Shown here one piece after another: positions 1-64,000 of a DNA stretch of 64,000 nt; position 1 is the stretch's first letter; every line of letters starts with the position of its first letter. This DNA comes from Halobacteriovoraceae bacterium. Lineage in GTDB: Bacteria; Bdellovibrionota; Bacteriovoracia; Bacteriovoracales; Bacteriovoracaceae. Location of the stretch: contig PASN01000019.1 in assembly GCA_002711995.1 (NCBI GenBank), forward strand, positions 186,001 to 250,000. Reading direction: 5' to 3'. The position numbers and the translations under genes were made by a program. The notes beneath the pieces were generated by a model. The model made no database searches. It was not told where the DNA came from and was given only the letters and a program-made list of their open reading frames with translations.

Positions 1-1
1 G

Positions 2-94
2 TGCTTTAGGAAAAAACAATATTGTATGACGATGGTGAGTTCACAGTCCGTGGCCGAAAAGGCACTTGAATATTTAAGAGGGATGGATGTTTAG
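2..94 (+). CDS. C-terminal end of an unknown gene (partial)
   Basis: An open frame enters from the left edge of the window and ends at TAG 92-94 after 30 visible codons. The tail reads ..VAEKALEYLRGMDV and has no recognisable motif. Its stop overlaps the start of the WaaA-like gene by 8 bases, so the two are probably translated from one mRNA. Too little is visible to name a function; a lipopolysaccharide or core-sugar gene would fit the neighbour but this is a guess. Confidence 0.5.
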   Translation, partial: CFRKKQYCMTMVSSQSVAEKALEYLRGMDV

Positions 95-1424
95 AATTTA
101 CCAGCTTTTAAGACTTTTTTATTATCCTTTTTTCAATTGGGTGTTCTTCGTATTTCCAAAGATCAACACAAGACTAAAGTTTGAAAGATTAAATGAAAGC
201 TGCGCCCATTCACAGTCCTTTAAATTGAGTTCTAAAACTGCAGACATCTGCTTTGAAGTGAGCAGTGAAGGAGAGTTGGAACAGATAAGACCTGTACTTA
301 TGGAAGAGCTCTCCAGCGGAGCCTTGGTCGAGCTTGTCTTTGCTTCAGACTCTGTTAAAAAACAGTGCTCCGCTTTGGCGGAGGAGTTTGCGGATAATTT
401 AAGAATCTTTCGCTATCCTCTTTTAACCTACTTGCCAGGTAGGTGGTGGTCTGATCCTCTTAAGTGGATTAGCGCTAAAAAATTAGTGCTTTGCAGATAC
501 GACTTCTTTCCTGAGCTTTTGAAGTACGGAAGAAAGAAAGATGTAGAGTTTATTTTATTGTCAGGTAGCCTAAAGAACTTTGAAACAAAATCTGGGCCTG
601 CAAAAAAGTTCTATTCATTTTCTTATCACAGCTTTGATAAAATCGTTGCTGCGACTGCACTGGACCAAGAAAGGTTTGAAGAAAAACTTGGTATAAGAAA
701 GTCGAAAGTCGAGAGCTTTGACTTTAGGCCACTCGCCATTGAGAAAAGGCAAGCAAAGGCCTATGAGACTTTAGGGCATAGATTTCCAGACTTCGAATCC
801 TTTTTTAGGCTCGCTCAAGAGTATAACCCAAGACGCCGCATAGTTTTTGGAAGCTTTTGGGAGTACGAGACCGAAGCATTCAATAATGGTTTTGACTTTA
901 AAAATAACTTCCTATGTTTAGTTCCGCACAAGCTTGACGATGCTTCTATAGGCTCTATGAAAGTTAAACTTAAAGAGAAGTTTCCAGAACAACCCATCTA
1001 TGAGTGGAATAAGGATTTCCTTAACAACAAATCTGTTGCAGAGAGCTTTTTTAAACGCCCAGGAGTTGTCATCATAAATCTCAAAGGTGTTCTGTGCGAG
1101 CTTTACACCATTTTTGGAGCCTCCTTTGTCGGGGGTGGACATGGTGTGTCTGTTCACAGTCTTCTTGAGCCTTTCATGGCAGGCTGCATGGTGTATTGCG
1201 GGCCTAAAGTCCACCGCTCCACAGAATATGACTTGATTATTCAAAATTATCCTGATCGTTTAAGGATTGTGGACAGATTGGATAATGTGGTTGAAAATTT
1301 TGAAAGTGATATCTCAACTGAATTGTCTGATATTACAAAGTTTATAAAACAGGCCAAAAACAAGCGCAAAGCTGTTATGAAATGGTTGCAGGTAGGGGAA
1401 GAGGAAACCAATGGATCTATCTAA
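87..1424 (+). CDS. waaA: WaaA-like 3-deoxy-D-manno-octulosonic acid (Kdo) transferase
   Basis: This 445-residue protein looks like a member of the Kdo transferase family (GT30), which adds Kdo to lipid A at the inner membrane. The N-terminus has a hydrophobic anchor (residues about 7-24). Residues 138-144 (YDFFPEL) sit where the family usually has an E-T-D-L-W-P motif, so the usual acidic/Trp signature is altered. The C-terminal nucleotide-sugar domain carries FVGGGHGVSVHSLLEP at residues 347-362, matching the family's GG..GGHN.LEP motif. Length is close to the usual 420-440. ATG 87 follows a GAGGG sequence; another ATG at 83 is out of frame. The gene overlaps both neighbours. The family call is fairly sure; whether it is the housekeeping enzyme or a divergent paralogue is not, because the acceptor-side motif differs. 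Confidence 0.7.
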   Translation: MFRIYQLLRLFYYPFFNWVFFVFPKINTRLKFERLNESCAHSQSFKLSSKTADICFEVSSEGELEQIRPVLMEELSSGALVELVFASDSVKKQCSALAEEFADNLRIFRYPLLTYLPGRWWSDPLKWISAKKLVLCRYDFFPELLKYGRKKDVEFILLSGSLKNFETKSGPAKKFYSFSYHSFDKIVAATALDQERFEEKLGIRKSKVESFDFRPLAIEKRQAKAYETLGHRFPDFESFFRLAQEYNPRRRIVFGSFWEYETEAFNNGFDFKNNFLCLVPHKLDDASIGSMKVKLKEKFPEQPIYEWNKDFLNNKSVAESFFKRPGVVIINLKGVLCELYTIFGASFVGGGHGVSVHSLLEPFMAGCMVYCGPKVHRSTEYDLIIQNYPDRLRIVDRLDNVVENFESDISTELSDITKFIKQAKNKRKAVMKWLQVGEEETNGSI

Positions 1425-2760
1425 TTCGTACAATAGCGTTATCGTTGGAAAGTCGTACGTATCCATTGCCTTTGCAATCTTGCAGAAAACGAGGTTGGGA
1501 ATTGATAACCTCGTCCTAGACGATGAAACTTTTCAGTTAGGGGATAAGTGGAACACAAATATTGGAGAGCTTGAAAAGAAAACCCTTCAAAAGCTTGGAC
1601 AAATTTACAATATTGAGCCATTGGCCAGAATTGATCAATTTATAGAGCAGAACAACACACTTATTTTTCTCAATGAAAAAATGATTGAGCTTTGAAGCTC
1701 GCCGTTTTCAAACATAAAGGAGCTTGCAAGAAAGCTCCCACAATGCTTTTCCAATGAGTTTATTGAAAGTCTTGAACAGATAGTTCCGGAGAGTTTCGAC
1801 GCTCAGGTAGATGGCTTTTTTAATAAGGTTGCCGTTGATTCTGTGGATGAGAAAAAGCTTGATGAGAAGAGGTTGTTCTTAGGTGAGTCTGAGCCCCTTG
1901 AGAGTGTTTTTAAAAGATTTTTAAAATACTTCGAAAGCGATCAGCTGGTCACAAATCAGCTTCACTATATACTGCAAGCGCTTTTTCAAACTCTGATATC
2001 GAATGTTCTGTCTGAAACAGAGTCACGCTATCTTTTGGCCGCAATATTGTCGCCAAGATATCGCATTGACACTAAGCGATTGGAAGAAGAGTTGATGTTT
2101 TCCTATAAAAGCATGGGGGGGAAAAGTAAGAAGGCCAAGATACAAAGGTTTGAGATTTATAAAAATAGCCTAGAGTACATTCTTTTAGATAGTTTTGAAG
2201 GCGCTATTAAAACGGACAAGGTTTACCTGTTTGGACACTTTGAACAAGGTCCTCAGTTCGAATATCGTCATGAATCAACTCTTTATAAAAGCATCACTGT
2301 TAGCTGCCCTTTAGATCATAAATTTGCCGAAAGATTTGTTGGAAAAAGAATAATTTTTTCTTCCGCGGACAGAATGGGAACAGATTTTCCACATTGGGAA
2401 GTTGTTATTGATGAAAAGCATGTGGCCCGGGCGTTTTATGTATATGCAAATTATGAAGGCGCAAAACCAAGCTTCTACTATAAGAAGGCCTCTGATGATC
2501 TTTACCACTCTTTAAATACTGTGTTTCCTGGGCTCGATCAAACTGATTGGGAGTCTCAAATTGAGTTCAATAAAGGCCATGACGTTTGGCTGGAGAAAAT
2601 AGAGGAAAAAGTTGATTCAAAGAGGCAGGCTATCAAGTCTGAACTCGGAGGCCAATGCTATCAAAACGGTGTTCCCGTTAAAAAGCTTGTTTACTGTGGC
2701 CCTCTCAGAAGCAGATTCCTGGGCCTGTTTGGTTATCTTCTCAATATATTCAACCATTAA
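1411..2760 (+). pseudogene. FAD/NAD-binding-like protein interrupted by an in-frame TGA
   Basis: One reading frame runs from ATG 1411 to TAA 2758 and would give 449 residues, but codon 95 is TGA (1693-1695). The frame before the stop (94 residues) and after it (to 2760) is the same, and the 147 bases between the stop and the next ATG at 1843 are open and coding-like. The N-terminus has a Rossmann-type start (SVIVGKSYVSIAFA) followed by LVLDDETFQLGDKW, like FAD-dependent amine oxidase/mutase proteins. The C-terminal part is not recognised. TGG to TGA (Trp) is the simplest explanation, giving MIEL-W-SSPF. It overlaps the WaaA-like gene by 14 bases, so it may act in envelope sugar chemistry; this is inference. 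It could be a pseudogene, a sequence error or a read-through gene. Confidence 0.65.
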
Positions 2761-2815
2761 GAGGCAATCCTTTACCTGACTTTAAAACCAACAGGGTTTT
2801 TGAGAGAATACCACC

Positions 2816-3031
2816 ATGAGAAATCTCAATGATCTTGGCCAAACAATGGTCGAGTACATTCTTCTTTTGGCCGTAGTTTCTGTCATAACAGTGTCCTTGT
2901 TTAAATCCCTTGAAGATTCGCTTGTTTCTGGACCTAATAGTCTAATTAATTCTTATTTAGGGGAGTTTAACCAGATGTTTCAGGGTGGAAGTTACAATGG
3001 CCAGTATAAACGCTTCACAATTAAGCGCTAA
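2816..3031 (+). CDS. Flp-type IVb pilin / pseudopilin-like protein
   Basis: A 71-residue protein with a class III (prepilin) signal. Gly8 is followed by QTMVEY and a hydrophobic stretch of about 18 residues. Glu at +5 and Tyr at +6 after the predicted cleavage site is the hallmark of Flp/Tad pilins. The hydrophilic C-terminal 35 residues have no known motif. In the family such proteins are cut by a TadV/FppA peptidase and assembled or retained in the inner membrane. No tad secretion gene (tadA, tadB, tadC, rcpA) is in the window, so this is an isolated pilin gene. The spacer to the previous gene is 55 bases. Confidence 0.7.
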   Translation: MRNLNDLGQTMVEYILLLAVVSVITVSLFKSLEDSLVSGPNSLINSYLGEFNQMFQGGSYNGQYKRFTIKR

Positions 3032-3172
3032 GTTGCTGATTTTACAACGTCATTAGTGTAAAAATTCTAAACACCCAATGTAATTATTTCTATGTAGTGT
3101 GAAAAATGTGTTGTGCGGTGCAGCTTCTCGTTATGCTTTAAAGGCAAATATTATTTTCGAGGAGCAAAAACT

Positions 3173-4315
3173 ATGAAAACGAACAACAGCAAAACACGCA
3201 ATGTATTATTAGCGTTGGCAACAGCTGCTTGTACACTTACAGGAGCAATGGCCAACGAAGACGCCATCTTGAACTCTGACCCAATCAACATTAATGGGTA
3301 TGTGCAGGAAGCGCCAGCGACAGACCACGAGCTTGAAACAGTAAAGAACGAGCTTAGAAAACAAAAGCAGGCAATTCAGGTCAACAAGGAAAAAGGAAAG
3401 AAGTACAAAGAACTTTCTAGAACCACTGAGAAGTTGGCGGATGTAACTGAAGAGATGATTGACGAAAGAAAAGAGTCTCAGGAAACAATTGATAGATTTA
3501 ATAAGAAAATCGACTGTCTTATGAAAGAAAACGCAGCAGATCCAGATTGCGATGAATTTGTAAGAGGTAGAAGGAACCAGGACGTTGTTAGCACTGGTCA
3601 GGCCGCGCCACAAAAAGTAGAGGCGAGCATTTCCGTTCCAGGAAAAGCGGGCGATAGGATTAAGGTGCTTCCTTATTCTGGAATGACGGCAATTAGTTCT
3701 GAAAACGAAAGCCTTGAGGCCAATATTGATGCTGGTCTTAGAGTCGAATCAGATATAACTGAAAGATTAAGCGTTGGTCTGGGATTTGGGTACACCATTC
3801 TTAAGACTACTGACTTCGCAAACGCATACCAAGGCTATTACCAGTCTGGTTGGGATAGAGGCGACTATTCAAACGCTTACGCAGGCGGAAGAGAAGTTGA
3901 GTATTCAAACCTAGGGTTTGAGCTGTACTCAAAGTTCTTTGTAACCAAGACTAACAGGTTTAGACCCTACATTGGCGGCGGTCTTTCATACAACCGTTCT
4001 TCAATGAACTATATGAACAATACCAACCAAAGCTACACTTACCAAAACGGTATGGAGCAGAATGTAATGAGATTTGGCGACGAGGAAGTAATTTCCAGTC
4101 ACGTAAAGGCACAAATAGTAGGTGGCTCTGAGGTGATTTTCACCAAAAATATTGGTATGAACCTTGAGCTTCAATATGCAAGAGGACTTGGGGGCAACCT
4201 TTCAAGTGAGTCCGCAATGAGCGGGCCTGACCAAAGAAGACTGGAAGAGCTTAACAATGAGCTAATTTCAGCAAACATGTTTAGCGTATTTGCAGGTATG
4301 TTGTTTCAATTTTAA
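3173..4315 (+). CDS. Outer-membrane beta-barrel protein with N-terminal coiled coil
   Basis: A 380-residue secreted protein. The start at ATG 3173 is chosen because it follows GAGGAGC and opens a typical signal peptide ending in GAMA; an upstream ATG at 3113 would add 20 residues and spoil the signal. After the signal comes a charged helical segment (residues about 50-120, rich in K/E with LETVKNELRKQKQ-type heptads). The rest alternates polar and hydrophobic residues with many Gly/Tyr/Asn and ends in Phe (MLFQF), as in outer-membrane barrels of the OmpA/OprF-barrel type. The combination suggests a barrel with a periplasmic helical domain. A strong terminator follows directly. Function unknown. 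Confidence 0.7.
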   Translation: MKTNNSKTRNVLLALATAACTLTGAMANEDAILNSDPININGYVQEAPATDHELETVKNELRKQKQAIQVNKEKGKKYKELSRTTEKLADVTEEMIDERKESQETIDRFNKKIDCLMKENAADPDCDEFVRGRRNQDVVSTGQAAPQKVEASISVPGKAGDRIKVLPYSGMTAISSENESLEANIDAGLRVESDITERLSVGLGFGYTILKTTDFANAYQGYYQSGWDRGDYSNAYAGGREVEYSNLGFELYSKFFVTKTNRFRPYIGGGLSYNRSSMNYMNNTNQSYTYQNGMEQNVMRFGDEEVISSHVKAQIVGGSEVIFTKNIGMNLELQYARGLGGNLSSESAMSGPDQRRLEELNNELISANMFSVFAGMLFQF

Positions 4316-4346
4316 TTAAACCAACCTACCAACCTCGAAAAATAAG

Positions 4347-4372
4347 ACCCTCCTTTGTGGAGGGTTTTTTTA
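4347..4372 (+). terminator. Rho-independent terminator after the barrel protein gene
   Basis: The stem ACCCTCC / GGAGGGT with loop TTTGT is followed by a run of seven T. It lies 32 bases after the stop codon of the outer-membrane protein gene. Confidence 0.85.
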
Positions 4373-4479
4373 TGTCCGACAGTCGCACTCCAGTTTGAAC
4401 AAATGTTAAAAAAGGCTCATTGTAAAATCAGCTAAATCATTTAAAATAGTTAAAGTTGATAATTATAATTGGAGCAAAT

Positions 4480-5778
4480 ATGAAACCTGTTTATCTCGTT
4501 GAGGGGATTCGAACTCCTCAGGCAAAAAGTGGAACCGCTTTAAAAGAAGTTCCTGTTCCTTACCTCGGACACGGCCTAATTCGTCATTTAGTTGAAAAGC
4601 ACAATATTGCCGCGGATGAAGTGGATGAAGTTATAGTTGGCAACACAGGAAATCCTGCTAAGTTTCCAAATGTTGGGCGTGTAATTGCATTGGAAGCGGG
4701 GTTGGATAAAAAAACCAGCGGCTACACCGTTCACAGAAACTGCGCTTCTGGTATGGAGGCGATGTCTCAAGCTTTTGTGAAGATAGCAAGTGGAAGATCG
4801 GATGTGATCTTTGCTGGCGGTGTGGAGAACATGTCTCAGATGCCTCTTCTTTATAAAAAAGAAATGACTGAGTTCTTTTTTGAAATGATGAAGGCAAAAA
4901 CTCCAAAAGATAAAATAAAAGTGGCAACCACTTTTAGAATACCTCACTTAAGTCCAGTTATTGCCATTGAGCAGGGACTGACTGATCCGTTTTGCGGCCT
5001 AAACATGGGACAGACCGCAGAGAAGCTAGCAAGAGAGTTTGGGATCTCAAGACTTGAGCAAGACGAGTTTGCAAATGAGTCTCACAATAGAGCTCTTAAA
5101 GCTCAAGAGGAAGGAAAATTTAAAGACGAGATTCTTCCAATTATTGGCGGTGAGAAACTTGATGATCTTGTGTCAGAAGATGTCGGGCCAAGGGCCAACT
5201 CAACAATAGAGAAACTTGGAAAATTAAAACCATACTTTGAAAAAAGAACTGGTACCGTAACCGTGGGCAACGCTTGTCCTATTACCGACGGTGGCAGCAT
5301 GTGGCTTATGTGTTCCGAAGAGGCCGTTGAAAAATACAACCTTAAACCAATGGCCAAAATGGTGGACTTTCACTTTCACGGGCTAGAGCCTGAGAGAATG
5401 GGGCTAGGCCCAGTGCTTGCGATGGATGGAGTTCTTAAAAGAGCAAACATGAGTCTAGCGGACATGGATCTGATTGAAATCAACGAGGCGTTTGCAGCGC
5501 AAGTGCTTGCTTGTTTGCAAGTTGCAAAAGATAAAGACCTTGCAGCCAAATGGGGCATTGACGCTCTAGGTGAGATTGATCTTAACAAGTTAAATGTTAA
5601 CGGTGGGGCCATCGCTCTAGGGCACCCTGTTGGATCCACTGGATCTAGATTGGTTGTTACACTTGCCCATGAGTTAAAGAAAAGAGGCGCCAAGTATGGA
5701 ATCGCATCACTATGCATTGGTGGCGGTCAAGGTGGAGCTGTTATTGTTGAGAATTTGCAAGCGGGGGATAAGGCATGA
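4480..5778 (+). CDS. fadI: Acetyl-CoA acyltransferase (thiolase, beta-oxidation)
   Basis: A 432-residue thiolase that cleaves 3-ketoacyl-CoA to acetyl-CoA and a shortened acyl-CoA. Catalytic residues are visible: Cys88 in NCASGM, His382 in GHPVGSTG and Cys412 in CIGGGQGG. ATG 4480 is taken as the start because GGAG lies 7 bases upstream and the conserved thiolase N-terminus (YLVEGIRTP) begins there; an in-frame ATG at 4456 has no ribosome site. Length fits FadI/trifunctional-beta thiolases better than the 380-390 of FadA. Its stop overlaps the fadJ start (ATGA), so the two are translationally coupled and probably form one complex. Confidence 0.92.
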   Translation: MKPVYLVEGIRTPQAKSGTALKEVPVPYLGHGLIRHLVEKHNIAADEVDEVIVGNTGNPAKFPNVGRVIALEAGLDKKTSGYTVHRNCASGMEAMSQAFVKIASGRSDVIFAGGVENMSQMPLLYKKEMTEFFFEMMKAKTPKDKIKVATTFRIPHLSPVIAIEQGLTDPFCGLNMGQTAEKLAREFGISRLEQDEFANESHNRALKAQEEGKFKDEILPIIGGEKLDDLVSEDVGPRANSTIEKLGKLKPYFEKRTGTVTVGNACPITDGGSMWLMCSEEAVEKYNLKPMAKMVDFHFHGLEPERMGLGPVLAMDGVLKRANMSLADMDLIEINEAFAAQVLACLQVAKDKDLAAKWGIDALGEIDLNKLNVNGGAIALGHPVGSTGSRLVVTLAHELKKRGAKYGIASLCIGGGQGGAVIVENLQAGDKA

Positions 5779-7889
5779 GCTACACTAAAATAAGCTACGA
5801 GAAAAAAGAAAATATTGTTTACATTGGTTTTGGACTTAATGAAGAAAAGTCCATGACCGTATTGACTGAGACAAGCTTAACAGAACTTGATCAGGCACTG
5901 GATGAAGTGTCTTCAGACAAAGAGGCAAAAGGTCTTGTTCTATTCTCCCATAAGGAAGAATGTTTCCTGGCCGGAATGGACGTTTCTGTTATTCAGGGTC
6001 TTTCGAGTGAGGCCGAAGCTGTTGAAGGCTGTGAAAAAGGTCAATCTGTATTTAATAAAATTGAAGATCTTAAAATACCATCTATGGCGCTAGTTCACGG
6101 ACTGTGTCTGGGCGGAGGCATGGAGCTAGCTCTTGCTTGTGACAAGATTGCGGCAAGCGATAGTTCAAAAACATCTTTTGGGCTTCCAGAGGTTATGCTT
6201 GGCGTTCTGCCAGGTTTTGGCGGCACTTACCGCATGCCTAAGAAAATAGGACTTCCAAATTCTTTGGATCTTATTCTCACTGGAAAGCAGGTAAGAGCGA
6301 AGAAGGCACTTAAGCTTGGACTTATAGAATTTATGATGCCAAAAGAAAGGCTATTGCCGCTTTCGGGTGAGTTCCTATTTAAAGACGCTAACCATAAAAT
6401 GTCTTTTTCAGAAACCTTAACTAATAAAGCTTCTGACAACTTCATTGCCAGAAAGGTTATTTTTCAAAAGGCTCGTGAAAAAGTCTTAGAAACAACTAAA
6501 GGTTTCTATCCTGCTCCGCTTAAAATTTTGGATCATTTGGAAAACAACCACGGTAAAAAACGTAGTAGCTACCTATCAATGGAAGCTAGAGCGTTTGGCG
6601 AGTTGTCTCAAACATCTCAGTCAAAGAATCTTCAACACGTTTTCTTTTTACAAGATAACGCAAAGAAAATGGAAGATAAGGAGAGCATACCGTCCGTTAA
6701 GAAAGGCGCGGTACTAGGTGCTGGAACAATGGGTGGTGGTATTGCTTGGCTTTTTGCCAAGAACAATCAAGCTCCTATAATGAAAGATGTTAGCGAGCAA
6801 GGCCTAAAGCTTGGTCTTAAGCAGGCCTCGAGCGTATTTAGAAAGGCCGTTAAAAGACGCAGAATGAGTGAAGACGACTTTCAAAGAGCGCAAAGATCCA
6901 TTGAGCCGACACTTAATTACAACGGCTTTCAAAGCGTTGATCTCTTAGTTGAAGCTGTTGTTGAGAACATAGACGTAAAGAAGAAAGTCTTTGCTGAGGT
7001 TGAGAAGGAAGTAAAAGATGACTGTTTGTTAACATCAAACACGTCATCTTTAAGTGTGGAGGAAATGGCAAAAGCACTGGAAAAACCTGAGCGCTTTGCA
7101 GGCCTTCACTTTTTTAATCCTGTTAATAAAATGCCACTTGTTGAAATCATTAGACACCCTGGAGTTTCTGAAGAAACAATCAGAAAGCTTTACAAGTGGA
7201 CATTGGATGTAAAAAAGACTCCTGTCGTTGTCAATGACGGCCCAGGGTTTCTAGTTAATAGAATTCTTGCGCCATTTTTAAATGAGGCCGCATACCTTCT
7301 TCAAGAAGGCGTTTCAATTGAAGTTATCGACAAAGCATCTTTAAATTTTGGCATGCCTATGGGCGCTTGCAGGTTGATGGATGAAGTCGGACTTGATGTT
7401 GGCGCGCATGTTGGTGAGATTATGGAACAAGGCCTTGGTGATAGACACAAAGCAAGTCCATTGTCAGTTAAGGCGGTAGAGAAGCAACTTCTTGGCAAAA
7501 AGAATTATAAAGGTTTCTACACATACGACGAGAATGGAAAACAAGAAGGTGTGAATCCTGAAATGGTTGAGCTTCTTCCAAAAGAGAACAAGTCTATGAG
7601 TGAGACTGAGCTTCAAATGAGAATGTTCCTACCAATGATCAACGAGGCCGCTTACATTCTTCAGGACAAGATTGTGGAGGATGCTGCAACAGTGGATTTG
7701 GGACTTATTTTTGGAATTGGATTTCCTCCATTCAGAGGAGGCCTGTTAAAGTATGCTGACAGCGAAGGACTTGATCGAATTCTTGAGTCTTTGGAAAAAT
7801 TCGCTCAAAGCGTGGATGAACACAGGTATGCTCCTTCCAAACTTTTGAAGGACCTTGTTTCTGATCGCAAGAAGTTTTACGACCTTTAA
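5775..7889 (+). CDS. fadJ: Multifunctional enoyl-CoA hydratase / 3-hydroxyacyl-CoA dehydrogenase
   Basis: A 704-residue fatty-acid oxidation alpha subunit. Residues about 1-190 form a crotonase domain (GLCLGGGMELALACD, GVLPGFGGTYR). Residues about 310-490 form the NAD-binding dehydrogenase domain with GAGTMGGG at 315 and the catalytic GLHFFNPV at about His445. Two C-terminal 3HCDH helical domains follow (RILAPFLNEA; FLPMINEAA). Together with the coupled thiolase it performs the last three steps of beta-oxidation. Length is typical for FadJ/FadB. It overlaps fadI by 4 bases and the permease gene by one base. FadB rather than FadJ is possible; the thiolase partner favours FadJ. Confidence 0.92.
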   Translation: MSYTKISYEKKENIVYIGFGLNEEKSMTVLTETSLTELDQALDEVSSDKEAKGLVLFSHKEECFLAGMDVSVIQGLSSEAEAVEGCEKGQSVFNKIEDLKIPSMALVHGLCLGGGMELALACDKIAASDSSKTSFGLPEVMLGVLPGFGGTYRMPKKIGLPNSLDLILTGKQVRAKKALKLGLIEFMMPKERLLPLSGEFLFKDANHKMSFSETLTNKASDNFIARKVIFQKAREKVLETTKGFYPAPLKILDHLENNHGKKRSSYLSMEARAFGELSQTSQSKNLQHVFFLQDNAKKMEDKESIPSVKKGAVLGAGTMGGGIAWLFAKNNQAPIMKDVSEQGLKLGLKQASSVFRKAVKRRRMSEDDFQRAQRSIEPTLNYNGFQSVDLLVEAVVENIDVKKKVFAEVEKEVKDDCLLTSNTSSLSVEEMAKALEKPERFAGLHFFNPVNKMPLVEIIRHPGVSEETIRKLYKWTLDVKKTPVVVNDGPGFLVNRILAPFLNEAAYLLQEGVSIEVIDKASLNFGMPMGACRLMDEVGLDVGAHVGEIMEQGLGDRHKASPLSVKAVEKQLLGKKNYKGFYTYDENGKQEGVNPEMVELLPKENKSMSETELQMRMFLPMINEAAYILQDKIVEDAATVDLGLIFGIGFPPFRGGLLKYADSEGLDRILESLEKFAQSVDEHRYAPSKLLKDLVSDRKKFYDL

Positions 7890-9034
7890 TGAATCTTTAC
7901 TTCTATAAGTATTTTTTTGGATATATTTTTAAATCCAAAACCCGTCAGCGACTGCTTTTCATAGCAGTTGCTGGCCTTTTTTTGTCTTCGTTTTCACTTC
8001 TTGTTATTCAATCAATCATGGGTGGTCTTCAGTCTGGATTGATTGAGAGATCCAAAAATGCGATTGGACATGGAGAAATGGTTCTAAATGAAAGCGACGA
8101 CTATGCTGGCATCTTCCAAAAATTGGAAAGTAAGAATTTGGCCTTTTATCCAGAGTATGAAATAGAATTGATGGCCAAGAAAGGCAATTATGTCACACCA
8201 GTGGTGTTGCACGGAGTGGAATACAAGTATGGAACACCTCCGTTTCTGTCTAAAAAGGACACTTCGGGCGTTGTGCTTGGGGCGGATCTTTCTAATCTTT
8301 TAAATTCATATTTTGGATCAACCATTCAATTCATTTCTCCTTCACATTTGGACAGACTGTTTGGGGATGTTCCCAGGTATGTGAGTGAAGATGTAAGTGA
8401 CTTTTATATGAGTGAACTTACTGAAGTTGACTCGGTAAATGCTTGGACTAGGGCCTCTCTTGTGCAAAATCTCATACGAAAGAGGGCCTATAATAAAGTT
8501 TTATTTCATGACGCTTTGGACTTTCAAAAGGCGCAAGGATTATTTCCGAATAGAAAATTTGTTAGTTGGGAAGAGAAGAATCAATCTCTTGTTTGGGCCT
8601 TGGCGCTTGAAACAAATGTCATGATTTTTCTATTTGTGAGCATGACTTTGCTTGTTGCCCTATGCATAACCAGTGGTTTTTTAATCTTCTTCGACAAAAT
8701 AAAAATTGACCTTATGAGCCTTTGGGTTCTGGGGAAAAGTAAGAGCGAAGTGATGCGATTGTCATTTGTGTTTACTCAGTTTTTGAGCTTTCTATTCTGC
8801 GCTCTGGGACTATTAGCGGCCCTTGGACTTTTAACATTTTTATCCAGCAACCAAGTCAATGTTATGCCTGAATTCTTTGTCGAGAGATCTATGCCGGTCA
8901 AGATTACTGCTTTCGGATTGGTGAGCTCATTTACAGTGCCCTATCTAGTCGCAAGTATCTTTAGCTACTTCTCCTTTAGCTTTTTTAAGAAGGAGAACCA
9001 ATCCTTCATAGGCAATATAAGAAAAATCGTTTAG
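7889..9034 (+). CDS. LolC/LolE-type FtsX-family permease
   Basis: A 381-residue membrane protein shaped like the lipoprotein-release permeases LolC/E. It has one N-terminal transmembrane helix (about 22-44) that follows a KSKTRQRLLF segment and continues into IQSIMGGLQSGL. A large periplasmic domain comes next (about 45-245), then three transmembrane helices near 250-272, 298-325 and 345-370 (FtsX domain). In the family it works with the ATPase LolD to move lipoproteins from the inner membrane to LolA. No LolD-type ATPase gene is adjacent. It is the last gene of the fad operon (TAATG overlap), which is an unusual place for it. Its stop overlaps the end of the convergent recombinase gene by 4 bases. 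Confidence 0.72.
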   Translation: MNLYFYKYFFGYIFKSKTRQRLLFIAVAGLFLSSFSLLVIQSIMGGLQSGLIERSKNAIGHGEMVLNESDDYAGIFQKLESKNLAFYPEYEIELMAKKGNYVTPVVLHGVEYKYGTPPFLSKKDTSGVVLGADLSNLLNSYFGSTIQFISPSHLDRLFGDVPRYVSEDVSDFYMSELTEVDSVNAWTRASLVQNLIRKRAYNKVLFHDALDFQKAQGLFPNRKFVSWEEKNQSLVWALALETNVMIFLFVSMTLLVALCITSGFLIFFDKIKIDLMSLWVLGKSKSEVMRLSFVFTQFLSFLFCALGLLAALGLLTFLSSNQVNVMPEFFVERSMPVKITAFGLVSSFTVPYLVASIFSYFSFSFFKKENQSFIGNIRKIV

Positions 9035-10035
9035 GAGACGTCTTTGTCTGAATTGTAGTCGATGTCGTAGGCAGCTGAGTTGTCGAGCCCCTCACGGCGC
9101 TTATCGTATCTTTCCGTAGTAGTTATCTTTGAGTGCCCTGCAAAGATTGCAACATCTCTAATTGGCGTCTTTTGAGTGTCCAATAAGTGGGAGATCGCTG
9201 TTGCTCGGCAAGAGTGAGGCGACACTTTTTTATTAATTCCGCATGCCTTGGCATACTTTTCAATTATGCGATAAACGGTAGTGCCGGAGATCGGGGGGTT
9301 TTTATATCTTGTTTTTTGCGTGCATAATAAATAGTCGCCAGGAGAGTATTGGACTCCAAAAGTGGCCATCTTGTCGGTGTACTCTTTTATCGCCTCGAGC
9401 ACCGATGGAGCGAGTGGCAGATGTCTTTCCTTTCCACCTTTTCCTTTGATTCTCACCGCCCAGTGCTTTCTTTCCTTTCTTAGGTCATCCACCGTAATGT
9501 TTACAAGTTCCGAACGTCTTAACCCCAATGAAAACAAAAGAACAATGACAAGCTTGTGAGTGGCCCCTGTCATTGTGCTGGAGTCAGGCGCGTTTATCAT
9601 CTTTAAAACTTCGTCATCATCAAAGGCGAGTGTTGGGGATTCGGTTTGAACCTTTGGAAGCTTCACCACGTCTAATGGGTTATAATCAATCAACTTACAG
9701 GCCATGGCCCATTTTATAAAAGATCTTATGGCCACAAGGCGTCTGTTTATTGTTGCGCTGGAATAACCATCTTCTATTAGTTCGTCCCTATAAAATTGAA
9801 AGTGGTGCCCTTTAATCTGGTCAGGATGATGGACATGCACATCACCTTTCTTTAGAAATTCAAAAAAGTTTTTAAGGTCTGTAATGTATGCTTTCTTGGT
9901 TTGATCGGAAACAAATTGTTGAATGAAGTCCTGAATGAAATCTTGGATTGAGACGTTTCTTTTTTCCGCCTCCTGAAACTTTGCCTTAAGATCTTGATCA
10001 ACTTTGGTCGCTACTTCATAAACTTTTTTGCTCAT
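9031..10035 (-). CDS. Tyrosine recombinase of the XerC/XerD type
   Basis: A 334-residue site-specific tyrosine recombinase. It has an N-terminal SAM-like core-binding domain (about 35-125) and a catalytic domain with all key residues: Arg173 (GLRRSEL), Lys199 (IKGKGGKER), His274 and Arg277 (SPHSCR), His301 (AGHSKI) and Tyr310 nucleophile (TERYDKR). An extra helical N-terminus of about 35 residues contains a small FIQD repeat. XerC/D proteins are usually about 300 residues and resolve chromosome dimers at dif. This one could also be an integrase remnant, but no phage or cassette genes and no att repeats are seen beside it. It is convergent with the permease gene. Confidence 0.85.
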   Translation of the reverse strand: MSKKVYEVATKVDQDLKAKFQEAEKRNVSIQDFIQDFIQQFVSDQTKKAYITDLKNFFEFLKKGDVHVHHPDQIKGHHFQFYRDELIEDGYSSATINRRLVAIRSFIKWAMACKLIDYNPLDVVKLPKVQTESPTLAFDDDEVLKMINAPDSSTMTGATHKLVIVLLFSLGLRRSELVNITVDDLRKERKHWAVRIKGKGGKERHLPLAPSVLEAIKEYTDKMATFGVQYSPGDYLLCTQKTRYKNPPISGTTVYRIIEKYAKACGINKKVSPHSCRATAISHLLDTQKTPIRDVAIFAGHSKITTTERYDKRREGLDNSAAYDIDYNSDKDVS

Positions 10036-10089
10036 GAATCTATCATACCAAAGTTGACCAATAATCTATTTAAAAAAGAAAGTTTTTCC

Positions 10090-12405
10090 TTATTTTAATT
10101 TTAGGCCCTTAAGTCCTGCAAAAGCGTTGTTTTTGATGTCTTTTGGAGGCATAGGAGCTCTTTTTCCATGCCTGTTCTTTCTTGGTCCAGAAGAGGAAGG
10201 CATTGGAGCGTCTGCGGAGTCCTCTGACTTGCATGAAAGACTAATTCTCTTTCTTTCAAGGTCAAGACCAATAACTCTTACTTTAAGCTTTTCACCAACT
10301 TTAAGCTTGTCCATTGGATTCTCAATAAATTCGTCAGCGATCTGAGAAACGTGTAGAAGACCTGACTCTTTTACTCCAAGATCAACGAATGCTCCAAAGT
10401 TTGTGATGTTGTTAACAACACCTGTATACCACTGACCGGATTTCAGATCGTCAATTTTTCTAACGTCTTTTCTAAATTCCACTGGTTTAAATTCAGATCT
10501 AGGATCTTGCTTAGGTGCTTTCAAAGACTTAACAATATCGGCAAAAGTAAGATCGCCAACTTTTTCTTTTAGTGCGGTGTCTTTTTCAAGTTTTGCAATG
10601 ACTTCATTGTCTTGAACCAAAGACTTTAGGTCTGTTCCTTGCTCTTTTGCCCACGCCTCAAGGATTGGGTATTGCTCTGGGTGAATAAACGTTCCATCTA
10701 GCGGATTGTCACCGTTATAAATTCTTAAAAATCCAGCTGCTTGTTGGAATACTTTTTCACTAAACCTAGAAACATCAAGAAGTTGGCCTCTAGATTTAAA
10801 AACACCCTTTTTCTCTCTAGTCTTAACAACATTTTCAGCGATGGATGGGCCGATGCCTGAAATGTAGCTTAGTAGAGGAGCTGAAGCAGTGTTGATGTCA
10901 ACTCCTACGAAGTTAACACAGTCTTCAACTACGGCGCCCAGAGACTTCTTAAGTCTTACTTGGTTGACGTCATGCTGATATTGACCAACACCAATTGATT
11001 TAGGATCGATTTTAACAAGCTCAGCTAGAGGGTCTTGGAACCTCCTTGCAATAGAGATCGCTCCTCTTACAGTAACGTCTTTGTCTGGAAATTCTTTTCT
11101 AGCAATGTCAGAAGCTGAGTAAATTGAGGCGCCAGACTCGTTAATCATAGCGGCCTTAACATCACCGGACTTTACAGCTTCGATATTGTCTTCAATAAAT
11201 TCTAGAGTCTCTCTGCCGTTAGTTCCATTTCCAATAGCAATGTATTTAATTTGGAAAGCTTCAATAAGCTTGTCAATAATGACTTTTGAGCCTTGGGTGT
11301 CAAACTTAGGCGCGAATGGATAGATAACGTGATCACCAACGTATTTACCAGTGTCATCAATTACAACAACCTTACAGCCAGTTCTGATACCAGGGTCGAT
11401 GCCTAGTACCGCCTTGGAGCCAAGGTATGGTTGAAGAAGAAGGTTTTTAAGGTTAACGCCAAATACGTCAATGGCGGCATTGTCTGCAATGCTTTTAAGC
11501 TCACTCTTTAGCTCTAAATCAAGAGAAGAGGAGATGGAGTTGTCGTAAGCTTTTTTAGCAAGCTTTTGCAGAAGCTCGTAGTTTCCTAGGCCCTCACTGT
11601 CTGGGAACATATGCCCTTCGACTTTTTGGTAAGCGAGTTCCTGGTCTATGGCAACCTCAAGCTTAAGCACTTTAAGATTCATACCTCTTCTCATCGCTAG
11701 GAATCTGTGAGTGTTTTTTGGATCTTTGATCTTTTCAACATTTTCTTCAAATTCAAAAAAGTCTTTAAACTTGTCCCAGTCAGTGATTGTTTCAGCGTCT
11801 TTTCTTTTTGATGCTTTAACCTTTCCAACTGTCCAAAAGTCTTTTCTTAGATCTTCTTTAAGGTCTGGGTCTTGAGAGAAGTTTTCCACCAATATATCAC
11901 AAGCTCCATTAAGAGCTTCTTTAAGGTCTTTAACCTTACCTTCGCTCGAGTCAACAAACTGTTTTTTAAGCTCTTCAACTGATTCTTCAAAAGACTTCTT
12001 TGAAGTAAGAAGAAACTCTGCCAATGGCTCAAGACCTTTTTCTTTTGCAATGGTGCCTTTGGTTTTTCTCTTAGACTTGTATGGAGCGTAAAGGTCTTCT
12101 AGCTTATTAAGTGTATCAGCTGCTAGAATTTTCTTTTCTAGCTCTGGAGTAAGCTTTTCTTGTTTCTTAATCGCATCAAGAATAAATTCCCGACGCTTTT
12201 CCATCTAAATATATTCTTCATAAGCGTCTTTTATGGCACGAATCTGAACTTCATCAAGATTGCCAGTAGCTTCCTTTCTATATCGAGATATAAATGGAAT
12301 TGTGCATTCTTGAGTTACTAATAAATCAACAGTAGTCATGACCTTTCTAAGGGCTAGTTCAGTTTTTTGTGCTGCATAGGCCAGCGCTTTAGTATCCAGT
12401 GACAT
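10090..12405 (-). pseudogene. tex: Tex transcription accessory protein, interrupted by an in-frame TAG
   Basis: The full frame of 771 codons matches Tex, an RNA-binding transcription accessory protein (SPT6 relative). The first 66 residues (12405-12205, ending in RYRKEATGNLDE..AYEEYI) are cut off by TAG at 12205-12207. The rest continues in the same frame from an ATG immediately after the stop. The second part has the Tex helical core (LEDLYAPYKSKRRTKG-like), a YqgF RNase H-like fold (GIDPGIRTGCK), helix-hairpin-helix repeats and a C-terminal S1 domain (GVVNNITNFGAFVDLG). Nothing is missing but the one sense codon; E. coli Tex has a residue at that place in the same helix. The gene may be damaged, wrongly sequenced, read through, or made as two pieces by reinitiation (TAGATG). 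Confidence 0.85.
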
Positions 12406-12491
12406 GTAAGCCCTTTGTTTGGTTAAAAATTAAGAACCAATACGATAATGAAAGCTCTCACAAATGGCAATATCTATGCTAAATTCAGGAT

Positions 12492-13520
12492 ATGAAAACA
12501 ACAAAAACCATTGTTATAGTGGGAAATGGCGTCGCAGCCTGGCGCATAAATGCAGAATTGGAAAAAAAATTTATTGACTCCAAGATCATACGCATTGGAT
12601 CTGAGGCCTTTTCACCTAAATGCTCATACCGAACAACTTCAATCAATTGCTTGAGAGGTGTTCAAAAAGGCATTAGTCCACTTGGAGACTTAATGTATGA
12701 CTCCCATATGGAGTTTGAAGAATTCTTCAATAAGGAAGCTCCAGGTGGTGTTAATGAAGGGCATGAGTGGCAATTATGGAGTGATGCAGGCGGAAACAGC
12801 GATAAGTGGGAGAGAAGGTACTCTAGATGGGAGGAACTTGATGAGGTTGAAGGAATAAAGTTTTCTACTCCTATGAAGGCCATCAAGTCAAAGGCGTACC
12901 TAATAGATCCATACGAATACTACCAATGGCATAAGGCCCAATTTAAGAACACCGAACATTTGAATGACTTTGTTATTGAAGTGAACAGAAAAGAGGACAA
13001 ATTCGAAGTCAAAACTCAAAACTCCAATACACTTATTGCGGACAAGCTTATTCTTTGCGCAGGCTATATGTCGCAAGACTTTCTTTCACTGGTCGATGAC
13101 GAGAAAGTAAAAGACTATCTGAACCGCTCAAAGCCTGTAAGAGGCACATACCTAGAAACTGACTTTGAATTTGGTAACAAAAGCTTCAGCCTTGCCATCG
13201 AATCAAAACATCTCATCTATAGATCAAGCGACAAAAAGCTTCTTATAGGATCTACATCTGAGAACAACAACTCTTGCCAGCTTCCAATGACGGATGAAGC
13301 TTTAGGGATTTATGACTTTATAAACTCTCATTTAAAAGACTTTAATCTTCCAGCAAAAGACAAGTGGAGAGTTAAGCATGGAATCCGATTCAAGGGAGCT
13401 AAAAGAACCCCTTGGTGGGGAAGTGTTTCTGAAGACTGTTACGGAGTATTTGGGCTTTATAAAAACGCTTTTAGCTTTTCTATTAGAGCTTCAAAAGAAA
13501 TTTGCAAATTTATTGATTAG
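12492..13520 (+). CDS. FAD-dependent oxidoreductase-like protein
   Basis: A 342-residue protein with an N-terminal dinucleotide-binding fold (IVIVGNGVAAWRINAEL, residues 7-23) and a second FAD-family element near residues 190-200 (ADKLILCAGY). The C-terminal part (RGTYLETDF, LIYRSSDKKLLIGSTSE, GVFGLYKNAF) resembles the glycine-oxidase/DAO fold. No covalent-flavin or metal motif is seen and the substrate is unknown. AGGAT lies just upstream of the ATG. It is transcribed alone, divergent from tex and convergent with the truncated glycosyltransferase. Confidence 0.65.
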   Translation: MKTTKTIVIVGNGVAAWRINAELEKKFIDSKIIRIGSEAFSPKCSYRTTSINCLRGVQKGISPLGDLMYDSHMEFEEFFNKEAPGGVNEGHEWQLWSDAGGNSDKWERRYSRWEELDEVEGIKFSTPMKAIKSKAYLIDPYEYYQWHKAQFKNTEHLNDFVIEVNRKEDKFEVKTQNSNTLIADKLILCAGYMSQDFLSLVDDEKVKDYLNRSKPVRGTYLETDFEFGNKSFSLAIESKHLIYRSSDKKLLIGSTSENNNSCQLPMTDEALGIYDFINSHLKDFNLPAKDKWRVKHGIRFKGAKRTPWWGSVSEDCYGVFGLYKNAFSFSIRASKEICKFID

Positions 13521-13546
13521 ATCTGAGCGGCTGCCGCAGCGTAGGC

Positions 13547-14080
13547 TTAATTTATCCTTTGTCTCATTGAACAAAATTCTTCCTCTAGGTACATACAAAC
13601 AAGTTTACTGTTTATCGCATTTTGTTCAGCCAACTGATATTTTGTTTTTTCATAATATGGAGTCCTTTTATACCAGTCTTCTTCGGTGGTATTGTCGTAT
13701 GGTGCTATATTGAAAATTGAAGCGTCACATGCGAGGTGGTAAGCGAGGTCGTCTTTTTTACCGTTTTTCATTCGGGCAAACACATAGGGGATGCCAAAAA
13801 GATTAATAAAGGTAGCGACTTCAACTGACTCATCAATATAGAACAAATCCGGAGACGATTCGTTTAGAATATCTGTTAGTTTTTTAAAGCACTCCCTTCT
13901 GTCCAAAGGCAGCTTTTTGAAGGTGTTGCCATGGCCAATGTCATCGCTTAAGTCTAGAGAACTCAATACCGTGAGTTTTGCGCAGAAATGAGGTAGGAGC
14001 TCTTTAAATCTATACCAATGTTCTTTGTTTTGATGATGTATATAAATACCAATATGCTTTTTCTTTAGCTTTTCGGTCAT
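13547..14080 (-). CDS. N-terminal half of a MurG-like glycosyltransferase (apparently truncated)
   Basis: A 177-residue protein that starts with IGIYIHHQNKEHWYRF and contains YIDESVEVATFINLFGIPYVFARM and DLAYHLACDASIFNIAP. This matches the acceptor-side (N-terminal) domain of a MurG-like GT-B family. The donor-side domain, usually another 150-180 residues with the sugar-nucleotide Gly-rich loop, is absent. The frame ends in CSMRQRIN and only 26 bases separate it from the convergent oxidoreductase gene. The start overlaps the end of the preceding glycosyltransferase frame by 71 bases, which is long for a natural overlap. It is probably a decayed gene that once worked with the GT4 gene beside it. 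Confidence 0.6.
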   Translation of the reverse strand: MTEKLKKKHIGIYIHHQNKEHWYRFKELLPHFCAKLTVLSSLDLSDDIGHGNTFKKLPLDRRECFKKLTDILNESSPDLFYIDESVEVATFINLFGIPYVFARMKNGKKDDLAYHLACDASIFNIAPYDNTTEEDWYKRTPYYEKTKYQLAEQNAINSKLVCMYLEEEFCSMRQRIN

Positions 14081-15139
14081 GGATTTCCTTTAAAAAATTA
14101 TAAACCTTTTCATATTTACGTGCCATAACGGCAGTATTCCATTTCTTGATGGCGTTTTGTTGAATCTTTACTCTACACAATTCCTTAGTTGAAGCTATGG
14201 TTTTGGACATCTCTAATGGGTCTAATTTTGACCATAGTTTGCCATTTGAACTATTGATTAATTCTTGAAGGTGTGGATTGACCATCCCTAAGATCGGAAG
14301 CCCGTTGGATAAAAGATCTAAGAGCCACTCTCGCTTTAAACCGGGTCCAACGATTGCAAATCGAGAATTTTTTAGGTGTCTTTTTATTGATTTACTATCA
14401 ATCCTTCCATGAAAACAAGCATCTCTACTAAGTAGGGGGCCTACTTCATTTGTGAAATAACTCTCACTTTCTATTTCTCCAAAAATTTTTATTTTTACTC
14501 CCGCCAATTGACACGCCTCTAATGTCTCTTTTAAACCACATTGGTCTTTGATGGTGCCAAGCCAAACTCCACCTTGTATTTTATTCGAAAGATTTAACTC
14601 CACTGACTCTTCAAGTTTAAGCGTCCCGCTTTCAACGACTGCCACGTCAATATCCGGAAAAGTCTCCTTCCATGCTTTTTTGTATGAGTGGAAGTTGCGC
14701 AATAAAATGAGTCAGGTCTGTAGGTTTGATACTCAAACAAATATTTCTGCTTGGGAGTCGGTTCACTGTGAAGGCCAGTCAGCATTGGGATGCTTAAGGT
14801 CGAACTGGCCAATAGTGGCAGAGTATCTAAACTGTTGTTGTGGATGATTTCAAATTTTTTAGATTCAATTTCTTTTAAGGCAGCTAAGTATGCCCTTCGA
14901 GCTATTTTTGCAAATTCTTGAGAATTGTTTTCATGGAGTTTGAAAACTTTGGAAGCTTCCGAGGAACAAAGAAGCGGTTTCACTTCGCAATTATTCTCAT
15001 GAGGGGTGTTGGTGAAGACTGTGACTTCGTGACCTAATTTAGCGAGTTCTTGTGCCAAGTTTGAGTTGAAGCGCTCAATCCCTCTATGCAGTGAATTGTC
15101 TAATGGTTTTGGAAGATTGCCAAGCAGGGCGATTTTCAT
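14010..15139 (-). pseudogene. GT4 glycosyltransferase with a frameshift near 14700
   Basis: Two overlapping frames together make one GT4-type glycosyltransferase. The first, from ATG 15139 (GGAG 7 bases upstream), encodes the N-terminal domain: MKIALLGNLPKPLDNSLHR, HEVTVFTNTP, EIIHNNSLDTLPLL, TGLHSEP. It then runs out of frame after YRPDSFY into a meaningless tail. The second frame, usable from 14702, begins NFHSYKKAWKETFPD and carries the C-terminal domain: GGVWLGTIKDQCGLKETLEAC, RDACFHGRIDSKSIKRHLKNSRFAIVGPG, SNGLPILGMVNPH, LAYER-free tail to 14010. A single shift at about 14698-14704 joins them into roughly 375 residues, the usual family size. It is a pseudogene or a sequence error. Confidence 0.75.
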
Positions 15140-15231
15140 ACTGCTCCTTAATAGGTTTACAGTATACGAAACCACCACATGCAATCTTCCTAGATTATGT
15201 AGGTTATTGTAAAAAAAACTTTACCGCTCGC

Positions 15232-15888
15232 TTAAAAGCTAATTTCAGGTATATCGCCCTCTACGACAAGTTTAGCTTGAGTTTTCTCTTGGATCTCTTC
15301 CACAGAAACTCCTGGGGCTCTCTCTTTTAGATGGAAAGCACCGTCCTTAAGCTCCATGACTGCTAAATCGGTAACCACTGTCTTAACACAATTAACTCCT
15401 GTCAAAGGAAGTGAACACTCTTTTAGAATCTTGGACTCACCATGCTTGTTTGCATGAGTCATGGCTACAATAATATTTTCTGCTCCAGCCACCAGGTCCA
15501 TCGCTCCACCCATACCTTTAACAAGCTTGCCCGGGATCATCCATGAAGCAATGTTTCCCTTTTCATCTATTTCAAAGGCGCCTAAAACTGTAAGGTCAAC
15601 GTGGCCACCACGAATCATTGAGAAACTTGTAGCCGAATCAAAAAAGGCCGCGCCTTTTACTGCAGTGACCGTTTGTTTTCCAGCATTGATGAGATCGGCG
15701 TCGACGTGTTCCTCATCTGGAAATTCTCCCATGCCCAAAAGACCATTTTCTGATTGAAGCATGATCTCTATGCCATCTGGCACATAATTGGCCACAAGAG
15801 TTGGTATGCCAATCCCTAGGTTTACGTAGTAGCCATCTTTGAGTTCTTTGGCGATTCTTTGAGCTATTTGTTGTTTAGATAAGGCCAT
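15232..15888 (-). CDS. scoB: 3-oxoacid/acetoacetate CoA-transferase subunit B
   Basis: A 218-residue class I CoA-transferase beta subunit. The catalytic glutamate lies in QSENGLLGMG (residues about 48-57), the conserved motif of this subunit. Other family features are LGIGIPTLVANY near the N-terminus and the C-terminal VEEIQEKTQAKL. With subunit A it moves CoA from an acyl-CoA donor to acetoacetate or a short-chain acid, allowing ketone bodies or butyrate-type acids to be used. AAGGAAA precedes the ATG. It lies one base after subunit A. Confidence 0.92.
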   Translation of the reverse strand: MALSKQQIAQRIAKELKDGYYVNLGIGIPTLVANYVPDGIEIMLQSENGLLGMGEFPDEEHVDADLINAGKQTVTAVKGAAFFDSATSFSMIRGGHVDLTVLGAFEIDEKGNIASWMIPGKLVKGMGGAMDLVAGAENIIVAMTHANKHGESKILKECSLPLTGVNCVKTVVTDLAVMELKDGAFHLKERAPGVSVEEIQEKTQAKLVVEGDIPEISF

Positions 15889-15889
15889 A

Positions 15890-16597
15890 TTAATTTCCTT
15901 TTACAGTTCTTTGTTCAATTCGCTTCTCAAACTTCCCTTGGATCACTCTGTGAACGAAGATCCCAGGAGTGTGAATGTAGTTTGGATCCAATTCGCCAGG
16001 TTCAACTATTTCTTCAACCTCGGCCACGGTGATTTTTCCGGCCGTCGCGATCATTGGGTTAAAGTTCGCTGCAGTTTTTCTAAATATTAAGTTCCCGTAG
16101 CGGTCTGCCTTCCATGCTCTGACTAGCGCAAAGTCTGCTTTAGGGTAGGCCTCTTCCAAGATATACTCTTTTCCATTGTAAGTTTTCGTCTCTTTTCCTT
16201 CAGCAACCTTGGTACCAGCGCCTGTTGCTGTGAAAAATGCAGGAATTCCAGCGCCTGTTGCGCGTATCTTTTCTGCAAGTGTTCCCTGTGGAGTAAGAAT
16301 TACTTCCATTTCACCGCTTAGGAATAGCCGTTCAAAGAGTTTGTTTTCGCCAACATAAGAGCCAATCATTGTTTTAATTTGTCTCTTTTCAAGCAGCTTT
16401 CCAAGGCCGAAGCCGTCAACACCAGCATTGTTGGATATGCAAGTAAGACCTTTAACTCCGGAGTCCGCAACCTTCTGAATTAATCCTTCTGGGATTCCAC
16501 AAAGGCCAAAACCCCCAACCATAAGCAACATGTCGTCTTTAAGTCCCTCAAGGGCCTGGTCGTAGCTTTCCACTACTTTGTTCAATCCTTTTGTCAT
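15890..16597 (-). CDS. scoA: 3-oxoacid/acetoacetate CoA-transferase subunit A
   Basis: A 235-residue class I CoA-transferase alpha subunit, recognised by the CoA-binding segment [15 protein letters not shown] (residues about 27-41), [12 protein letters not shown] and TATGAGT. It pairs with the beta subunit encoded immediately downstream. GGAG lies 8 bases before the ATG. The gene is divergent from the AtoE-type permease; a 22-base inverted repeat in the spacer may be the shared operator. ScoA/ScoB and AtoD/AtoA are equivalent names here; the sequence does not decide the preferred substrate. Confidence 0.92.
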
Positions 16598-16647
16598 GCT
16601 TTCTCCTTGTAAAATGCATCTATACCCTAATTAAAATTCAGCCTTTT

Positions 16648-16669
16648 GGCCATATAAAGGCCTATGGCC
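16648..16669. promoter_or_regulatory. Inverted repeat between scoA and atoE (possible operator)
   Basis: GGCCATA and TATGGCC form perfect 7-base arms around an 8-base spacer. The repeat lies between two divergent gene sets of the same pathway and is not followed by a T-run, so it fits an operator better than a terminator. No regulator gene for it is adjacent. Confidence 0.45.
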
Positions 16670-16735
16670 TGACCAATTGACAAACTTTTATAAAAAAGGG
16701 AATGCTTTGGGGCAAACCGTTATTTTGAGAGATTT

Positions 16736-18046
16736 ATGCAGTACATCGCGAGACTTTTTACCAGTGTTGCCAGACGTTATCTTCCAGACGCCTATGTGTT
16801 TGCGATAATTTTAACGCTGGTTGTCTTCCTATTTGGTTGGTTTTTTATGGGGGAGGACCCTATAAAAATGGCGGTCTATTGGGGTGATGGGTTTTGGAAC
16901 CTTTTAAAGTTTGGCATGCAAATGGCCATGATTTTGGTCACGGGCTTCACATTGGCGAAGGCTCCTTTAGTAAAAAAATTTCTATTAAGTATTGCAAAAC
17001 TTCCAAAGAACAATGTTCAGGCCGTGGGACTTGTCACTATTTGTGCATGCGTCGCGTCTTACTTGAATTGGGGCTTTGGGCTGGTTGTTTCTGCATTGTT
17101 GGCCATGGAGGTTGCTAAAAAACTTAGACGAGTAAATTATGGGCTTCTTATCGCCAGCGCTTATTCAGGGTTTCTTGTATGGCATGGAGGATTGTCCGGC
17201 TCAATCCCTCTAAAGTTAACTGACCCACAAGGCCCTATTCAAAAAATTATCTCTCGGGAGTTTATAGGCGTGAACGAAACCTTGTATGCGGGCTTTAACA
17301 TTCTCCTTCTTGTGGTTACTGTTTCCCTTTTAACCTTTATAAACTGTTGGATGGCAAAGGATGAAAAAGGCCTAAGAGAAGTAAGTCTGGAACACCATGA
17401 TGTAGAGCCAATTCAGGCCTATGAAGAAAGTCCTGCAACTAAATTGGAAAATTCTTTATTACTAAGCATATTGATAGGGGTTCTATTCCTTATCTATATC
17501 GTGAATCATTTTGCCAGTGGTGGCGGCCCGAGTTTGAACATGATGATAACTATTTTTCTGTTTCTTGCAATCGCCCTTCACTATCGGCCTAGTTCACTCT
17601 TAAACGCGTTTAATGAATCTGTTAAAGGCTCGAGTGGTATTTTGCTTCAGTTTCCTTTTTACGCTGGAATAATGGGAATGATGTCCGGCTCAGGACTTGC
17701 CATGGAAATGAGTGAAATAATACTATCCTTTGCCACTTCAGACACATTGCTGTTCTTTTCCTATTTAAGTGCGGGAATTGTTAACTTTTTTGTGCCAAGT
17801 GGGGGAGGGCAATGGGCATTGCAAGGGCCGGTAATTCTGCCTGTGGCCGCTGAACTTGGTGTTGATTTTGCCAAGGCATCTATGGCCATAGCATGGGGAG
17901 ATGCCTGGACAAATATGGTTCAGCCATTTTGGGCCTTGCCAGTATTGGCGGCGGGAAAATGCTCCCTAAGAGAAATGATGGGTTACTGTTCTGTCATATT
18001 TATAGTGATAGGGACGGCCCAATCAATAATCTTTTTACTAATATAA
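16736..18046 (+). CDS. atoE: Short-chain fatty acid transporter, AtoE family
   Basis: A 436-residue inner-membrane permease of the short-chain fatty acid (AtoE/SCFA) family with about 10-12 hydrophobic segments. Family sequences seen are MQYIARLFTSVARRYLPDAYVFA-type N-terminus, LNWGFGLVVSALLAMEV, AYSGFLVWHGGLSGSIPL, MMSGSGLAMEMSE and FVPSGGGQWALQGPVILPAA-like. It would import short-chain acids or ketone bodies for the CoA-transferase encoded on the opposite strand and for the FadIJ enzymes 10 kb away. GAGAG precedes the ATG. A bidirectional terminator follows. Confidence 0.92.
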   Translation: MQYIARLFTSVARRYLPDAYVFAIILTLVVFLFGWFFMGEDPIKMAVYWGDGFWNLLKFGMQMAMILVTGFTLAKAPLVKKFLLSIAKLPKNNVQAVGLVTICACVASYLNWGFGLVVSALLAMEVAKKLRRVNYGLLIASAYSGFLVWHGGLSGSIPLKLTDPQGPIQKIISREFIGVNETLYAGFNILLLVVTVSLLTFINCWMAKDEKGLREVSLEHHDVEPIQAYEESPATKLENSLLLSILIGVLFLIYIVNHFASGGGPSLNMMITIFLFLAIALHYRPSSLLNAFNESVKGSSGILLQFPFYAGIMGMMSGSGLAMEMSEIILSFATSDTLLFFSYLSAGIVNFFVPSGGGQWALQGPVILPVAAELGVDFAKASMAIAWGDAWTNMVQPFWALPVLAAGKCSLREMMGYCSVIFIVIGTAQSIIFLLI

Positions 18047-18074
18047 AAAAGGGACCGTGTAAGTCCCTTTTTTT
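18045..18074. terminator. Bidirectional terminator between atoE and a small lipoprotein gene
   Basis: The stem AAAAAAGGGAC / GTCCCTTTTTTT with a 7-base loop has T-runs on both strands, so it can end atoE and the convergent small lipoprotein gene, whose stop codon lies inside it. Confidence 0.85.
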
Positions 18075-18219
18075 AAATTTCGTCCTCTACTGCGTCAGTA
18101 GTATCTTCTAGGCTTTCACCGATCTCTTCACCAGCATCTTCTAAAGCTGTGTCTCTTTCACAAGATGCCATTCCAAGGCCGAATAGAATAAGAAATAGGG
18201 GTGTTAAAAATTTTTTCAT
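18073..18219 (-). CDS. Small acidic lipoprotein (48 residues)
   Basis: A short gene with GGAG before its ATG. The product has a lipoprotein signal (KKFLTPLFLILFGLGMASC, Cys19) followed by only 29 residues, mostly Glu, Asp, Thr and Ala in a helix-like pattern (ALEDAGEEIGESLEDTTD). This resembles entericidin-like and other tiny outer-membrane lipoproteins in general form. A second gene of the same type, broken by a stop, lies at 52710. Function unknown. Confidence 0.75.
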   Translation of the reverse strand: MKKFLTPLFLILFGLGMASCERDTALEDAGEEIGESLEDTTDAVEDEI

Positions 18220-18233
18220 TTTGTTCTCCTTTA

Positions 18234-18398
18234 TTAAGTTCTTCTAAAAAAATGCATTACCAATGAAACTAAAAATGCCACTACAAAAAAGAAAAAGAGT
18301 ATCTGAGCTATTGAAGCGCTGGCCGTGGCAACTCCTCCAAACCCAAAAAGAGCGGCAATTAAAGCTACAACAAAAAATATGATGGCCAACTGTAACAT
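18234..18398 (-). CDS. DUF1328-type small membrane protein
   Basis: A 54-residue protein made of two hydrophobic helices (LAIIFFVVALIAALFGFGGVA and IAQILFFFFVVAFLVSLVM) ending in HFFRR. Length, the GFGGVA turn and the basic C-terminus match the YtjA/DUF1328 family of small membrane proteins, often linked with envelope stress but without a known mechanism. A GGAGG sequence lies before the ATG. It is probably cotranscribed with the small lipoprotein gene 14 bases downstream. Confidence 0.8.
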   Translation of the reverse strand: MLQLAIIFFVVALIAALFGFGGVATASASIAQILFFFFVVAFLVSLVMHFFRRT

Positions 18399-18470
18399 TT
18401 AGACCTCCTTACTTGATTATCCCCATTGACTGCAATAGGAGCGCCGGCCAAAACTGGAAGAAGACATTAG

Positions 18471-18486
18471 ATATGTGACTACATAT
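18471..18486. promoter_or_regulatory. Inverted repeat upstream of the DUF1328 and OB-fold genes
   Basis: ATATGT and ACATAT arms separated by GACT lie in the 203-base spacer between divergent genes, in a very AT-rich stretch. It may be a binding site for a regulator of either gene. No other feature is seen in this spacer. Confidence 0.3.
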
Positions 18487-18601
18487 TAAGATAATTAATA
18501 TTTTATTAAATATTTAAATCTTGATCTTAAATGGGGGCTGGCATCAATACTGCATCGGTATGGGTAAGAAGTTAAACTTGCAACTTAAAAAAGGAGTTTT
18601 T

Positions 18602-19075
18602 ATGAAAAACACAGCAATTGCAATCTTTTCTGCCTGTATGCTTGCTTCTGGAGCGTATGCTATGGAAGGTTCAAAACATCATGATAAAAATAAGCAACAA
18701 CAGACGGCGACTCTTGTTCAAGAGGTTAACGTAGAAAAAATTAACGACAACTACAAAGATTTTATCGGGAAGAAAGTTAAAGTTAAAGGAGAGGTGGACG
18801 ACATTGTGATGGAAGATCGCTCATTTATCCTAGAAGGCAATACTTGGTTTGGAAATGACATTTTAGTTGTTTCGAAAGGGAAGGTTGTGAATCTTAAAGA
18901 GCTTGCAGACAAAGAGTCTCAAGTCACCATTACTGGAACTGTTAAACACGCAAACTTTTACGAAGTGGAAAATGACCTAAACAGTGCTTTGAACCCAGAA
19001 TTGGAATTGGACAAGAAAAAGGGTGTAACTTACATTCTTTTAGACGACGTTCAGTCAGGTAAGATGGCAGAGTAA
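18602..19075 (+). CDS. Periplasmic OB-fold-like protein
   Basis: A 157-residue exported protein. ATG 18602 is chosen because AAGGAG lies upstream and a signal peptide (AIAIFSACMLASGAYA) starts there; an in-frame ATG at 18521 would bury it. The mature part reads like a small OB-fold: IGKKVKVKGEVDDIVMEDRSFILEG, NDILVVSKG, VTITGTVKHANFYEVENDL. This strand pattern resembles the NirD/YgiW or nucleic-acid-type OB families found in the periplasm. The His/Lys-rich segment after the signal could bind metal or be a linker. Ligand unknown. A terminator follows. Confidence 0.65.
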   Translation: MKNTAIAIFSACMLASGAYAMEGSKHHDKNKQQQTATLVQEVNVEKINDNYKDFIGKKVKVKGEVDDIVMEDRSFILEGNTWFGNDILVVSKGKVVNLKELADKESQVTITGTVKHANFYEVENDLNSALNPELELDKKKGVTYILLDDVQSGKMAE

Positions 19076-19098
19076 GTAGGAAGCTGTTTGTAAATAAT

Positions 19099-19126
19099 GA
19101 GGGGCCTTTGGTCCCTCTTTTTTTTT
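19099..19126. terminator. Terminator between the OB-fold gene and the lipid kinase gene
   Basis: GAGGG and CCCTC arms extended by CC/GG around TTT are followed by nine T on the plus strand. It ends the OB-fold gene; the convergent kinase gene stops inside the T-run. Confidence 0.8.
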
Positions 19127-19955
19127 AGATCATGAAGGGCAAAGTTTCATCAGAGTGTTTAAATTTAAAAATGGTGTCCCAGTAGGGTTCACCGTCAAGT
19201 TTTACACAGTCCTTTTTGTCGCATTCAATAGTAAGAGATTCACTCCTGAAAAAACTCACCTGGTCGGAGTCTAGTTCCGAGAAGTCTTTTTGAAGCTCTA
19301 TAAAGGATCTTAGACCATCAAATATGCTATCACTTTTGAAAAATAAACACTCAAATAGATAGGGGTGTAGCCCCGCACTTTGAGTTACTTTGATCCCACC
19401 TCCAGCATACGCACCTTGGGCAATAACAAAACCAACGGCCTCTACTTGTTTCTTTATTTTTCCAGCTGTAATTTTAAACTTCTTTCTTTCAAGGGTGGTC
19501 GTGGCCTTTATTCCTTCAAGATAGTAACTTAGTTTTCCCCAATTCTTCTTTTTCTCATCGTCGCTAGGGTTGGTTATTCTTGCCAAATCTCCACCTGATG
19601 CCACATTAATAAAGTATCGCTCATTGCACATCGCAATTGGAATATCCAGTGGTTTCCCTTCATATAGAGTTAAGAAGTTTTCGAATGTAGGCTCCCTATT
19701 TTTGAAAAGTCTTGAGAAGTCATTTCCTGTTCCACATGCCAGGTAAACAAGGTGAGGTAGACGACTGCAGTCACTATGTAAGTTTAAAAAGTGGTTAAGG
19801 CTTCCATCTCCACCTAGCACGAGCACTTTGTCCTCTGGCGAGGAGGCCTTTGGTGAATAAGTTTTTATTTTAAATCCATTGGCCTTGATAGAGCTCAATA
19901 GGTTTTCATTTTTTGTTTTAACTTCACTTGAGGCGCATAGATACAGTTCTCTCAT
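19125..19955 (-). CDS. Diacylglycerol/lipid kinase family protein
   Basis: A 276-residue protein of the DAGK/YegS lipid kinase family. It shows the nucleotide-binding GGDGS motif (VLVLGGDGSLNHF), the second family motif CGTGNDFSR, and the C-terminal acidic/Asp turn LDGEPYWD. In the family the enzyme phosphorylates diacylglycerol, phosphatidylglycerol or a related lipid at the inner membrane. No ribosome-binding site is obvious before ATG 19955. Sphingosine-kinase-like substrates are also possible; a ceramidase-like gene lies near 47.9 kb but nothing links them directly. Confidence 0.82.
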   Translation of the reverse strand: MRELYLCASSEVKTKNENLLSSIKANGFKIKTYSPKASSPEDKVLVLGGDGSLNHFLNLHSDCSRLPHLVYLACGTGNDFSRLFKNREPTFENFLTLYEGKPLDIPIAMCNERYFINVASGGDLARITNPSDDEKKKNWGKLSYYLEGIKATTTLERKKFKITAGKIKKQVEAVGFVIAQGAYAGGGIKVTQSAGLHPYLFECLFFKSDSIFDGLRSFIELQKDFSELDSDQVSFFRSESLTIECDKKDCVKLDGEPYWDTIFKFKHSDETLPFMI

Positions 19956-20101
19956 AGTTTATAGACTCTATCTCTTGATGCGTATCTATGTAATCAATCT
20001 AAGTTTGACATTTCTTTGATTTGGCAAAGCAACTAAAGATTTAATAAAAGTTTACATAATTAAACATGCTAAAACCTGATTATTTATTTATAAATATTAA
20101 T

Positions 20102-20356
20102 ATGAATGAACCACACAGTAATAGAAATAACGAAATTTTAAGAGATCAGATTCACGACATAAGATCATCTTTGCAGTCCTTGGTTGTGGCCAATGAAATG
20201 GTATGGGAATCATATGGTGCGGTGGATGGGAAAAAGGAAATTCTTCTTTCCACTATGATGAGAGACCTTAAAAAGATTGAAAGTGTGGTTGGTGAAATCG
20301 AAAAGACTTTTTGCATGGAGGGAAGAGATGAATCTCAACATTCTTGTTCTAGATGA
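20102..20356 (+). CDS. DHp-like domain protein without a kinase ATPase domain
   Basis: An 84-residue protein (96 if ATG 20066 is used). It contains QIHDIRSSLQSLVVANEMV, very like the H-box of histidine kinases (H-D-x-R-S-x-L), and a second helix LLSTMMRDLKKIESVVGEIEKTF. So it looks like a DHp helical hairpin alone; no ATP-binding domain follows. It overlaps the start of an NtrC-type regulator gene by 29 bases, so it may pass phosphate to, or hold, that regulator, as the DHp-derived protein Spo0B does. That role is inference. The start is uncertain; neither ATG has a clear ribosome site. Confidence 0.6.
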   Translation: MNEPHSNRNNEILRDQIHDIRSSLQSLVVANEMVWESYGAVDGKKEILLSTMMRDLKKIESVVGEIEKTFCMEGRDESQHSCSR

Positions 20357-21779
20357 TGACCCCAATATTCGAAATGTCCTGTCCTTGAGAATAAAAGACC
20401 TTGGACATAGACCAAAGGAAGCGGAAAGTGTTGTCTCCGCGCTCAGCTTGCTGGAGTCTGAAAAATTCGATCTAATTTTAACTGATTATAAAATGGATGA
20501 CTTTGACGGGATTTATTTTCTAAATGAAATTAAAAATAAAGGCATTGACTCCCTTGTTGTAATGATGACTGCCTATGCTTCAATAGATAAGGCCGTATCA
20601 GCAGTAAAAGAGGGGGCATTTGACTTTATCCCAAAACCTTTTAACAGCAATCAATTTAAACAGCTTCTCTCCAAAGTGGAGAAGGTTGTCAGTAAAAAAG
20701 AGAAAAGAACTCCTTTAGGAGGCTCCCAGAAGGTGGAGTATTTTAAAGGGCTTAAGTCCAAGTCAATGGAAAAGCTTCAAATATTCATTGATAAAGTGGC
20801 TGCAACCGATGCAACAATTCTACTTACAGGCGAGTCCGGAACAGGGAAATCCTACCTTGCAAAGGAAGTTCACGACCGCTCAAAAGTCGCTGATGGACCT
20901 TTTATTGAGGTGCACTGCACTACGCTTCCAAGTGAACTCATAGAAAGTGAGCTTTTTGGACACGAGAAAGGTTCCTTTACAGGTGCAACTAAAACTAAAA
21001 AAGGAAAAATTCAAGAAGCTGAAAAAGGCACATTGTTTCTTGATGAAATAGGAGAGCTGCCGCCCAGCGGTCAGGCCAAGCTCTTAAGATTCTTGCAGGA
21101 AAAACAAATAGACCCTGTTGGCAGCAACAAGAGTTTGTATGTTGATACGCGTATCATCGCGGCCACAAATAAAAACCTTGTTGATATGGTTAAAAAGGGA
21201 TTATTTAGAGAAGATTTGTATTATAGGCTCAATATGTTTGAGTGTTTGATAACACCACTTAAACAGAGAAAAGAAGATGTTCCCATTCTAATTGAAAAGT
21301 TCTTAAGACAAATGGAAAAGAATTATCCCTCTGAAAGACCCTATGAATTGGAAGAAAAATTGAGGGACAAGTTTTATCAATACTCTTGGCCTGGAAACGT
21401 TAGAGAGCTTAAAAACGCTATTGAGAGGCTTTGTTACCTAAGTGATGACTGGGTCCTTAAGGAGGCCGATCTTCCTGAGAATTATTTTGGTGAGGAAGTT
21501 TCAAGTCCTGTGACGAACAATGCACCTGAAGATGTTGAAGAAGTTCGATGGGAAGACAAAGTGCTTCAAGAGTCGGCTAGAGTAGATAAACCATCTATAG
21601 ATGGTGATGCGAACGAGAAAAGTCCGGCGGAAGAAGCATTAATGAGCTTGGAGCAAGTTGAAAAACGGCATATAAAACAGGTGCTTGAAAGAGTTAAAAA
21701 TCTAGACAGGGCCAGTGAAATTCTTGGTATTACCACTGTAACTCTGTGGCGAAAAAGAAAGCAGTATGGGATTTCTTGA
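20328..21779 (+). CDS. NtrC-family sigma-54-dependent response regulator
   Basis: A 483-residue regulator. Receiver domain residues 1-120 with Asp53 (LILTDYKMDD) as phosphorylation site; AAA+ domain about 145-380 with Walker A GESGTGKS near 168 and the sigma-54 contact loop ELFGHEKGSFTGA near 207-220 (GSFTGA instead of GAFTGA); C-terminal Fis-type helix-turn-helix (DRASEILGITTVTLWRKRKQYGI). It activates sigma-54 promoters when phosphorylated. ATG 20328 follows GGAAGAG and opens the receiver fold. The overlapping upstream gene encodes a DHp-like protein that may be its partner. Confidence 0.93.
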   Translation: MNLNILVLDDDPNIRNVLSLRIKDLGHRPKEAESVVSALSLLESEKFDLILTDYKMDDFDGIYFLNEIKNKGIDSLVVMMTAYASIDKAVSAVKEGAFDFIPKPFNSNQFKQLLSKVEKVVSKKEKRTPLGGSQKVEYFKGLKSKSMEKLQIFIDKVAATDATILLTGESGTGKSYLAKEVHDRSKVADGPFIEVHCTTLPSELIESELFGHEKGSFTGATKTKKGKIQEAEKGTLFLDEIGELPPSGQAKLLRFLQEKQIDPVGSNKSLYVDTRIIAATNKNLVDMVKKGLFREDLYYRLNMFECLITPLKQRKEDVPILIEKFLRQMEKNYPSERPYELEEKLRDKFYQYSWPGNVRELKNAIERLCYLSDDWVLKEADLPENYFGEEVSSPVTNNAPEDVEEVRWEDKVLQESARVDKPSIDGDANEKSPAEEALMSLEQVEKRHIKQVLERVKNLDRASEILGITTVTLWRKRKQYGIS

Positions 21780-21798
21780 TTCGCCACTAAGTTATTTT

Positions 21799-22719
21799 TT
21801 ATAAAACAAGTTCACGCATTTGGTGTGAAGCCTCCTTGGACTCCGATACAAGGTCGTTTAATAATTCAGTTACAAAAGCTTTTTTCTGAGAGTGTTGAGA
21901 CATTATGGCCCAACGGTTGAGGTTTATGCTCTCTATGTCACCAAGATTTGCCAGCTCACCCGAGTCAATATCTGATGCAACACTTTCCTTTGGAACTATG
22001 CTAATAAGATCTCCCTCTTTTATCATTTGAACAAGAAGGTTTACGTCATCAATCATGCCATGAACTTCTGGGGAGAGGTTGTTAAAATTGAAAAACATTT
22101 CAAGCTCCTCTCTCAATGTGTTGTCACTAGTGTAGTGTAAAAAGGGTTTGCCACTTAAAGAGTTTGGAAAATTGTCTCTTAAGGGTAAGAATTTTTTTGT
22201 GCCTACAGCACAAAGCGTGTGGGATCCCAAGTTTAGAGAGTTAAACTTGTTTTTTAAACACGTATATGGTGTGTCCGAAAGAACAATGTCTAGCTGGTCT
22301 TTGTTTAGCATCTCAACAAAACCCTCAAGGTGTCCTGTCTTAATTGTTATCTTGATACCTTTATGCTTTGAAACGGCCTTGTATAGATGATTCACAAACG
22401 TATTAGGCACAGTCTTCAATATTCCGACCCTCAAATGGTGTGTTTGGTCTTGGTTCTTTTTCAAGGGCACTTCGGCCAATTCTTCAGAAGCTAAAAAGAC
22501 CTTTTCTATTTTGTTGAAAACAATTTTTCCCATATCGTTTAGAATTAATTTTCGATATTTTCGGTCAAAGAGTTTGTAACCCAGGTCTTCTTCCAAGGCC
22601 TTCAACTGTCCTGAAATTGTTGGCTGTGTAAGGTGCAATTTTTCACAAGCATCTTTAATACTGCCCAAAGACGCTATGATGTAAAAATAATAGAGCTGAT
22701 TGTAATTTAACCTTCTCAA
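21799..22719 (-). CDS. LysR-family regulator, NhaR-like
   Basis: A 306-residue LysR regulator with the winged helix-turn-helix at residues 5-65. The N-terminus (LNYNQLYYFYIIASLGSIKDA) and HLTQPTISGQLKALEEDLGYKLFDR match NhaR, which regulates Na+/H+ antiport. The start is a TTG with GGAGG six bases upstream. The C-terminal domain is the usual periplasmic-binding-protein fold. No nhaA gene is in the window, so its target is unknown; the next gene on the same strand is a secreted protease. Confidence 0.85.
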   Translation of the reverse strand: MRRLNYNQLYYFYIIASLGSIKDACEKLHLTQPTISGQLKALEEDLGYKLFDRKYRKLILNDMGKIVFNKIEKVFLASEELAEVPLKKNQDQTHHLRVGILKTVPNTFVNHLYKAVSKHKGIKITIKTGHLEGFVEMLNKDQLDIVLSDTPYTCLKNKFNSLNLGSHTLCAVGTKKFLPLRDNFPNSLSGKPFLHYTSDNTLREELEMFFNFNNLSPEVHGMIDDVNLLVQMIKEGDLISIVPKESVASDIDSGELANLGDIESINLNRWAIMSQHSQKKAFVTELLNDLVSESKEASHQMRELVL

Positions 22720-22819
22720 AAAAAACCTCCCATATGTGTTGGGTACATTTTTATAAAGAAGATTGGATTAAGAAACCTTTTACCATTGAAATAATCTATA
22801 CAAGGAAAAAGTTTGAAGT

Positions 22820-22858
22820 TTATTAAAAAGAGCTCCCTCCTGCATAAAGAGGAGGGAG
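22820..22858 (-). terminator. Terminator of the secreted trypsin-like protease gene
   Basis: On the minus strand CTCCCTCC and GGAGGGAG arms enclose a 10-base loop and are followed by CTCTTTTT. It lies 11 bases after the stop codon of the protease gene. Confidence 0.8.
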
Positions 22859-22868
22859 AAGCCTTTTA

Positions 22869-23726
22869 TCACTGTCCGCAACTTGCGTAGGCCGGGGCCC
22901 TATCTGTAGTGGTGTTCATCTCAACCTTTGGGTATCTCGACTTTAGGTATTGTACAATTTTGTACATAGGAATACCGTAATTCATTCCACCATTGTTTGG
23001 TCCATAGTTATGTCCAGCATTGTGGATTGCCACCACCTTATGTGAATCTGCGTCAAATATTGGGCTCCCTGAAGATCCTGGCAAAGTATCAGCATTATGT
23101 TCAACTTGGCCGCCGTTGCTTCCTAGCAACTTGCCTTCAGAGTATTTTTGCGTTGGCTTACACCTTGAATTCGCTTTGTAATTGCAGTTCTGGTGCGTGA
23201 TATAGATGTTATCGCCAATCTCGCCTTTAAAGCCCCCAAGGACTACTTGAGACTGTTCAGCTCCAGGGTTCCCTTGACATTGGATCAAAGCAACGTCAAG
23301 TCCTGAGTTTGTCATGATGAACTTGTCACAAGTGTACTTTTTACCTGGGTTGTTCTTTGTGTAGTTAAAAGTCGCCACTATGCCACGAGCGTCACTAGGT
23401 TTAGTCACACAGTGATTATTAGTCATAATGGTGTTGTTGTTGATTAAAAAGCCTGTGCAACGAGATGAACGTGCTTTAATGCTTAAGTGAGCTGTAGAGC
23501 TAGCATTGCTTTTTTTAGCTTTATCTTTAAGCAACTCGGTAGTTGACCATTTAAGGTCTCCGATAATTACTTCATTCATTGCTTGGTTTTCAACAAGGTT
23601 TAGCTTCTTAGTACAGGCAGGGTCCGCTCCAGCAATACCATTGCTTTCGCCTCCGCCACTTCCGCCTTTTCCACATGCTGCAAGCAAGAATACAGATAAA
23701 ACTGCTATTTTCTTAGATAATGTCAT
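22869..23726 (-). CDS. Secreted trypsin-like serine protease lipoprotein
   Basis: A 285-residue lipoprotein protease. ATG 23726 is used because GGAGGGG lies just before it; an ATG four codons upstream overlaps that site. Signal and lipobox: KKIAVLSVFLLAACGKGG (Cys18), then a Gly/Ser linker. The S1-type catalytic triad is visible: His in MTNNHCV, Asp in SGLDVALIQC, Ser in LPGSSGSPIF. There are several cysteines suited to disulfides. It would be anchored in the outer membrane or periplasm and may degrade prey or environmental protein; that role is inference from the likely lifestyle. Confidence 0.88.
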   Translation of the reverse strand: MTLSKKIAVLSVFLLAACGKGGSGGGESNGIAGADPACTKKLNLVENQAMNEVIIGDLKWSTTELLKDKAKKSNASSTAHLSIKARSSRCTGFLINNNTIMTNNHCVTKPSDARGIVATFNYTKNNPGKKYTCDKFIMTNSGLDVALIQCQGNPGAEQSQVVLGGFKGEIGDNIYITHQNCNYKANSRCKPTQKYSEGKLLGSNGGQVEHNADTLPGSSGSPIFDADSHKVVAIHNAGHNYGPNNGGMNYGIPMYKIVQYLKSRYPKVEMNTTTDRAPAYASCGQ

Positions 23727-23903
23727 TGTCCCCTCCATAGGTATAAATTATTTTTTATGGAATTGGGGAACGGCCAATTGATAAAGATCCTAAACGCCAG
23801 GCCGGAAAAATGTAAACATTTTTTTACACTCTTTAACATTTAATATGGAAAAATCTGTGAAATTGGTCGCTTAAAAAACTGAACCAACTTAAATGGGAAT
23901 AAA

Positions 23904-23927
23904 AAAACGCGGCGTTTGCCGCGTTTT
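23904..23927 (-). terminator. Strong hairpin terminator (AAAACGCGGC arms)
   Basis: AAAACGCGGC and GCCGCGTTTT enclose GTTT; on the minus strand a T7 run follows. It lies at the end of a small minus-strand gene and can also weakly stop plus-strand transcription. Confidence 0.8.
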
Positions 23928-23960
23928 CTTTACTGTTTTAATTCGTTATTTTCTTTGTGT

Positions 23961-24092
23961 CTACTGAACCTTGTGAAGCTCGCCAGGACTGGTTCTTTCC
24001 TTAGTCTTAGGTGTGTTCCAGCCTTTTCTTTTTCTAATTTCTTCGTTTTGAATTTTAACGTTTTCATTTTTTTCGTTTCTTTTTTTCTTCAC
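23961..24092 (-). CDS. Small basic protein (43 residues), uncertain frame
   Basis: A GTG at 24092 with GGAGG six bases upstream opens a frame of 43 residues rich in Lys, Glu and Asn and ending RKGWNTPKTKERTSPGELHKVQ. A strong terminator lies just downstream, so the stretch is probably transcribed as a unit. A second frame from ATG 24067 to 23930 (45 residues, also very basic) overlaps it but lacks a ribosome site. It is not recognised as any known family, and a non-coding RNA is an alternative. Confidence 0.4.
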   Translation of the reverse strand: MKKKRNEKNENVKIQNEEIRKRKGWNTPKTKERTSPGELHKVQ

Positions 24093-24252
24093 TTTGTTCC
24101 TCCTTCTTAAAAACTTGCCTTATTAACAAGCAAAATTGTCGCCATGTGACATATGTAAGTTATGTAAAAATTCATTTACCTAATTTTGATAGTAGGGAGA
24201 ATTTTTTTGATGTTGCCCCTGATAATCTCTTTTTCAGATAGGGAGGTTTTAA

Positions 24253-24726
24253 ATGAATAAAAAGGAAGAAGCGATTATAGATTTTCTGAAGATGATCTAC
24301 CAAGAGAAGGATATCATTCTTAAGTACAATGACCTAGTGGGAAATATTGACGAATCCAAGCTAACTTTTGCACACACATTAAAAAACGAACACACCAAAA
24401 TCTTCAATGAGGGCATGAGGATTATTGGAACCAAATACCAGAACCTTTCTAAGAAGTTGTTTGTAGGTTTTTTCTTTAAGGAGAACCACAAAGACAAGCA
24501 ATATGAAATAAAAAAGCTTCTCAAGTGCACTCAACAACAATGTCTTCAGTATGAGAAGTTGCTAAAAAATAAATATCTAAGCAGTGAAATAAAAAAACTA
24601 ATACGAACAAAAATAATACCTAGATACTTCACCATGATTGACCTTTGCAAAGAGATTAATCGTGGCGATGTGATCGAGGTAAAACTCTTTTTCACACCTG
24701 ATCGGATGCTAATGCATTACGCCTAA
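24253..24726 (+). CDS. Hypothetical helical cytoplasmic protein
   Basis: A 157-residue protein not recognised. It has no signal peptide or membrane segment and is rich in Lys, Glu, Ile and Leu, with a predicted all-helical pattern (FLKMIYQEKDIILKYNDL, LLKCTQQQCLQYEKLLKN). The pattern resembles small four-helix proteins of the ferritin-like/DUF2383 kind, but no metal-binding EXXH motif is seen. GGGAGG lies before the ATG. It is a single gene closed by a hairpin and faces the OmpR-type regulator gene. Confidence 0.6.
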   Translation: MNKKEEAIIDFLKMIYQEKDIILKYNDLVGNIDESKLTFAHTLKNEHTKIFNEGMRIIGTKYQNLSKKLFVGFFFKENHKDKQYEIKKLLKCTQQQCLQYEKLLKNKYLSSEIKKLIRTKIIPRYFTMIDLCKEINRGDVIEVKLFFTPDRMLMHYA

Positions 24727-24737
24727 CACACTCACCG

Positions 24738-24765
24738 AGCAGGGCATTCTGAATGTCCTGCTTTC
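24738..24765 (+). terminator. Hairpin after the helical hypothetical protein gene
   Basis: AGCAGG-CATTC and GAATG-CCTGCT arms form a long stem with two mismatches; only a short TTTCC tail follows. It lies 12 bases after the stop codon. Confidence 0.55.
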
Positions 24766-24799
24766 CAATTATTTAATGTTAATTAAAATATTTTATTAA

Positions 24800-25480
24800 C
24801 TATTTTTGTAGTTGGTAACCAACTCCGTGAACAGATTTGATTAGGTTAGGATAGCTTGAGAATTTCTTTCTAAGTTTGCTTATGTAGATATCTACAGACC
24901 TTGGAGAAACAAATACGTCATTACCCCAAACTTCATTCAATATTGTATCTCGAGAAACAATGTCCCCCTGGCTCATAGCAAGAAGATTGAATAGCTTAAA
25001 CTCAATAGAGGATAGTTCAATGTCAGGCATGTCATTGTTGGCCTTGTCTTTAACAAGTTGTTTAGACTTAATTAACTCCAAGTTGCCCCATTTAAGAGTG
25101 TCGCCTTGTTTGTTTTTGAGGCTGTCTTTTTTGAGTCTTGCATCCACTCTGGCCATTAGCTCAAGAGAGTTGAAAGGCTTGGTGATGTAATCATCAGCTC
25201 CTGCGCTGAAGCTAAGTACTTTCTCGCTAATGTCTTGCTCAGAAGTCAGTAGGAAGACAGGTGTTGAGAAATTGTCATTTCTCAGGTCTGAAAGAAAGTC
25301 TATGCCATTTCCATCGGGAAGGTATAGATCTAATAAGATTAAATCATATTCGTTGTTGGCAATTTTTTCTCTTGCAGAGTTTAAGTCTTTAACCCAATCG
25401 ACAGTGGCGATGGATAATAAAGATTTTTTAACGAGTGGGTAAATTTCTTCAGCATCTTCAACTAGCAATATATTTCTCAT
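24800..25480 (-). CDS. OmpR/PhoB-type response regulator
   Basis: A 226-residue two-domain regulator: receiver (residues 1-115) with acidic pair near 8-9, phosphorylation site Asp51 (LILLDLYLPDG) and Lys in ITKPFN; then a winged-helix DNA-binding domain (SSIEFKLFNLLAMSQGDIVSRD, RSVDIYISKLRKKF, VHGVGYQL). It is divergent from an HPt gene and a hybrid kinase gene 65 bases away, so it is the likely end point of that phosphorelay. This pairing is inferred from position. Confidence 0.92.
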   Translation of the reverse strand: MRNILLVEDAEEIYPLVKKSLLSIATVDWVKDLNSAREKIANNEYDLILLDLYLPDGNGIDFLSDLRNDNFSTPVFLLTSEQDISEKVLSFSAGADDYITKPFNSLELMARVDARLKKDSLKNKQGDTLKWGNLELIKSKQLVKDKANNDMPDIELSSIEFKLFNLLAMSQGDIVSRDTILNEVWGNDVFVSPRSVDIYISKLRKKFSSYPNLIKSVHGVGYQLQK

Positions 25481-25545
25481 GGCATCTTTTTTATAATAAA
25501 ATGGTCAAGAAATCTAAGAAAAAAGCGAATACTTAAGGAATATTT

Positions 25546-25878
25546 ATGAAAGACTTTAAAAATTTTACGGCCTTTGAGGTTCCTGAGGATGGGTTGGAGG
25601 ATTACCTTGAAAGTTTTATAGAGAGTCGAGAGCAAGATTTGAAAGATATTCGCGCAAGCCTCAAGGAAGACAACTTTCAAAATGTAAAAAAAATTTTACA
25701 TAAATGGGAGGGCTATGCCGAACCTTATGGTTTTGGGGGGCTGAGGACCTTTGCAAGCAGGTTTAGAGCCGCAATCGGCCTTGGCAAAGTAGAAATCTGC
25801 TTTAAAATTTGTGATGATACTAAGGAATATATAGAGTATAAAGAATCACAATTGTTACCAGGGAATAAAGCGGATTAA
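25546..25878 (+). CDS. Histidine phosphotransfer (HPt) protein
   Basis: A 110-residue helical protein with His52 in ILHKWEGYAEPYGFGGL, matching the HPt motif H-x-x-K/W-G followed by a Gly-containing turn. Helices flank it on both sides, as in a free HPt domain. Its stop (TAATGG) overlaps the start of the hybrid kinase gene by one base. It would carry phosphate from the kinase's receiver to a regulator, probably the OmpR-type one encoded divergently. Confidence 0.78.
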   Translation: MKDFKNFTAFEVPEDGLEDYLESFIESREQDLKDIRASLKEDNFQNVKKILHKWEGYAEPYGFGGLRTFASRFRAAIGLGKVEICFKICDDTKEYIEYKESQLLPGNKAD

Positions 25879-27689
25879 TGGAAGTTCAACATTTTTTAAA
25901 ACGAGTAAAATTTGAGTTTTATGTTTATTCACTATTTGCTTTAGTGATTACACTTCTCGTTACAGGGTTCTTGTATAAAAGCCATTCAAACTTAATCGAA
26001 AAGCAGAATACTTTACAGGCGATTGATGATCTACTTGCTGTGCAAATGGAGTCGATTGTGGTTATTTCTGACTATATTCAAAGATATAGCGAAGTTAAGG
26101 GAAGAGTTGGAGAGGAAGTTTTAAGAAAAAATGTTCTTCAAGAGCTTGAAGACTTACGAACAAATCATGAAAGGTTTTTGGAAAGCTTTAAATTGATGCC
26201 TAATAAAGTATTGGCCGGCCAGCTTAGAGAGCAACTCAATGTAGAAGATTTGAATGAGAAAATAGAGTCTTTTCTATCTAAGTTCAAGGGAGTTGATAAA
26301 GAGACTTTCTACAGTGGGAAAGGGATGAATATGGATCTTTCCCCCATAAGCAACTTGGCCTATAGAAAACTCCTTGTTGCATTCAATAGCGCTGTCAGGG
26401 TTGCAAGAAGTGAACAGCAAAGTTTTCAGAGTAAGATAAAAAATATAGGGAACTATCTAATACTCTTTATCGTTTTTGTTATCGTTATGTTTTGGGGACT
26501 GCTTTTTCACCCCATTTATAAAAAATTGATTATTGAGTTTGAAAAGAAAAACCAAGCACTTGTTAATGCACAAATTGCTTCAAGCGCGAAAAACGATTTC
26601 TTGGCAAACATCAACCATGAAATTAGAACACCAATGACCACGATCTTAGGCTATTTGGAGCTTCTTGCTTCGGAAGGCCTGCTTGGGCCTAAAGAAAAAC
26701 AGGAAGCTTTTAAAACAATCAATGATAATGCCAATCATCTTTTAAAACTTATAGATGAGATCTTGGACCTTTCAAAACTGGAAATTGGGGAATTTAATGT
26801 CAATACTGAGAAAATTCAGCCCAAAAAGGTTTTTGACGATCTCTATAATATTTTAAAGTTTAAGACTGAAAAGAAGAATATTAAGCTCGAATTTAACTAC
26901 AAGACAGATATCCCTGAAAAAATAATGTCAGACTCTAAGAGAATTAAACAGGCGTTGTTCAATGTATTGAACAATTCCGTGAAATTTACGAGCGAAGGAC
27001 ATGTTTCAATGGATATCTATTACGCTAAGGAAAACTCCACTTTTACATTTGTTGTTAAGGATACCGGTAAGGGGATCTCCGATAAAGCAAAGAATGAGAT
27101 TTTTAAAATCTTCTCACAAGAGAACACGAATTATAATCGCAACCATTCTGGAACAGGTCTTGGGTTGGCCTTGACCAAAAAAATACTTAACGAACTAAAT
27201 GGAGACATAAAGCTTGATTACTCGAAAAAGGGTGAGGGCTCCACTTTTAGTCTTTGGTTTAGCGTAAAGGAATTTGTTCCTACCAAAAAACAGGCGACTT
27301 TACCTATGGGAGGCAACACTGAGAAAGTAACAGGCAAAAGGTTATTAGTCGTCGACGATGCAGTCGAAAATAGCAGAATCTTTAAAAAATACCTTGATGG
27401 CGCCGGTGCTGACGTTGATGTCGCAAACTCTGGTCAAAGTGCCTTGGAAATGGCAAAAAGCAAACCTTACGATCTTATTTTGTTGGATATACAGATGCCA
27501 GAACTGGATGGTTATCAAGTGCTTAAGAGGCTTCGTGAGGAGCTAAAGTTTGAACAACCTGTCATAGCTCTTACTGCACACGCCATGGAAGAGCAGAGAA
27601 AAGAAAACCTAAAGGCCGGTTTTAATGGACACATTTCCAAGCCTGTTACGAGCCAAGTACTTATTAATTCAGTTTCATCATTTCTCTGA
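25878..27689 (+). CDS. Hybrid sensor histidine kinase with C-terminal receiver
   Basis: A 603-residue membrane kinase. Two transmembrane helices (about 14-33 and 192-210) enclose a helical periplasmic sensor of about 160 residues. Then come a HisKA domain with His247 (NINHEIRTPM), an ATPase domain (N366 in NVLNNSVKF, DTGKGI at 395, GTGLGLAL at 425) and a receiver with Asp537 (LILLDIQMPELDG) and Lys in SKPV. All catalytic residues are present. The HPt gene overlaps it and a response regulator gene is divergent, giving a complete His-Asp-His-Asp relay. Signal unknown. Confidence 0.95.
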   Translation: MEVQHFLKRVKFEFYVYSLFALVITLLVTGFLYKSHSNLIEKQNTLQAIDDLLAVQMESIVVISDYIQRYSEVKGRVGEEVLRKNVLQELEDLRTNHERFLESFKLMPNKVLAGQLREQLNVEDLNEKIESFLSKFKGVDKETFYSGKGMNMDLSPISNLAYRKLLVAFNSAVRVARSEQQSFQSKIKNIGNYLILFIVFVIVMFWGLLFHPIYKKLIIEFEKKNQALVNAQIASSAKNDFLANINHEIRTPMTTILGYLELLASEGLLGPKEKQEAFKTINDNANHLLKLIDEILDLSKLEIGEFNVNTEKIQPKKVFDDLYNILKFKTEKKNIKLEFNYKTDIPEKIMSDSKRIKQALFNVLNNSVKFTSEGHVSMDIYYAKENSTFTFVVKDTGKGISDKAKNEIFKIFSQENTNYNRNHSGTGLGLALTKKILNELNGDIKLDYSKKGEGSTFSLWFSVKEFVPTKKQATLPMGGNTEKVTGKRLLVVDDAVENSRIFKKYLDGAGADVDVANSGQSALEMAKSKPYDLILLDIQMPELDGYQVLKRLREELKFEQPVIALTAHAMEEQRKENLKAGFNGHISKPVTSQVLINSVSSFL

Positions 27690-27812
27690 CATAGAGAATT
27701 TCAATCTTTGACATTCTTCAATCCATTTTTACTAAGGGATGGTGGGTAGAGAAAATTCTATTCATAACCAAAACTAGGAACCAGTTTTTTTAAATTGGCA
27801 TGGAGGAAGATT

Positions 27813-28115
27813 ATGAATTTGGATAGCAACACCACACTCGCCAAAGCGGAAAGCTTTAAAAGAAGCATGCGAAAGTTTAAAACCTTGAAGAGAAGACTCA
27901 TTGATTTGAAAGACAGTGAAGTAGCACGACAACATAAGGAGATGATGATTGACGGCTTTGACACTATTGAGATTATAGAAGACCTGCTTTTAGAGATGAA
28001 GCAGGACGATTCCCTTGATGTTGGCGGGACTCAGGAAGATATCAACTACTATCTTTCGCAATTGGAAGAAAATGTTCATGAGCTTGAGAGAGGTCAGTCT
28101 TCAATTGCAGTTTAG
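27813..28115 (+). CDS. Hypothetical small helical protein
   Basis: A 100-residue protein with no signal peptide, made of charged amphipathic helices (KAESFKRSMRKFKTLKRRLIDLKD; DINYYLSQLEENVHELERG). ATG 27813 follows GGAGGAAG, and an in-frame ATG at 27795 overlaps that site. It is not recognised. Possibly a coiled-coil adaptor. It is followed by a good terminator and is separate from the kinase operon (123-base gap). Confidence 0.55.
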   Translation: MNLDSNTTLAKAESFKRSMRKFKTLKRRLIDLKDSEVARQHKEMMIDGFDTIEIIEDLLLEMKQDDSLDVGGTQEDINYYLSQLEENVHELERGQSSIAV

Positions 28116-28137
28116 TTTTATTCTAAAAAAATATATA

Positions 28138-28168
28138 TAAAGGCCTGCTTGATGCAGGCCTTTTTTGT
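28138..28168 (+). terminator. Rho-independent terminator
   Basis: AAGGCCTGC and GCAGGCCTT arms around TTGAT are followed by a T-run. It closes the small helical protein gene. Confidence 0.88.
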
Positions 28169-28334
28169 TTATAAGAAAATAACGATGTAATACAGTTGGA
28201 AATTTCGTTTTTACTCCATCTTTTTATCGTTGTTTGATGGTTGTGTAGTTGATCAAAATGATCTTAGTTTTTGGACAATCACATAATCAGGAAGTGCTTG
28301 GAGCCCTTTCGCAACAAACAACAGGGAGCGTAAT

Positions 28335-29312
28335 ATGGAAATTAAAAGAATTGTTGGAATCGGTGTGGCGGTTTTTGCTTTCTCTGCATGCAATGAAGCT
28401 GTAGAGGAGCGTATTAACACCGTCTATGAAGAAGAGGCGAGAAAGAAAGAGACTTTTTCGGCAACTGACAAGTATGGGCCTTTAAAGGTTAAAGTAGGCG
28501 AGTTTTCTGGAGTAAGCTCAATCAAGCCTTGGTCAGCTTGGTGGTATCCCCTGAACGAAAAAACCATGTTTTACAAACCAAGAGGTGGCGCTTCACCTTT
28601 AGAAAAATACGACTATTACTCGGGAAAAATGTTTAATGTGTTTTCCGAGTCTGCGCTGTACGAAGAGAGGGAAGTATATCGTCCTAATGAAGTTGGATGG
28701 GCAGGCCTGTGTCACGCTTGGGCAATAGCGTCTGTACTTCACCCTGAACCAACTGAAGCTAAGACTGTTGGAGGTGTTAAGTGGTCTGTGGGAGATCAGA
28801 AGGCGCTTTTACTGAAAACGTATGAAAAGGCCGTTGGGATCTCAGACATTATGATAGGAGAGCGATTTAACGGGGATAGAAATGACGATTATGACGACAT
28901 TTACCCTGATCAATTTCACAAGCTTGCGCAGAATCACCTTGTAAAAAACAAGATGCCATTATTAATGGACTACGATCCGCGATTTCCTGTGTGGACCGTT
29001 CCTGTTTACAAGGTAAAGTTCATCATCGAAAGACTGAGTAATACCAGCGCAAAGGTGAAGGCATTTGTAACATTTGCTAGTCCACACGTTGACGACCACA
29101 ATTATGTAGGCACTAAAAGAGTTATCAAATCCTACGATTATATTCTCAAAGGTCAGTGGAATAATGGAACTTTGAATGTGACTGACGGGGAGTGGATTGA
29201 AGGCAGTAAGACGGACCACCCTGACTACCTTGTTTCTTTCCCTGACTCCATAGAGAGAGGAAGCCTTAACAAGGAAATTAATCCTGAGATCGTTGACTCT
29301 ATTCTTAAATAG
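28335..29312 (+). CDS. Secreted lipoprotein with transglutaminase-elicitor-like Cys-His motif
   Basis: A 325-residue lipoprotein (lipobox FSAC, Cys19). The notable motif is GWAGLCHAWAIASVLHPEP around Cys126-His127, which resembles the catalytic region of the Phytophthora/Vibrio transglutaminase-elicitor family (W-x-G-x-C-x-G/A-x-A...PEP). Other shared blocks with its neighbour are DDIYPDQFHKLAQNH, LLMDYDPRFPVWTVPVYK and the Tyr-rich C-terminal YDYILKGQWNNG. GGGAG precedes the ATG. Together with the next gene it forms a paralogous pair. If the family call holds it would cross-link proteins or polyamines outside the inner membrane; this is inference. Confidence 0.6.
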   Translation: MEIKRIVGIGVAVFAFSACNEAVEERINTVYEEEARKKETFSATDKYGPLKVKVGEFSGVSSIKPWSAWWYPLNEKTMFYKPRGGASPLEKYDYYSGKMFNVFSESALYEEREVYRPNEVGWAGLCHAWAIASVLHPEPTEAKTVGGVKWSVGDQKALLLKTYEKAVGISDIMIGERFNGDRNDDYDDIYPDQFHKLAQNHLVKNKMPLLMDYDPRFPVWTVPVYKVKFIIERLSNTSAKVKAFVTFASPHVDDHNYVGTKRVIKSYDYILKGQWNNGTLNVTDGEWIEGSKTDHPDYLVSFPDSIERGSLNKEINPEIVDSILK

Positions 29313-29323
29313 GAAGCGTTTGT

Positions 29324-30697
29324 ATGAAACACAGTTTTCTGATTATTTTGTTTATTATTATTGGGGATGTCCATGGTCAAGAGACCATGGACCTGGAGAG
29401 GTGGAAATCACCTCTCGCACCCAAAAAAGTCTCCCATAGGAACACCATTGTATTGGGGAACGGCCAATTTCACGATATGTGGGTTTCTATTGGGAGACCC
29501 AAAAGTGGTTACCGAAGCGAAGATCATTTTAGAAAACTATTGCCTGCATATAGTGGAATCGAAAAACTCCATAGCAATATCTTCTATTTCGATAACATTA
29601 AACTATTTGAAGGTGCCTCCAAAGAAAAATTTTGGAGTTACATAAATTCTCCCACTAGCAAGGGGGGGCTAGCCCAAAGACCTGGAATGGAGAATTCAAA
29701 AGAGAAGTGGCCACAAACCTTAAATCGGTTTAAAAGCACGCCTCCTTCATCGCTTTTAAAAAGTGGACGTTTTAGTGATATGTCAGCAGCCGAGAAATAT
29801 GATTTTCTCTTTGGAGAGAAGACCTACCTTTTTGATCACGAGGTGAACTATTCAAATTCTGTCTATAAAACATTCGGCAGCATTGCCTATTGGGCAGGAA
29901 TATGCCACGGAACAGCTCCTGCTAGTTTCATGTACCCGGAACCTCTAAGAAGCGTCCAGGTGAAGGCCTATGACGGTAGAAGCATCCCCTTTAGTGTGAA
30001 AGATATAAAAAGACTAGCAGCACATGCCTGGGCCGAAAATAACTACGATATATCTTTTATTGGAGGACGTTGCGATATCGATGAGCTGGGCTCTAGAAAA
30101 CCTGAATGCTTAGATACTAATCCGGCCACTCTTCACTTGGCATTGTTAAACTATATTGGTCTGCACGGTAAAACTCTAATTATGGATAACGCCTATGATT
30201 CAGATGTGTGGAATCGACCGATCATGGGATTTAGCTATAAATATGTGAACCCTAAGAACGGTTTGAGGTCAAGACTTCTAAAACATGCCCTGATTAAAAG
30301 GAGTGAGTACCCTGAAGATCCGAATAAGTGGAATCGCCGCATTGGGACTCATTACTTAGTTGGTGTTCATATGAAGGTAAAGCTTCTGTTTGGCGATGAA
30401 GAAGGAAGCGATTCTCGAGCAAATGGATACGAAATTCATTATAAATACGATTTAGAAATAGATAAGAAGGGTAGAATCGTAGGTGGAGAGTGGATTACTC
30501 AATATCATCCAGATTTTTTATGGATGGTGCATGAAGGAAATTCACCAAAGTCCAGTGAAGATTTGTCCATCAGTCAAAATTTATGGAGTGGAAAATCTCC
30601 ATTATCATCTAAGGTGAAAAGGCTAGGACAGCAAGCGGCCGAGAGAGGCCAAGTTTTGGAATATATTGTTAGAAGCCTGTTGGAACTATCAAAATAA
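29324..30697 (+). CDS. Second secreted Cys-His protein, transglutaminase-elicitor-like
   Basis: A 457-residue exported protein with a signal peptide (residues 1-18, ending VHG). The core repeats the upstream gene's pattern: YWAGICHGTAPASFMYPEP with Cys194-His195, then ..PATLHLALLNYIGLHGKTLIMDNAYDSDVWNRP and IHYKYDLEIDKKGRIVGGEW. The extra 65 residues are mostly N-terminal. It starts 11 bases after its paralogue, so the two are one operon. AGGA lies before the ATG. The conserved Cys-His and Trp-Asn segments suggest a papain/transglutaminase-like enzyme; the substrate is unknown. Confidence 0.6.
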   Translation: MKHSFLIILFIIIGDVHGQETMDLERWKSPLAPKKVSHRNTIVLGNGQFHDMWVSIGRPKSGYRSEDHFRKLLPAYSGIEKLHSNIFYFDNIKLFEGASKEKFWSYINSPTSKGGLAQRPGMENSKEKWPQTLNRFKSTPPSSLLKSGRFSDMSAAEKYDFLFGEKTYLFDHEVNYSNSVYKTFGSIAYWAGICHGTAPASFMYPEPLRSVQVKAYDGRSIPFSVKDIKRLAAHAWAENNYDISFIGGRCDIDELGSRKPECLDTNPATLHLALLNYIGLHGKTLIMDNAYDSDVWNRPIMGFSYKYVNPKNGLRSRLLKHALIKRSEYPEDPNKWNRRIGTHYLVGVHMKVKLLFGDEEGSDSRANGYEIHYKYDLEIDKKGRIVGGEWITQYHPDFLWMVHEGNSPKSSEDLSISQNLWSGKSPLSSKVKRLGQQAAERGQVLEYIVRSLLELSK

Positions 30698-30714
30698 AAC
30701 AAGGGGATCGTAAA

Positions 30715-31057
30715 ATGATTAATATCTATAACGAGTTGGCAAATAAAGAGAATATGGATGATCATGTGATGAGGGCCTATATTGAGGACTATTTTGAGAA
30801 TCATGCATACTTAGACTTTACCAATGTATTGGTATGGATTAAGGAGGTTAACCCTGAAGAGAGTCGAGGTCCGGTTTTATTTGAATGCTCAGTTGAGGTG
30901 AGAGTGCGCGGCAGAGAGCCTGTATATGCATCCAAAAAAAAATAACCAACTACTTATTGGTGTAAGAGATGCTCTTGATACTGTAAAAAACGAGGTACTA
31001 AAGCAAAGAAATAGGCTAAACGATAGAAATAGTCCGTTTGGAGCAAGGCCTTTTTAG
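30715..31057 (+). pseudogene. HPF/RaiA-like ribosome-associated protein, frameshifted at an A9 run
   Basis: The first frame (30715-30945, 76 residues) ends just after an A9 run at 30934-30942. The reading frame one base over continues in the next 112 bases with GVRDALDTVKNEVLKQRNRLN and stops at 31055-31057. Read together (with eight A), about 113 residues result. VLFECSVEVRVRGREPVYASKK and the following RDALDTVKNEVLKQ match the layout of the HPF/RaiA ribosome-hibernation fold (beta hairpin, then AIDxAxDKLExQ helix). GGGGAT precedes the ATG. It may be broken, a homopolymer sequencing error, or expressed by slippage. It lies 17 bases after the Cys-His gene pair. Confidence 0.6.
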
Positions 31058-31084
31058 TCCGATTTAATAGACGCTAAATCGACC

Positions 31085-32029
31085 ATGGTTAAAAGAATTC
31101 CATTTTACTACAATGGCCTGCTTTTGGTTTTAAGCGTTATTGGTCTAATATATTTCAGAAATATTCTTCTTCCACTTGCATATTCTCTATGCTTTGGAGT
31201 GTTTGTTTACCCTTTCTATAAATGGGGACGTGCTCATAAGATTCCCAAAGGTTTGAGCGTGCTTGTTGTAAGCCTGGTATTTGTGTTTGTGTCTAGCATG
31301 CTCCTTTATCTGTTTGCATTTGCGATACAGGGTTGGCTTGACTTTTTTAATGCTCACGGCAAAGAATTAGCAGTAGTTCAGGATTCTTTATTGGATTATT
31401 TGGATAGATTTGATTTGGAAGAGTACTTTGTTGATCAAAAAATCACAGAGCACATTATGTCGATGTTGCAGTTTTTTTCATTCTCAATAGTTAGCTACTT
31501 AAGCCTTTTTGCTCTGTCTTTCATTTTTTATGTTTTCATATTTTTCGCACCTGAAAGACACTTGCAGCGAATGCTTGATTTTCGAGACACAGGCGCTTTG
31601 CTGCGGACCTACATCCGAATTAAGCTTTTTATAAGTTTGGTAACCACTGTCTGTGTGTCGTTTATCTTTGTGGCATTCGATATTGATTATTGGGAGTCGG
31701 TGGCCATCTTGGTTTTTATACTGAATTTTATACCAAATCTTGGCAGTATCGTGGCGACCTTGCTGCCTTTGCCAATGTTTTATTTTGCCCATGGTTTTGA
31801 GCCTGAGTTTTGGTTTCTCTTGCTTTCTACCTCATTGGTCCAATTTACCTTTGGCAACATGGTTGAACCGAAGATAATGGGCAGTTTTTTAAACATCCCA
31901 GGTATCGTAGTAGTTTTCTTCCTTTTAGTATGGGGGAAGGTCTGGGGCGCTTTGGGAGTCTTCTTTGCTGTCCCATCATTGATATTTCTCTCACAAATAA
32001 ATCCTAAGCTTAGACGTTTGTTCGCCTAG
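31085..32029 (+). CDS. AI-2E family transporter (PerM/YdiK type)
   Basis: A 314-residue membrane protein with about seven to eight hydrophobic segments. The N-terminal double helix (YYNGLLLVLSVIGLIYF, ILLPLAYSLCFGVFVYPFY), the central amphipathic domain and the C-terminal NFIPNLGSIVATLLPLP and VEPKIMGSFLNIPGIVVVFFLLVWGKVWGALGVFFAVP blocks are typical of the UPF0118/AI-2E exporter family. Length is a little below the usual 340-370. Substrate unknown; despite the name most members are not proven AI-2 transporters. No clear ribosome site before ATG 31085. Confidence 0.88.
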   Translation: MVKRIPFYYNGLLLVLSVIGLIYFRNILLPLAYSLCFGVFVYPFYKWGRAHKIPKGLSVLVVSLVFVFVSSMLLYLFAFAIQGWLDFFNAHGKELAVVQDSLLDYLDRFDLEEYFVDQKITEHIMSMLQFFSFSIVSYLSLFALSFIFYVFIFFAPERHLQRMLDFRDTGALLRTYIRIKLFISLVTTVCVSFIFVAFDIDYWESVAILVFILNFIPNLGSIVATLLPLPMFYFAHGFEPEFWFLLLSTSLVQFTFGNMVEPKIMGSFLNIPGIVVVFFLLVWGKVWGALGVFFAVPSLIFLSQINPKLRRLFA

Positions 32030-32134
32030 CTTTAGCATCGGAAAAACATTTTTCAGGGCAAAGGTAATTACGTTTTTACAACTAAATTCTTGGATCGTTA
32101 ACATGATTTAACTGTTTAATTGTGAGGCGAAGAA

Positions 32135-32386
32135 ATGCTTATCAAACTTAGAAATGGCGTCAAACTGGATGATGAAAAGAAAACATTGCTAGTGCTTTCC
32201 AACTACAACAAGGAAGTTTCAGATCTTCTAATGGAGCAAGACAAGAGCTTTTGGAACTCAACAATATGCTTCGTTGATAGTCTTGAAAAAATTAGGTGGG
32301 AGTTACAGAACGGACTCTATGACTATTTATACATACCTTTAAATAAGTTGCACCTTGTTGATAGAAGACTCTTTAATATCTTGTAG
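32135..32386 (+). CDS. Hypothetical 83-residue cytoplasmic protein
   Basis: The product is not recognised. It has no signal or membrane helix. The pattern (KTLLVLSNYNKEVSDLLME..TICFVDSLEKIRWELQNGLYDYLYIPLNKL) alternates strand and helix and recalls a shortened receiver fold without the phospho-Asp. GAGGCGAAG precedes the ATG. It starts a compact cluster with two small envelope proteins and the YihY fusion gene, so it may serve the same envelope function. Confidence 0.5.
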   Translation: MLIKLRNGVKLDDEKKTLLVLSNYNKEVSDLLMEQDKSFWNSTICFVDSLEKIRWELQNGLYDYLYIPLNKLHLVDRRLFNIL

Positions 32387-32394
32387 GAGGAATA

Positions 32395-32823
32395 ATGATA
32401 AAGATACTTTATGTCGGAATGTTTTCCCTTATGGCCTTCGCCATCGCAAATAGCGGTATTAAATATGAACGTTTATCTTCGGTGGAAGAATCTCGAATTC
32501 AAAAGCAAGAGGAGAGCTCTGTCGAGTTAAGCACCTTGTTGGAGAGAAAATTTGACTCTCTAAGGCACAAATCCCTTTTGCTCGATAGCTCGGTGGATAC
32601 AAATGAAAAATTAAGGTATTTGACTCACTCAGATAATTTTGAGGAAGCTCTTTTTTTGATTGACTATCTTCAGGATCGATTTAAGGAGATTGAAGGGAAT
32701 GAAGAGGATGGAGCTCTAATTGCTGATATAGAATTTTACCTTAATCGACTCGAACAAAATTTAGACGTGGTAGAAAAGGATCTTAGCTTCTACTCTAAAA
32801 CGCCCGAAGAGGGGGAGCGATGA
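32395..32823 (+). CDS. Hypothetical membrane-anchored or exported protein
   Basis: A 142-residue protein with an N-terminal hydrophobic segment (ILYVGMFSLMAFAIANS) that acts as a signal peptide or anchor, then charged helices (LSTLLERKFDSLRHKSLLLDS, EEALFLIDYLQDRFKEIEGN, EFYLNRLEQNLDVVEKDLSF). The coiled-coil pattern suggests a periplasmic helical bundle. TAGGAGG lies before the ATG. Its stop overlaps the next gene's start (ATGA). Not recognised. Confidence 0.55.
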   Translation: MIKILYVGMFSLMAFAIANSGIKYERLSSVEESRIQKQEESSVELSTLLERKFDSLRHKSLLLDSSVDTNEKLRYLTHSDNFEEALFLIDYLQDRFKEIEGNEEDGALIADIEFYLNRLEQNLDVVEKDLSFYSKTPEEGER

Positions 32824-33011
32824 AGAAGTCCACATTCTCCTCAGACCTTTTTCTTTTTGTGGCCGTTAGTTCACTGTTTTATATGTTGAGCTTTATGGCC
32901 TCAAAGGTTGGCCTGGACGGCGACATCTTCCATGGCCTAGGAGGCAGGTTTGGGCAAAAGATTGCCAAGTCTGTTCCCACTCCAGAGGTTGATTCAATTT
33001 CTCGAAGATAG
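32820..33011 (+). CDS. Small single-span membrane protein (63 residues)
   Basis: The product has one transmembrane helix (LFLFVAVSSLFYMLSFMAS, residues about 10-28) and a short Gly-rich, basic tail (GLGGRFGQKIAKS). It overlaps the upstream gene by 4 bases and ends 8 bases before the YihY fusion gene, so it belongs to the same operon. It could be a small subunit of that membrane protein. Not recognised. Confidence 0.55.
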   Translation: MKKSTFSSDLFLFVAVSSLFYMLSFMASKVGLDGDIFHGLGGRFGQKIAKSVPTPEVDSISRR

Positions 33012-33019
33012 TCTTTTTT

Positions 33020-34570
33020 ATGTCCCGTAAAAGAGATAAATTGAAGAGGGTAATAAAGGCGATTCGAAACAAGGCGGACACCGATGATATATTTATCCTT
33101 TCAAGCTCCGTTGCTTATCACAGTTTTCTAAGTTTTATCCCAATAATATCCGTACTGGTAGGTATCTACCTAATCTTAAACTTTAATTTGGATTGGGGGC
33201 ATTTTAGTTTGATAAAAGAACTGGTGCCCCCTGACATGTATAAACTGGTTGAAGGACAGGCACAGCGTATTAATGAAAATCTTAATACTATTAACATCGC
33301 AACCGCATTTTCATTTCTTATTTCTTTATGGTTGGCCAATAACGTAACAAGAACGTTGGCCCACAGCTTAAATATTGTCTTTTGTAGAAAAGATCAGAAG
33401 CATTTCTTATTTTCTCTTGGTGAGTCAATACTTTACACTCTTGTTCTTGTTTCCAGCTTTATGTTCCTAGGTTTTATGTTAACAGTATTGCCTTTGATTT
33501 TTTCCTTCTTTGATCCTTCCCAGAGGTGGGAGTTTCTTTTCATCTTATTCCAATGGAGTGTGGTCTCACTTTATATGGTTTTTGGCCTTTGTTTTGTTTA
33601 CAAGTACCTGCCCGCTCATGGCAAAAAAATTGGTTGGAACAAGTTTCTGCCAGGGGCAGTTGTCGCCACTGTCTTTGGAAGTCTCTTGGCGCTTATGTTT
33701 AGCTTTTATGTTAGCAACTTTGGAGCTTTCAACAAGGTTTATGGAGCGCTCGGAGTTATTATAGTAATGCTACTATGGCTTAGACTAACCTTCGCAAGTG
33801 TTTTATTTGGGGGAGAGGTGAATTTTTTTCTACTCGAAGATCCATCGCTAAGAAGTTATTACCGAGTTAAGATGTTGTTTTCTGAGTACAGAGAAGAAGG
33901 GAAACAGAGGATTCACTGGATTCGAGTTTTCCTTGCGGTAGTTTTCATTGTCGTCCTAAGCGCCCGTATCTACTTTCCAGTTCAACTTGATAAAAACCTC
34001 GCTAAAAAGATAGAGGACTCTGAGCTGAATATCACTTACGATGATGTTGATATACAAACCTTTTTGGCCGATCTTCAAATTGAAGACTTAAGACTGGAAG
34101 TTAATAATAGTGTTTTAAATTTTAAGACATTTAAAAACGATATTGGCTGGCTGTCCCTAGGAGTAAGAAATAGAAGGTCAAATGTTCAATACAGAGGGGG
34201 AGTTGCGGTGTTGGACCATAGCGATGCTTACGAACTGGCACAAGCTTTAAACAAGTTTACTGAGGTGGTGGCATATGGAGGGGTTGAAGATTTAGTCATA
34301 AATGATCTAGTTGTTAAGCTGCTCCATCCTGATAGGACAGAGCGTATTGTAGTGAAGAAAATAGTACATAGTGTAACTAATGGAGACATTGAAATCGTTG
34401 GCAGCAGCCCAAAGTTAATTATAAGAGGTCGAAGAGTTCCTTCCGAAAGGAAGTATGAGGTTTCAATCACAAGGAACAACATAGTCAATGCTTTCACCTG
34501 TGAAGGTGCATCATGTACTTCCGCTATCTTGCAGGAACTCACCCAAAGGAGGGCTAAGCTTGAGCAATGA
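33020..34570 (+). CDS. YihY/BrkB membrane protein with extra AsmA-like C-terminal domain
   Basis: A 516-residue protein. Residues about 15-285 are a YihY/BrkB (former RNase BN) domain with six membrane helices; family blocks are SSVAYHSFLSFIPIISVLVGIY, YKYLPAHGKKIGWNKFLPGA and SFYVSNFGAFNKVYGALGVIIVMLLWLRL. The family normally ends there, at about 280-320 residues. Here a seventh helix (IRVFLAVVFIVVLSARIYF, about 297-315) and about 200 residues follow, with DKNLAKKIEDSELNITYDDVDIQTF and repeated beta-strand patterns like AsmA-type proteins. This is an unusual fusion. A plain YihY gene lies at 45336. Confidence 0.72.
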   Translation: MSRKRDKLKRVIKAIRNKADTDDIFILSSSVAYHSFLSFIPIISVLVGIYLILNFNLDWGHFSLIKELVPPDMYKLVEGQAQRINENLNTINIATAFSFLISLWLANNVTRTLAHSLNIVFCRKDQKHFLFSLGESILYTLVLVSSFMFLGFMLTVLPLIFSFFDPSQRWEFLFILFQWSVVSLYMVFGLCFVYKYLPAHGKKIGWNKFLPGAVVATVFGSLLALMFSFYVSNFGAFNKVYGALGVIIVMLLWLRLTFASVLFGGEVNFFLLEDPSLRSYYRVKMLFSEYREEGKQRIHWIRVFLAVVFIVVLSARIYFPVQLDKNLAKKIEDSELNITYDDVDIQTFLADLQIEDLRLEVNNSVLNFKTFKNDIGWLSLGVRNRRSNVQYRGGVAVLDHSDAYELAQALNKFTEVVAYGGVEDLVINDLVVKLLHPDRTERIVVKKIVHSVTNGDIEIVGSSPKLIIRGRRVPSERKYEVSITRNNIVNAFTCEGASCTSAILQELTQRRAKLEQ

Positions 34571-35588
34571 AGCTTCTATCTTGAATGTTTTTTACCTCTA
34601 CAATAAAGTTTTCTTTTAGGTTTTCAAAAGTTGAAACCTGGACACTGCTTCTTATCAAACTTAATATGAATTGGTTCAAGTCTTGATGCCTATCCATTGA
34701 ACTTAGTGCCAATCCAATTAGTGAATCCTTCATGATGAAAGATTGCATGTTGTAGATGTCCACTTCCTTTCTTATGGTGTTAAGACTGTGGTACTCTCGC
34801 TGTCGATTATTGCTTGCCGGCCTGAAATGGGCCATCTTGTTTTTTTTAATTGTTTGTTCAATTCTCTCTTTGATTGGACCTAATTCCTTTGTTGGGAAAT
34901 TGTGCTTTTCAACGATGAAGTTCTTCTTCCATTGGCTGTTCTCCATGTAGGATTTTAAAGGGGAAAGGTACTCCTCGTTAGTTAGGAAGAGTAGTTTGTC
35001 GTCTTTTTTGAAAATTGACTTTTCTAAATTGCTTAAGAAGTTTTTTAAGTAGCTTTTCACAAACTGCTCTTTACGATCATTATTTCTATCTGGAAGAGAT
35101 TGGTTGTCGTACTCATCCACCTTGTCATCAATTAAAGAAAGATTGCTTTCTACCTCATTCAAATTGTCATTTTCAAAATTAAAAACCTTGGCCATATTCC
35201 TATTTATTACGATTGCTTTTATATCGCTTAGGTTATTTCTTAATAGGGGAAGAATGAAGGGATGTTGATTGATGCAGTACTGATCTTCAAAGTGACGATT
35301 CACCTTAATTGATATGATTTCATTTTCGAAAACATATAGAGCAATATTTACATCTTTTAGGCCGCTATCTAGTTGCAACTCATTTCCAGAAACAAGGTTG
35401 TCTTCAAGCAGTTTGTCTATTTTTGAAATGCTCTGCCCTGACTTCTCCAGTTCATTTTTACACTTTACGAAAAGACTACGAATCTTTTTAAGCGAATGGT
35501 CCACATCTTTTAGATTCAGAAAAGCACTAAGGACTGGTCCGCTGTTTTTTGAACTAATAGTAAGTATTCTTTCTAATTGTTTATTCAT
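34554..35588 (-). CDS. Possible baeRF-type (bacterial eRF1-like) protein
   Basis: A 344-residue cytoplasmic protein. The arrangement fits baeRF proteins, bacterial relatives of the archaeal/eukaryotic release factor eRF1: an N-terminal VLSAFLNLKDVD strand and helix, a central CINQHPFILPLLRNNLSDIKAIVINRNMAKVF block (domain 2 turn), and a C-terminal helix-rich region. The family is found next to ribosome-rescue or stress genes. No GGQ motif, which true release factors need, is seen. GGAA lies before the ATG. It converges with and overlaps the YihY fusion gene by 17 bases. The call is tentative. Confidence 0.45.
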   Translation of the reverse strand: MNKQLERILTISSKNSGPVLSAFLNLKDVDHSLKKIRSLFVKCKNELEKSGQSISKIDKLLEDNLVSGNELQLDSGLKDVNIALYVFENEIISIKVNRHFEDQYCINQHPFILPLLRNNLSDIKAIVINRNMAKVFNFENDNLNEVESNLSLIDDKVDEYDNQSLPDRNNDRKEQFVKSYLKNFLSNLEKSIFKKDDKLLFLTNEEYLSPLKSYMENSQWKKNFIVEKHNFPTKELGPIKERIEQTIKKNKMAHFRPASNNRQREYHSLNTIRKEVDIYNMQSFIMKDSLIGLALSSMDRHQDLNQFILSLIRSSVQVSTFENLKENFIVEVKNIQDRSFIAQA

Positions 35589-35602
35589 TCCATTTCCTTT
35601 GT

Positions 35603-36034
35603 TTATTCTGCCTGCAATGGCCTGTTCGCACTCTTTGTCAGTTTAACAAGTTCGCCATCTATATAGACTTCAGACGCCATAAGAACTGGCTGCTCACCAA
35701 TATCTCTCAATTGACCAACCACCTTTAATTTGGTTCTTCCTTCTTTTATTCGTACGAAATCGCTTGCGTCTCCAAGATCAATCGCTATGGGTTCTTTGGC
35801 CGCGTCTTTTCTTTTGAGAGTGACAATCATGCTCTCTTTTTCTGCTCCCGTGAAGCGAACGCGTTTTTTGGTATCCACAATGCCCTTTGCTTCAAAAAAG
35901 TTTTGTGTGTATTTGTTTGCGGTGATTGTGGTTGCGTCATGGCTTCGGACAAGTTTCCTTGCCTGTAGGTTAAAGCTGAGTGTAGCAATTGATAAAATGA
36001 CAAATAGAGATTTAAAGTTTAAATTTTTAAGCAT
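35603..36034 (-). CDS. Hypothetical periplasmic beta-strand-rich protein
   Basis: A 143-residue exported protein with a signal peptide ending LQA (residues about 1-25). The mature part is basic and strand-rich: AKGIVDTKKRVRFTGAEKESMIVTL, VRIKEGRTKLKVVGQL, VLMASEVYIDGELVKL. It has the look of a small OB/PRC-like barrel but no family is recognised. AGGAGGAAG precedes the ATG. It lies 14 bases upstream of the baeRF-like gene on the same strand and probably shares its mRNA. Confidence 0.55.
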   Translation of the reverse strand: MLKNLNFKSLFVILSIATLSFNLQARKLVRSHDATTITANKYTQNFFEAKGIVDTKKRVRFTGAEKESMIVTLKRKDAAKEPIAIDLGDASDFVRIKEGRTKLKVVGQLRDIGEQPVLMASEVYIDGELVKLTKSANRPLQAE

Positions 36035-36098
36035 TTCTTCCTCCTAAGGAGTTTAATCAAATCTTAGGAGGAAAGCTGCAACGAATGTGCCATATTGG

Positions 36099-36896
36099 CT
36101 ATGAGGGGCACTTAGTGAACTGGCCCTTATTGCGATTGTATGTCTTAAGTGCGCTTTTCATATTGCTTCTTAGCTTCTCAATTCTGCTTTGAGGGGCAGG
36201 GTGGGTGCTTAACCACTCTGGAGGAGCTGACTTGCTTTGATTTTTCATGATTTCCCAAAACTCAACCGCTGCTCTTGGGTTGAATCCCGCTTCTGCCATC
36301 AAGTCTAATCCTATTTTGTCCGCTTCACTTTCGTGCTTTCTTGAGTATGGCAGTAGTATTCCTAACTGAGCTCCCAGGCCTAAGGCTCCCAGAATCATCT
36401 GATTTTTTTGGGGACTACCCGAATCTAGAGCAATATCAGCTGCAACTAAGCCGCCTTGAACAATAAGGCTTTGACTAATTCTTTCGTTGCCATGACTGGC
36501 GAGAACATGGCCAACCTCGTGACCTATCACGGAAGCAATTTGATCATTTGATTGGGCCGCATTAATTAGGCCTGTATATACGCCTATATTTTTTCCTGGA
36601 GTGGCGAAAGCATTCACTGCTTCGCTGTCAAATACCTTAACATCCCACTCGCTGAAATTGTTGTTCTTTGACATGCTGGATACAATTCTCTCAGCTATGC
36701 ATTCAATACGTCTTTTTAAGGCCGGGTCATCGCTTAATTTTTGTTGTTTTTGCATTTGTTGAAAGGACTGATCTCCCATTTTTGCCAACTGATCTTCTGG
36801 AAGAAGGGTAAGCTGCCTTCTGCCTGTAGGAGATTGAGAACAGCCAACAAATACCGCCATAATTGGAATTATGTAAATTAAACGTCCTAATTTCAT
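36099..36896 (-). CDS. M48-family zinc metalloprotease lipoprotein
   Basis: A 265-residue lipoprotein (VFVGC, Cys19) with the M48 zinc-protease core. HExxH lies at residues 126-130 (VIGHEVGHVLASH), and the third zinc ligand Glu is in KHESEADKIGLDLM. The N-terminal NAFATPGKNIGVYTGL and C-terminal WLSTHPAPQSRIEKLR blocks match BepA/LoiP-type outer-membrane quality-control proteases. The family clears misassembled outer-membrane proteins. GAGGAGC precedes the ATG. It is not linked by overlap to its neighbours. Confidence 0.93.
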   Translation of the reverse strand: MKLGRLIYIIPIMAVFVGCSQSPTGRRQLTLLPEDQLAKMGDQSFQQMQKQQKLSDDPALKRRIECIAERIVSSMSKNNNFSEWDVKVFDSEAVNAFATPGKNIGVYTGLINAAQSNDQIASVIGHEVGHVLASHGNERISQSLIVQGGLVAADIALDSGSPQKNQMILGALGLGAQLGILLPYSRKHESEADKIGLDLMAEAGFNPRAAVEFWEIMKNQSKSAPPEWLSTHPAPQSRIEKLRSNMKSALKTYNRNKGQFTKCPS

Positions 36897-37076
36897 ATAT
36901 TGCTCCTCATAAAGTCTGTATTTGAAGCAGTGCTTCTTAAAATAATTATTTTAGGCCTTTTTCCCCATAAAAACAGTGAAGTATAGCTCGATTTCCATTG
37001 GGCACAACCTTAAGTTTCTTTGTATCAAAAAAATATACTTCTTTTTATGCTAGTGAGATGTTTAAATATTGTCACT

Positions 37077-37463
37077 ATGAGAAAGTTGATTTTAATAGAT
37101 GACAATAAAGATATACTCGCTATGTGGAAAATGTACTTGGAAAAGCATGGCTTTGACCTCTTGACTCTTGAATCGGGTAGTGATTTTGAGAGTTATTTTG
37201 AGTCAAACCCTAGCTTAGAGGGTATTGATTGTATTATCAGTGATGAGAGTCTTAAAGATGATTTGGGAACCAACCTCTATCAAATGGTTCTTGATAAAGG
37301 AATTAGCATTCCATTTATAATCATAAGTGGGTACTCTAGGGAGGAAATAGCTAGCAAGGTTAAATCTCCTGAGAAACTTCAAATCTTGAAAAAACCTATC
37401 TCCCTGCAAGACCTAAAAGACGTAATCGATCAAACTTTAGGCGGGGAAACTATAGTTTATTAA
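37077..37463 (+). CDS. Single-domain response regulator
   Basis: A 128-residue receiver without output domain. The acidic pocket is Asp8-Asp9 (LIDDNKD), the phosphorylation site Asp56 (CIISDESL) and the conserved Lys106-Pro in LKKPI. ATG 37077 opens the receiver fold exactly; an in-frame ATG at 37047 is possible and neither has a clear ribosome site. It may work with one of the DHp-only proteins or the hybrid kinase, but nothing links them by position. The stop overlaps the end of the convergent gene by 14 bases. Confidence 0.85.
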   Translation: MRKLILIDDNKDILAMWKMYLEKHGFDLLTLESGSDFESYFESNPSLEGIDCIISDESLKDDLGTNLYQMVLDKGISIPFIIISGYSREEIASKVKSPEKLQILKKPISLQDLKDVIDQTLGGETIVY

Positions 37464-38073
37464 CTATGTCCTCAATAATCTCGCCGATAGCATATGGAAC
37501 TGTGTATGGCCTGTCGGGATTGTTATAGTAAGAATGTTCAAAGCCGATTTTATGTAGCCACTCATGCATGGCATTGTTGGCAACCTCACCTAAGGTATAT
37601 TTGTTGAAGTACTTATCATTTACCCAAATCTCATTGGTGTTGGGATAAGTGTAGCCGACAGTATTTGTTTTGCTGTGATATAAAGTAAGCTTCAAATCCA
37701 TCTCAAAGTCTTCAATGGGAGATAAGTCTTCAACCCCCCTCAAAATGTGGTCATAAACTTCTTGATTGGTCATACCTTTGCTTTTGTAAAAGCGTCTTTG
37801 GCCTTTATAAATATGATTAAGCACAGCTTGTTTGAATTCTTCTGATTTCACTGCAATCTTGAGTTTCTCAAGGGCAAGTTCCATTTTTGCCTCTTGTTCT
37901 TCGCTGAAACCATTTAGCTGGTAAGATATTTGAAACTTGTCTAGGAGATTGTTGCCGTTGTTTTTGAGCTTTTTACTTTTTTTGCTTTTATTGCTTTGAG
38001 GCTTGAATGTGTTGTTTTGACGTGCTTTTAGGTTTAAAGACAATAAAACTAAAAAAAGGGTCAGAAATCTCAA
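37450..38073 (-). CDS. Small secreted protein with a metzincin zinc motif
   Basis: A 207-residue exported protein. The signal peptide is residues 1-18 (FLTLFLVLLSLNLKA). A basic linker (residues 24-41, KSKKSKKLKN) follows. Residues 170-180 read HEWLHKIGFEH, the exact metzincin pattern HExxHxxGxxH, so zinc-peptidase activity is likely. No Met-turn is obvious after it, and the protein stops 27 residues later, earlier than usual. The start is TTG 38073 with GGAGG five bases upstream. No known subfamily recognised. Confidence 0.65.
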   Translation of the reverse strand: MRFLTLFLVLLSLNLKARQNNTFKPQSNKSKKSKKLKNNGNNLLDKFQISYQLNGFSEEQEAKMELALEKLKIAVKSEEFKQAVLNHIYKGQRRFYKSKGMTNQEVYDHILRGVEDLSPIEDFEMDLKLTLYHSKTNTVGYTYPNTNEIWVNDKYFNKYTLGEVANNAMHEWLHKIGFEHSYYNNPDRPYTVPYAIGEIIEDIVNKL

Positions 38074-38162
38074 ATAATCCTCCTGCGTGGTAAATTTGAT
38101 ACACTTATATTGTTAAAAAACTTTTACAAATATTCCATGCCTAATTTAAAGGAAATGGAAAA

Positions 38163-38324
38163 ATGCCAAGATATCGAACGCTTAAAATTCCGACTGGAAG
38201 GGTTTGTAGGGCGTTTTTGAATCCATGGTCGTGTCCAGTCGTTTACGACGTTTGTAAAGTATCCTTCGATAAGTGTGTTAAAAATTATTTACAATCTTTG
38301 TACTGTCCCTTCACTTTTTTTTGA
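38163..38324 (+). CDS. Possible small cysteine-rich protein (53 residues)
   Basis: In the 297-base spacer before the MerR-type gene an ATG at 38163 opens a frame with five Cys (KIPTGRVCRAF, WSCPVVYDVCKVSFDKC, LYCPF). GGAAATGG upstream is a weak ribosome site. The Cys spacing is regular enough to note, but the frame overlaps the expected promoter region of the next gene. It may be only chance. Confidence 0.22.
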   Translation: MPRYRTLKIPTGRVCRAFLNPWSCPVVYDVCKVSFDKCVKNYLQSLYCPFTFF

Positions 38325-38370
38325 ACATCCTTTGTTAGGTTAGACGCAACTTAAGAACTAGGAGAAAGAA

Positions 38371-39291
38371 ATGGAAGAAAATTATCGTTACGGAATTCAG
38401 TTTGTGTCAAAGATTACTGGTATCAACTCCCACACTGTTAGAGCTTGGGAAAATCGATACAATGCCATTACGCCTATGAGAGATAAAAACAAGAGAAGGC
38501 TCTATTCAAATGAACAAATCAAGAGGCTCAAAGCGCTCAAAGGTTTGGTTGATTTTGGAAACAGTATTTCCGATATCGCCGGCCTACACGACGAAGAATT
38601 GTTGAACATGTTGGATAAGTTTGTGCCTTCCACAAAGCAAAAGATCCAAAAAGAAAACGAAATAGACACCAATGAAGTTCTTCACAACTGTAAAATGGGA
38701 ATTCAGTGGAAAAAACTGGGCATTTTAGAGCATGAGATTAATAAGACCTATGATCTAGACTCAAATATACTTATTGAAAAAATTGTTCAGCCTTTAATGG
38801 AACACATTCAAGAAAATAAGAAAAACATTAATGATGACTACTTTACAAATATGGTTGCCACAACCATCAATGATGCATTAATGACTAAATACTTCAAGGA
38901 TATGAACAATACTTATGAAAATAAGATGGTTGTTTGTTCTGTAGGAAACAACTTTGCTCAAAACTTAGCTCTTCAAACAGCGCTTCTTTCACAGAGCATG
39001 GGGATTGGGGTCAAGCTTGCCTTGAACTGCCATGACCTAAAATTCTTAAACTACATGGCAAAGCAAAATGATGTTAAAAAGATCTTTATATCTGTAGGTT
39101 ACGACGTAAATGGCAATAGAAACATGTACGAGCAAATTTATCAAAAGTTCTACAGAAACCTTACAGAGTCAATTGATCTTGGCGTGGGTGTTATCTTAGG
39201 CTCTTACGACAATGTTAACTTCCAAGCAATTGAGAACTTTAAGCAACTGCGAAGCGCAGGACTGTTAAAGAAAGAGCTAATGCACGTATAA
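38371..39291 (+). CDS. MerR-family regulator with a CarH/LitR-like C-terminal domain
   Basis: A 306-residue regulator. Residues about 5-75 form a MerR winged helix (FVSKITGINSHTVRAWENRYNAI, RRLYSNEQIKRLKALKGLV). The C-terminal part has a helical bundle (IVQPLMEHIQENKKN) and a Rossmann-like domain (MVVCSVGNNFAQNLALQTALLSQSMGIGVKL, GVGVILGSYDNVNF) laid out as in B12-binding CarH/LitR photoreceptors. The DxHxxG cobalamin motif and the usual Trp..Gly sensor residues are absent, so it probably senses something else or nothing. GGAG lies before the ATG. A hairpin follows. Confidence 0.72.
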   Translation: MEENYRYGIQFVSKITGINSHTVRAWENRYNAITPMRDKNKRRLYSNEQIKRLKALKGLVDFGNSISDIAGLHDEELLNMLDKFVPSTKQKIQKENEIDTNEVLHNCKMGIQWKKLGILEHEINKTYDLDSNILIEKIVQPLMEHIQENKKNINDDYFTNMVATTINDALMTKYFKDMNNTYENKMVVCSVGNNFAQNLALQTALLSQSMGIGVKLALNCHDLKFLNYMAKQNDVKKIFISVGYDVNGNRNMYEQIYQKFYRNLTESIDLGVGVILGSYDNVNFQAIENFKQLRSAGLLKKELMHV

Positions 39292-39296
39292 ATAAT

Positions 39297-39314
39297 GCGG
39301 GCCTTAGGGCCCGC
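39297..39314. terminator. GC-rich hairpin between the MerR-type and GT2 genes
   Basis: GCGGGCC and GGCCCGC arms around TTAG lie between two convergent genes; the T-tracts on either strand are poor. Confidence 0.5.
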
Positions 39315-39347
39315 TCATTTACCTTCCAAAGTTTACTTTATTAGAGA

Positions 39348-40127
39348 TTACATTCTTTCTAAGGTTCCCGAGTATTCATTCAGATGAATAAGCCCTTTCC
39401 TTTTTAGAGCCTTTAATGACTCCACAGACGGAAAGCATCCCCATTTAGAATAGAATAACGCTGAAGATTCTATCAACTTGTCCAAATCCATATTCTGATG
39501 TTTAGATCTTTCTTTTATTAAGTAGGTCCACGTTTCTTTTGACACAGCAGTCTTAATACCCTTTGCTTCTGTTTGCATGAAAAAATCAATTTCCGCGCTG
39601 TTGCCTAAAAAACGCTCCTCAAATCCTTCCATCTCAATGTAAAGAGATTTAAGCATGGCAAAGTTACCGTTAGTAAGAGTTTTAACGCCAGTGTTCATTT
39701 TTACTTTTTGGCTATTATCCTTTAGGGAGCTGTAACTCCAATTTTTTCTAGGTCTTTTTATCAATTCATTACATTCACCTGTGACTATTAATCTGGGAGA
39801 CATTGTTAACAGCTCCTCTACGCTCTTGAACAATTCGGGTGTAGGTATGTGGTTAGGATCAATGAACACCACCGCCTCTCCTTGTGCCATAGTGAAGCCT
39901 ATATTTTTTGCCTGGGCCAACGGAAGACTTGTACATGGTCGTTGAAGATAGAAAACTTTGGTTGAAAATGGCAGGGCTTCTCCTAGCACATCCTGAGGGT
40001 CTTCTTCACCCATGGCCACTATAATCAGCTCATCACTAAACTTGGATTTTATTAGGCCTTTGATTAAGTGTTCAATGTTTTTGTTTTGATTGAATGTATG
40101 AGTTACCACGCTGGTAGATGCGATCAT
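39348..40127 (-). CDS. GT2-type glycosyltransferase-like protein
   Basis: A 259-residue protein of GT-A type. The N-terminus SVVTHTFNQNKNIEHLIKGL, ELIIVAMGE, AQAKNIGFTMAQGEAVVFIDPNHIPTPEL (acidic DxN in place of DxD) and GFEERFLGNSAEIDFFMQ match GT2 donors. ATG 40127 is chosen because AAGGAG lies nine bases upstream; ATG 40148 overlaps that site. It is a lone gene; the acceptor is unknown. The DxD change could reduce activity. Confidence 0.72.
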   Translation of the reverse strand: MIASTSVVTHTFNQNKNIEHLIKGLIKSKFSDELIIVAMGEEDPQDVLGEALPFSTKVFYLQRPCTSLPLAQAKNIGFTMAQGEAVVFIDPNHIPTPELFKSVEELLTMSPRLIVTGECNELIKRPRKNWSYSSLKDNSQKVKMNTGVKTLTNGNFAMLKSLYIEMEGFEERFLGNSAEIDFFMQTEAKGIKTAVSKETWTYLIKERSKHQNMDLDKLIESSALFYSKWGCFPSVESLKALKRKGLIHLNEYSGTLERM

Positions 40128-40346
40128 GTTGGAGCTCCTTGAGTCCAACTTAATATGATTTTAGAAAAGAATCATTTTCTTGTTCTGATAAAATGTAAAA
40201 ATATATATACAAATTAAGTTGATAAAAAACCGTATGAATCTGGCATTGATTGTGAATCATTTCTGTTGAAGGTTTGCCTAATCGTTGAACATTACTGTTT
40301 TTTAATTGTTGGTATAAAATGGGTGATGTTCAGGAGGAATTCTTTT

Positions 40347-40838
40347 ATGGAAATAGGATTGAAAGCTTTTTACGGCCGTCCAAAACAAGCTAGAACGGCA
40401 ATGGAAATACTTAAACGCAAAGGGATACATGTAACCCACATCAACTACTACAAAAAGAAGTGGGGGAATGTTGAAAACTTTAACGCCAGAGGCGATGTTA
40501 CCAGGAAAGTTGGTAGAAATTTGATTTATGGCGCGGTCGCTGGATTTGTTTTGGGTGCCATTATAGGTTTTGCTCTTTTGGCCACTGAATCCATAAGCAC
40601 GTTTCAGGATATGAGCTTCTGGCAAACAGTTATCGCTATAGGAGCTATAGGAGCCTTCACTGTTCCCGCTTTCTCAACGGCGCTTGCAGTTGTCTTTAGT
40701 GAAGATAAAGTCGATGTGGATGAATCTGATTTTAACGATGATCAGGTTGTTGTTGACTTCCATATTGAATTGGAAGAAAAAGATAAGGCTGAAACTCTTC
40801 TCAAGCAGACTGGAGCTCATAATATTATTTTTGAGTAA
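40347..40838 (+). CDS. Membrane protein with two small soluble modules around a glycine-zipper core
   Basis: A 163-residue protein. Soluble N-terminal module (GLKAFYGRPKQARTAMEILKRKGIHVTHI) and C-terminal module (VVVDFHIELEEKDKAETLLKQTGAHNI) both look like small ferredoxin-like strands and helices; between them are two helices (LIYGAVAGFVLGAIIGFALLA, TVIAIGAIGAFTVPAFSTALAVVF). The layout matches the YflT/DUF1269-type stress proteins. ATG 40347 follows AGGAGG; longer frames upstream lack it. Function unknown. The DUF4112 gene follows. Confidence 0.6.
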   Translation: MEIGLKAFYGRPKQARTAMEILKRKGIHVTHINYYKKKWGNVENFNARGDVTRKVGRNLIYGAVAGFVLGAIIGFALLATESISTFQDMSFWQTVIAIGAIGAFTVPAFSTALAVVFSEDKVDVDESDFNDDQVVVDFHIELEEKDKAETLLKQTGAHNIIFE

Positions 40839-40898
40839 AGGTGGGTAGGTATAAATAAATCAAAGGACTTAAAGGACGTTCGATTTTACTCAAAACTT

Positions 40899-41297
40899 TT
40901 GGACTCAAAATTCTCAATTGGTCCAATAAGGTTTGGGTTGGACTCTATAATAGGTCTTATTCCTGGAGTTGGGGACAGCGTCGGAGCTGCCCTTTCAAGC
41001 TACATAATCTTCAAGGCCTGGTCACTAAATGTGTCAGGCGCAACACTGGGGCGTATGGTCCTTAATACAGCCATTGATAGCATTGTTGGAGCGATTCCAA
41101 TCGTTGGGGACTTGTTTGATGTGGCATGGAAAGCGAACACAAAAAACTTGGCCCTTTTGGAAAAAGAGATGAGGTCGCCAAAAAAAGCTCGAAGGAAGTC
41201 CTATCTTTGGTTATTAATCGTTTTGATCTCGGTAGCTGGATTATTATATTTATGTATTTACCTGCCACTTTCGATTTTAGCAGACCACTGCTGTTAA
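40899..41297 (+). CDS. DUF4112 membrane protein with unclear start
   Basis: The product matches DUF4112: DSKFSIGPIRFGLDSIIGLIPGVGDSVGAAL and MVLNTAIDSIVGAIPIVGDLFDVAWKANTKNLALL. A C-terminal helix (LWLLIVLISVAGLLYLCIYLP) follows. The conserved frame is open upstream of TTG 40899 to 40839 and includes DVRFYSKLL, which belongs to the family's N-terminus, but there is no ATG, GTG or TTG there. ATA at 40851 preceded by GGTGGGTAGG could be a mutated ATG. TTG 40899 would lose about 16 residues of the domain. Function unknown. Confidence 0.7.
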   Translation: MDSKFSIGPIRFGLDSIIGLIPGVGDSVGAALSSYIIFKAWSLNVSGATLGRMVLNTAIDSIVGAIPIVGDLFDVAWKANTKNLALLEKEMRSPKKARRKSYLWLLIVLISVAGLLYLCIYLPLSILADHCC

Positions 41298-41746
41298 TGA
41301 TCCCTCTTTAAGAGCTTTCTAAGATCAGAGGGCAAAGAGGAAAGGACCTTGTCCGGAGAGTTTGCGCTCTTATCACTGTTCCAGTTTTCTACTTGTGCCC
41401 AAAAGATTTTTGGAAACTTGATGGAATCACTTACTCTGCCAGTATAGTTAAATATATGATTTTTAATCTGTCTCGCATTTAAAGACCTGTCAGGCCTGGC
41501 CAACTCTAAGGTTTCACACTCTCTTTTTAAACCTTCGGGTAGTAGCTGACGGAAAGGCCTGGATTTTTCTGAGGGAAGTAGCTGAGTAATGTCTTTAGTA
41601 ATCAACCTCACCAGTTTTTGACTCAAGTTCGTAGGCAGTTGCGCCTTGCGGGCAATACTCTTTATGAATGAGTGCGTCTCATCGTAAATTTTGTCATGAT
41701 GTGGAGCACTGTAGTGCAAAATTCCATGCTGTTCAAAGTTACCCAT
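41294..41746 (-). CDS. Hypothetical protein, possibly DUF2267-like
   Basis: A 150-residue soluble protein with helical patterns: YDETHSFIKSIARKAQLPTNLSQKLVRLITKDITQLLPSEKSRPFRQLLPEGLKR. This pattern of short helices, and LLP..LRKLL near the end, recall the DUF2267 family, but the match is weak. GGAGG lies just before the ATG. It is convergent with the DUF4112 gene and divergent from the ExbB-like gene. Function unknown. Confidence 0.5.
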   Translation of the reverse strand: MGNFEQHGILHYSAPHHDKIYDETHSFIKSIARKAQLPTNLSQKLVRLITKDITQLLPSEKSRPFRQLLPEGLKRECETLELARPDRSLNARQIKNHIFNYTGRVSDSIKFPKIFWAQVENWNSDKSANSPDKVLSSLPSDLRKLLKRDH

Positions 41747-41873
41747 ATATCCTCCAAATTAGTGAAACTACTAAGCAAACTAGAGACCAGCATGTGATAA
41801 AAATTGCTTAATTGCGCAAAGTCTATCGAGACACTAACATTTATTAATAAATTAAAATTCCACGAGGCCGATT

Positions 41874-42527
41874 TTGGATGCAAACATTGTACAGAGCTTA
41901 TTCAGTGTATTAACGGACAACATTTTCTTGATTATCTATGGATTTGCAGTTGTTGAAATCTATTTGGTTGGTTCAATATTTTTTATGCTTAAAGGGCATG
42001 AGTCCAAATTGCTAGATGTGGCCGACAATCTTTTGAAAGGTTTTTCAGACGCTCCTGATAGAGACTCGTCCCAAAGTGCTCATGAAAAAATACAAGCAGC
42101 TCTCCAGTTTATAAACACCAAGATCGCAAATGATAGAAGCTTTAGATATGCCTTCAGAAAAAATGCTCAAAAGGTTAATGAAAGACAATTTTACAACAGA
42201 ACTTATAAAATCGAGATGTTTACAAGTGTGATGTCCACACTGGTTCAAATCTTTCCCCTTTTGGGAATTCTTGGAACAATTTTGGCGATTGCCCAGACTG
42301 CTTTTCAGTCAGGAGCTCAAATTGATGTGACTTCCTTGTCGAGTGCCTTTGTTTTGGCCATGGACACAACTATCCTTGGAATAACCTTCTCAATCTTATT
42401 CATGGTTGTGGAGAGTGCATTTAGTCCGAAAATTGAAAGAGTCATTGTTGAGTCTGAAGAGTATCGAAATATCCTTTCAAATATATATTTAGACAACGAA
42501 AGCGCGCCATTAGAGCAGGCCCAATGA
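41874..42527 (+). CDS. MotA/TolQ/ExbB-type proton channel subunit
   Basis: A 217-residue membrane protein with three helices (about 15-38, 118-142 and 162-185). The block MFTSVMSTLVQIFPLLGILGTILAIAQTAFQ and SSAFVLAMDTTILGITFSILFMVVE matches the conserved part of ExbB/TolQ/MotA, which form ion-driven motors with ExbD/TolR/MotB partners. Length is typical of ExbB. It overlaps the ExbD-like gene by 4 bases. GAGG lies well upstream of the ATG. No TonB or TolA gene is near, so the output of this motor is not TonB-like by position. Confidence 0.8.
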   Translation: MDANIVQSLFSVLTDNIFLIIYGFAVVEIYLVGSIFFMLKGHESKLLDVADNLLKGFSDAPDRDSSQSAHEKIQAALQFINTKIANDRSFRYAFRKNAQKVNERQFYNRTYKIEMFTSVMSTLVQIFPLLGILGTILAIAQTAFQSGAQIDVTSLSSAFVLAMDTTILGITFSILFMVVESAFSPKIERVIVESEEYRNILSNIYLDNESAPLEQAQ

Positions 42528-43078
42528 AAAAAAAGTTAAAAAAGCCAGTAGTTCAATTAACATCTTTGCTTGACCTGCTTTTTGTCATGATATTTGTTTT
42601 GTTGTTGCAATCGAAGGCAACTCCAACAAAAGCTGATGCCACTCCAAAGCCTAGCCCAGCTCCTGCTCCAGTGGCAAAGGTTGAAAAAACAAAGCCAAAA
42701 CCAAGGCCGACTCCAGAGCCTGCAAAGCCTACAAAAATTTCAATTGGAGCGATCTTTCATTTTTATGCAACTGCAAAATCACCTAATGTTCCCACGGGTA
42801 TATATTCTATGCAGGGTACATACAACACGAAATCCGGTGATCTTAAACTAGGTGGAACAAACTGGATTAAGCGCCCACAACATTATGATATGGTCCCTCT
42901 GTCTGGTTCCATAGATGAAAAAACTGGAACATTCACCGGCAGAATTGAGTTTCAAGACTGTAAAGAATTTAACCTGTACAAAACCCAGAGCGACTCAGGT
43001 TCACCTGTTGCAGGCAAATGGGAAGGAACCTATACCTGCGGTCAAGGTGAGACAGGATTAACACTGACCTTGAGATAA
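42524..43078 (+). CDS. ExbD/TolR-like subunit with a new periplasmic domain
   Basis: A 184-residue protein with the motor's N-terminal helix QLTSLLDLLFVMIFVLLLQ; Asp17 stands where ExbD/TolR have their proton-carrying Asp. Then a Pro/Ala/Lys-rich linker (residues about 32-75) leads to about 110 residues of strand-rich domain (GAIFHFYATAKS, YSMQGTYNTKSGDLKLGGTNWIKRP, KWEGTYTCGQGETGLTLTL) with two Cys. The normal ExbD/TolR periplasmic fold and its C-terminal motif are missing. This domain looks like a lipocalin/DUF-type sandwich and may carry the output function. It is coupled to the ExbB-like gene (ATGA). Confidence 0.68.
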   Translation: MKKKLKKPVVQLTSLLDLLFVMIFVLLLQSKATPTKADATPKPSPAPAPVAKVEKTKPKPRPTPEPAKPTKISIGAIFHFYATAKSPNVPTGIYSMQGTYNTKSGDLKLGGTNWIKRPQHYDMVPLSGSIDEKTGTFTGRIEFQDCKEFNLYKTQSDSGSPVAGKWEGTYTCGQGETGLTLTLR

Positions 43079-43192
43079 ACTTGGTTTGGGTCTGCCGATT
43101 AGATATTATTTAACAATTATTGGTAGTAAGATTGATCCACGTCAGAATCGAATACATTGGCATTTCTGTTTTGTTAGACTATAAATAAAGGT

Positions 43193-43438
43193 ATGAGCAA
43201 CAAAGTGAATGTTGAGCTTTTCAAGAAGAGCTCTATTGGAACAACTGTGGATTCAGACGAAAAAGACTTAAGAGTAGAATACAAATATTCAAGTCTTTCC
43301 TGGTTCTTTATCACCTTCTTCGGTACCACCCGAATGCCATATCAAATTGACTTTTTCTGCAAAAATACTGAAGAGTTGTTTGAAAGTATCACAGATAAAG
43401 AGAGAATCTCGCATTATATGACCTTTAGAAGAAAGTAA
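43193..43438 (+). CDS. Hypothetical 81-residue protein
   Basis: The product has no signal or clear membrane helix and is strand-rich in the middle (YKYSSLSWFFITFFGTTRMPYQIDFFC). AAAGGT precedes the ATG. It lies 114 bases after the ExbD-like gene and converges with the M28 peptidase gene. Not recognised. Confidence 0.5.
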   Translation: MSNKVNVELFKKSSIGTTVDSDEKDLRVEYKYSSLSWFFITFFGTTRMPYQIDFFCKNTEELFESITDKERISHYMTFRRK

Positions 43439-43442
43439 AAAA

Positions 43443-44366
43443 CTACCTATCCATTTCTATTACAAAGGCCAATGCTAGCTTTGCAAAAAGTGTTGCGTGG
43501 TTTGCGTTATAATTCATGTTGCCAATGGTGTCCAGCTCACTATGGATATTAGGATTCTCATATCTAAGTTCAGATTCAAAAGGGAAGGAGACCGGTACAC
43601 CCTTAACCCACCAAGAATAATGATCAGAGCAAGGATAACCACATCTATCATAACTCCAACTCGCATTTAGGTAAGTGTCAATTAAACGTCCTAGAAAGAG
43701 GTTTTGAAAGTAGTTTGTGTAATCGGCGATTAAAACAAGGTCTTTACCTTGAAAATTGTAATTTACACCGTCCAATTGAACCACACCTAATATATTTGCT
43801 CTGTCTTGGGCAAGGTTTTGAGCTATGGATTTCGAGCCTAAGAGTCCAACCTCTTCAGCGGCATAGCCATAAAGTGATATTGTATTGACTGGCCTGTAGT
43901 TTAAATCAACAAGAACTTTAAGAACCTCCGTTAGAACTGCAACTCCTGCTGCATTGTCTCCCGCTCCAGGTGCTATTGCGTTTACATCTGATTGGTGGTC
44001 GTTTATTGAGTCAATATGGCCACCCAAAACAATGCGATTGTCAGTGATTCCCTTAATATGAACGACCACACTAGGCTGAGGGGTGTCGCTATGGTGAATA
44101 AGCAAGACTTGAATGTCCGATCTATTGGCAGAAATTTTTTGCCAATATTTTCGTAGATCTTTAGCACTTTTTATTCCCGTTTTGGTAGCGTGGTGTCTGG
44201 TTTTATAAGAGGAAAAAGTTTTGATGAAAGAGTAGATTCTTCTTTCATTGATCCTTTTAAGAGCGGACTGGACCTTCTCATTGCGATCTATTTTATAAAG
44301 TTGAGCCCAAGTTAGCATTGGGAATAAGAGTGCGTTGATAAGAAGGACTTTTATATTAAAAATCAT
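43443..44366 (-). CDS. Secreted M28-family zinc aminopeptidase
   Basis: A 307-residue exported protein with signal peptide LLINALLFPMLTWA. The M28 core is clear: GGHIDSINDHQ (zinc His, Asp), GAGDNAAGVAVLTEVL (bridging Asp), AAEEVGLLGS (catalytic Glu pair) and CGYPCSDHYSWWVKG (last His). It resembles Vibrio leucyl aminopeptidase and would release N-terminal residues from peptides outside the cell. The pre-domain is short. No ribosome site is clear before ATG 44366. Confidence 0.92.
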   Translation of the reverse strand: MIFNIKVLLINALLFPMLTWAQLYKIDRNEKVQSALKRINERRIYSFIKTFSSYKTRHHATKTGIKSAKDLRKYWQKISANRSDIQVLLIHHSDTPQPSVVVHIKGITDNRIVLGGHIDSINDHQSDVNAIAPGAGDNAAGVAVLTEVLKVLVDLNYRPVNTISLYGYAAEEVGLLGSKSIAQNLAQDRANILGVVQLDGVNYNFQGKDLVLIADYTNYFQNLFLGRLIDTYLNASWSYDRCGYPCSDHYSWWVKGVPVSFPFESELRYENPNIHSELDTIGNMNYNANHATLFAKLALAFVIEMDR

Positions 44367-44449
44367 ACTTAATGTTTATAGATATGATTTTCTTAATCAA
44401 TAATTTCAATAAAAATAAGCTTCCACAATGTTGACTTGAAAAATCAACA

Positions 44450-44836
44450 TTAATAGTCCAACTTTGCCTTAATTTTTTGATCAATGTTTTGAATCAACTT
44501 TGGCATAGTAAACTTGGTAATCAAAGCACCGGAAATCGTGCCAGATATATTCGCTAAAATATCAAGCCACTCCGAACTTCTGTATACACTAAGATATTGA
44601 ATCCCTTCTATGAAAACTCCATATAGAGTTAAAAGGATTACAACTTTAAGAAGCGAATGGGAAATTTGCTTGAAGTAAAATGCTGCAAAAAAGTATGCTA
44701 TGAAGTGCAAGGCCTTATCACTTAAGTTAAGGGATACGATTCCACCACCATTGGGAAGGATTGAAAATACTAATATTATGGCCAGACCGATGACTCCTAA
44801 AAGCCACCATAGTCTGTTATAATGTAATCTACTCAT
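44450..44836 (-). CDS. VanZ-like membrane protein
   Basis: A 128-residue membrane protein with four helices. The block KALHFIAYFFAAFYF and GVFIEGIQYLSVYRSSEWLDILANISGTISGAL matches the VanZ-like family (conserved His, Glu and Asp in membrane segments). Family function is not well defined; the founder raises teicoplanin resistance. It is divergent from the thioesterase gene with only 30 bases between. Confidence 0.8.
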   Translation of the reverse strand: MSRLHYNRLWWLLGVIGLAIILVFSILPNGGGIVSLNLSDKALHFIAYFFAAFYFKQISHSLLKVVILLTLYGVFIEGIQYLSVYRSSEWLDILANISGTISGALITKFTMPKLIQNIDQKIKAKLDY

Positions 44837-44866
44837 CTCATTACTATAACCACATAAGGAATAAAA

Positions 44867-45262
44867 ATGGTTAAAATGAAAATCTTTCCTAGGTTCAATG
44901 ACACCGACGCGTTAGGACACATTAACAATGCCAGTTTTGCATCTTGGTTTGAGGAGGCGAGAAGACCGTTGTTTGAAGTCTTTATCCCAGATTTGGATCC
45001 TAAAAAGTGGAACCTTATAATTGCCAAGATTGAAATTGAATACCTTGCCCAGACAAATTTTGGACAAGAAGTTGAAATTAAAACCTGGCTGGAAAAAGTT
45101 GGAAACTCCTCAATGACGGTGATCCAAGAGGCATGGCAAGGTGGCGAACATGTTGCTAAAGGAAAGTCCATTATGGTTCATTTTGATTATGATAAACAAA
45201 CGTCACGGCCTATCCCTGCAGACATTAAAGATACATTGAACAAGAAATTTTCTGCTGTTTAA
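44867..45262 (+). CDS. Acyl-CoA thioesterase, 4HBT/YbgC hotdog family
   Basis: A 131-residue hotdog-fold protein. FNDTDALGHINNASFASWFEEAR contains the catalytic Asp and the Gly-His-Asn stretch of 4-hydroxybenzoyl-CoA thioesterase/YbgC enzymes. The middle and C-terminal beta strands (IEYLAQTNFGQEVEIKTWLEKVGN, SIMVHFDYDKQTSRPIP) also fit. It would free fatty acids from short acyl-CoA. AAGGA precedes the ATG. It is not near tol-pal genes, the usual YbgC partners. Confidence 0.88.
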   Translation: MVKMKIFPRFNDTDALGHINNASFASWFEEARRPLFEVFIPDLDPKKWNLIIAKIEIEYLAQTNFGQEVEIKTWLEKVGNSSMTVIQEAWQGGEHVAKGKSIMVHFDYDKQTSRPIPADIKDTLNKKFSAV

Positions 45263-45335
45263 ACTTTTCTAATTTCAAACTTGGCTAGTGGTATGGCACT
45301 TGCAACTATCTCTAAAAGCAACTAAAGGAGTTTGA

Positions 45336-46256
45336 ATGGAGTTTAGCTTTCTTAAGTCACGGCCTGTGGGTGTAAGGGCGAATACCCCTACAGATTTTAA
45401 CTTTGGAGATTGGAAGCAAATCGCAGTAAGAACCAAAGACCAAATTGCCAAGGACAATGTAGGCATAGTTTCAGCTGGTGTTGCTTTCTATACGTTCCTA
45501 GGTCTTTTTCCACTTTTGGCAGCATTCGTTGCCTTGTATGGTTTAGTAGCCTCACCTGAAGATGTCACTGCGATTGTAAGCTCGCTTCAGGGGGTGGTGC
45601 CGGAAGACATAATAGGTGTTTTTGAGACGCAGTTAACAAGACTTGTTTCGGAAGATAGTGTTGCAAGCTATGCCGCGGCGATTAGTATTCTTATTGCTGT
45701 GTGGAGTGGTTCCAAGGCCATTAAGGGGATGATGGCCGGTCTAAATATTGCCTATGATGAAAGTGAAGACAGAAATATATTTAAAAAGAACGGTGTGGCC
45801 TTGGTGTTAACCCTTGGTGGGATTATAACTGGAATGGTCGCTGTTTTTTTAGTCGCTGGTGTTCCTGCACTCTTTAGTTATTTTAACCTTGGTGACTTTA
45901 CTCAAACAATTGTACAACTTGCCCGCTGGACACTGTTGGCCGTTTTGATCATATCCGCCCTAAGTGTCCTATATCGATGGGCTCCAAATAGGAAAGCGGT
46001 ACATTGGAAATGGATCACACCTGGATCATCAATGGCCACCTTTGTATGGCTTTTAGCATCGGGGATGTTTTCTTGGTATGTTTCAAATTTTGGCAACTAC
46101 AATAAAACCTATGGAAGTTTGGGAGCAATTGCAGTTCTCTTAATTTGGCTGTCGATAAGTTCTTTTGTATTTATGCTTGGCGCGGAAGTCGATTCAGAGT
46201 TGGAAAGACAGGCTGGTATGAACACCAAGGAAGGCAAGCGCAAAAAAGTAACTTAA
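45336..46256 (+). CDS. YihY/BrkB family membrane protein
   Basis: A 306-residue protein with six membrane helices. Family blocks: NVGIVSAGVAFYTFLGLFPLLAAFVALYG, GSKAIKGMMAGLNIAYDE, LYRWAPNRKAVHWKWITPGS and SWYVSNFGNYNKTYGSLGAIAVLLIWL. Length is normal, in contrast to the fused paralogue at 33020. The family was once called RNase BN; the real function is unsettled. AAAGGAG precedes the ATG. Confidence 0.9.
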   Translation: MEFSFLKSRPVGVRANTPTDFNFGDWKQIAVRTKDQIAKDNVGIVSAGVAFYTFLGLFPLLAAFVALYGLVASPEDVTAIVSSLQGVVPEDIIGVFETQLTRLVSEDSVASYAAAISILIAVWSGSKAIKGMMAGLNIAYDESEDRNIFKKNGVALVLTLGGIITGMVAVFLVAGVPALFSYFNLGDFTQTIVQLARWTLLAVLIISALSVLYRWAPNRKAVHWKWITPGSSMATFVWLLASGMFSWYVSNFGNYNKTYGSLGAIAVLLIWLSISSFVFMLGAEVDSELERQAGMNTKEGKRKKVT

Positions 46257-46340
46257 GAAAAGTCCATTTGCGTGTCCAAAGTATTAAACATGGCCTAGCC
46301 AAAAGTTGTCTGAATACGAATGATTTGAAAGAGTTAAGCG

Positions 46341-47210
46341 ATGAATTCTGAAAGCGAGACCAATTTATTTGGAGAGGCAAAAGTTCACCGACTCCTAGAG
46401 ACCACCAAATTAAATATTTTAATATATGTATGTTTTGTTTTTGTGATCACCACGGGAATCGCTTTTGGTTTTAGAGTGACAGTATATGCCAAATACGACT
46501 GGTCCACATGGGTAACGGGTTTGGTGGTTGTGCTCGCTTTGGCCCAGGGGTTCTATCTAATTAAAACCAAAAACCTCAGGTACGGAGCTATTGGTCTCCA
46601 CATCCTTATGTTTATCTTAATGCCGATAAGAGTTTTTCAAACGGGGGGACCGGCATCTCCTATAATACTGGGTTACCTTCTTCATTGTGTTATAGCTTTT
46701 AGTGTAAACGGAAGGAAATTTGGGGCATGGGTTTTAGCATGGAGTGTATTTAATATTATCGCCATGACAGTGCTAAGTTATAACTTCCAAATGGAGAGTT
46801 CTCCTTTTCTTGAAAGCCCTCTAGGAGCTGGAGTTGCCGATCTTTTAATGTTGTTTCTTATTTTACTGCCTATTATTTTCATTCTCGGAGAGAAGGATCT
46901 TTTGGCCGAAAGAACCGTATATTATGAAAAGAGAGAGACGTCTTACCTCATAATGAGAAGACTGACTCATGAGTATGGCAATTATCTAAATATTGCCTTG
47001 GGATACGTAGAACTTATCAAGATGGACCCTAGTCGGGAATTGATTGATCGCATTCAAAGCTCCTTAAAGGAAATGGACAAAATTCTAAAAGAACTTGTTA
47101 AAATTTCAGATGAGGGAGACCTGGCAGCTTTCCTTAAAAAGGCCGAAAGCGAGGTTAAAATCCTTAAGGCCTTCAAGGAGGAACAGGAGCAAAACAACCA
47201 AATTCATTAG
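46341..47210 (+). CDS. Six-helix membrane protein ending in a DHp-like domain, no ATPase
   Basis: A 289-residue protein with six membrane helices (about 25-190). Then MRRLTHEYGNYLNIALGYVELIKMD and RIQSSLKEMDKILKELVKIS look like the H-box and second helix of a histidine kinase DHp domain (compare HEFNNLL..GYAEL in NtrB-type kinases). The protein ends with a charged coiled-coil tail and has no ATP-binding domain. It may be a sensor that is phosphorylated by another kinase, or a decoy/phosphatase; this is inference. No ribosome site is obvious. It lies 84 bases after the YihY gene. Confidence 0.62.
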   Translation: MNSESETNLFGEAKVHRLLETTKLNILIYVCFVFVITTGIAFGFRVTVYAKYDWSTWVTGLVVVLALAQGFYLIKTKNLRYGAIGLHILMFILMPIRVFQTGGPASPIILGYLLHCVIAFSVNGRKFGAWVLAWSVFNIIAMTVLSYNFQMESSPFLESPLGAGVADLLMLFLILLPIIFILGEKDLLAERTVYYEKRETSYLIMRRLTHEYGNYLNIALGYVELIKMDPSRELIDRIQSSLKEMDKILKELVKISDEGDLAAFLKKAESEVKILKAFKEEQEQNNQIH

Positions 47211-47269
47211 CAATTCTGTATGGTTAAAGAATATTTATGGGGATCCGAATAGATTGAAAAGGGATCTTT

Positions 47270-47857
47270 ATGAAATTACTAAAAAGAAGCTTATTTCTTG
47301 GAACTTTTTTAGGGGCCATGGGGGCAGTCGCAGAATGTGATCTGGCCAAGACAGACTTAACTGATTCAACGTTTAAGAACGCTGTCATTGAGCAAGTTGG
47401 CGAGAGAAAGTGTTCAGTTCATTCGGAGTTTACGAAAATTTACTATGGTGGCCCAAGTTACCTTAAAGTTGAGAGCTGTTTTGGCGGTGAGGATGATGGA
47501 ACTAGGTATATTAAGGTCGTAGCAGACTCTCGAGGTATCTGTGTGTTTCCTACCCAGTTGAGTGGTGATTTTGCACGTTATAATTTCTGGTTTCAAGCCT
47601 ATGACTATAGAGGTAAGCGATTGTTCGACTATGATAAAACTAAAATATGTGGGAAAGACGGGGATGAAATGGTAGTTAAAGATATGCCAACTAATTTTTT
47701 GCTCGTAATGGACCCAGCAACGGTAGATGGCTTCTTAAAGTGCTTAGATCGAGAAACCAATGGCTACAATGAGTTAGGCACAGTTTACAATAACATAACG
47801 GGCTCTTGTAAGGAGGTTGAAGGCACATTCTATTCTAGACATGGCCTCAGCAGTTAA
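47270..47857 (+). CDS. Secreted cysteine-containing protein of unknown function
   Basis: A 195-residue exported protein. The signal peptide (residues 1-22, KLLKRSLFLGTFLGAMGAVA) is followed by CDLAKTDL. Seven Cys are spread over the mature part (KCSVH, SCFGG, GICVF, KICGK, KCLDR, SCKEV), suggesting disulfides outside the cytoplasm. No family recognised. AAGGGA precedes the ATG. The next gene starts around its stop codon. Confidence 0.6.
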   Translation: MKLLKRSLFLGTFLGAMGAVAECDLAKTDLTDSTFKNAVIEQVGERKCSVHSEFTKIYYGGPSYLKVESCFGGEDDGTRYIKVVADSRGICVFPTQLSGDFARYNFWFQAYDYRGKRLFDYDKTKICGKDGDEMVVKDMPTNFLLVMDPATVDGFLKCLDRETNGYNELGTVYNNITGSCKEVEGTFYSRHGLSS

Positions 47858-47861
47858 AGTA

Positions 47862-48539
47862 ATGTTTAGATTTAAGAAGTTAGACCTATATTGCGAAAGA
47901 CTTGATTCCTCCTTTTGGGCAGAACCCATTAATGCCTTCACTAATTTGTTTATATTTCTAGCGGGTGTTTATGGTCTTTCCGAGTCAAGGAAGTTGCCAA
48001 GTAAATCTGAAGTAAGACAGATAAAAATTTGTTCATATCTAGCTATGGCCACAGGGATTGGTAGTTTTTTATTTCACACCTTTGCAAATAGTCTTACGAT
48101 GTGGCTAGACATTCTTCCGATTACATTATTTCAAATTTTCTCTATAAACTTTTTTTTACAGTTTGTGCTACTCACTCCATTAGTGGCGCGTCTAATTTTT
48201 CTCACTCTATTTGTTGCCCTTTCACTTCATTTAAAATCTGAGGCATACGTTGAGTATTTCAATGGTTCATTAATGTATGCTCCAAGTCTCGTAACACTCT
48301 TTGTTCTAGGTGCCATAACTTGGCTTAAAAAAATGAAAGGTGTATCGATTTGTTTGTATGCTTCTGTTTTAATTTTCACAGTGTCAATTACGGCCCGATC
48401 ATATGACTTGGAGATTTGCGAACATTTTCCTTTAGGGACGCACTTCATTTGGCATAGCTTGAATGGTCTTCTAATTATCTTACTTTTAAAGGCCATGATC
48501 ATCCACACTAAGGCCGAGCTTAATTTTGCTAAAGATTAA
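47862..48539 (+). CDS. Ceramidase-like membrane hydrolase (alkaline ceramidase/CREST family)
   Basis: A 225-residue membrane protein with about seven helices. DLYCERLDSSFWAEPINAFTN at the N-terminus, SFLFHTFAN, MWLDILPITLFQI and GTHFIWHSLNGLL match the alkaline ceramidase/PAQR-like CREST superfamily. The zinc-binding set is complete (His in FHTF, Asp in WLD, and His-x-x-x-His in HFIWH). The family cleaves amide-linked lipids. The start is uncertain: ATG 47862, ATG 47841 (overlapping the previous gene) or TTG 47817 are possible. AAGGAGG at 47809-47815 could serve the earlier starts. Confidence 0.75.
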   Translation: MFRFKKLDLYCERLDSSFWAEPINAFTNLFIFLAGVYGLSESRKLPSKSEVRQIKICSYLAMATGIGSFLFHTFANSLTMWLDILPITLFQIFSINFFLQFVLLTPLVARLIFLTLFVALSLHLKSEAYVEYFNGSLMYAPSLVTLFVLGAITWLKKMKGVSICLYASVLIFTVSITARSYDLEICEHFPLGTHFIWHSLNGLLIILLLKAMIIHTKAELNFAKD

Positions 48540-48691
48540 CGCCTAAAAAAACTCCCTATAACCTCTCAAATCCTTTTCTATGGCCACTTCAGCTCTCCTT
48601 TTTTATGAGTAGTTATAAAGTTCCACTAATTGTTTGGTTCTAATTTTTAGAAGACTCTATAGATAGGTAGATGTTGAAGTAACCTTAAAAT

Positions 48692-48716
48692 GCCAAATTT
48701 GGCCAACAATGTTGGC
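48692..48716. promoter_or_regulatory. Tandem palindromes in front of the lipoprotein gene (possible operator)
   Basis: A perfect 12-base palindrome GCCAAATTTGGC (48692-48703) overlaps a second repeat GCCAAC-AAT-GTTGGC (48702-48716). Together they give TTGGC half-sites at regular spacing, as in a two-dimer operator. It sits 94 bases before the start of the large lipoprotein gene at 48810 in a 270-base spacer that otherwise holds nothing recognisable. Confidence 0.5.
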
Positions 48717-48809
48717 AGAATTTAAATTGTTAAGAAACTTTAAGTGTCTAAGTGACAGATATTACATCTGTTTAGTGTAATCCGTTAAGATGTTTACACA
48801 GGAGATATC

Positions 48810-50204
48810 ATGGATAGACGTTCACAGTTCTTTCTAGTTCCTTTTCTTATGCTGGCCTTAGTTTCATGCTCTAAGCTTGAAAAACTTGCTTTAGGTGAAA
48901 CTGCGCCAGAATTTGGACAAGTGTATTACGCTAAAAGTTTTGGAGGAAGCTCCTCTGACAAGATTAACGGCATTGTCCAAGTTGGAGGGGATATTGTTTT
49001 CTGTGGATCGACAAGAAACTCTTACTCTGTTGATGGCATAAACGTTGACGCAAACACAACCAACGAAGAATTTATGATTGGTAGGTTTTCAATAAGCAAT
49101 AAGCAAATCAAGTGGCTGCATACCGCTGGCAAAAAAGAAGATAGAAGTTTCTGTGACACCATTGCCGTGGACAGTGTTGGCAACTCTTATGCAGCAGGAA
49201 CATATTGGACAGATTTAAATCTTGGTGCAGGTGACTTGGGAAGCGCGGGAGATAGAGATGTTGTTCTGGCGAAGCACGACTCTGATGGAAACCTACTGTG
49301 GGGTAACTCTTATGGTGGGACTTCGGGGGAAGAAATGAGTGGCCTTAGCATTTCTAGTGCGGATGATGTTGTCACTTCAGGTTTTTATAGAAGCACAGTT
49401 GATTTTGGTTCTGGGAACGAGACGTCTGCAGGCGATTCCGATGGTTTTATTGCAAGCTATAATTCTTCTGGAACACCACAGTTTTCATCAAGTTATGGAC
49501 TTTCCCAAAAGGACTACCTCTGGGACGTTGCCCATGACAGTTCAAATAATATTTATGCTTCAGGAGAAATGATAGGGAGTGTGGACCTGGGAGGAGGAGC
49601 ACTTTCTCCGATTGGCGGCAGAGATATCTTTTTGGGTAAATACGACTCAAGTGGAAATCATATTTGGTCTATGAACTTTGGGGACACTGGAGAAGAGTAC
49701 ACAAGAAATATTGCTGTTAATGGCAGTGGAGAAGTTGTAGTGGCCGGTCAATCCCGTGGAAACTTTAACGTTGATGGAATAAATCATCTTAACCAAGGCG
49801 GAGACGATATCATTCTTGTGAAGGTGGATAGTTCGGGCTCTATTGCATGGGCCAAGGCATTCGGCACGAGTGCTTCAGATGTTTCGCAGGATGTGATCTT
49901 TGATGAAGAGGGAAATGTAATTCTTTTAGCAACCTTCCAAGGGACAATAAATGTTGGTGGAGAAGACCTTGTAAGCAACGGGGGAGTTGACTTCCTAGTT
50001 GCGAAATTTGACTCAAATGGCAACCATCTTGCCTCAAAAAGCTTTGGTGGCACTGGAGATGATGCTGGTAAAACACTGGACCTCGACAGCGATGGTGAAC
50101 TTCTCATAGGCGGAAGCTTCAGTGACACAATTCAGTTTACCAAAACAACTGGAATTGTCTCCAATGGCTCAAGTGATGCCTTCATTCTTAAGATGGTGCT
50201 TTAA
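48810..50204 (+). CDS. Lipoprotein with SBBP-like beta-propeller repeats
   Basis: A 464-residue lipoprotein (lipobox ALVSC, Cys20). The mature part has repeats of about 50 residues, each starting F/Y-G-G/D-x-S-x-x (SFGGSSSD, SYGGTSGEE, SYGLSQKD, NFGDTGEE, AFGTSASD, SFGGTGDD) and containing DxxGN and VVxG strands. Such repeats fold as beta-propeller blades (SBBP/WD-like delta-60 type) and mediate binding outside the cell. Seven blades would fit. GGAG precedes the ATG. Exposed on the surface or in the periplasm; ligand unknown. Confidence 0.75.
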   Translation: MDRRSQFFLVPFLMLALVSCSKLEKLALGETAPEFGQVYYAKSFGGSSSDKINGIVQVGGDIVFCGSTRNSYSVDGINVDANTTNEEFMIGRFSISNKQIKWLHTAGKKEDRSFCDTIAVDSVGNSYAAGTYWTDLNLGAGDLGSAGDRDVVLAKHDSDGNLLWGNSYGGTSGEEMSGLSISSADDVVTSGFYRSTVDFGSGNETSAGDSDGFIASYNSSGTPQFSSSYGLSQKDYLWDVAHDSSNNIYASGEMIGSVDLGGGALSPIGGRDIFLGKYDSSGNHIWSMNFGDTGEEYTRNIAVNGSGEVVVAGQSRGNFNVDGINHLNQGGDDIILVKVDSSGSIAWAKAFGTSASDVSQDVIFDEEGNVILLATFQGTINVGGEDLVSNGGVDFLVAKFDSNGNHLASKSFGGTGDDAGKTLDLDSDGELLIGGSFSDTIQFTKTTGIVSNGSSDAFILKMVL

Positions 50205-50349
50205 ACCTTATACATTCTGAGACCGGAGCAGTTGGTGTGCTCTATTTTGCCTTCCCCTTATCGCTTTATATCCTGTAAAGTTTCCTTTTAAGTCTCTCTA
50301 GCGTTATAATTAGATCTTTTACGAAAGCGGCCATAGTCTCAAGGGGGAC

Positions 50350-50916
50350 ATGTTGACATCACTTCCATTAAAATCATCGAAGAGTCTGAAAACACTTTTC
50401 AAAGGTATTGGTGTTGTTACCTCTCTGGTCATTTTATTTATAAGTTTCTTTGTCTATCAAATTTTTACTGCAGGCCACACTACCAAAGCTTTCAAACTCT
50501 GCTCTTCTATTAAAGAGGTTGCAGTGGACATGAGCAACCCAAAGCACCTTGGCTATTATTCATTTGAGGTAAAGCAATACTTCACAAAACTTGCACTTTC
50601 AAAAAACAATCATGCTTATGGATGCCTCGATCTTGTTGGCGACAGTTTAGCGGATCAATGCCTTCAGTATGGGGGAATGATTAGTCCTGTAAAGATGACT
50701 GGTGAGTGGCGTTTAGTTAATGATGCCTTTTATACTGATCCTCATGGAATTCACATTGGCCCTGGAAGTCGAATGGATTATGTGGGCCTGAAGCAGGGGG
50801 AGGTAGTTGTATATATTCCACTTTTCACTCTCGAAAACGTTTTTGCTCCTTTAAGAAGTATCGACATAACCAGGGGAAAACTGCTAGAAGATGCAAAGAA
50901 AATTATTTGCAATTAA
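50350..50916 (+). CDS. Membrane-anchored periplasmic protein of unknown function
   Basis: A 188-residue protein with one N-terminal helix (GIGVVTSLVILFISFFVYQIF, about 18-40) and a periplasmic part with Cys in KLCSSIKE, GCLDL, QCLQY and IICN. The middle reads HIGPGSRMDYVGLKQGEVVVYIPLFTLENVFAPLR. No family is recognised. AAGGGGG precedes the ATG. It is a lone gene closed by a shared hairpin. Confidence 0.55.
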   Translation: MLTSLPLKSSKSLKTLFKGIGVVTSLVILFISFFVYQIFTAGHTTKAFKLCSSIKEVAVDMSNPKHLGYYSFEVKQYFTKLALSKNNHAYGCLDLVGDSLADQCLQYGGMISPVKMTGEWRLVNDAFYTDPHGIHIGPGSRMDYVGLKQGEVVVYIPLFTLENVFAPLRSIDITRGKLLEDAKKIICN

Positions 50917-50939
50917 AAATGTGGATAAGCATAGTGAGA

Positions 50940-50966
50940 ATAAAAAAGGCTCCAAAAATGGAGCCT
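50940..50966 (-). terminator. Terminator of the secreted coiled-coil protein gene
   Basis: GGCTCC and GGAGCC arms around AAAAAT have a T-run on the minus strand; this ends the gene at 51000. It may also act on the convergent gene. Confidence 0.8.
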
Positions 50967-50999
50967 AATGTTTCTTGAATTTTTAATTAGTACAAGTAA

Positions 51000-52409
51000 C
51001 TAGCCTAGTTCAACTTGTCCTGCCAATTCTTGATCTTGGTCTTCAAGTCCAAAGTCTTCGCTAAAAGTTTTAATAAGCTCATTTGCTACTTCTTCAGCTT
51101 CCTCGTTAGACATTTCAACATTCATTTCATTAGCTGTTGCAAGCACTAATTCTTTAAGAGAGTTAAAGTCTCTAACTACCAACTTTACGTCATCTGCAAT
51201 TACAATCTCATCAGCTTGATAGCGGGCACTGTATCTCATTTCGTTGATTGCTTTTACAACTGGGTTTTGATCATAGTTTATTTTTTCCTCTTTAATCTTG
51301 TCATATAGCTCATCGTTTTCATCTTGCAATTTCTCAATCTCACTTCTGAGTCTTTTGATTTCCTCTTTGTTTGCAGCGAGAGCAGATTCATATGGTTTTT
51401 GGTTGTTGTTCTTTTGAACATTGGCAACCTGGGCCTGAATCATTTGAGCAAAGGTATTGAATTCAATATTAGCTACAATGTGTTGGTTCTCAGGCGCATC
51501 AGGGTCGAACTCAAGGTCTACCAAAGTAAGTCCTGCAACAGATGACTCTCTGGTTGGAACATCGCTAAGTTGACTTAAAGTCCAAGCAGCACCATTCCAA
51601 ACATAAACTGCGCCAGAAGCAATACCACCTACGGCCACTGTATCTAGCACTGAAATAGTAAGAGCGCCTAAAGGTCTAAGGATAAGTTGATATCCAGGAG
51701 AGAGAAGCGGGCTTGCAATCATGCCTGCGCCACCTGTAACTGTTTTAAGACCTCCCCATATTACTTTGCCACCGCCTTTTAGGGTCACATCCCAAACTAA
51801 GGCCTTGCCAACGTTAAATACTGTCTGGCCAGCTGGCTTTAGAAGACCTGAGTAAATAACACCTACAGGCCAGCCAAAGTTTCCGTCTGCTGCAACTGCC
51901 CCTGCATTGGAGAAACCATTTGACCAATCTCTTCCAGTTTTCATAATCATTGTTTTGCCAATACCGTCAACAAAAGCGTTCTTAGCGCCATCTTTCATGG
52001 TGGAAAGGCCGTTTTTTGACATATCGTATGAGTAAACAAATGTATCTTTTATATCTTGACCAAGGTTAGCGTAGGTTTCCCCCTCGATAATATGCTTGGT
52101 ATTGTTGGCAATTCTTTCACCGGACCTTTTAAAGGCCTTAACGGTCATATTTTTGGATGTGTCTGAACCTGGAATAAGTGTGATATCCCATACTCTGTCT
52201 TGGCAGTCGGTGATAGTGCCTTGAACGTATAGTTGCTTTCTTTGCTGGCCATTCATTCGCTTAGTGTAAGCAGCGCCTGACTTAATGCATGAAGGCACTT
52301 CATTCTCTACTGCTTGATCCACTTCTTGTGCAAATGCTTGAGACATGGAAGGAACAGTTAGAGCAGATGCCAGGAGCAAAGCTCCAAATGACTTGTTAAA
52401 AGATTTCAT
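51000..52409 (-). CDS. Large secreted protein with coiled coil, unknown function
   Basis: A 469-residue exported protein with a signal peptide (ALLLASALTVPSMSQAFA, residues about 10-27). The N-terminal part holds a Cys pair (SCIKSG, DCQDR) and strands. The middle (about 150-290) is Gly/Ala-rich and hydrophobic (GGAGMIASPLLSPGYQLILRPLGALTISVLDTVAVGGIASGAVYV), like a membrane-inserting segment. A coiled coil follows (residues about 345-385, EIKRLRSEIEKLQDENDELYDKI), then an acidic C-terminus. AGGAGAT precedes the ATG. No family recognised. Confidence 0.6.
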   Translation of the reverse strand: MKSFNKSFGALLLASALTVPSMSQAFAQEVDQAVENEVPSCIKSGAAYTKRMNGQQRKQLYVQGTITDCQDRVWDITLIPGSDTSKNMTVKAFKRSGERIANNTKHIIEGETYANLGQDIKDTFVYSYDMSKNGLSTMKDGAKNAFVDGIGKTMIMKTGRDWSNGFSNAGAVAADGNFGWPVGVIYSGLLKPAGQTVFNVGKALVWDVTLKGGGKVIWGGLKTVTGGAGMIASPLLSPGYQLILRPLGALTISVLDTVAVGGIASGAVYVWNGAAWTLSQLSDVPTRESSVAGLTLVDLEFDPDAPENQHIVANIEFNTFAQMIQAQVANVQKNNNQKPYESALAANKEEIKRLRSEIEKLQDENDELYDKIKEEKINYDQNPVVKAINEMRYSARYQADEIVIADDVKLVVRDFNSLKELVLATANEMNVEMSNEEAEEVANELIKTFSEDFGLEDQDQELAGQVELG

Positions 52410-52709
52410 CTTTATCTCCTAGTGTTGGGTTATCGTTTAGTACTCATTTATTGAGCTGATGTTAAAACCGTAAACTTTATAAAAGTTGTCATGTTTTACT
52501 CTTTTTGTTGCCCTGCATCAATTGCAACTGAACTATTTACACTCTGACACGCTTTGGATGTGTATTTTTAGGTGCTTAGCTCAAATAATCAGCGCCAATA
52601 ATAAGAGATAGATATAAGTGGATTTGCATCCTTGTCGGCACTCCAATTGCAGGTTTATTTAGAACTTAAAGAGGTAAAAGAAGTTAATTCAGAAAGAAGG
52701 GAGAGTATT

Positions 52710-52919
52710 ATGAAGAAATTATTGATGTTTTTGATGGTAGGAATGTTCGGAATAAGTTTTGTTGGCTGTGATAGAGAAGGACCTTTGGAGCAAAGGGCCG
52801 ACAACCTTTAAGAGCGTGGAGATAGAGTAGAGGAAGTATACGACGAGGAAGGACGTATGGAACAACAAGCTGACCAAGTGGAAGAGCGCACAGACGAGCT
52901 TGAACAAACATATGACTAA
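52710..52919 (+). pseudogene. Small lipoprotein broken by an in-frame TAA
   Basis: A 69-residue frame interrupted at codon 34. It opens with a lipoprotein signal (MKKLLMFLMVGMFGISFVGC, Cys20) and charged residues, stops at TAA 52809-52811, and continues in frame with ERGDRVEEVYDEEGRMEQQADQVEERTDELEQTYD, a clear heptad-type helix, up to TAA 52917. GGGAG precedes the ATG. It has the same plan as the small lipoprotein at 18073. A terminator follows at 53000. It could be a recent pseudogene or a sequence error (CAA or GAA to TAA). Confidence 0.6.
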
Positions 52920-52999
52920 TTAGTAGTATGGTTAGGTGAATAGGACCGTTCAACCAACCAACCGACGTTAAAGACGATGTACACTTAGATGCCATATGG

Positions 53000-53025
53000 G
53001 CCGGAGGAAACTCCGGCTCTTTTTC
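53000..53025 (+). terminator. Rho-independent terminator after the small lipoprotein
   Basis: GCCGGAG and CTCCGGC arms around GAAA are followed by TCTTTTTC. Confidence 0.88.
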
Positions 53026-53175
53026 ATTTATGAAAGTCTAAAACCAGGCAATAAAAACTGATTTTAAATTGCAGTGTGTTTTGTTTTAGAGTTTCGGGTT
53101 ACGTTGTGAAGGCCTATTAATGTATGTTTGGAAATTTTTTGTTAGTTTTAACTAAGGCGGGTTCTTTTAGGAATT

Positions 53176-53310
53176 ATGAAGACCTTGAATCCTTTGCTTC
53201 CACTCAAAGAGCACTCGCGTGAGTTCGCTAACTTTTCTTTGTCAAAAAAGAAGGTAGAAACCCAATTATTTGGTTTAAGACGAGTACTTCTTTGGAACAA
53301 AGAAATTTAG
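53176..53310 (+). CDS. Possible small basic protein (44 residues)
   Basis: ATG 53176 with TAGGA six bases upstream opens a 44-residue frame (KTLNPLLPLKEHSREFANFSLSKKKVETQLFGLRRVLLWNKEI) that ends eight bases before a good terminator. The frame is isolated, basic and not recognised. The unit structure (promoter space, short frame, terminator) supports a small transcript; a non-coding RNA is the alternative. Confidence 0.4.
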   Translation: MKTLNPLLPLKEHSREFANFSLSKKKVETQLFGLRRVLLWNKEI

Positions 53311-53317
53311 AAATAAG

Positions 53318-53344
53318 GGCCAACTAGTCTGCTGGCCTTTTTTC
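53318..53344 (+). terminator. Rho-independent terminator
   Basis: GGCCA and TGGCC arms around a 10-base loop are followed by six T. Confidence 0.7.
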
Positions 53345-53608
53345 ATTTTAGCGTGCCTTTATAAATAATCCTTTTTGAAGAAATTCTCCCCAGCTTACAG
53401 GTATAGAAGATCTAAAAAACAGCCTGAAGTGCTAACTTAGTATTCCTAGTTATCGAATTAGTCGCTTAAAGTGCCAAAATTAAACTGGGGCTAGAGCTGC
53501 ATGTGACTCTGGGATTAGAATTTTTTAACCTCCATGTGGGAAGTTGAAAAGGTGGTTACCACATGGTACTTAACTAGTAATTTAAGGCTTTTAACAGGGG
53601 AGATACTC

Positions 53609-55792
53609 GTGCAAACACTGGTTTGTTTAATTAACTTCAGTTTTATTTTATTCACTCTTACTGCTTGTTCACCAGAGTCCAGTCCTAAAAACTCTTCAAA
53701 GCCAGATGGTAAAGAAAACCCAGTGCGAATTGGGAAGATGCTAATAAATTTTGAACAAGACTCACAAGATGCTTTTGTAGAAGCATCTTGTAGAAACGAT
53801 CTTAAAGATATGGCCGTTATCTATGCGACTAAAACAGTTGATATTAATCTGCCTCACTCGAGTCTAAACAAGACTGCGTTGGGATGCTCACTTTCAAATG
53901 GGAGTGTTGAAACCTTGGCCTTTTTGAGCTCGGTTAAAGGCCAAACTTTAGACCCTAATGCTCACGTGATTAAAAAACTTGGTGTTTTCGCATACATGAA
54001 AGTCAGTGCTCACAAATTTTTTAATTGGAACGATTCTTCATACTCTGATGAAAAGAGTGTATGGAAATTAAAAAATCGGTACCAAGCTTGGTTGGATTTA
54101 TACCTCTCGACTTACGAGAATCAGATAGATTTAAGTAGACAACTCCTGGATGGTAAAAATATTACTGAGTGGAGCGGAGACCTTAGATTTAAAATCTTTT
54201 TTATCGACTTGATTGTTAAGAAGGGTCTGCTAGAGACTTTAGTCTCAAATAATTTTCAAGAAAAACCGTTGGATTGGCTGTTGAGCTATAGAGATGGTAT
54301 AGCTCTTTTTAATAAATTGGCCGATGCAAAGAACTTTCTAACAATCCTAAAAAAACAATCAGACTTCAATTTATTTTCCCTAATTAGATCGGATTCAAAC
54401 GGAAAGGAATTGCTAAAATTTCTACAGTATATGCTCAAGCACAAAAGAGTATTGGGCCATATTATCGACACCAAAGTCGATGAGCTTAAACATCCAGCCG
54501 GGCGTAATATTTTTAGAACGGTTTGGGGAGGAGGCTTACTGCCCAACCGAAACATAACTCTTCGTTTGTTAAACGAACTTGAATTTAGCTCCAAATACCT
54601 ACTAAATAAAAAAGTCTGTAAATATTGGGGAGATGATTTAGAGATCTTAGGAAAATTAAAGCAACTTGGTGGAAACACAAAAGACTGTCAGGAAATCTAT
54701 GAACTCGGCGAGTTTAAAACCTCACATGTCGACTTTAAACATTATGCTAGTAATGACTTTGCATCCATTGAGAAGTTAATTGCCGATATTCAGAGAAATC
54801 GCATTTACTTGACCAGGTTAGCTGAAGACAAAAAATCTGGAGAGCTTGTGGCCCTCAGCATGGCACAATGGCCACCGGTGGAGGAATTTTCTGTAACCCT
54901 TCCAAAAGTGTACTTTACCCGAAATCATGGGCACCAAGGAAATAAATTCATTGAAGTACAGAAGAATGGAGATCTGTTATTCACCAGCAAAGAGCAGCCA
55001 TTGGTTTTTGAGGTTGCTAAAGGTGCCTTTCGCTTAATCGCCGACGATTGGACTAAGTTTAGGAGTGCTGGCTTTACTCAAAGAAGTCAGCATTTGGAGC
55101 ACCGCTTTCGTCCAAACAATTCCCTTTTTGAAGGATATGTTCTTAACCCTGCAGGCGGGCGCTCTGTCCTTTTCCATGGTTACCCTAGCTATAATTCAGA
55201 AATGGTCATCGCTATTGACAATGAAAAATTTCCAGCCAATCTCTCTGAGAAGGAATTAGAAGATATTTTCTGCATGGATAACAAGTATTGCTTAGTTTCC
55301 TTTGAAGATTTTCACCCCGGATACGGGCATAGTCGCTCCTACTGGGAGCTTTTATTTTACTCATACGATCTCGACTCCAAAACCTGGAGTAAAATTTCAT
55401 CTCAGCGTAGTGGCTCTTCCTTTGAATTTTCAGCCTACTTGGCACAAGTTCCTTTCTTTCAGGATGCTAAACACTTCATTGGAAAATTTGGTGACCACTC
55501 TCGTTCGAATCCTAACTGGCAATGGATCGCATTCGACACCGACACCAAGCAGTGGAGTCTGGAAACGCTAGATCGATCGCCTATTTATGGCACTGAGTTT
55601 ACCCTAGATGAGGCATATCCAGAAGTTTATGGCGACAAACTCCAGAAGATTTATCACGGAGAAAAGATGGTAGGAGTATGTCGTACTGATGGGTCTTTAG
55701 CCTATTGGGATGCAGCGATTGACTTTAACTCAGTTGATCGTTCATTTATGGCGTTTACCAGCAACGGAATAGAAAAAGTTCAATGTAAATAA
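53609..55792 (+). CDS. Large lipoprotein, possibly with ankyrin-like N-terminus
   Basis: A 727-residue lipoprotein. The start is GTG 53609 because AGGGGAG lies eight bases upstream and a lipoprotein signal begins there (LVCLINFSFILFTLTAC, Cys20); an earlier in-frame ATG at 53534 would spoil the signal. Residues about 50-110 (DAFVEASCRNDLKDMAVIYATKTVDINLPHSSLNKTALGCSLSNGSVETLAFL) look like two to three degenerate ankyrin repeats. A long helical middle follows and the last 250 residues are strand-rich with many Trp and Tyr, possibly a propeller. Not recognised as a family. A lone gene. Confidence 0.6.
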   Translation: MQTLVCLINFSFILFTLTACSPESSPKNSSKPDGKENPVRIGKMLINFEQDSQDAFVEASCRNDLKDMAVIYATKTVDINLPHSSLNKTALGCSLSNGSVETLAFLSSVKGQTLDPNAHVIKKLGVFAYMKVSAHKFFNWNDSSYSDEKSVWKLKNRYQAWLDLYLSTYENQIDLSRQLLDGKNITEWSGDLRFKIFFIDLIVKKGLLETLVSNNFQEKPLDWLLSYRDGIALFNKLADAKNFLTILKKQSDFNLFSLIRSDSNGKELLKFLQYMLKHKRVLGHIIDTKVDELKHPAGRNIFRTVWGGGLLPNRNITLRLLNELEFSSKYLLNKKVCKYWGDDLEILGKLKQLGGNTKDCQEIYELGEFKTSHVDFKHYASNDFASIEKLIADIQRNRIYLTRLAEDKKSGELVALSMAQWPPVEEFSVTLPKVYFTRNHGHQGNKFIEVQKNGDLLFTSKEQPLVFEVAKGAFRLIADDWTKFRSAGFTQRSQHLEHRFRPNNSLFEGYVLNPAGGRSVLFHGYPSYNSEMVIAIDNEKFPANLSEKELEDIFCMDNKYCLVSFEDFHPGYGHSRSYWELLFYSYDLDSKTWSKISSQRSGSSFEFSAYLAQVPFFQDAKHFIGKFGDHSRSNPNWQWIAFDTDTKQWSLETLDRSPIYGTEFTLDEAYPEVYGDKLQKIYHGEKMVGVCRTDGSLAYWDAAIDFNSVDRSFMAFTSNGIEKVQCK

Positions 55793-56148
55793 CTCTTTAT
55801 GGTAACCAAGGATTCTTGGCAATAGCATCGAAGAAGTAGCCTCGAGTTTGTTCTTAAAGGGTTTTTTGAACGAAATTTTTGGGGCTTTTCAATTTTTGGT
55901 TGCACACATGTTGCACATGTTTTTGGTTTTGAGGGTTTTTCAAAAAACGTATCACAAACGCTCGAACCGAAGGATTTAACAACATTGCAAAGTCAATAAT
56001 TAAGAATGCTTACGGATTCAAGAACGTCGAGAACTACAGATTGAAAGTGCTGAATGTCCGATCTGGCTGATGTGAGTGCAGTGCAAGACACCAGGAAAGA
56101 AGAAGAATCGTTTTGAGGTCTGAATGTTGTTTAAGTGTTTGAAAGTTT
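55793..56148. other. 356-base spacer without a recognised gene
   Basis: Between the large lipoprotein gene and the tRNA no frame with a ribosome site is seen. A short imperfect direct repeat (GTTGCACACAT, GTTGCACATG) lies near 55900-55920. The tRNA's transcript probably ends in this stretch. Nothing else is supported. Confidence 0.4.
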
Positions 56149-56225
56149 TGGTAGCGATGGGCAGAGTTGAACTGCCGACCTTCGGGATATGAATCCGACG
56201 CTCTAACCAACTGAGCTACATCGCC
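56149..56225 (-). tRNA. tRNA with CAT anticodon (Met, or Ile2 if modified)
   Basis: The minus strand folds as a 77-base tRNA. It has acceptor GGCGATG/CATCGCT (one G-T pair), D-arm GTAGCTCAGTTGGTTAGAGC, an anticodon loop TTCATAT with anticodon CAT, T-arm GGCAG-TTCAACT-CTGCC and an encoded CCA end. The first acceptor pair is G-T, not the C-A mismatch of an initiator, so it is elongator Met or tRNA-Ile2. The lysidine synthase gene tilS, which modifies Ile2 CAT anticodons, is 0.7 kb away, but the sequence alone does not settle the identity. Confidence 0.9.
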
Positions 56226-56382
56226 ATATGAAAAGTGTTTTTGCATATTAATTATCGGCCTAAGGAATGTCAATAATTCTGTATAGCTAAAGTAAAAAAA
56301 ATATCTATCACTTCTTTTTGTTTAAATTGGGAATATGCCACAGATTTTGCAGGCCATAAGTTCAAATTCACAAGGAGGATTT

Positions 56383-56835
56383 ATGACGAAGTTAATTACT
56401 GTATTGTTTCTTTTTGTCTTTTGGATTGGGAGCTCCTTTGCGGGAGAGGGTGAAGGCCACTGGGACAAAGGGAAGTGGAAAAAGAGAATAAAGAAAGAAC
56501 TTAACTTAACTGAGGATCAAGTCTTAAAAATGGAGAAAATTCATTCGAAATACCACAGCGAGATTAAAGATCTTAGGTCTGAAAAGAAAGGCCTTCAAAA
56601 TGAACTCAAAGAAATGGCAAAAAAACCTGATGTTAAAGAGAACTCACTTAAAGAAAAACATAATAAGCTCCAAGACGTTAGGCGAAACCTTGAAGATAAG
56701 CGCTTTTCAATGATGCTTGAAACCAGAGGAATCTTAAAAGCTGATCAAATCGCGAACCTTGATAAGCTGTACATGAAAAAAAGACTGCATAATAAAAGAG
56801 GTAAGCGCCAAGCGCAGGAAGCTGAATCTAAATAA
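56383..56835 (+). CDS. Spy/CpxP-like periplasmic protein
   Basis: A 150-residue exported protein. ATG 56383 follows AAGGAGG and opens a signal peptide (VLFLFVFWIGSSFAG); an ATG at 56335 lacks both. The mature part is helical and carries two LTxxQ-like motifs: LTEDQVLKMEKIH and LKADQIANLDKL. These are the marks of the Spy/CpxP/ZraP group, which act as ATP-independent chaperones or stress sensors. The tail is strongly basic (KKRLHNKRGKRQ). A GGGAGG/CCTCCC hairpin without a T-run follows at 56850. Confidence 0.75.
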   Translation: MTKLITVLFLFVFWIGSSFAGEGEGHWDKGKWKKRIKKELNLTEDQVLKMEKIHSKYHSEIKDLRSEKKGLQNELKEMAKKPDVKENSLKEKHNKLQDVRRNLEDKRFSMMLETRGILKADQIANLDKLYMKKRLHNKRGKRQAQEAESK

Positions 56836-56913
56836 TTCACTTCTATATAGGGAGGGGAAAGCCTCCCAAATCCCTGTACACATATAATCAAAAAAACTAT
56901 TCTCAAATCTAGT

Positions 56914-58179
56914 ATGGAATCATTTGATAGAGCATTCACCAATAGGTTTGAGAAACACGTTCATAGTTTTATTAAGGAGCACAAGCTACTTAAAGGGCAG
57001 GATCACGTGCTTGTTGCGGTATCAGGCGGTGTTGACTCCATTGCTGCATTGATGGCCCTAAATAATATTGAAAACTTCGGATATTCCTTTCAGCTCCAGG
57101 CTATTTTTATAAATCACGGAACGAGGAAAGGCCAAAGCTTTGACCAAAAACTAGTTCAAAATTTTTGCTCCGGTTTAGGAGTAGAACTTTTAATCGAAGA
57201 ACTGGAAGGTCTTTCTGGTAAAAGTAACTTTGAGGCCGCTGCGCGACGCGCAAGATACAAGTGCTTTAAAAAACACCTAAGTAGAAACTCACTTCTGATT
57301 TTAGGCCACCACATAAACGACTCGTTCGAGTGGTCCCTCATGCAAAGCCTAAGAAGTTCATCATTAAAGGGACAACTTGGTATCCCTGTTATAAATGGTC
57401 AGATTGTAAGACCCTTTATGTGTGTCACTCGGGAGCAAATCTACCAATACGCCAAAGCTTATAATCTTCCATTCAATGAGGATCCAACAAACCAGGACAC
57501 AAGCTTTGAAAGAAACTTCATAAGAAATGAAATATCCTCAAGGTTGAGGCCTAGGTACCCGGCTATGCTTAAGCATTATGTAAGGTCACATAATGAACTA
57601 GCTAGAACTCTTGGATTGCACATTACTAAAAGCAAGGAATGCAGTTTTAAGAGAATTTCTGTGCATGAGGGAGTTCACCTCATCTCTTATAGCTCTCAGT
57701 TTGACCCATCTGGGCTCGAAGAAGAATTAAAAATTGCGCTAAATGAACTTAGTCCAAACTCCAGAGGATCCGTTTCACATCAAATAGATAAAATAGTCAA
57801 AGCGCTTAAAAATTATAAAAGTGGACCTTTTAATTTACCTGGAGGGCTTTGGACCTACCTGAGCTTCAATCATATATTTATAAGCAAATCTCAACTACCT
57901 TCCGACCTATTTAATTGGTCGGAATACAACTTGGGACTTGAAGAATTTAAGGAGCTGATTGCCAAGTTAGTAAAAGAGGGAAAGGTCTCTTTTCCCATAT
58001 GGACTCAGGTGTCAAAACCAGGTTTCAATATTGAATATTCAAAATCACACCCACTATTACCTGAGCAAAACGAATTAGTCGGGAAAGGGGTGGTACCTGG
58101 TTTGAAACTAGTCAAATATTGGACGCGGGCCAGAAATAAAAACAAAAAGTTGCGTCTGCGACTTTTATTGTCTCTTTAG
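56914..58179 (+). CDS. tilS: tRNA(Ile)-lysidine synthase
   Basis: A 421-residue N-type ATP pyrophosphatase. The PP-loop SGGVDS is at residues 37-42 (VLVAVSGGVDSIAAL). INHGTRKGQSFDQK, SNFEAAARRARYKCF, ILGHHINDSFEW and FNEDPTNQDTSFERNFIRNEI are all TilS blocks. It converts C34 to lysidine in tRNA-Ile2 (CAT) so that AUA is read as Ile. The C-terminal domain is divergent but of normal length. It is followed by ftsH, as in many bacteria (tilS-(hpt)-ftsH-folP). Confidence 0.93.
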   Translation: MESFDRAFTNRFEKHVHSFIKEHKLLKGQDHVLVAVSGGVDSIAALMALNNIENFGYSFQLQAIFINHGTRKGQSFDQKLVQNFCSGLGVELLIEELEGLSGKSNFEAAARRARYKCFKKHLSRNSLLILGHHINDSFEWSLMQSLRSSSLKGQLGIPVINGQIVRPFMCVTREQIYQYAKAYNLPFNEDPTNQDTSFERNFIRNEISSRLRPRYPAMLKHYVRSHNELARTLGLHITKSKECSFKRISVHEGVHLISYSSQFDPSGLEEELKIALNELSPNSRGSVSHQIDKIVKALKNYKSGPFNLPGGLWTYLSFNHIFISKSQLPSDLFNWSEYNLGLEEFKELIAKLVKEGKVSFPIWTQVSKPGFNIEYSKSHPLLPEQNELVGKGVVPGLKLVKYWTRARNKNKKLRLRLLLSL

Positions 58180-58254
58180 CTTGATATGACTATTTTTTGC
58201 TTCTAATATATACGCTGACAAGAAGTTGCCATCTGTTTAAGAAGGAATTTATTT

Positions 58255-60186
58255 ATGAAAAAACAGCAAAAAACTTTGGCCTTATGGATTGTGGTAATCC
58301 TTATCATGGCCTTTGCAATGAAGGCCTTGGAAAAGAAAGACGAGGCTGCAAAACAAATAACCTATTCCGAGTTCATCAACGCGGTTGAAGGCGATAAAGT
58401 AAAAGAAGTTACTTTTAAAGGTTCAACCACGATTCAAGGCCAGTTTATTGGAGGCTATGAAAATGGCGCCATGTTTAAACTTACAGGAAACACAGGTGAT
58501 GAGACCTTTAAAATTCTGAGAAAACACGGAATCATCCCAGATTATAAGGAAGAGGAAAAGCAAGGCCTGCTATCCACTATCTTTATTAATTGGTTCCCAA
58601 TGATCCTCCTATTTGTGATCTTCTTTTTCTTTTTGCGACAGCTTCAAGCTGGCGGAGGAAAGGCGATGAGCTTTGGCAAGTCCAAAGCAAAGATGCTTAA
58701 CGAGAATGAAAAGAAAGTTACATTTAAGGATGTAAGTGGCGTTGAAGAGGCCAAGGAAGAGTTGGTCGAGATTGTAGACTTTCTTAAAGATCCAAAAAAA
58801 TATACGAAACTAGGTGGAAAGATACCTAAAGGCGTTCTACTTGTGGGTCCTCCAGGTACTGGTAAAACATTGCTAGCTAGATCTGTTGCTGGTGAGGCCG
58901 GTGTTCCATTTTTCTCAATTTCTGGTTCAGACTTTGTTGAAATGTTTGTAGGTGTTGGCGCAAGCCGTGTAAGAGACCTATTTGAGCAAGGTAAGAAAGC
59001 CGCACCTTGTATTATATTTATTGATGAGATTGACGCTGTCGGTCGTCACAGAGGTCACGGTATGGGTGGTGGACATGACGAGAGAGAGCAAACTCTTAAC
59101 CAAATGCTTGTTGAGATGGATGGATTTGAGTCCAACGAAGGGGTCATTATTATGGCCGCAACAAACAGAGTTGACGTTCTAGATCCAGCTCTATTGCGTC
59201 CAGGCAGATTTGATAGAAGAGTAACTGTTGGAAGGCCAGATGTTCGTGGACGTCTTGGAATTTTAAAGGTTCACACAAAAAAGACTCCTCTAGAAGAAAA
59301 TGTTAACCTTGAGGTTATCGCGAGAGGAACTCCTGGCTTTACTGGTGCTGATCTTGCAAACCTTGTTAATGAAGCAGCTCTTATCGCTGCGAAACAGAAC
59401 AAAACAAAGCTTGCCACCGCTGATTTTGAAAAAGCTAAAGATAAAGTCCTTATGGGTGTTGAGAGAAGATCCATGGTTATCTCTGATGAAGAAAAGAGAA
59501 ACACGGCATATCACGAAGCCGGACACACAATCATTGGACAGATTCTTCCAAAAACTGATCCTGTTCACAAGGTAAGTATTATCCCTCGTGGAGGTGCACT
59601 GGGTGTTACTCTGACTCTTCCAGATGAAGACAAACTATCCATTACACGTGAGAGAGCAAATAACGAGATCGCAATGCTTCTAGGCGGAAGACTTGCGGAG
59701 GAACTTGTCTTTGGAGATTACACTTCCGGCGCTTCCAATGATATCGAAAGAGCAACTGGCCTTGCTAGGAAGATGGTGTGCAATTGGGGGATGAGTGACA
59801 CTCTTGGAACTGTTAACTTTACAAGAAATGACTCTCAGCCGTTTGGATATGGCCCAGGGGAAAACAATTCGGTTTACTCTGAGGAAACGGCCAAAATGAT
59901 TGATGAAGAAGTTAGTAAGATCATCAGAAAGAACTACCAATTGGCAAAAGACATTCTTACAGAAAAGAGAGATGTTCTTGAGAATATGACCAACGCTCTT
60001 ATTCTTTGGGAGACATTGGACAGCAACCAAATTCAGGCCTTAATGGATGGAAAAGACATTGGCAGTCCTTTGATGAGCTCTGATGACGACGATGAAGGCA
60101 CTACTAAAAAAGAGGCCACAGAGGATGTCGCTAAAAAAGATGACGGAAAAGAAGGCCCAGCAAATCCTAAGCTTTCACCGGCATAA
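58255..60186 (+). CDS. ftsH: ATP-dependent membrane zinc protease FtsH
   Basis: A 643-residue protease of the inner membrane. It has two helices (about 8-24 and 111-128) around a periplasmic domain, an AAA ATPase with Walker A GPPGTGKT at 198-205, Walker B IIFIDEID, the SRH region ([19 protein letters not shown]), and the M41 protease with HEAGH at 420-424 and a late Asp in the zinc site. The C-terminus is charged. AAGGA precedes the ATG. It degrades membrane and regulatory proteins, including LpxC in related groups. The next gene overlaps its stop by one base. Confidence 0.97.
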
Positions 60187-61043
60187 TGAACAAATTCAAA
60201 ACTATGGGGGTTATGAATATAACCCCCAATTCTTTCTCCGACGGCAACAAGCTCAAAACGCTAAAAAATCAAAAAGAAACCTTTGAAGCATTTATAAATC
60301 AGTTTGATATTGTTGATATTGGAGCTGAATCCACGGCGCCATTCAATGATCCGATAGGGGCATCAGAGGAACTGACTAGACTGGAGAGTTTCTTTTTACC
60401 AATTCTTTTTAATTTCCCAGACCAAGAGAGGATCATATCTATTGATACCTACAGGCCAGAGGTGTTTTTTGAAATCGCTCTCATTATCAAGAAGGCCTGG
60501 CCGAAAGCGCGATTAATATTTAATGACATTTCAGGGCAGTGCGATGAAGACCTAATACTCTTATTAAAAAGTGACCTTCAATTTATCTACGTTTTGTCCC
60601 ATAACCTTGCTCCCAATAGAGCTCTAGCTTCCAATCATATGGATTATATTTCAGAACTTGAGGGAAAGGACTTTGTGAACTCAATTTGCGAGTGGTTCGA
60701 GGAAAGACTTGAAACTATTATGTGCCTTGGAAGAGAGATAATCATCGATCCTTGTTTTGGGTTCTCAAAAACAAGGCAGCAAAATCATGACCTCTTGAAG
60801 CACTTCTCGGTATTTGCGAATCAGTTTCCAAAGCTACCAGTACTGGTTGGAGTGTCCAGGAAATCCTTCATGCGTTTTCCTAAAGACATGGACCCCAAGC
60901 TTCAGCAATCACAGTTGCATTTGGACTGCTTGCAAACCTTAGTGGCGCAAAATCTTTTGAACAACTCTCGAAACGAACTCATTTTTCGCACCCACAACAG
61001 TGCGCCTTTTAAAGCTTTGAGTGATGCGGCAAAAATCTTTTGA
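60186..61043 (+). CDS. folP: Dihydropteroate synthase
   Basis: A 285-residue TIM-barrel enzyme of folate synthesis that joins p-aminobenzoate to dihydropterin pyrophosphate. MGVMNITPNSFSDG at the N-terminus, DIGAESTAP (usual D-x-G-x-x-S-T-x-P) and ISIDTYRPEV and later FNDISG and VGVSRKSFM are the family blocks. Its ATG overlaps the ftsH stop (TAATG), so the genes are coupled. The C-terminal RTHNSAP keeps the family's R-x-H-D position with Asn. Length is normal. Confidence 0.93.
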   Translation: MNKFKTMGVMNITPNSFSDGNKLKTLKNQKETFEAFINQFDIVDIGAESTAPFNDPIGASEELTRLESFFLPILFNFPDQERIISIDTYRPEVFFEIALIIKKAWPKARLIFNDISGQCDEDLILLLKSDLQFIYVLSHNLAPNRALASNHMDYISELEGKDFVNSICEWFEERLETIMCLGREIIIDPCFGFSKTRQQNHDLLKHFSVFANQFPKLPVLVGVSRKSFMRFPKDMDPKLQQSQLHLDCLQTLVAQNLLNNSRNELIFRTHNSAPFKALSDAAKIF

Positions 61044-61073
61044 AATTGCGCGAAAATACATTATTATAAATGT

Positions 61074-61463
61074 ATGGAATGTATTTTTAATGCCTTAAAC
61101 CTCTATTGTGATGATATTAAAAAAGAAAGTTCATTTTTAGGCTTTATGTTTGATGTTGAAATTCGCTACGAAAACAACCAGCCATTCGTATTGCTTGGCG
61201 GCATAAGATTTAACCTAATACAGGCCCTGGGAAGCTTTCAAAACCCCAATCCTCAGTTTGAGCTTGCGGTGAAAGATTCCCACGAATTAAATAACTTTCA
61301 ACAAAAATACGAACTTTTTGCCTACAAATCCCAGTCCGGAACTATGAAAAGTAGTCTGAATGACGGGGTATTCGAATTTGAAGATCCTTGCTCAAACCTT
61401 TGGAGAATTGGGGTTTTGAACAGAAAGGCGGTTCATTCTCACAAAGAAACCCCTCTTATGTAA
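61074..61463 (+). CDS. VOC/glyoxalase-like protein
   Basis: A 129-residue protein. The pattern ALNLYCDDIKKESSFLGFMFD at the start and FEFEDPCSNLWRIGVLNR at the end recall the VOC superfamily (glyoxalase/bleomycin resistance), where D-P-x-G-N-x-W/x-L is common. Metal ligands are not clear, so activity is uncertain. No ribosome site is seen before ATG 61074. It is probably read with ftsH-folP. Confidence 0.5.
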   Translation: MECIFNALNLYCDDIKKESSFLGFMFDVEIRYENNQPFVLLGGIRFNLIQALGSFQNPNPQFELAVKDSHELNNFQQKYELFAYKSQSGTMKSSLNDGVFEFEDPCSNLWRIGVLNRKAVHSHKETPLM

Positions 61464-61542
61464 GATAAGGTTAGTTTACCTTTGCGCAGTTTCAGTTGAA
61501 AATATTTCTTAACATTTATCAAACAAGGAAAAGGAATTCCTA

Positions 61543-62394
61543 ATGAAAAAAATCTTAGCTATTACGCTTTTGGCATCAATTGTGAACGCGCAAGCTTCCA
61601 CTAAAGTAGTCTATGGAGAGGACAACAGGGTTGATGTTTTTGAATCCACAAATGCAATGTACGTTGAACTGGCAAACTCCACAGCCGCGATGATCAGTGG
61701 CAGCAAAGTCGAAGAAAATGAAGATGGAGGATATGATATCGTATCCAGAAGTCTTGAAGAAGGCGGAATTTGCTCTTCAGAAAGATTCGCTAAACAACCT
61801 ATGGCCGCAAACTGCTCTGGTTTCTTAGTTGGTGAAGATCTTCTAGTAACTGCAGGACACTGCATCAGAAACCAATCATCGTGTAATAAGTACAAGTGGG
61901 TATTCGATTTTAAAGTTGAATTTGACACTCAGGCCGAAATCTCTGTTGGAAAAGACAGCGTTTACGGTTGTAAGGATATTGTGAACAGAGCACTAGACTC
62001 ATGGTCTAAGGATGATTGGGCACTAATCAGACTTGATAGAGCTGTGGAAGGTAGAAGATTTCTTGAATACAGAAAATCTGGTGAACCAGCGGTAGGGGAC
62101 AACTTAGTTGTTATTGGACACCCAACTGGTCTTCCTACAAAAATTGCTGATGGAGCAAATGTAAGAGCCCTTAAAGACACATACTTCACTGCAAACCTTG
62201 ATACATACGGTGGAAACTCCGGATCGGCAGTATTTAACGCTGACACAGGTGTGGTTGAAGGGATTCTTGTGCGTGGCGAAAGAGACTACGTTTATGACAG
62301 TCAAAATGCGTGCCGCGTAACTAACGTAGTTGCCGATGACGAGGGCAGAGGCGAAGACGTAACTTACATCACAAATATACCTGAGTTAAGATGA
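61543..62394 (+). CDS. Secreted trypsin/V8-like serine protease
   Basis: A 283-residue exported protease. The signal peptide (ILAITLLASIVNAQA) is followed by a short pro-like region and an S1/V8-type fold. Triad: His106 (TAGHCI), Asp158 (DDWALIRLDRAV) and Ser226 (GGNSGSAVF). The layout resembles glutamyl endopeptidases. AAGGAATT precedes the ATG. It lies 70 bases before a subtilisin-type gene, so the two may be coregulated secreted proteases. Confidence 0.9.
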   Translation: MKKILAITLLASIVNAQASTKVVYGEDNRVDVFESTNAMYVELANSTAAMISGSKVEENEDGGYDIVSRSLEEGGICSSERFAKQPMAANCSGFLVGEDLLVTAGHCIRNQSSCNKYKWVFDFKVEFDTQAEISVGKDSVYGCKDIVNRALDSWSKDDWALIRLDRAVEGRRFLEYRKSGEPAVGDNLVVIGHPTGLPTKIADGANVRALKDTYFTANLDTYGGNSGSAVFNADTGVVEGILVRGERDYVYDSQNACRVTNVVADDEGRGEDVTYITNIPELR

Positions 62395-62464
62395 CAGACT
62401 CTGTAAGTTGACACTTCTTGCTCAAAACCTGACAATCTTACACCACGATTGAAAGGGAGAGTTT

Positions 62465-63823
62465 ATGAAGTATTTATTAGCGGCCTTGACGAGTATGACT
62501 TTAGGCGCACAGGCCGCCACCATAGCGATAATTGATTCTGGTGTAGACACAGAACATGTTGATTTGGTTAACAAGCTATGGATCAACCCGGGTGAGAAGG
62601 CCGACAACGGCAGAGACGAAGATAGAAATGGTTACCAAGATGATGTATTTGGCTGGAACTTCGCTGAAAACAACAACTTGGTAATCGATAGAAAGTACAT
62701 CGGCACTTTTTCTGAAGATCCATTCACATTTTTTGACATCCAAGGCCGTCAGTTTTTAGGAAACGAAACTCCTGAAGACATAGCTTGGCTTCAAGAGAAG
62801 AGAAAAGACAAAAACTTTATTAAAGAGATGGGAATCTTCGGAAACTTTGTTCACGGTACACACGTTGCTGGTATCGCTGCCAAAGACAATGACAAGGCAA
62901 AGCTACTTTCAGTTAAACTAATTCCTACTGAAGTTAAGCCATTTGCTAAAAATGAGAAGTCTAATCCTCAAATGCCAAACGTAGAGGCCATGCCAAAAAG
63001 CATCAGAATGAAGCTTTTAAAAGCTTCTCTAACGAAGCTTGCTGAGCAGCAAATGCTTCAACTAGAAGAGATTGCTTACTACGTTGGACAACATAAGAGT
63101 GATGTGGCCAACGGTTCTTTTGGAACAGGTTTTCCACAAGCACTTAAAATTGTGCCTACAATTTTTAAGATCTTTTTCTTGAGAGCTCCCACTAAAGAGG
63201 AAACTATCGAAGTTTCTAAGTTCTTCATCAATACACTTATCAAGCAAGGTAAGAAAATGGTGGAAGCTGCACCAAAAACACTATTTGTTTTTGCTGCGGG
63301 TAATGATGGCCTGAACAACGATATTTACCCTACAAGCCCAACTAACATTCAGGCAGACAATGTAATCTCGGTTGCTGCAACTTATAAGTACAACTTCATT
63401 GCGCCATTTTCGAACTACGGAACAAAAATGGTTGATGTTGCAGCTCCAGGAATGTTGATTAACTCTCAAATTCCTGGTGATGAATACCTTCCTGTTAGTG
63501 GAACTTCCCAAGCAGCTCCTTATGTTGCAAACGTTGCAGCTCAAATTAAGGATATGAATAAGAATCTTACTCCTAAGCAAATCAAAAAGATTCTTATGGG
63601 GACTGTTGATTCAAAAGACTGGCTTACTGCTAAAGTAAAAACTGGTGGGATTGTTAATATGAACAGAGCTGTTGAAGCTGCGAAACTAACTCACGCTATG
63701 AGCGTAGAAGAGGCAATCGCTGAGTCTCTTGTGAATGTTAAAGACGTTGTTGTTAAAAAGAACAAGTCTAGAAACTTTGCAAGAAGAGTTATGCCAATGC
63801 CAATGCCATCAATGTTTAGATAA
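62465..63823 (+). CDS. Secreted subtilisin-family (S8) protease without a propeptide
   Basis: A 452-residue exported protease. The signal peptide ends near residue 18 (LGAQAA) and the catalytic domain begins at once: Asp24 in IIDSGVD, His130 in VHGTHVAG, Ser348 in GTSQAAPYVA, and the oxyanion Asn in FAAGNDG. A long insert (about 145-215) sits between His and the central domain. Subtilisins usually carry a 60-100 residue inhibitor propeptide before the catalytic domain; here there is no room for one. GGGAG precedes the ATG. The tail is Met/Pro-rich (MPMPMPS). Confidence 0.92.
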   Translation: MKYLLAALTSMTLGAQAATIAIIDSGVDTEHVDLVNKLWINPGEKADNGRDEDRNGYQDDVFGWNFAENNNLVIDRKYIGTFSEDPFTFFDIQGRQFLGNETPEDIAWLQEKRKDKNFIKEMGIFGNFVHGTHVAGIAAKDNDKAKLLSVKLIPTEVKPFAKNEKSNPQMPNVEAMPKSIRMKLLKASLTKLAEQQMLQLEEIAYYVGQHKSDVANGSFGTGFPQALKIVPTIFKIFFLRAPTKEETIEVSKFFINTLIKQGKKMVEAAPKTLFVFAAGNDGLNNDIYPTSPTNIQADNVISVAATYKYNFIAPFSNYGTKMVDVAAPGMLINSQIPGDEYLPVSGTSQAAPYVANVAAQIKDMNKNLTPKQIKKILMGTVDSKDWLTAKVKTGGIVNMNRAVEAAKLTHAMSVEEAIAESLVNVKDVVVKKNKSRNFARRVMPMPMPSMFR

Positions 63824-63850
63824 TTATTTCAAGACAATTGAAAATAGAGA

Positions 63851-63884
63851 AAATCCCCGGCCTTGTTCCTGGGATTTTTTTTAT
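63851..63884. terminator. Terminator after the subtilisin gene
   Basis: AAATCCC and GGGATTT arms around a 13-base loop are followed by eight T on the plus strand. The convergent minus-strand gene stops in the same stretch. Confidence 0.82.
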
Positions 63885-64000
63885 TCAATGCCGATCATTT
63901 CTGTGGCCCTTTCCGTAACGTATTTTGATAGGCCATTCTTAAGGTTTGACTGAAAGCTTCGACGTGAGTCAGGGTATACGTAGTGCTTTAAGTTTTGGGC
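63881..64000 (-). CDS. C-terminal end of an unknown gene (partial)
   Basis: A minus-strand frame enters from the right edge and ends at TAA 63881-63883 after 39 visible residues (..SNLKNGLSKYVTERATEMIGIE). It is charged and helical. No family can be named from this piece. Its 3' end lies inside the shared terminator. Confidence 0.6.
   Translation of the reverse strand, partial: AQNLKHYVYPDSRRSFQSNLKNGLSKYVTERATEMIGIE

Follow-up and report, generated by a model that had tools for sequence, protein, structure and literature searches.

The window, a 64,000-nt stretch of DNA from Halobacteriovoraceae bacterium (GCA_002711995.1, contig PASN01000019.1, positions 186,001–250,000, forward strand), encodes a 516-aa protein in which a YihY/BrkB domain is joined through a seventh membrane helix to a tail, the start of which (residues 306–405) can be assigned with fair confidence, on profile comparison, as AsmA-like. 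As far as the sequence goes the fusion is real, and the sequence-only reading of a YihY/BrkB protein extended by a further domain held: a single open frame without internal stops carries a BrkB match over residues 22–271 (PF03631, E 1.1e-41, 143.7 bits against a cut-off of 33.7) that places the protein within the YihY/BrkB family, the curated threshold of TIGR00765 (yihY_not_rbn) is passed as well (81.8 bits against 73.15), and the coding signal runs unbroken from the YihY part (0.175 bits per codon) into the tail (0.162), with the five remaining frames all negative.

The hydropathy scan of the 516-aa protein returned ten peaks, some of them overlapping, which we read as the six YihY helices plus helix 7, the latter being a strong and separate peak at residues 303–321. 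Past this helix there are ~195 residues with no membrane segment, in agreement with the earlier description of a seventh helix leading to about 200 residues. The N-terminus is rich in K/R (9 K/R, 4 D/E) and the linker preceding helix 7 carries 7 K/R and 6 D/E, a weak sign. Membrane sides were assigned by the positive-inside rule: because the number of YihY helices is even and the N-terminus is K/R-rich, the linker is probably cytoplasmic and the tail should face the periplasm. The layout of the gene and its surroundings is collected in Table 1.

Table 1. Features of the fusion gene and its neighbourhood (window coordinates).
Position	Strand	Feature	Basis or remark
31085..32029	+	AI-2E family transporter	PF01594, E 1.3e-29; head of probable transcription unit
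32135..32386	+	83-aa ORF	likely in the AI-2E/YihY-fusion unit
32395..32823	+	142-aa ORF	likely in the AI-2E/YihY-fusion unit
32820..33011	+	63-aa ORF, one hydrophobic stretch	overlaps preceding stop; 8 nt upstream of YihY gene
33020..34570	+	516-aa YihY/BrkB protein ending in an AsmA-like tail	ATG start, internal stops 0
33083..33832	+	YihY/BrkB domain, residues 22–271, interpreted as six membrane helices	PF03631, TIGR00765, hydropathy
33833..33925	+	linker, residues 272–302, probably cytoplasmic	hydropathy and charge count
33926..33982	+	seventh membrane helix, residues 303–321	hydropathy mean 2.4
33935..34234	+	AsmA/Chorein-N-like start, residues 306–405, overlapping helix 7	profile comparison score 37.1
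34235..34567	+	remaining tail, residues 406–516, coding, no detectable relatives	Pfam, AlphaFold, shuffles, codon score
34554–35588	-	protein with sub-threshold baeRF (release-factor-like) match, convergent to YihY fusion	Pfam
36099–36896	-	M48 metallopeptidase, lipoprotein-like start	
45336..46256	+	YihY paralogue, 306 aa, without tail	

AsmA-type proteins are regarded as lipid carriers. A profile of 23 AsmA/DUF748-like tails, taken from relatives with the YihY-plus-tail arrangement, matched residues 306–405 of the window protein with a score of 37.1 (HHalign probability 55) and with the position relative to the helix conserved. This score exceeds those of all 59 controls, which are real ORFs with an N-terminal membrane helix: the highest of them was a T2SS GspN of the Leptospira type (L047:2-973 +, named by NCBIfam) at 34.3, followed by a DUF748 protein (Pfam 56.5 bits) at 28.8, and the other 57 reached 19.3 at most. 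The AsmA-like start that had been proposed from the letters alone is supported for the first hundred residues from helix 7, and the near-equal match of GspN to the AsmA-like N-terminal profile gives a hint of a shared fold. With the helix removed the similarity of the tail is weak, being equalled by 1 of 300 shuffles in the profile comparison and by 2 and 9 of 2000 shuffles with two HMMs, the larger number belonging to the iterated HMM. The strand repeats that had also been claimed are not established: residues 409–516 show no detectable similarity to the tail profile, their score being equalled or exceeded by 217 of 300 shuffles, and AlphaFold predicts the tail with a pLDDT below 50. DUF748 is related to AsmA/TamB (PMC4494059) and the N-termini of AsmA/TamB proteins resemble Chorein-N lipid-transfer domains (PMC6791001).

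Family models and genome searches gave little for the tail of the window protein itself. Pfam-A returned no match to the tail up to E 1, and the tail stays under the 50-bit cut-off of DUF748 (PF05359); NCBIfam returned no AsmA-type match, its best hit (E 0.14) being dismissed as chance. Searched against 368 genomes of the window's phylum, the tail found only itself below E 0.001, and no orthologue of the fused protein was detected in these genomes. The next matches (E 0.006–0.5) were short; those read as ORFs included a GspN-like protein under its model cut-off (L048) and the adjacent DUF748-like gene (L050), and three others (L033, L038, L045) we take to be unrelated. Within the window's own genome the AsmA Pfam model had no match and the DUF748 model found one separate gene, on a different contig.

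Structure prediction of the window protein, from an alignment of 12 rows, gave a mean pLDDT of 50, with the tail below 50, which is too poor for judging a groove. The best Foldseek matches of this model were to the N-terminal domain of ATG2 (E 0.06–0.22, probability 0.60–0.84), to which we give little weight in view of the low model quality and of the DUF748-like rows used in the alignment. A better model was obtained for a relative with the same architecture, L080, the beta part of which (~430–570) is built of blocks with pLDDT 53–90, mostly above 70. Foldseek placed the VPS13 N-terminus first for this model (E 1.1e-4), with ATG2 and LPD-3 also found, all of them on the tail, and VIA-align returned VPS13 (Z 7.9), LPD-3 (7.7), TamB in TamAB (7.3) and ATG2 (6.7), all inside model residues 290–641, that is the final helix plus the tail. 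A Z below 8 may reflect merely a common arrangement; the four best folds are nevertheless all lipid-bridge proteins. The tail of L080 is thus predicted to fold like VPS13, ATG2, LPD-3 and TamB, L080 (the same protein as L052) being the one relative for which a groove-type fold of the tail was checked. VIA-align matches to its helical part (rhodopsins and transporters, Z 4–6) were treated as generic helix bundles. Sequence searches of the PDB gave no match for the tail profile and no relative with a solved structure for YihY, for which the sole match (E 1.2) is attributable to chance.

The sequence-only reading had also proposed a search for the same fusion elsewhere, and this returned two more YihY–DUF748 fusions, 12 adjacent pairs and one pair in reversed order in Bacteroidota. 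Within the window's phylum, the match of the YihY query extends beyond the YihY domain in two genomes (G173 and G361), and in a third (G181) a match of the tail search lies directly beside a YihY match; at the loci of these three and of G167, YihY is fused to, or lies directly upstream of, a helix plus ~330–370 residues. The tails at four loci (L053, L052, L057 and L056) all pass the DUF748 cut-off of 50 bits, at 65.8–84.7 bits, including those of the two fusions: L053 (= L074), from a Bdellovibrionaceae MAG, at 75.3 bits and L052 (= L080), from a Bacteriovoracaceae MAG, at 69.7 bits. The YihY loci were drawn from most, though not all, of the matches listed for the YihY query in the 368 phylum genomes, and a tree was built from 120 unique YihY domains, nearly all from this phylum. 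A DUF748-like gene lies immediately downstream on the same strand for 12 of the 120; two are the fusions L074 and L080, one is the window protein and two have a DUF748-like gene nearby on the opposite strand, and for the remaining 103, some of which are close to contig ends, no DUF748-like neighbour was detected. By our own estimate, made without a tool and assuming that a genome of ~3,300 genes has about three for DUF748, chance would yield ~0.1 adjacent pairs per 120. The 12 pairs do not represent 12 independent events, since most of them sit in one branch of the tree. The fusions L074 and L080 fall in separate sub-branches of this main paired branch; the window YihY lies in a different branch, together with its own paralogue, and its fusion therefore looks independent, or convergent. 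On our reading, YihY was joined to such a tail on about three separate occasions.

Outside the phylum, one of 198 Bacteroidota-centred genomes (G387, locus L166) carries the pair in reversed order, with the DUF748-like gene (101.3 bits) upstream of YihY and both on one strand; in a close relative (G382) the two genes stand at the ends of two contigs, which is compatible with the order in G387. At the other Bacteroidota and Fibrobacteria loci (L075–L079) YihY was not found beside the tail gene, and among the matches listed for 150 genomes of a set centred on Fibrobacteria, a third phylum, there was no adjacent YihY–DUF748 pair. One Fibrobacteria MAG (L076) has two tandem DUF748-like genes (2594–3784 and 3827–4990, both +). 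A separate tail gene expected beside L010, the sister of the window YihY in the tree, was not borne out, the gene that follows being one we take to be ParB-like. The E. coli genes yhjD and yhjG, the latter of the AsmA family, are on opposite strands at a distance of two genes, an association too weak to use. A search of the open-access literature, covering titles and abstract starts and leaving subscription papers and preprints outside its scope, returned no report of a YihY–AsmA link.

Comparison with known systems shows where the window protein departs from each of them. Ordinary YihY/BrkB members end shortly past helix six, whereas here helix 7 and a predicted periplasmic tail are added; the earlier statement that YihY proteins stop after six helices stands as the norm, with known exceptions such as the PRK04214 fusion (NF003256), in which YihY is followed by an uncharacterised C-terminal domain. 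The window protein shares with this type the presence of a C-terminal extension, but matches its YihY part only (residues 16–267, 54.2 bits against the 500 needed) and thus falls outside the family. Closer to it is L054, from the window's phylum, whose own tail weakly matches Rrf2 (regulator-like); L054, L055, L069 and L064 are further long YihY proteins of the phylum with a different C-terminal extension, the match of L054 to PRK04214 reaching into the tail. The window protein resembles the AsmA/TamB/YhdP/DUF748 superfamily in having a membrane helix that leads into a probable Chorein-N-like start, and relatives of the arrangement pass DUF748; the window tail, however, is short and passes none of the curated models, and AsmA proteins normally begin with a single helix of their own, whereas the window tail is preceded by a YihY domain.

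The coupling of a putative Chorein-N groove to a multi-helix membrane protein also recalls ATG2/VPS13 and their scramblases (TMEM41B, VMP1, ATG9), although these partners are eukaryotic, non-covalent and of the DedA and ATG9 families rather than YihY. ATG2 works with scramblases that re-equilibrate the leaflets (PMC8072408). A bacterial counterpart has been put forward with DedA (COG1238) as an inner-membrane lipid transporter feeding an AsmA bridge (PMC10127716), a proposal that concerns DedA instead of YihY and that, in the part of the paper available to us, makes no mention of a fusion. For the YihY side, a further paper reports a role of E. coli YhjD in LPS transport, with binding of LPS and co-purification with LptB (PMC3219608). 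TIGR00766, the model for YhjD, hits L074 in its YihY part with E 5.6e-9, at a score far under the model cut-off, and by this sequence likeness YhjD appears to belong near the YihY family.

In the window, the YihY-fusion gene is probably the last gene of a unit headed by the AI-2E transporter, with three small ORFs between them; this operon is proposed because of the gene spacing, and a scan for promoters and terminators found sites no more numerous than in shuffles. A gene that we take to be AI-2E-like lies directly 3' of the G361/L080 fusion too (L052:3429-4484 +), and a relative of this gene or of the window AI-2E gene is present in L028; the two full-length AI-2E genes (window and L052) are weakly alike, with a best BLASTP E of 0.007. 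The AI-2E transporter may act as a third partner, or its presence may be coincidental. Upstream of this unit, two adjoining genes (28335–29312 and 29324–30697) encode exported proteins that look like paralogues, since both carry a W-A-G-(L/I)-C-H motif followed by an (H/Y)PEP motif.

We put at about an even chance the proposal that the window protein is an inner-membrane lipid-exit module. Here, the six-helix YihY part would move, scramble or gate lipid between the two inner-membrane leaflets, helix 7 would lead the chain into the periplasm, and the AsmA/Chorein-N-type domain could act as a short hydrophobic scoop, taking lipid from the outer leaflet of the inner membrane and passing it to another carrier or bridge. 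As a tail of ~195 residues is too short for spanning the periplasm, it would form the entry to a bridge rather than the complete bridge. On the analogy of scramblases with ATG2, our best reading is that YihY supplies or re-equilibrates lipid for the AsmA-type groove, a lipid-handling role that we infer from the association and from the literature on E. coli YhjD. The lipid role that had been suggested at the outset gains support because the pairing recurs in more than one branch of the tree and also in another phylum, and it draws as well on the AsmA-like first 100 residues and the groove-like fold predicted for L080; it is weakened by the lack of any Pfam AsmA-type match in the tail and by the low confidence of the tail model, on which the groove check proposed at the outset failed.

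Three other explanations have to be set against the lipid-exit module. A rather doubtful one is that the AsmA-like tail is a scaffold or docking piece only, which positions YihY near envelope machinery, and that YihY itself moves a cargo other than bulk lipid, e.g. an ion or a small solute. Such a role would suit a tail far shorter than the DUF748-like tails of the relatives, with no groove repeats detectable in its second half and with a start similar to that of GspN of the T2SS; it sits less well with the full DUF748-like domains that relatives possess in the same arrangement, and with lipid-transfer grooves being the best fold matches of the L080 model. We regard as unlikely that the AsmA resemblance is accidental in a TM-anchored beta domain, the window tail then being an unrelated lineage-specific periplasmic domain and the DUF748 pairs a separate matter. 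The absent family match, the low-confidence model, the shuffles that equal the iterated HMM score and the placement of the window YihY and the paired YihY in different branches would all agree with an accident; the real TM-anchored controls were outscored without exception, though, and those that came near were GspN and a DUF748 protein, and in the alignment the helix-then-tail position at the YihY C-terminus matches that of the two DUF748 fusions.

Highly improbable, finally, is an artefact in which assembly or annotation wrongly joined two distinct genes, one of them for YihY: the protein comes from one draft genome and an orthologue with the same tail was not found, but the open frame and codon bias continue across the junction and two other genomes have the same architecture.

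A wider and more tentative extension of the lipid-exit module, which we hold to be on the doubtful side, is that YihY proteins in general are the partners, scramblases or gates, that feed bacterial AsmA-type grooves, a counterpart of TMEM41B, VMP1 and ATG9 feeding ATG2/VPS13, and that the repeated fusions expose a partnership usually formed by separate proteins. We know of no established inner-membrane feeder of AsmA-type proteins; the recurrent fusion and adjacency described here link the two families and give a concrete pair, which bears on the entry of lipid into AsmA-type bridges at the inner membrane and on the job of YihY/BrkB proteins.

Follow-up and report, generated by a model that had tools for sequence, protein, structure and literature searches.

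Two adjacent genes in the window (the whole stretch of DNA analysed, 64,000 nucleotides) raise the question of what a stator-type motor might do when the partner of its MotA/ExbB/TolQ-family subunit carries an ExbD-like helix joined to a periplasmic domain of another kind. The original prediction described an ExbB/ExbD-like motor with a new output domain. A motor with a swapped, non-ExbD domain on a Pro-rich arm is what the analysis points to, but the fold of that domain is not in itself new. Both open reading frames lie where they had been placed and the pair is real:

41874-42527, + strand: gene A, a MotA/ExbB/TolQ-family subunit of 217 amino acids with a TTG start (Pfam MotA_ExbB, 1.6e-11; clade of 20 homologues)
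42524-43078, + strand: gene B, 184 amino acids, with an ExbD-like helix, a Pro-rich arm and a permuted beta-barrel
42524-42527, + strand: ATGA overlap in the sequence, shared by the stop codon of gene A and the start codon of gene B

The ATGA overlap makes translational coupling of the two genes likely. The TTG start of gene A is supported because its relatives start at the same position with GTG or ATG. Scans of the locus for promoters and terminators gave nothing informative. A gene at 41294-41746, divergent from the two-gene unit, is weakly DUF2267-like (0.0032, below the cut-off); such a gene also adjoins a partial unit in one genome of the same genus (L011) and nowhere else.

Gene A scores 44.5 bits against Pfam MotA_ExbB, where the cut-off is 22.9, and is thus a member of the family. 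The 20 homologues form a single clade (support 100/100) apart from the Agl-like paralogues and E. coli ExbB, on a long stem that leaves its exact sister group unsure. The residues that line the pore are found at two places:

42276-42278, + strand: gene A Thr135, a pore-lining Thr at the position of Thr148 in an alignment with E. coli ExbB
42363-42371, + strand: gene A Asp164-Thr165-Thr166, in the third helix

Thr135, Thr165 and Thr166 are invariant in 20 of 20 homologues, and Thr166 appears to be the equivalent of ExbB Thr181, as judged by eye from the alignment. Asp164 (42363-42365) is an extra acidic residue beside the pore threonines, present in 19 of the 20 homologues with Asn in the remaining one. 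Asn also stands at the like place in Agl-like paralogues from loci with one A and two B subunits (contigs C5 and C6).

The partner subunit had been predicted to keep the motor helix and Asp17, and both are there, followed by an arm and a head:

42557-42610, + strand: motor (transpore) helix of gene B, residues 12-29, near-invariant (AlphaFold2 helix 13-28)
42572-42574, + strand: gene B Asp17 (GAC), ion-binding Asp equivalent to ExbD Asp25 (E. coli ExbD and TolR sequences compared)
42617-42733, + strand: flexible Pro/Lys/Ala-rich arm of gene B, residues 32-70 (low pLDDT at 30-56)
42734-43072, + strand: predicted periplasmic eight-stranded beta-barrel of gene B, residues 71-183 (AlphaFold2; Foldseek)

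Asp17 is invariant in all 20 homologues and the mean entropy of the helix is 0.26 bits (19 sequences). The arm varies both in sequence and in length, from 23 to 42 residues across the homologues, and is mostly Pro-rich. Similarity to Pfam ExbD is confined to residues 7-37 of gene B, at 12.7 bits against a cut-off of 25.4 (E 0.14), and gene B is absent from the six above-cut-off ExbD matches in its own genome.

The AlphaFold2 model of full gene B, built on an alignment of only three sequences, shows a helix over residues 13-28, a disordered stretch from 30 to 56 and, over 71-183, eight strands whose pLDDT is mostly 80-92. This agrees with the proposal that the ExbD/TolR fold has been replaced by a Pro-rich arm and a strand-rich domain. 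When the head domain was modelled alone, the best model had a mean pLDDT of 81 and a pTM of 0.73, and two of the five models were poor (pLDDT about 50-55). The top Foldseek matches of the head were NHBA, YwiB, TbpB, LolA and nitrobindin, followed at lower rank by lipocalin, HphA and fHbp; the probability reached 1.00 (NHBA/TbpB), the TM values were about 0.5-0.6 and no match was below E 0.001. No ExbD, TolR or OmpA fold was found in the gene B model or among the Foldseek matches shown, and residues 75-184, predicted and searched as a structure, are not an ordinary ExbD domain. An ordinary ExbD with divergent sequence is ruled out by the head fold together with the ExbD profile score. MotB was also rejected as an identity, as gene B has no Pfam OmpA-like match and its model is a barrel. 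Searches of Pfam and NCBIfam gave no match to the head, those of PHROGs and PADLOC left it without a name, and a sequence search of solved structures rendered nothing with the native-order profile and only weak unrelated matches with the rotated one.

Invariant and variable residues alternate along the strands of the head (for example A76, F78, F80; Y94, M96; W166, G168, Y170, C172), as a barrel whose interior is conserved would be expected to show. If the barrel is taken as a meander, with the sides assigned on that assumption and not read from coordinates, conservation is higher in the loops distal to the tether than in the tether-side loops (entropy 1.18 versus 2.13 bits, permutation p 0.0015). 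The interior of the head is conserved to the same degree as the rim.

The suggestion that the strand-rich domain is of unknown type, a new fold, was not supported. It is predicted to be a small eight-stranded barrel and, from the comparison of sequences, is a circular permutant of an existing but unnamed extracytoplasmic domain of bacteria. The head of one homologue (L008) aligned in two separate segments with the C-terminal domain of a Ser/Thr kinase from Streptomyces; the native-order head of the gene B described here gave nothing convincing among plasmids. The unpermuted barrel is present in the Streptomyces kinase WP_251091413, in Skermanella WP_202685410 and in alphaproteobacterial secreted proteins, with 37% (Streptomyces) and 28% (Skermanella) identity to the rotated head. 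The rotated head gave tblastn values of 6e-13 for Streptomyces and 1e-4 for Skermanella, and the native order had no useful match. In a scan of rotations with a profile built on 19 sequences, the best single-domain score for Streptomyces rose from 51.9 to 88.4 bits when the last 20-odd residues were moved to the front, and that for Skermanella from 23.2 to 48.4 bits, with shuffled controls at or below about 7 and the peak at a cut directly before AGKWEG. The parts of the domain concerned are:

42992-43012, + strand: junction loop, residues 157-163, a variable loop at the best rotation point that joins both ends of the unpermuted domain
43013-43072, + strand: displaced hairpin GxWxGxYxCxQGxTGLxLTx, first in the unpermuted homologues and last in gene B
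42959-42961, + strand: Cys146, candidate disulfide partner of Cys172, invariant in 19 of 19 sequences
43037-43039, + strand: Cys172, candidate disulfide partner of Cys146; the same two Cys places occur in the Streptomyces and Skermanella domains

Every complete gene B terminates right behind the hairpin GxWxGxYxCxQGxTGL. In pairwise BLAST, the 19 head domains aligned as swapped pieces, or through the body only, in their native order, and over their full length in a single match once rotated. A profile in the unpermuted order, run against 369 Bdellovibrionota genomes, matched all complete copies as two pieces in swapped order and found no unpermuted copy of the barrel. The two forms have the Cys pair, W[IV]xxP and G.[WY].G.Y.C in common. 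The permuted form is probably the derived one because the unpermuted form occurs in both Actinomycetota and Alphaproteobacteria. A disulfide between Cys146 and Cys172 is likely from their conservation; the two residues are on neighbouring strands, with which the unpermuted domain begins and ends, so that the bond would staple the old chain ends. Gene B's head offers a clear-cut natural case of circular permutation that goes with a new context, and the barrel domain, having no Pfam or NCBIfam match, would lend itself to definition as a family. Large secreted-looking proteins on Paracoccus and Ensifer plasmids (L059, L060) start with a divergent unpermuted barrel, and a caspase-domain gene lies close to the barrel-bearing protein on the Ensifer plasmid.

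The same genome has six A-family proteins, five besides gene A, and six ExbD domains above the cut-off. Its other motor loci include a tolQ-tolR-tolA/tonB-like-tolB set, MotA-MotB and an ExbB-ExbD pair next to a protein read as FecR-like; gene A/gene B is the only pair in which the B protein is without an ExbD or MotB domain. TonB_C was not found near the pair and all TonB_C matches in the genome are on other contigs. As the Tol, ExbBD, Agl-like and MotAB loci are also elsewhere, the statement that TonB, TolA and flagellar genes are absent from the neighbourhood is correct. Two loci with one A and two B subunits, Agl-like by layout, adjoin TPR or forkhead-associated-like proteins (contigs C5 and C6; L122 and L120). 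Elsewhere in the window there are two adjacent genes of the transglutaminase-elicitor family, possibly encoding secreted enzymes (28335-30697; TGase_elicitor 1.3e-20 and 7.8e-26), and a membrane protein of the Ceramidase family (47817-48539; 2.1e-09, above the cut-off).

The Bacteriovoracaceae are relatives of predatory bacteria. A search with the barrel profile found the head in 30 of 369 Bdellovibrionota genomes, 28 from one family and two from another. Relatives of both proteins were found by protein search, and the pair also occurs in the named metagenome assemblies of a Halobacteriovorax sp. and of an uncultured Bacteriovoracaceae bacterium; it is thus shared with relatives. In all 17 loci with wide flanks A and B are adjacent, overlapping or nearly so, and no other gene family stands beside the pair in more than four of them. 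The identities of A and B co-vary across 19 genomes (r 0.73). The observation goes beyond chance because both proteins are conserved and adjacent wherever both are readable. The two-gene unit is accessory and not core because its presence is patchy within one genus, where it occurs in two near-complete genomes and is missing from two others; in one genome without the unit the outer flanks are still there, about 10 kb apart. The distribution beyond Bdellovibrionota is drawn only from records of plasmids and phages and from a single pattern scan, and no relative of the unit was found on viral contigs.

We favour the reading, with about an even chance of being right, that the pair is an autonomous stator-type motor in which the barrels of the helix dimer, carried on their arms, exert ion-driven force on an envelope partner. 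Membership of the A subunit in its family, the helix with its Asp, the barrel prediction, the permutation and the conservation of the pair are well supported by computation; we infer the 5:2 assembly, the ion coupling, the direction of force and the partner. Force on an envelope partner is suggested because the motor residues are intact, the arm is present and the distal rim is conserved. Gene A would most likely form a membrane pentamer with three helices, in which Thr135 and Thr165/166 line the ion path, and two gene B helices would most likely occupy the pore, where Asp17 would bind the ion. The flow of ions would then cause relative turning of the pentamer and the helix dimer. Each gene B chain would carry an arm of 23-42 residues and a barrel, probably stapled by the disulfide, in place of the ExbD/TolR domain, and the conserved rim, facing away from the tether, would probably bind the envelope partner, for which an outer-membrane protein, a lipoprotein, a glycan or a wall-bound protein are candidates. 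One polypeptide might thereby serve as ExbD (the axle) plus TonB/TolA (reach and grip). The genome names no target, since no linked partner gene is conserved in the 17 loci. We propose more tentatively, as a possibility, that the unit is a self-contained trans-envelope machine whose pentamer directly rotates or pulls the dimer of permuted binding barrels against a partner in the outer membrane or wall; the permutation would have re-placed the chain ends of the barrel upon its fusion with the motor helix.

A ligand-gated conductance or sensor is a serious rival, if a rather unlikely one, since a kinase receptor has this same barrel as its outer part. The barrel would bind a small molecule or a signal from the prey or envelope and open or close the A/B pore, and the output would be a changed ion flux or act through the cytoplasmic parts of gene A, not through force on the envelope. 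It is in line with this that a receptor-like Ser/Thr kinase carries the unpermuted barrel at its extracytoplasmic end, that the fold relatives (lipocalins, HphA, fHbp, TbpB) are binding domains, and that interior and rim of the barrel are equally conserved, though conserved interior residues may be mere core packing of a small barrel. The long arm, however, looks more like an element for reach, and the motor residues are all retained. Force and signalling should be easy to tell apart by experiment, given a unit of two genes with a conserved motor Asp.

The possibility that gene B joins or exchanges into the Tol, ExbBD or Agl-like motors and tunes them, with gene A secondary, appears improbable. 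There are motors enough for it in this genome, which has five A-family proteins besides gene A, six of the ExbD type and Agl-like sets that pair one A with two different B subunits, but A and B are always adjacent, overlapping or nearly so, the gene A clade is distinct and the identities of the two proteins co-vary. A peptidoglycan-anchored subunit of the ExbD/TolR/MotB type with a divergent wall-binding domain has a similarly small chance: the position of the head in the protein and the role as axle partner would suit it and the barrel could bind peptidoglycan, but neither the model nor the Foldseek matches shown hold an ExbD, TolR or OmpA fold, and the head is without a Pfam or NCBIfam match. 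A Zorya-type anti-phage motor is highly improbable, for although gene A weakly matches ZorA (E 0.00033, through the shared A fold) and the unit is present or missing within one genus, there is no ZorB match, the neighbours include no widely common gene family and the unit is not on viral contigs.

Compared with known systems, the autonomous motor that we favour shares with ExbB-ExbD and TolQ-TolR the A family, the helix with an invariant Asp, the pore threonines and the adjacent genes, but it lacks their periplasmic fold and has no TonB/TolA gene in the unit. Gene B resembles TonB and TolA in its Pro-rich disordered arm and globular C-terminal domain, whereas its anchor helix is of the ExbD type with Asp and its head is not TonB_C. 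The barrel is homologous in sequence over the whole domain, after rotation, to that of Streptomyces and Skermanella, where hairpin A-B comes first and not last as in gene B; it may share the fold of a small eight-stranded barrel with TbpB, NHBA, fHbp and lipocalin, as Foldseek suggests (E above 0.001), without detectable sequence relationship to them. The A/B stator architecture is that of MotA-MotB, AglRQS, GldLM and ZorAB, which are ion-driven and vary in the periplasmic domains of B; MotB, for instance, carries an OmpA-like wall-binding domain. We know of none of these reported with the barrel found here. MotAB, ExbBD and GldLM are motors of 5:2 stoichiometry that are driven by ions and conserve an Asp in the helix of the B subunit (PMC9389320), and non-flagellar A/B complexes are structurally diverse (PMC12505986). 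A close parallel in layout is TPH-vWA, in which an ExbD-type helix bears a von Willebrand A domain and direct rotation in a TolQ-like pentamer is predicted (PMC12204202, Mol Biol Evol 2025). There, as here, the neighbour of a TolQ-type gene encodes an Asp-bearing helix of the ExbD type joined to a periplasmic domain other than that of ExbD, with no separate exbD/tolR; TPH-vWA is usually a heterologous pair, while there is one B gene here, and the head is a permuted eight-stranded barrel instead of vWA. The barrel head joins a short list of outputs on stator-type ion motors, and the pair supports the recent proposal that such motors drive the axle protein directly, without TonB or TolA.
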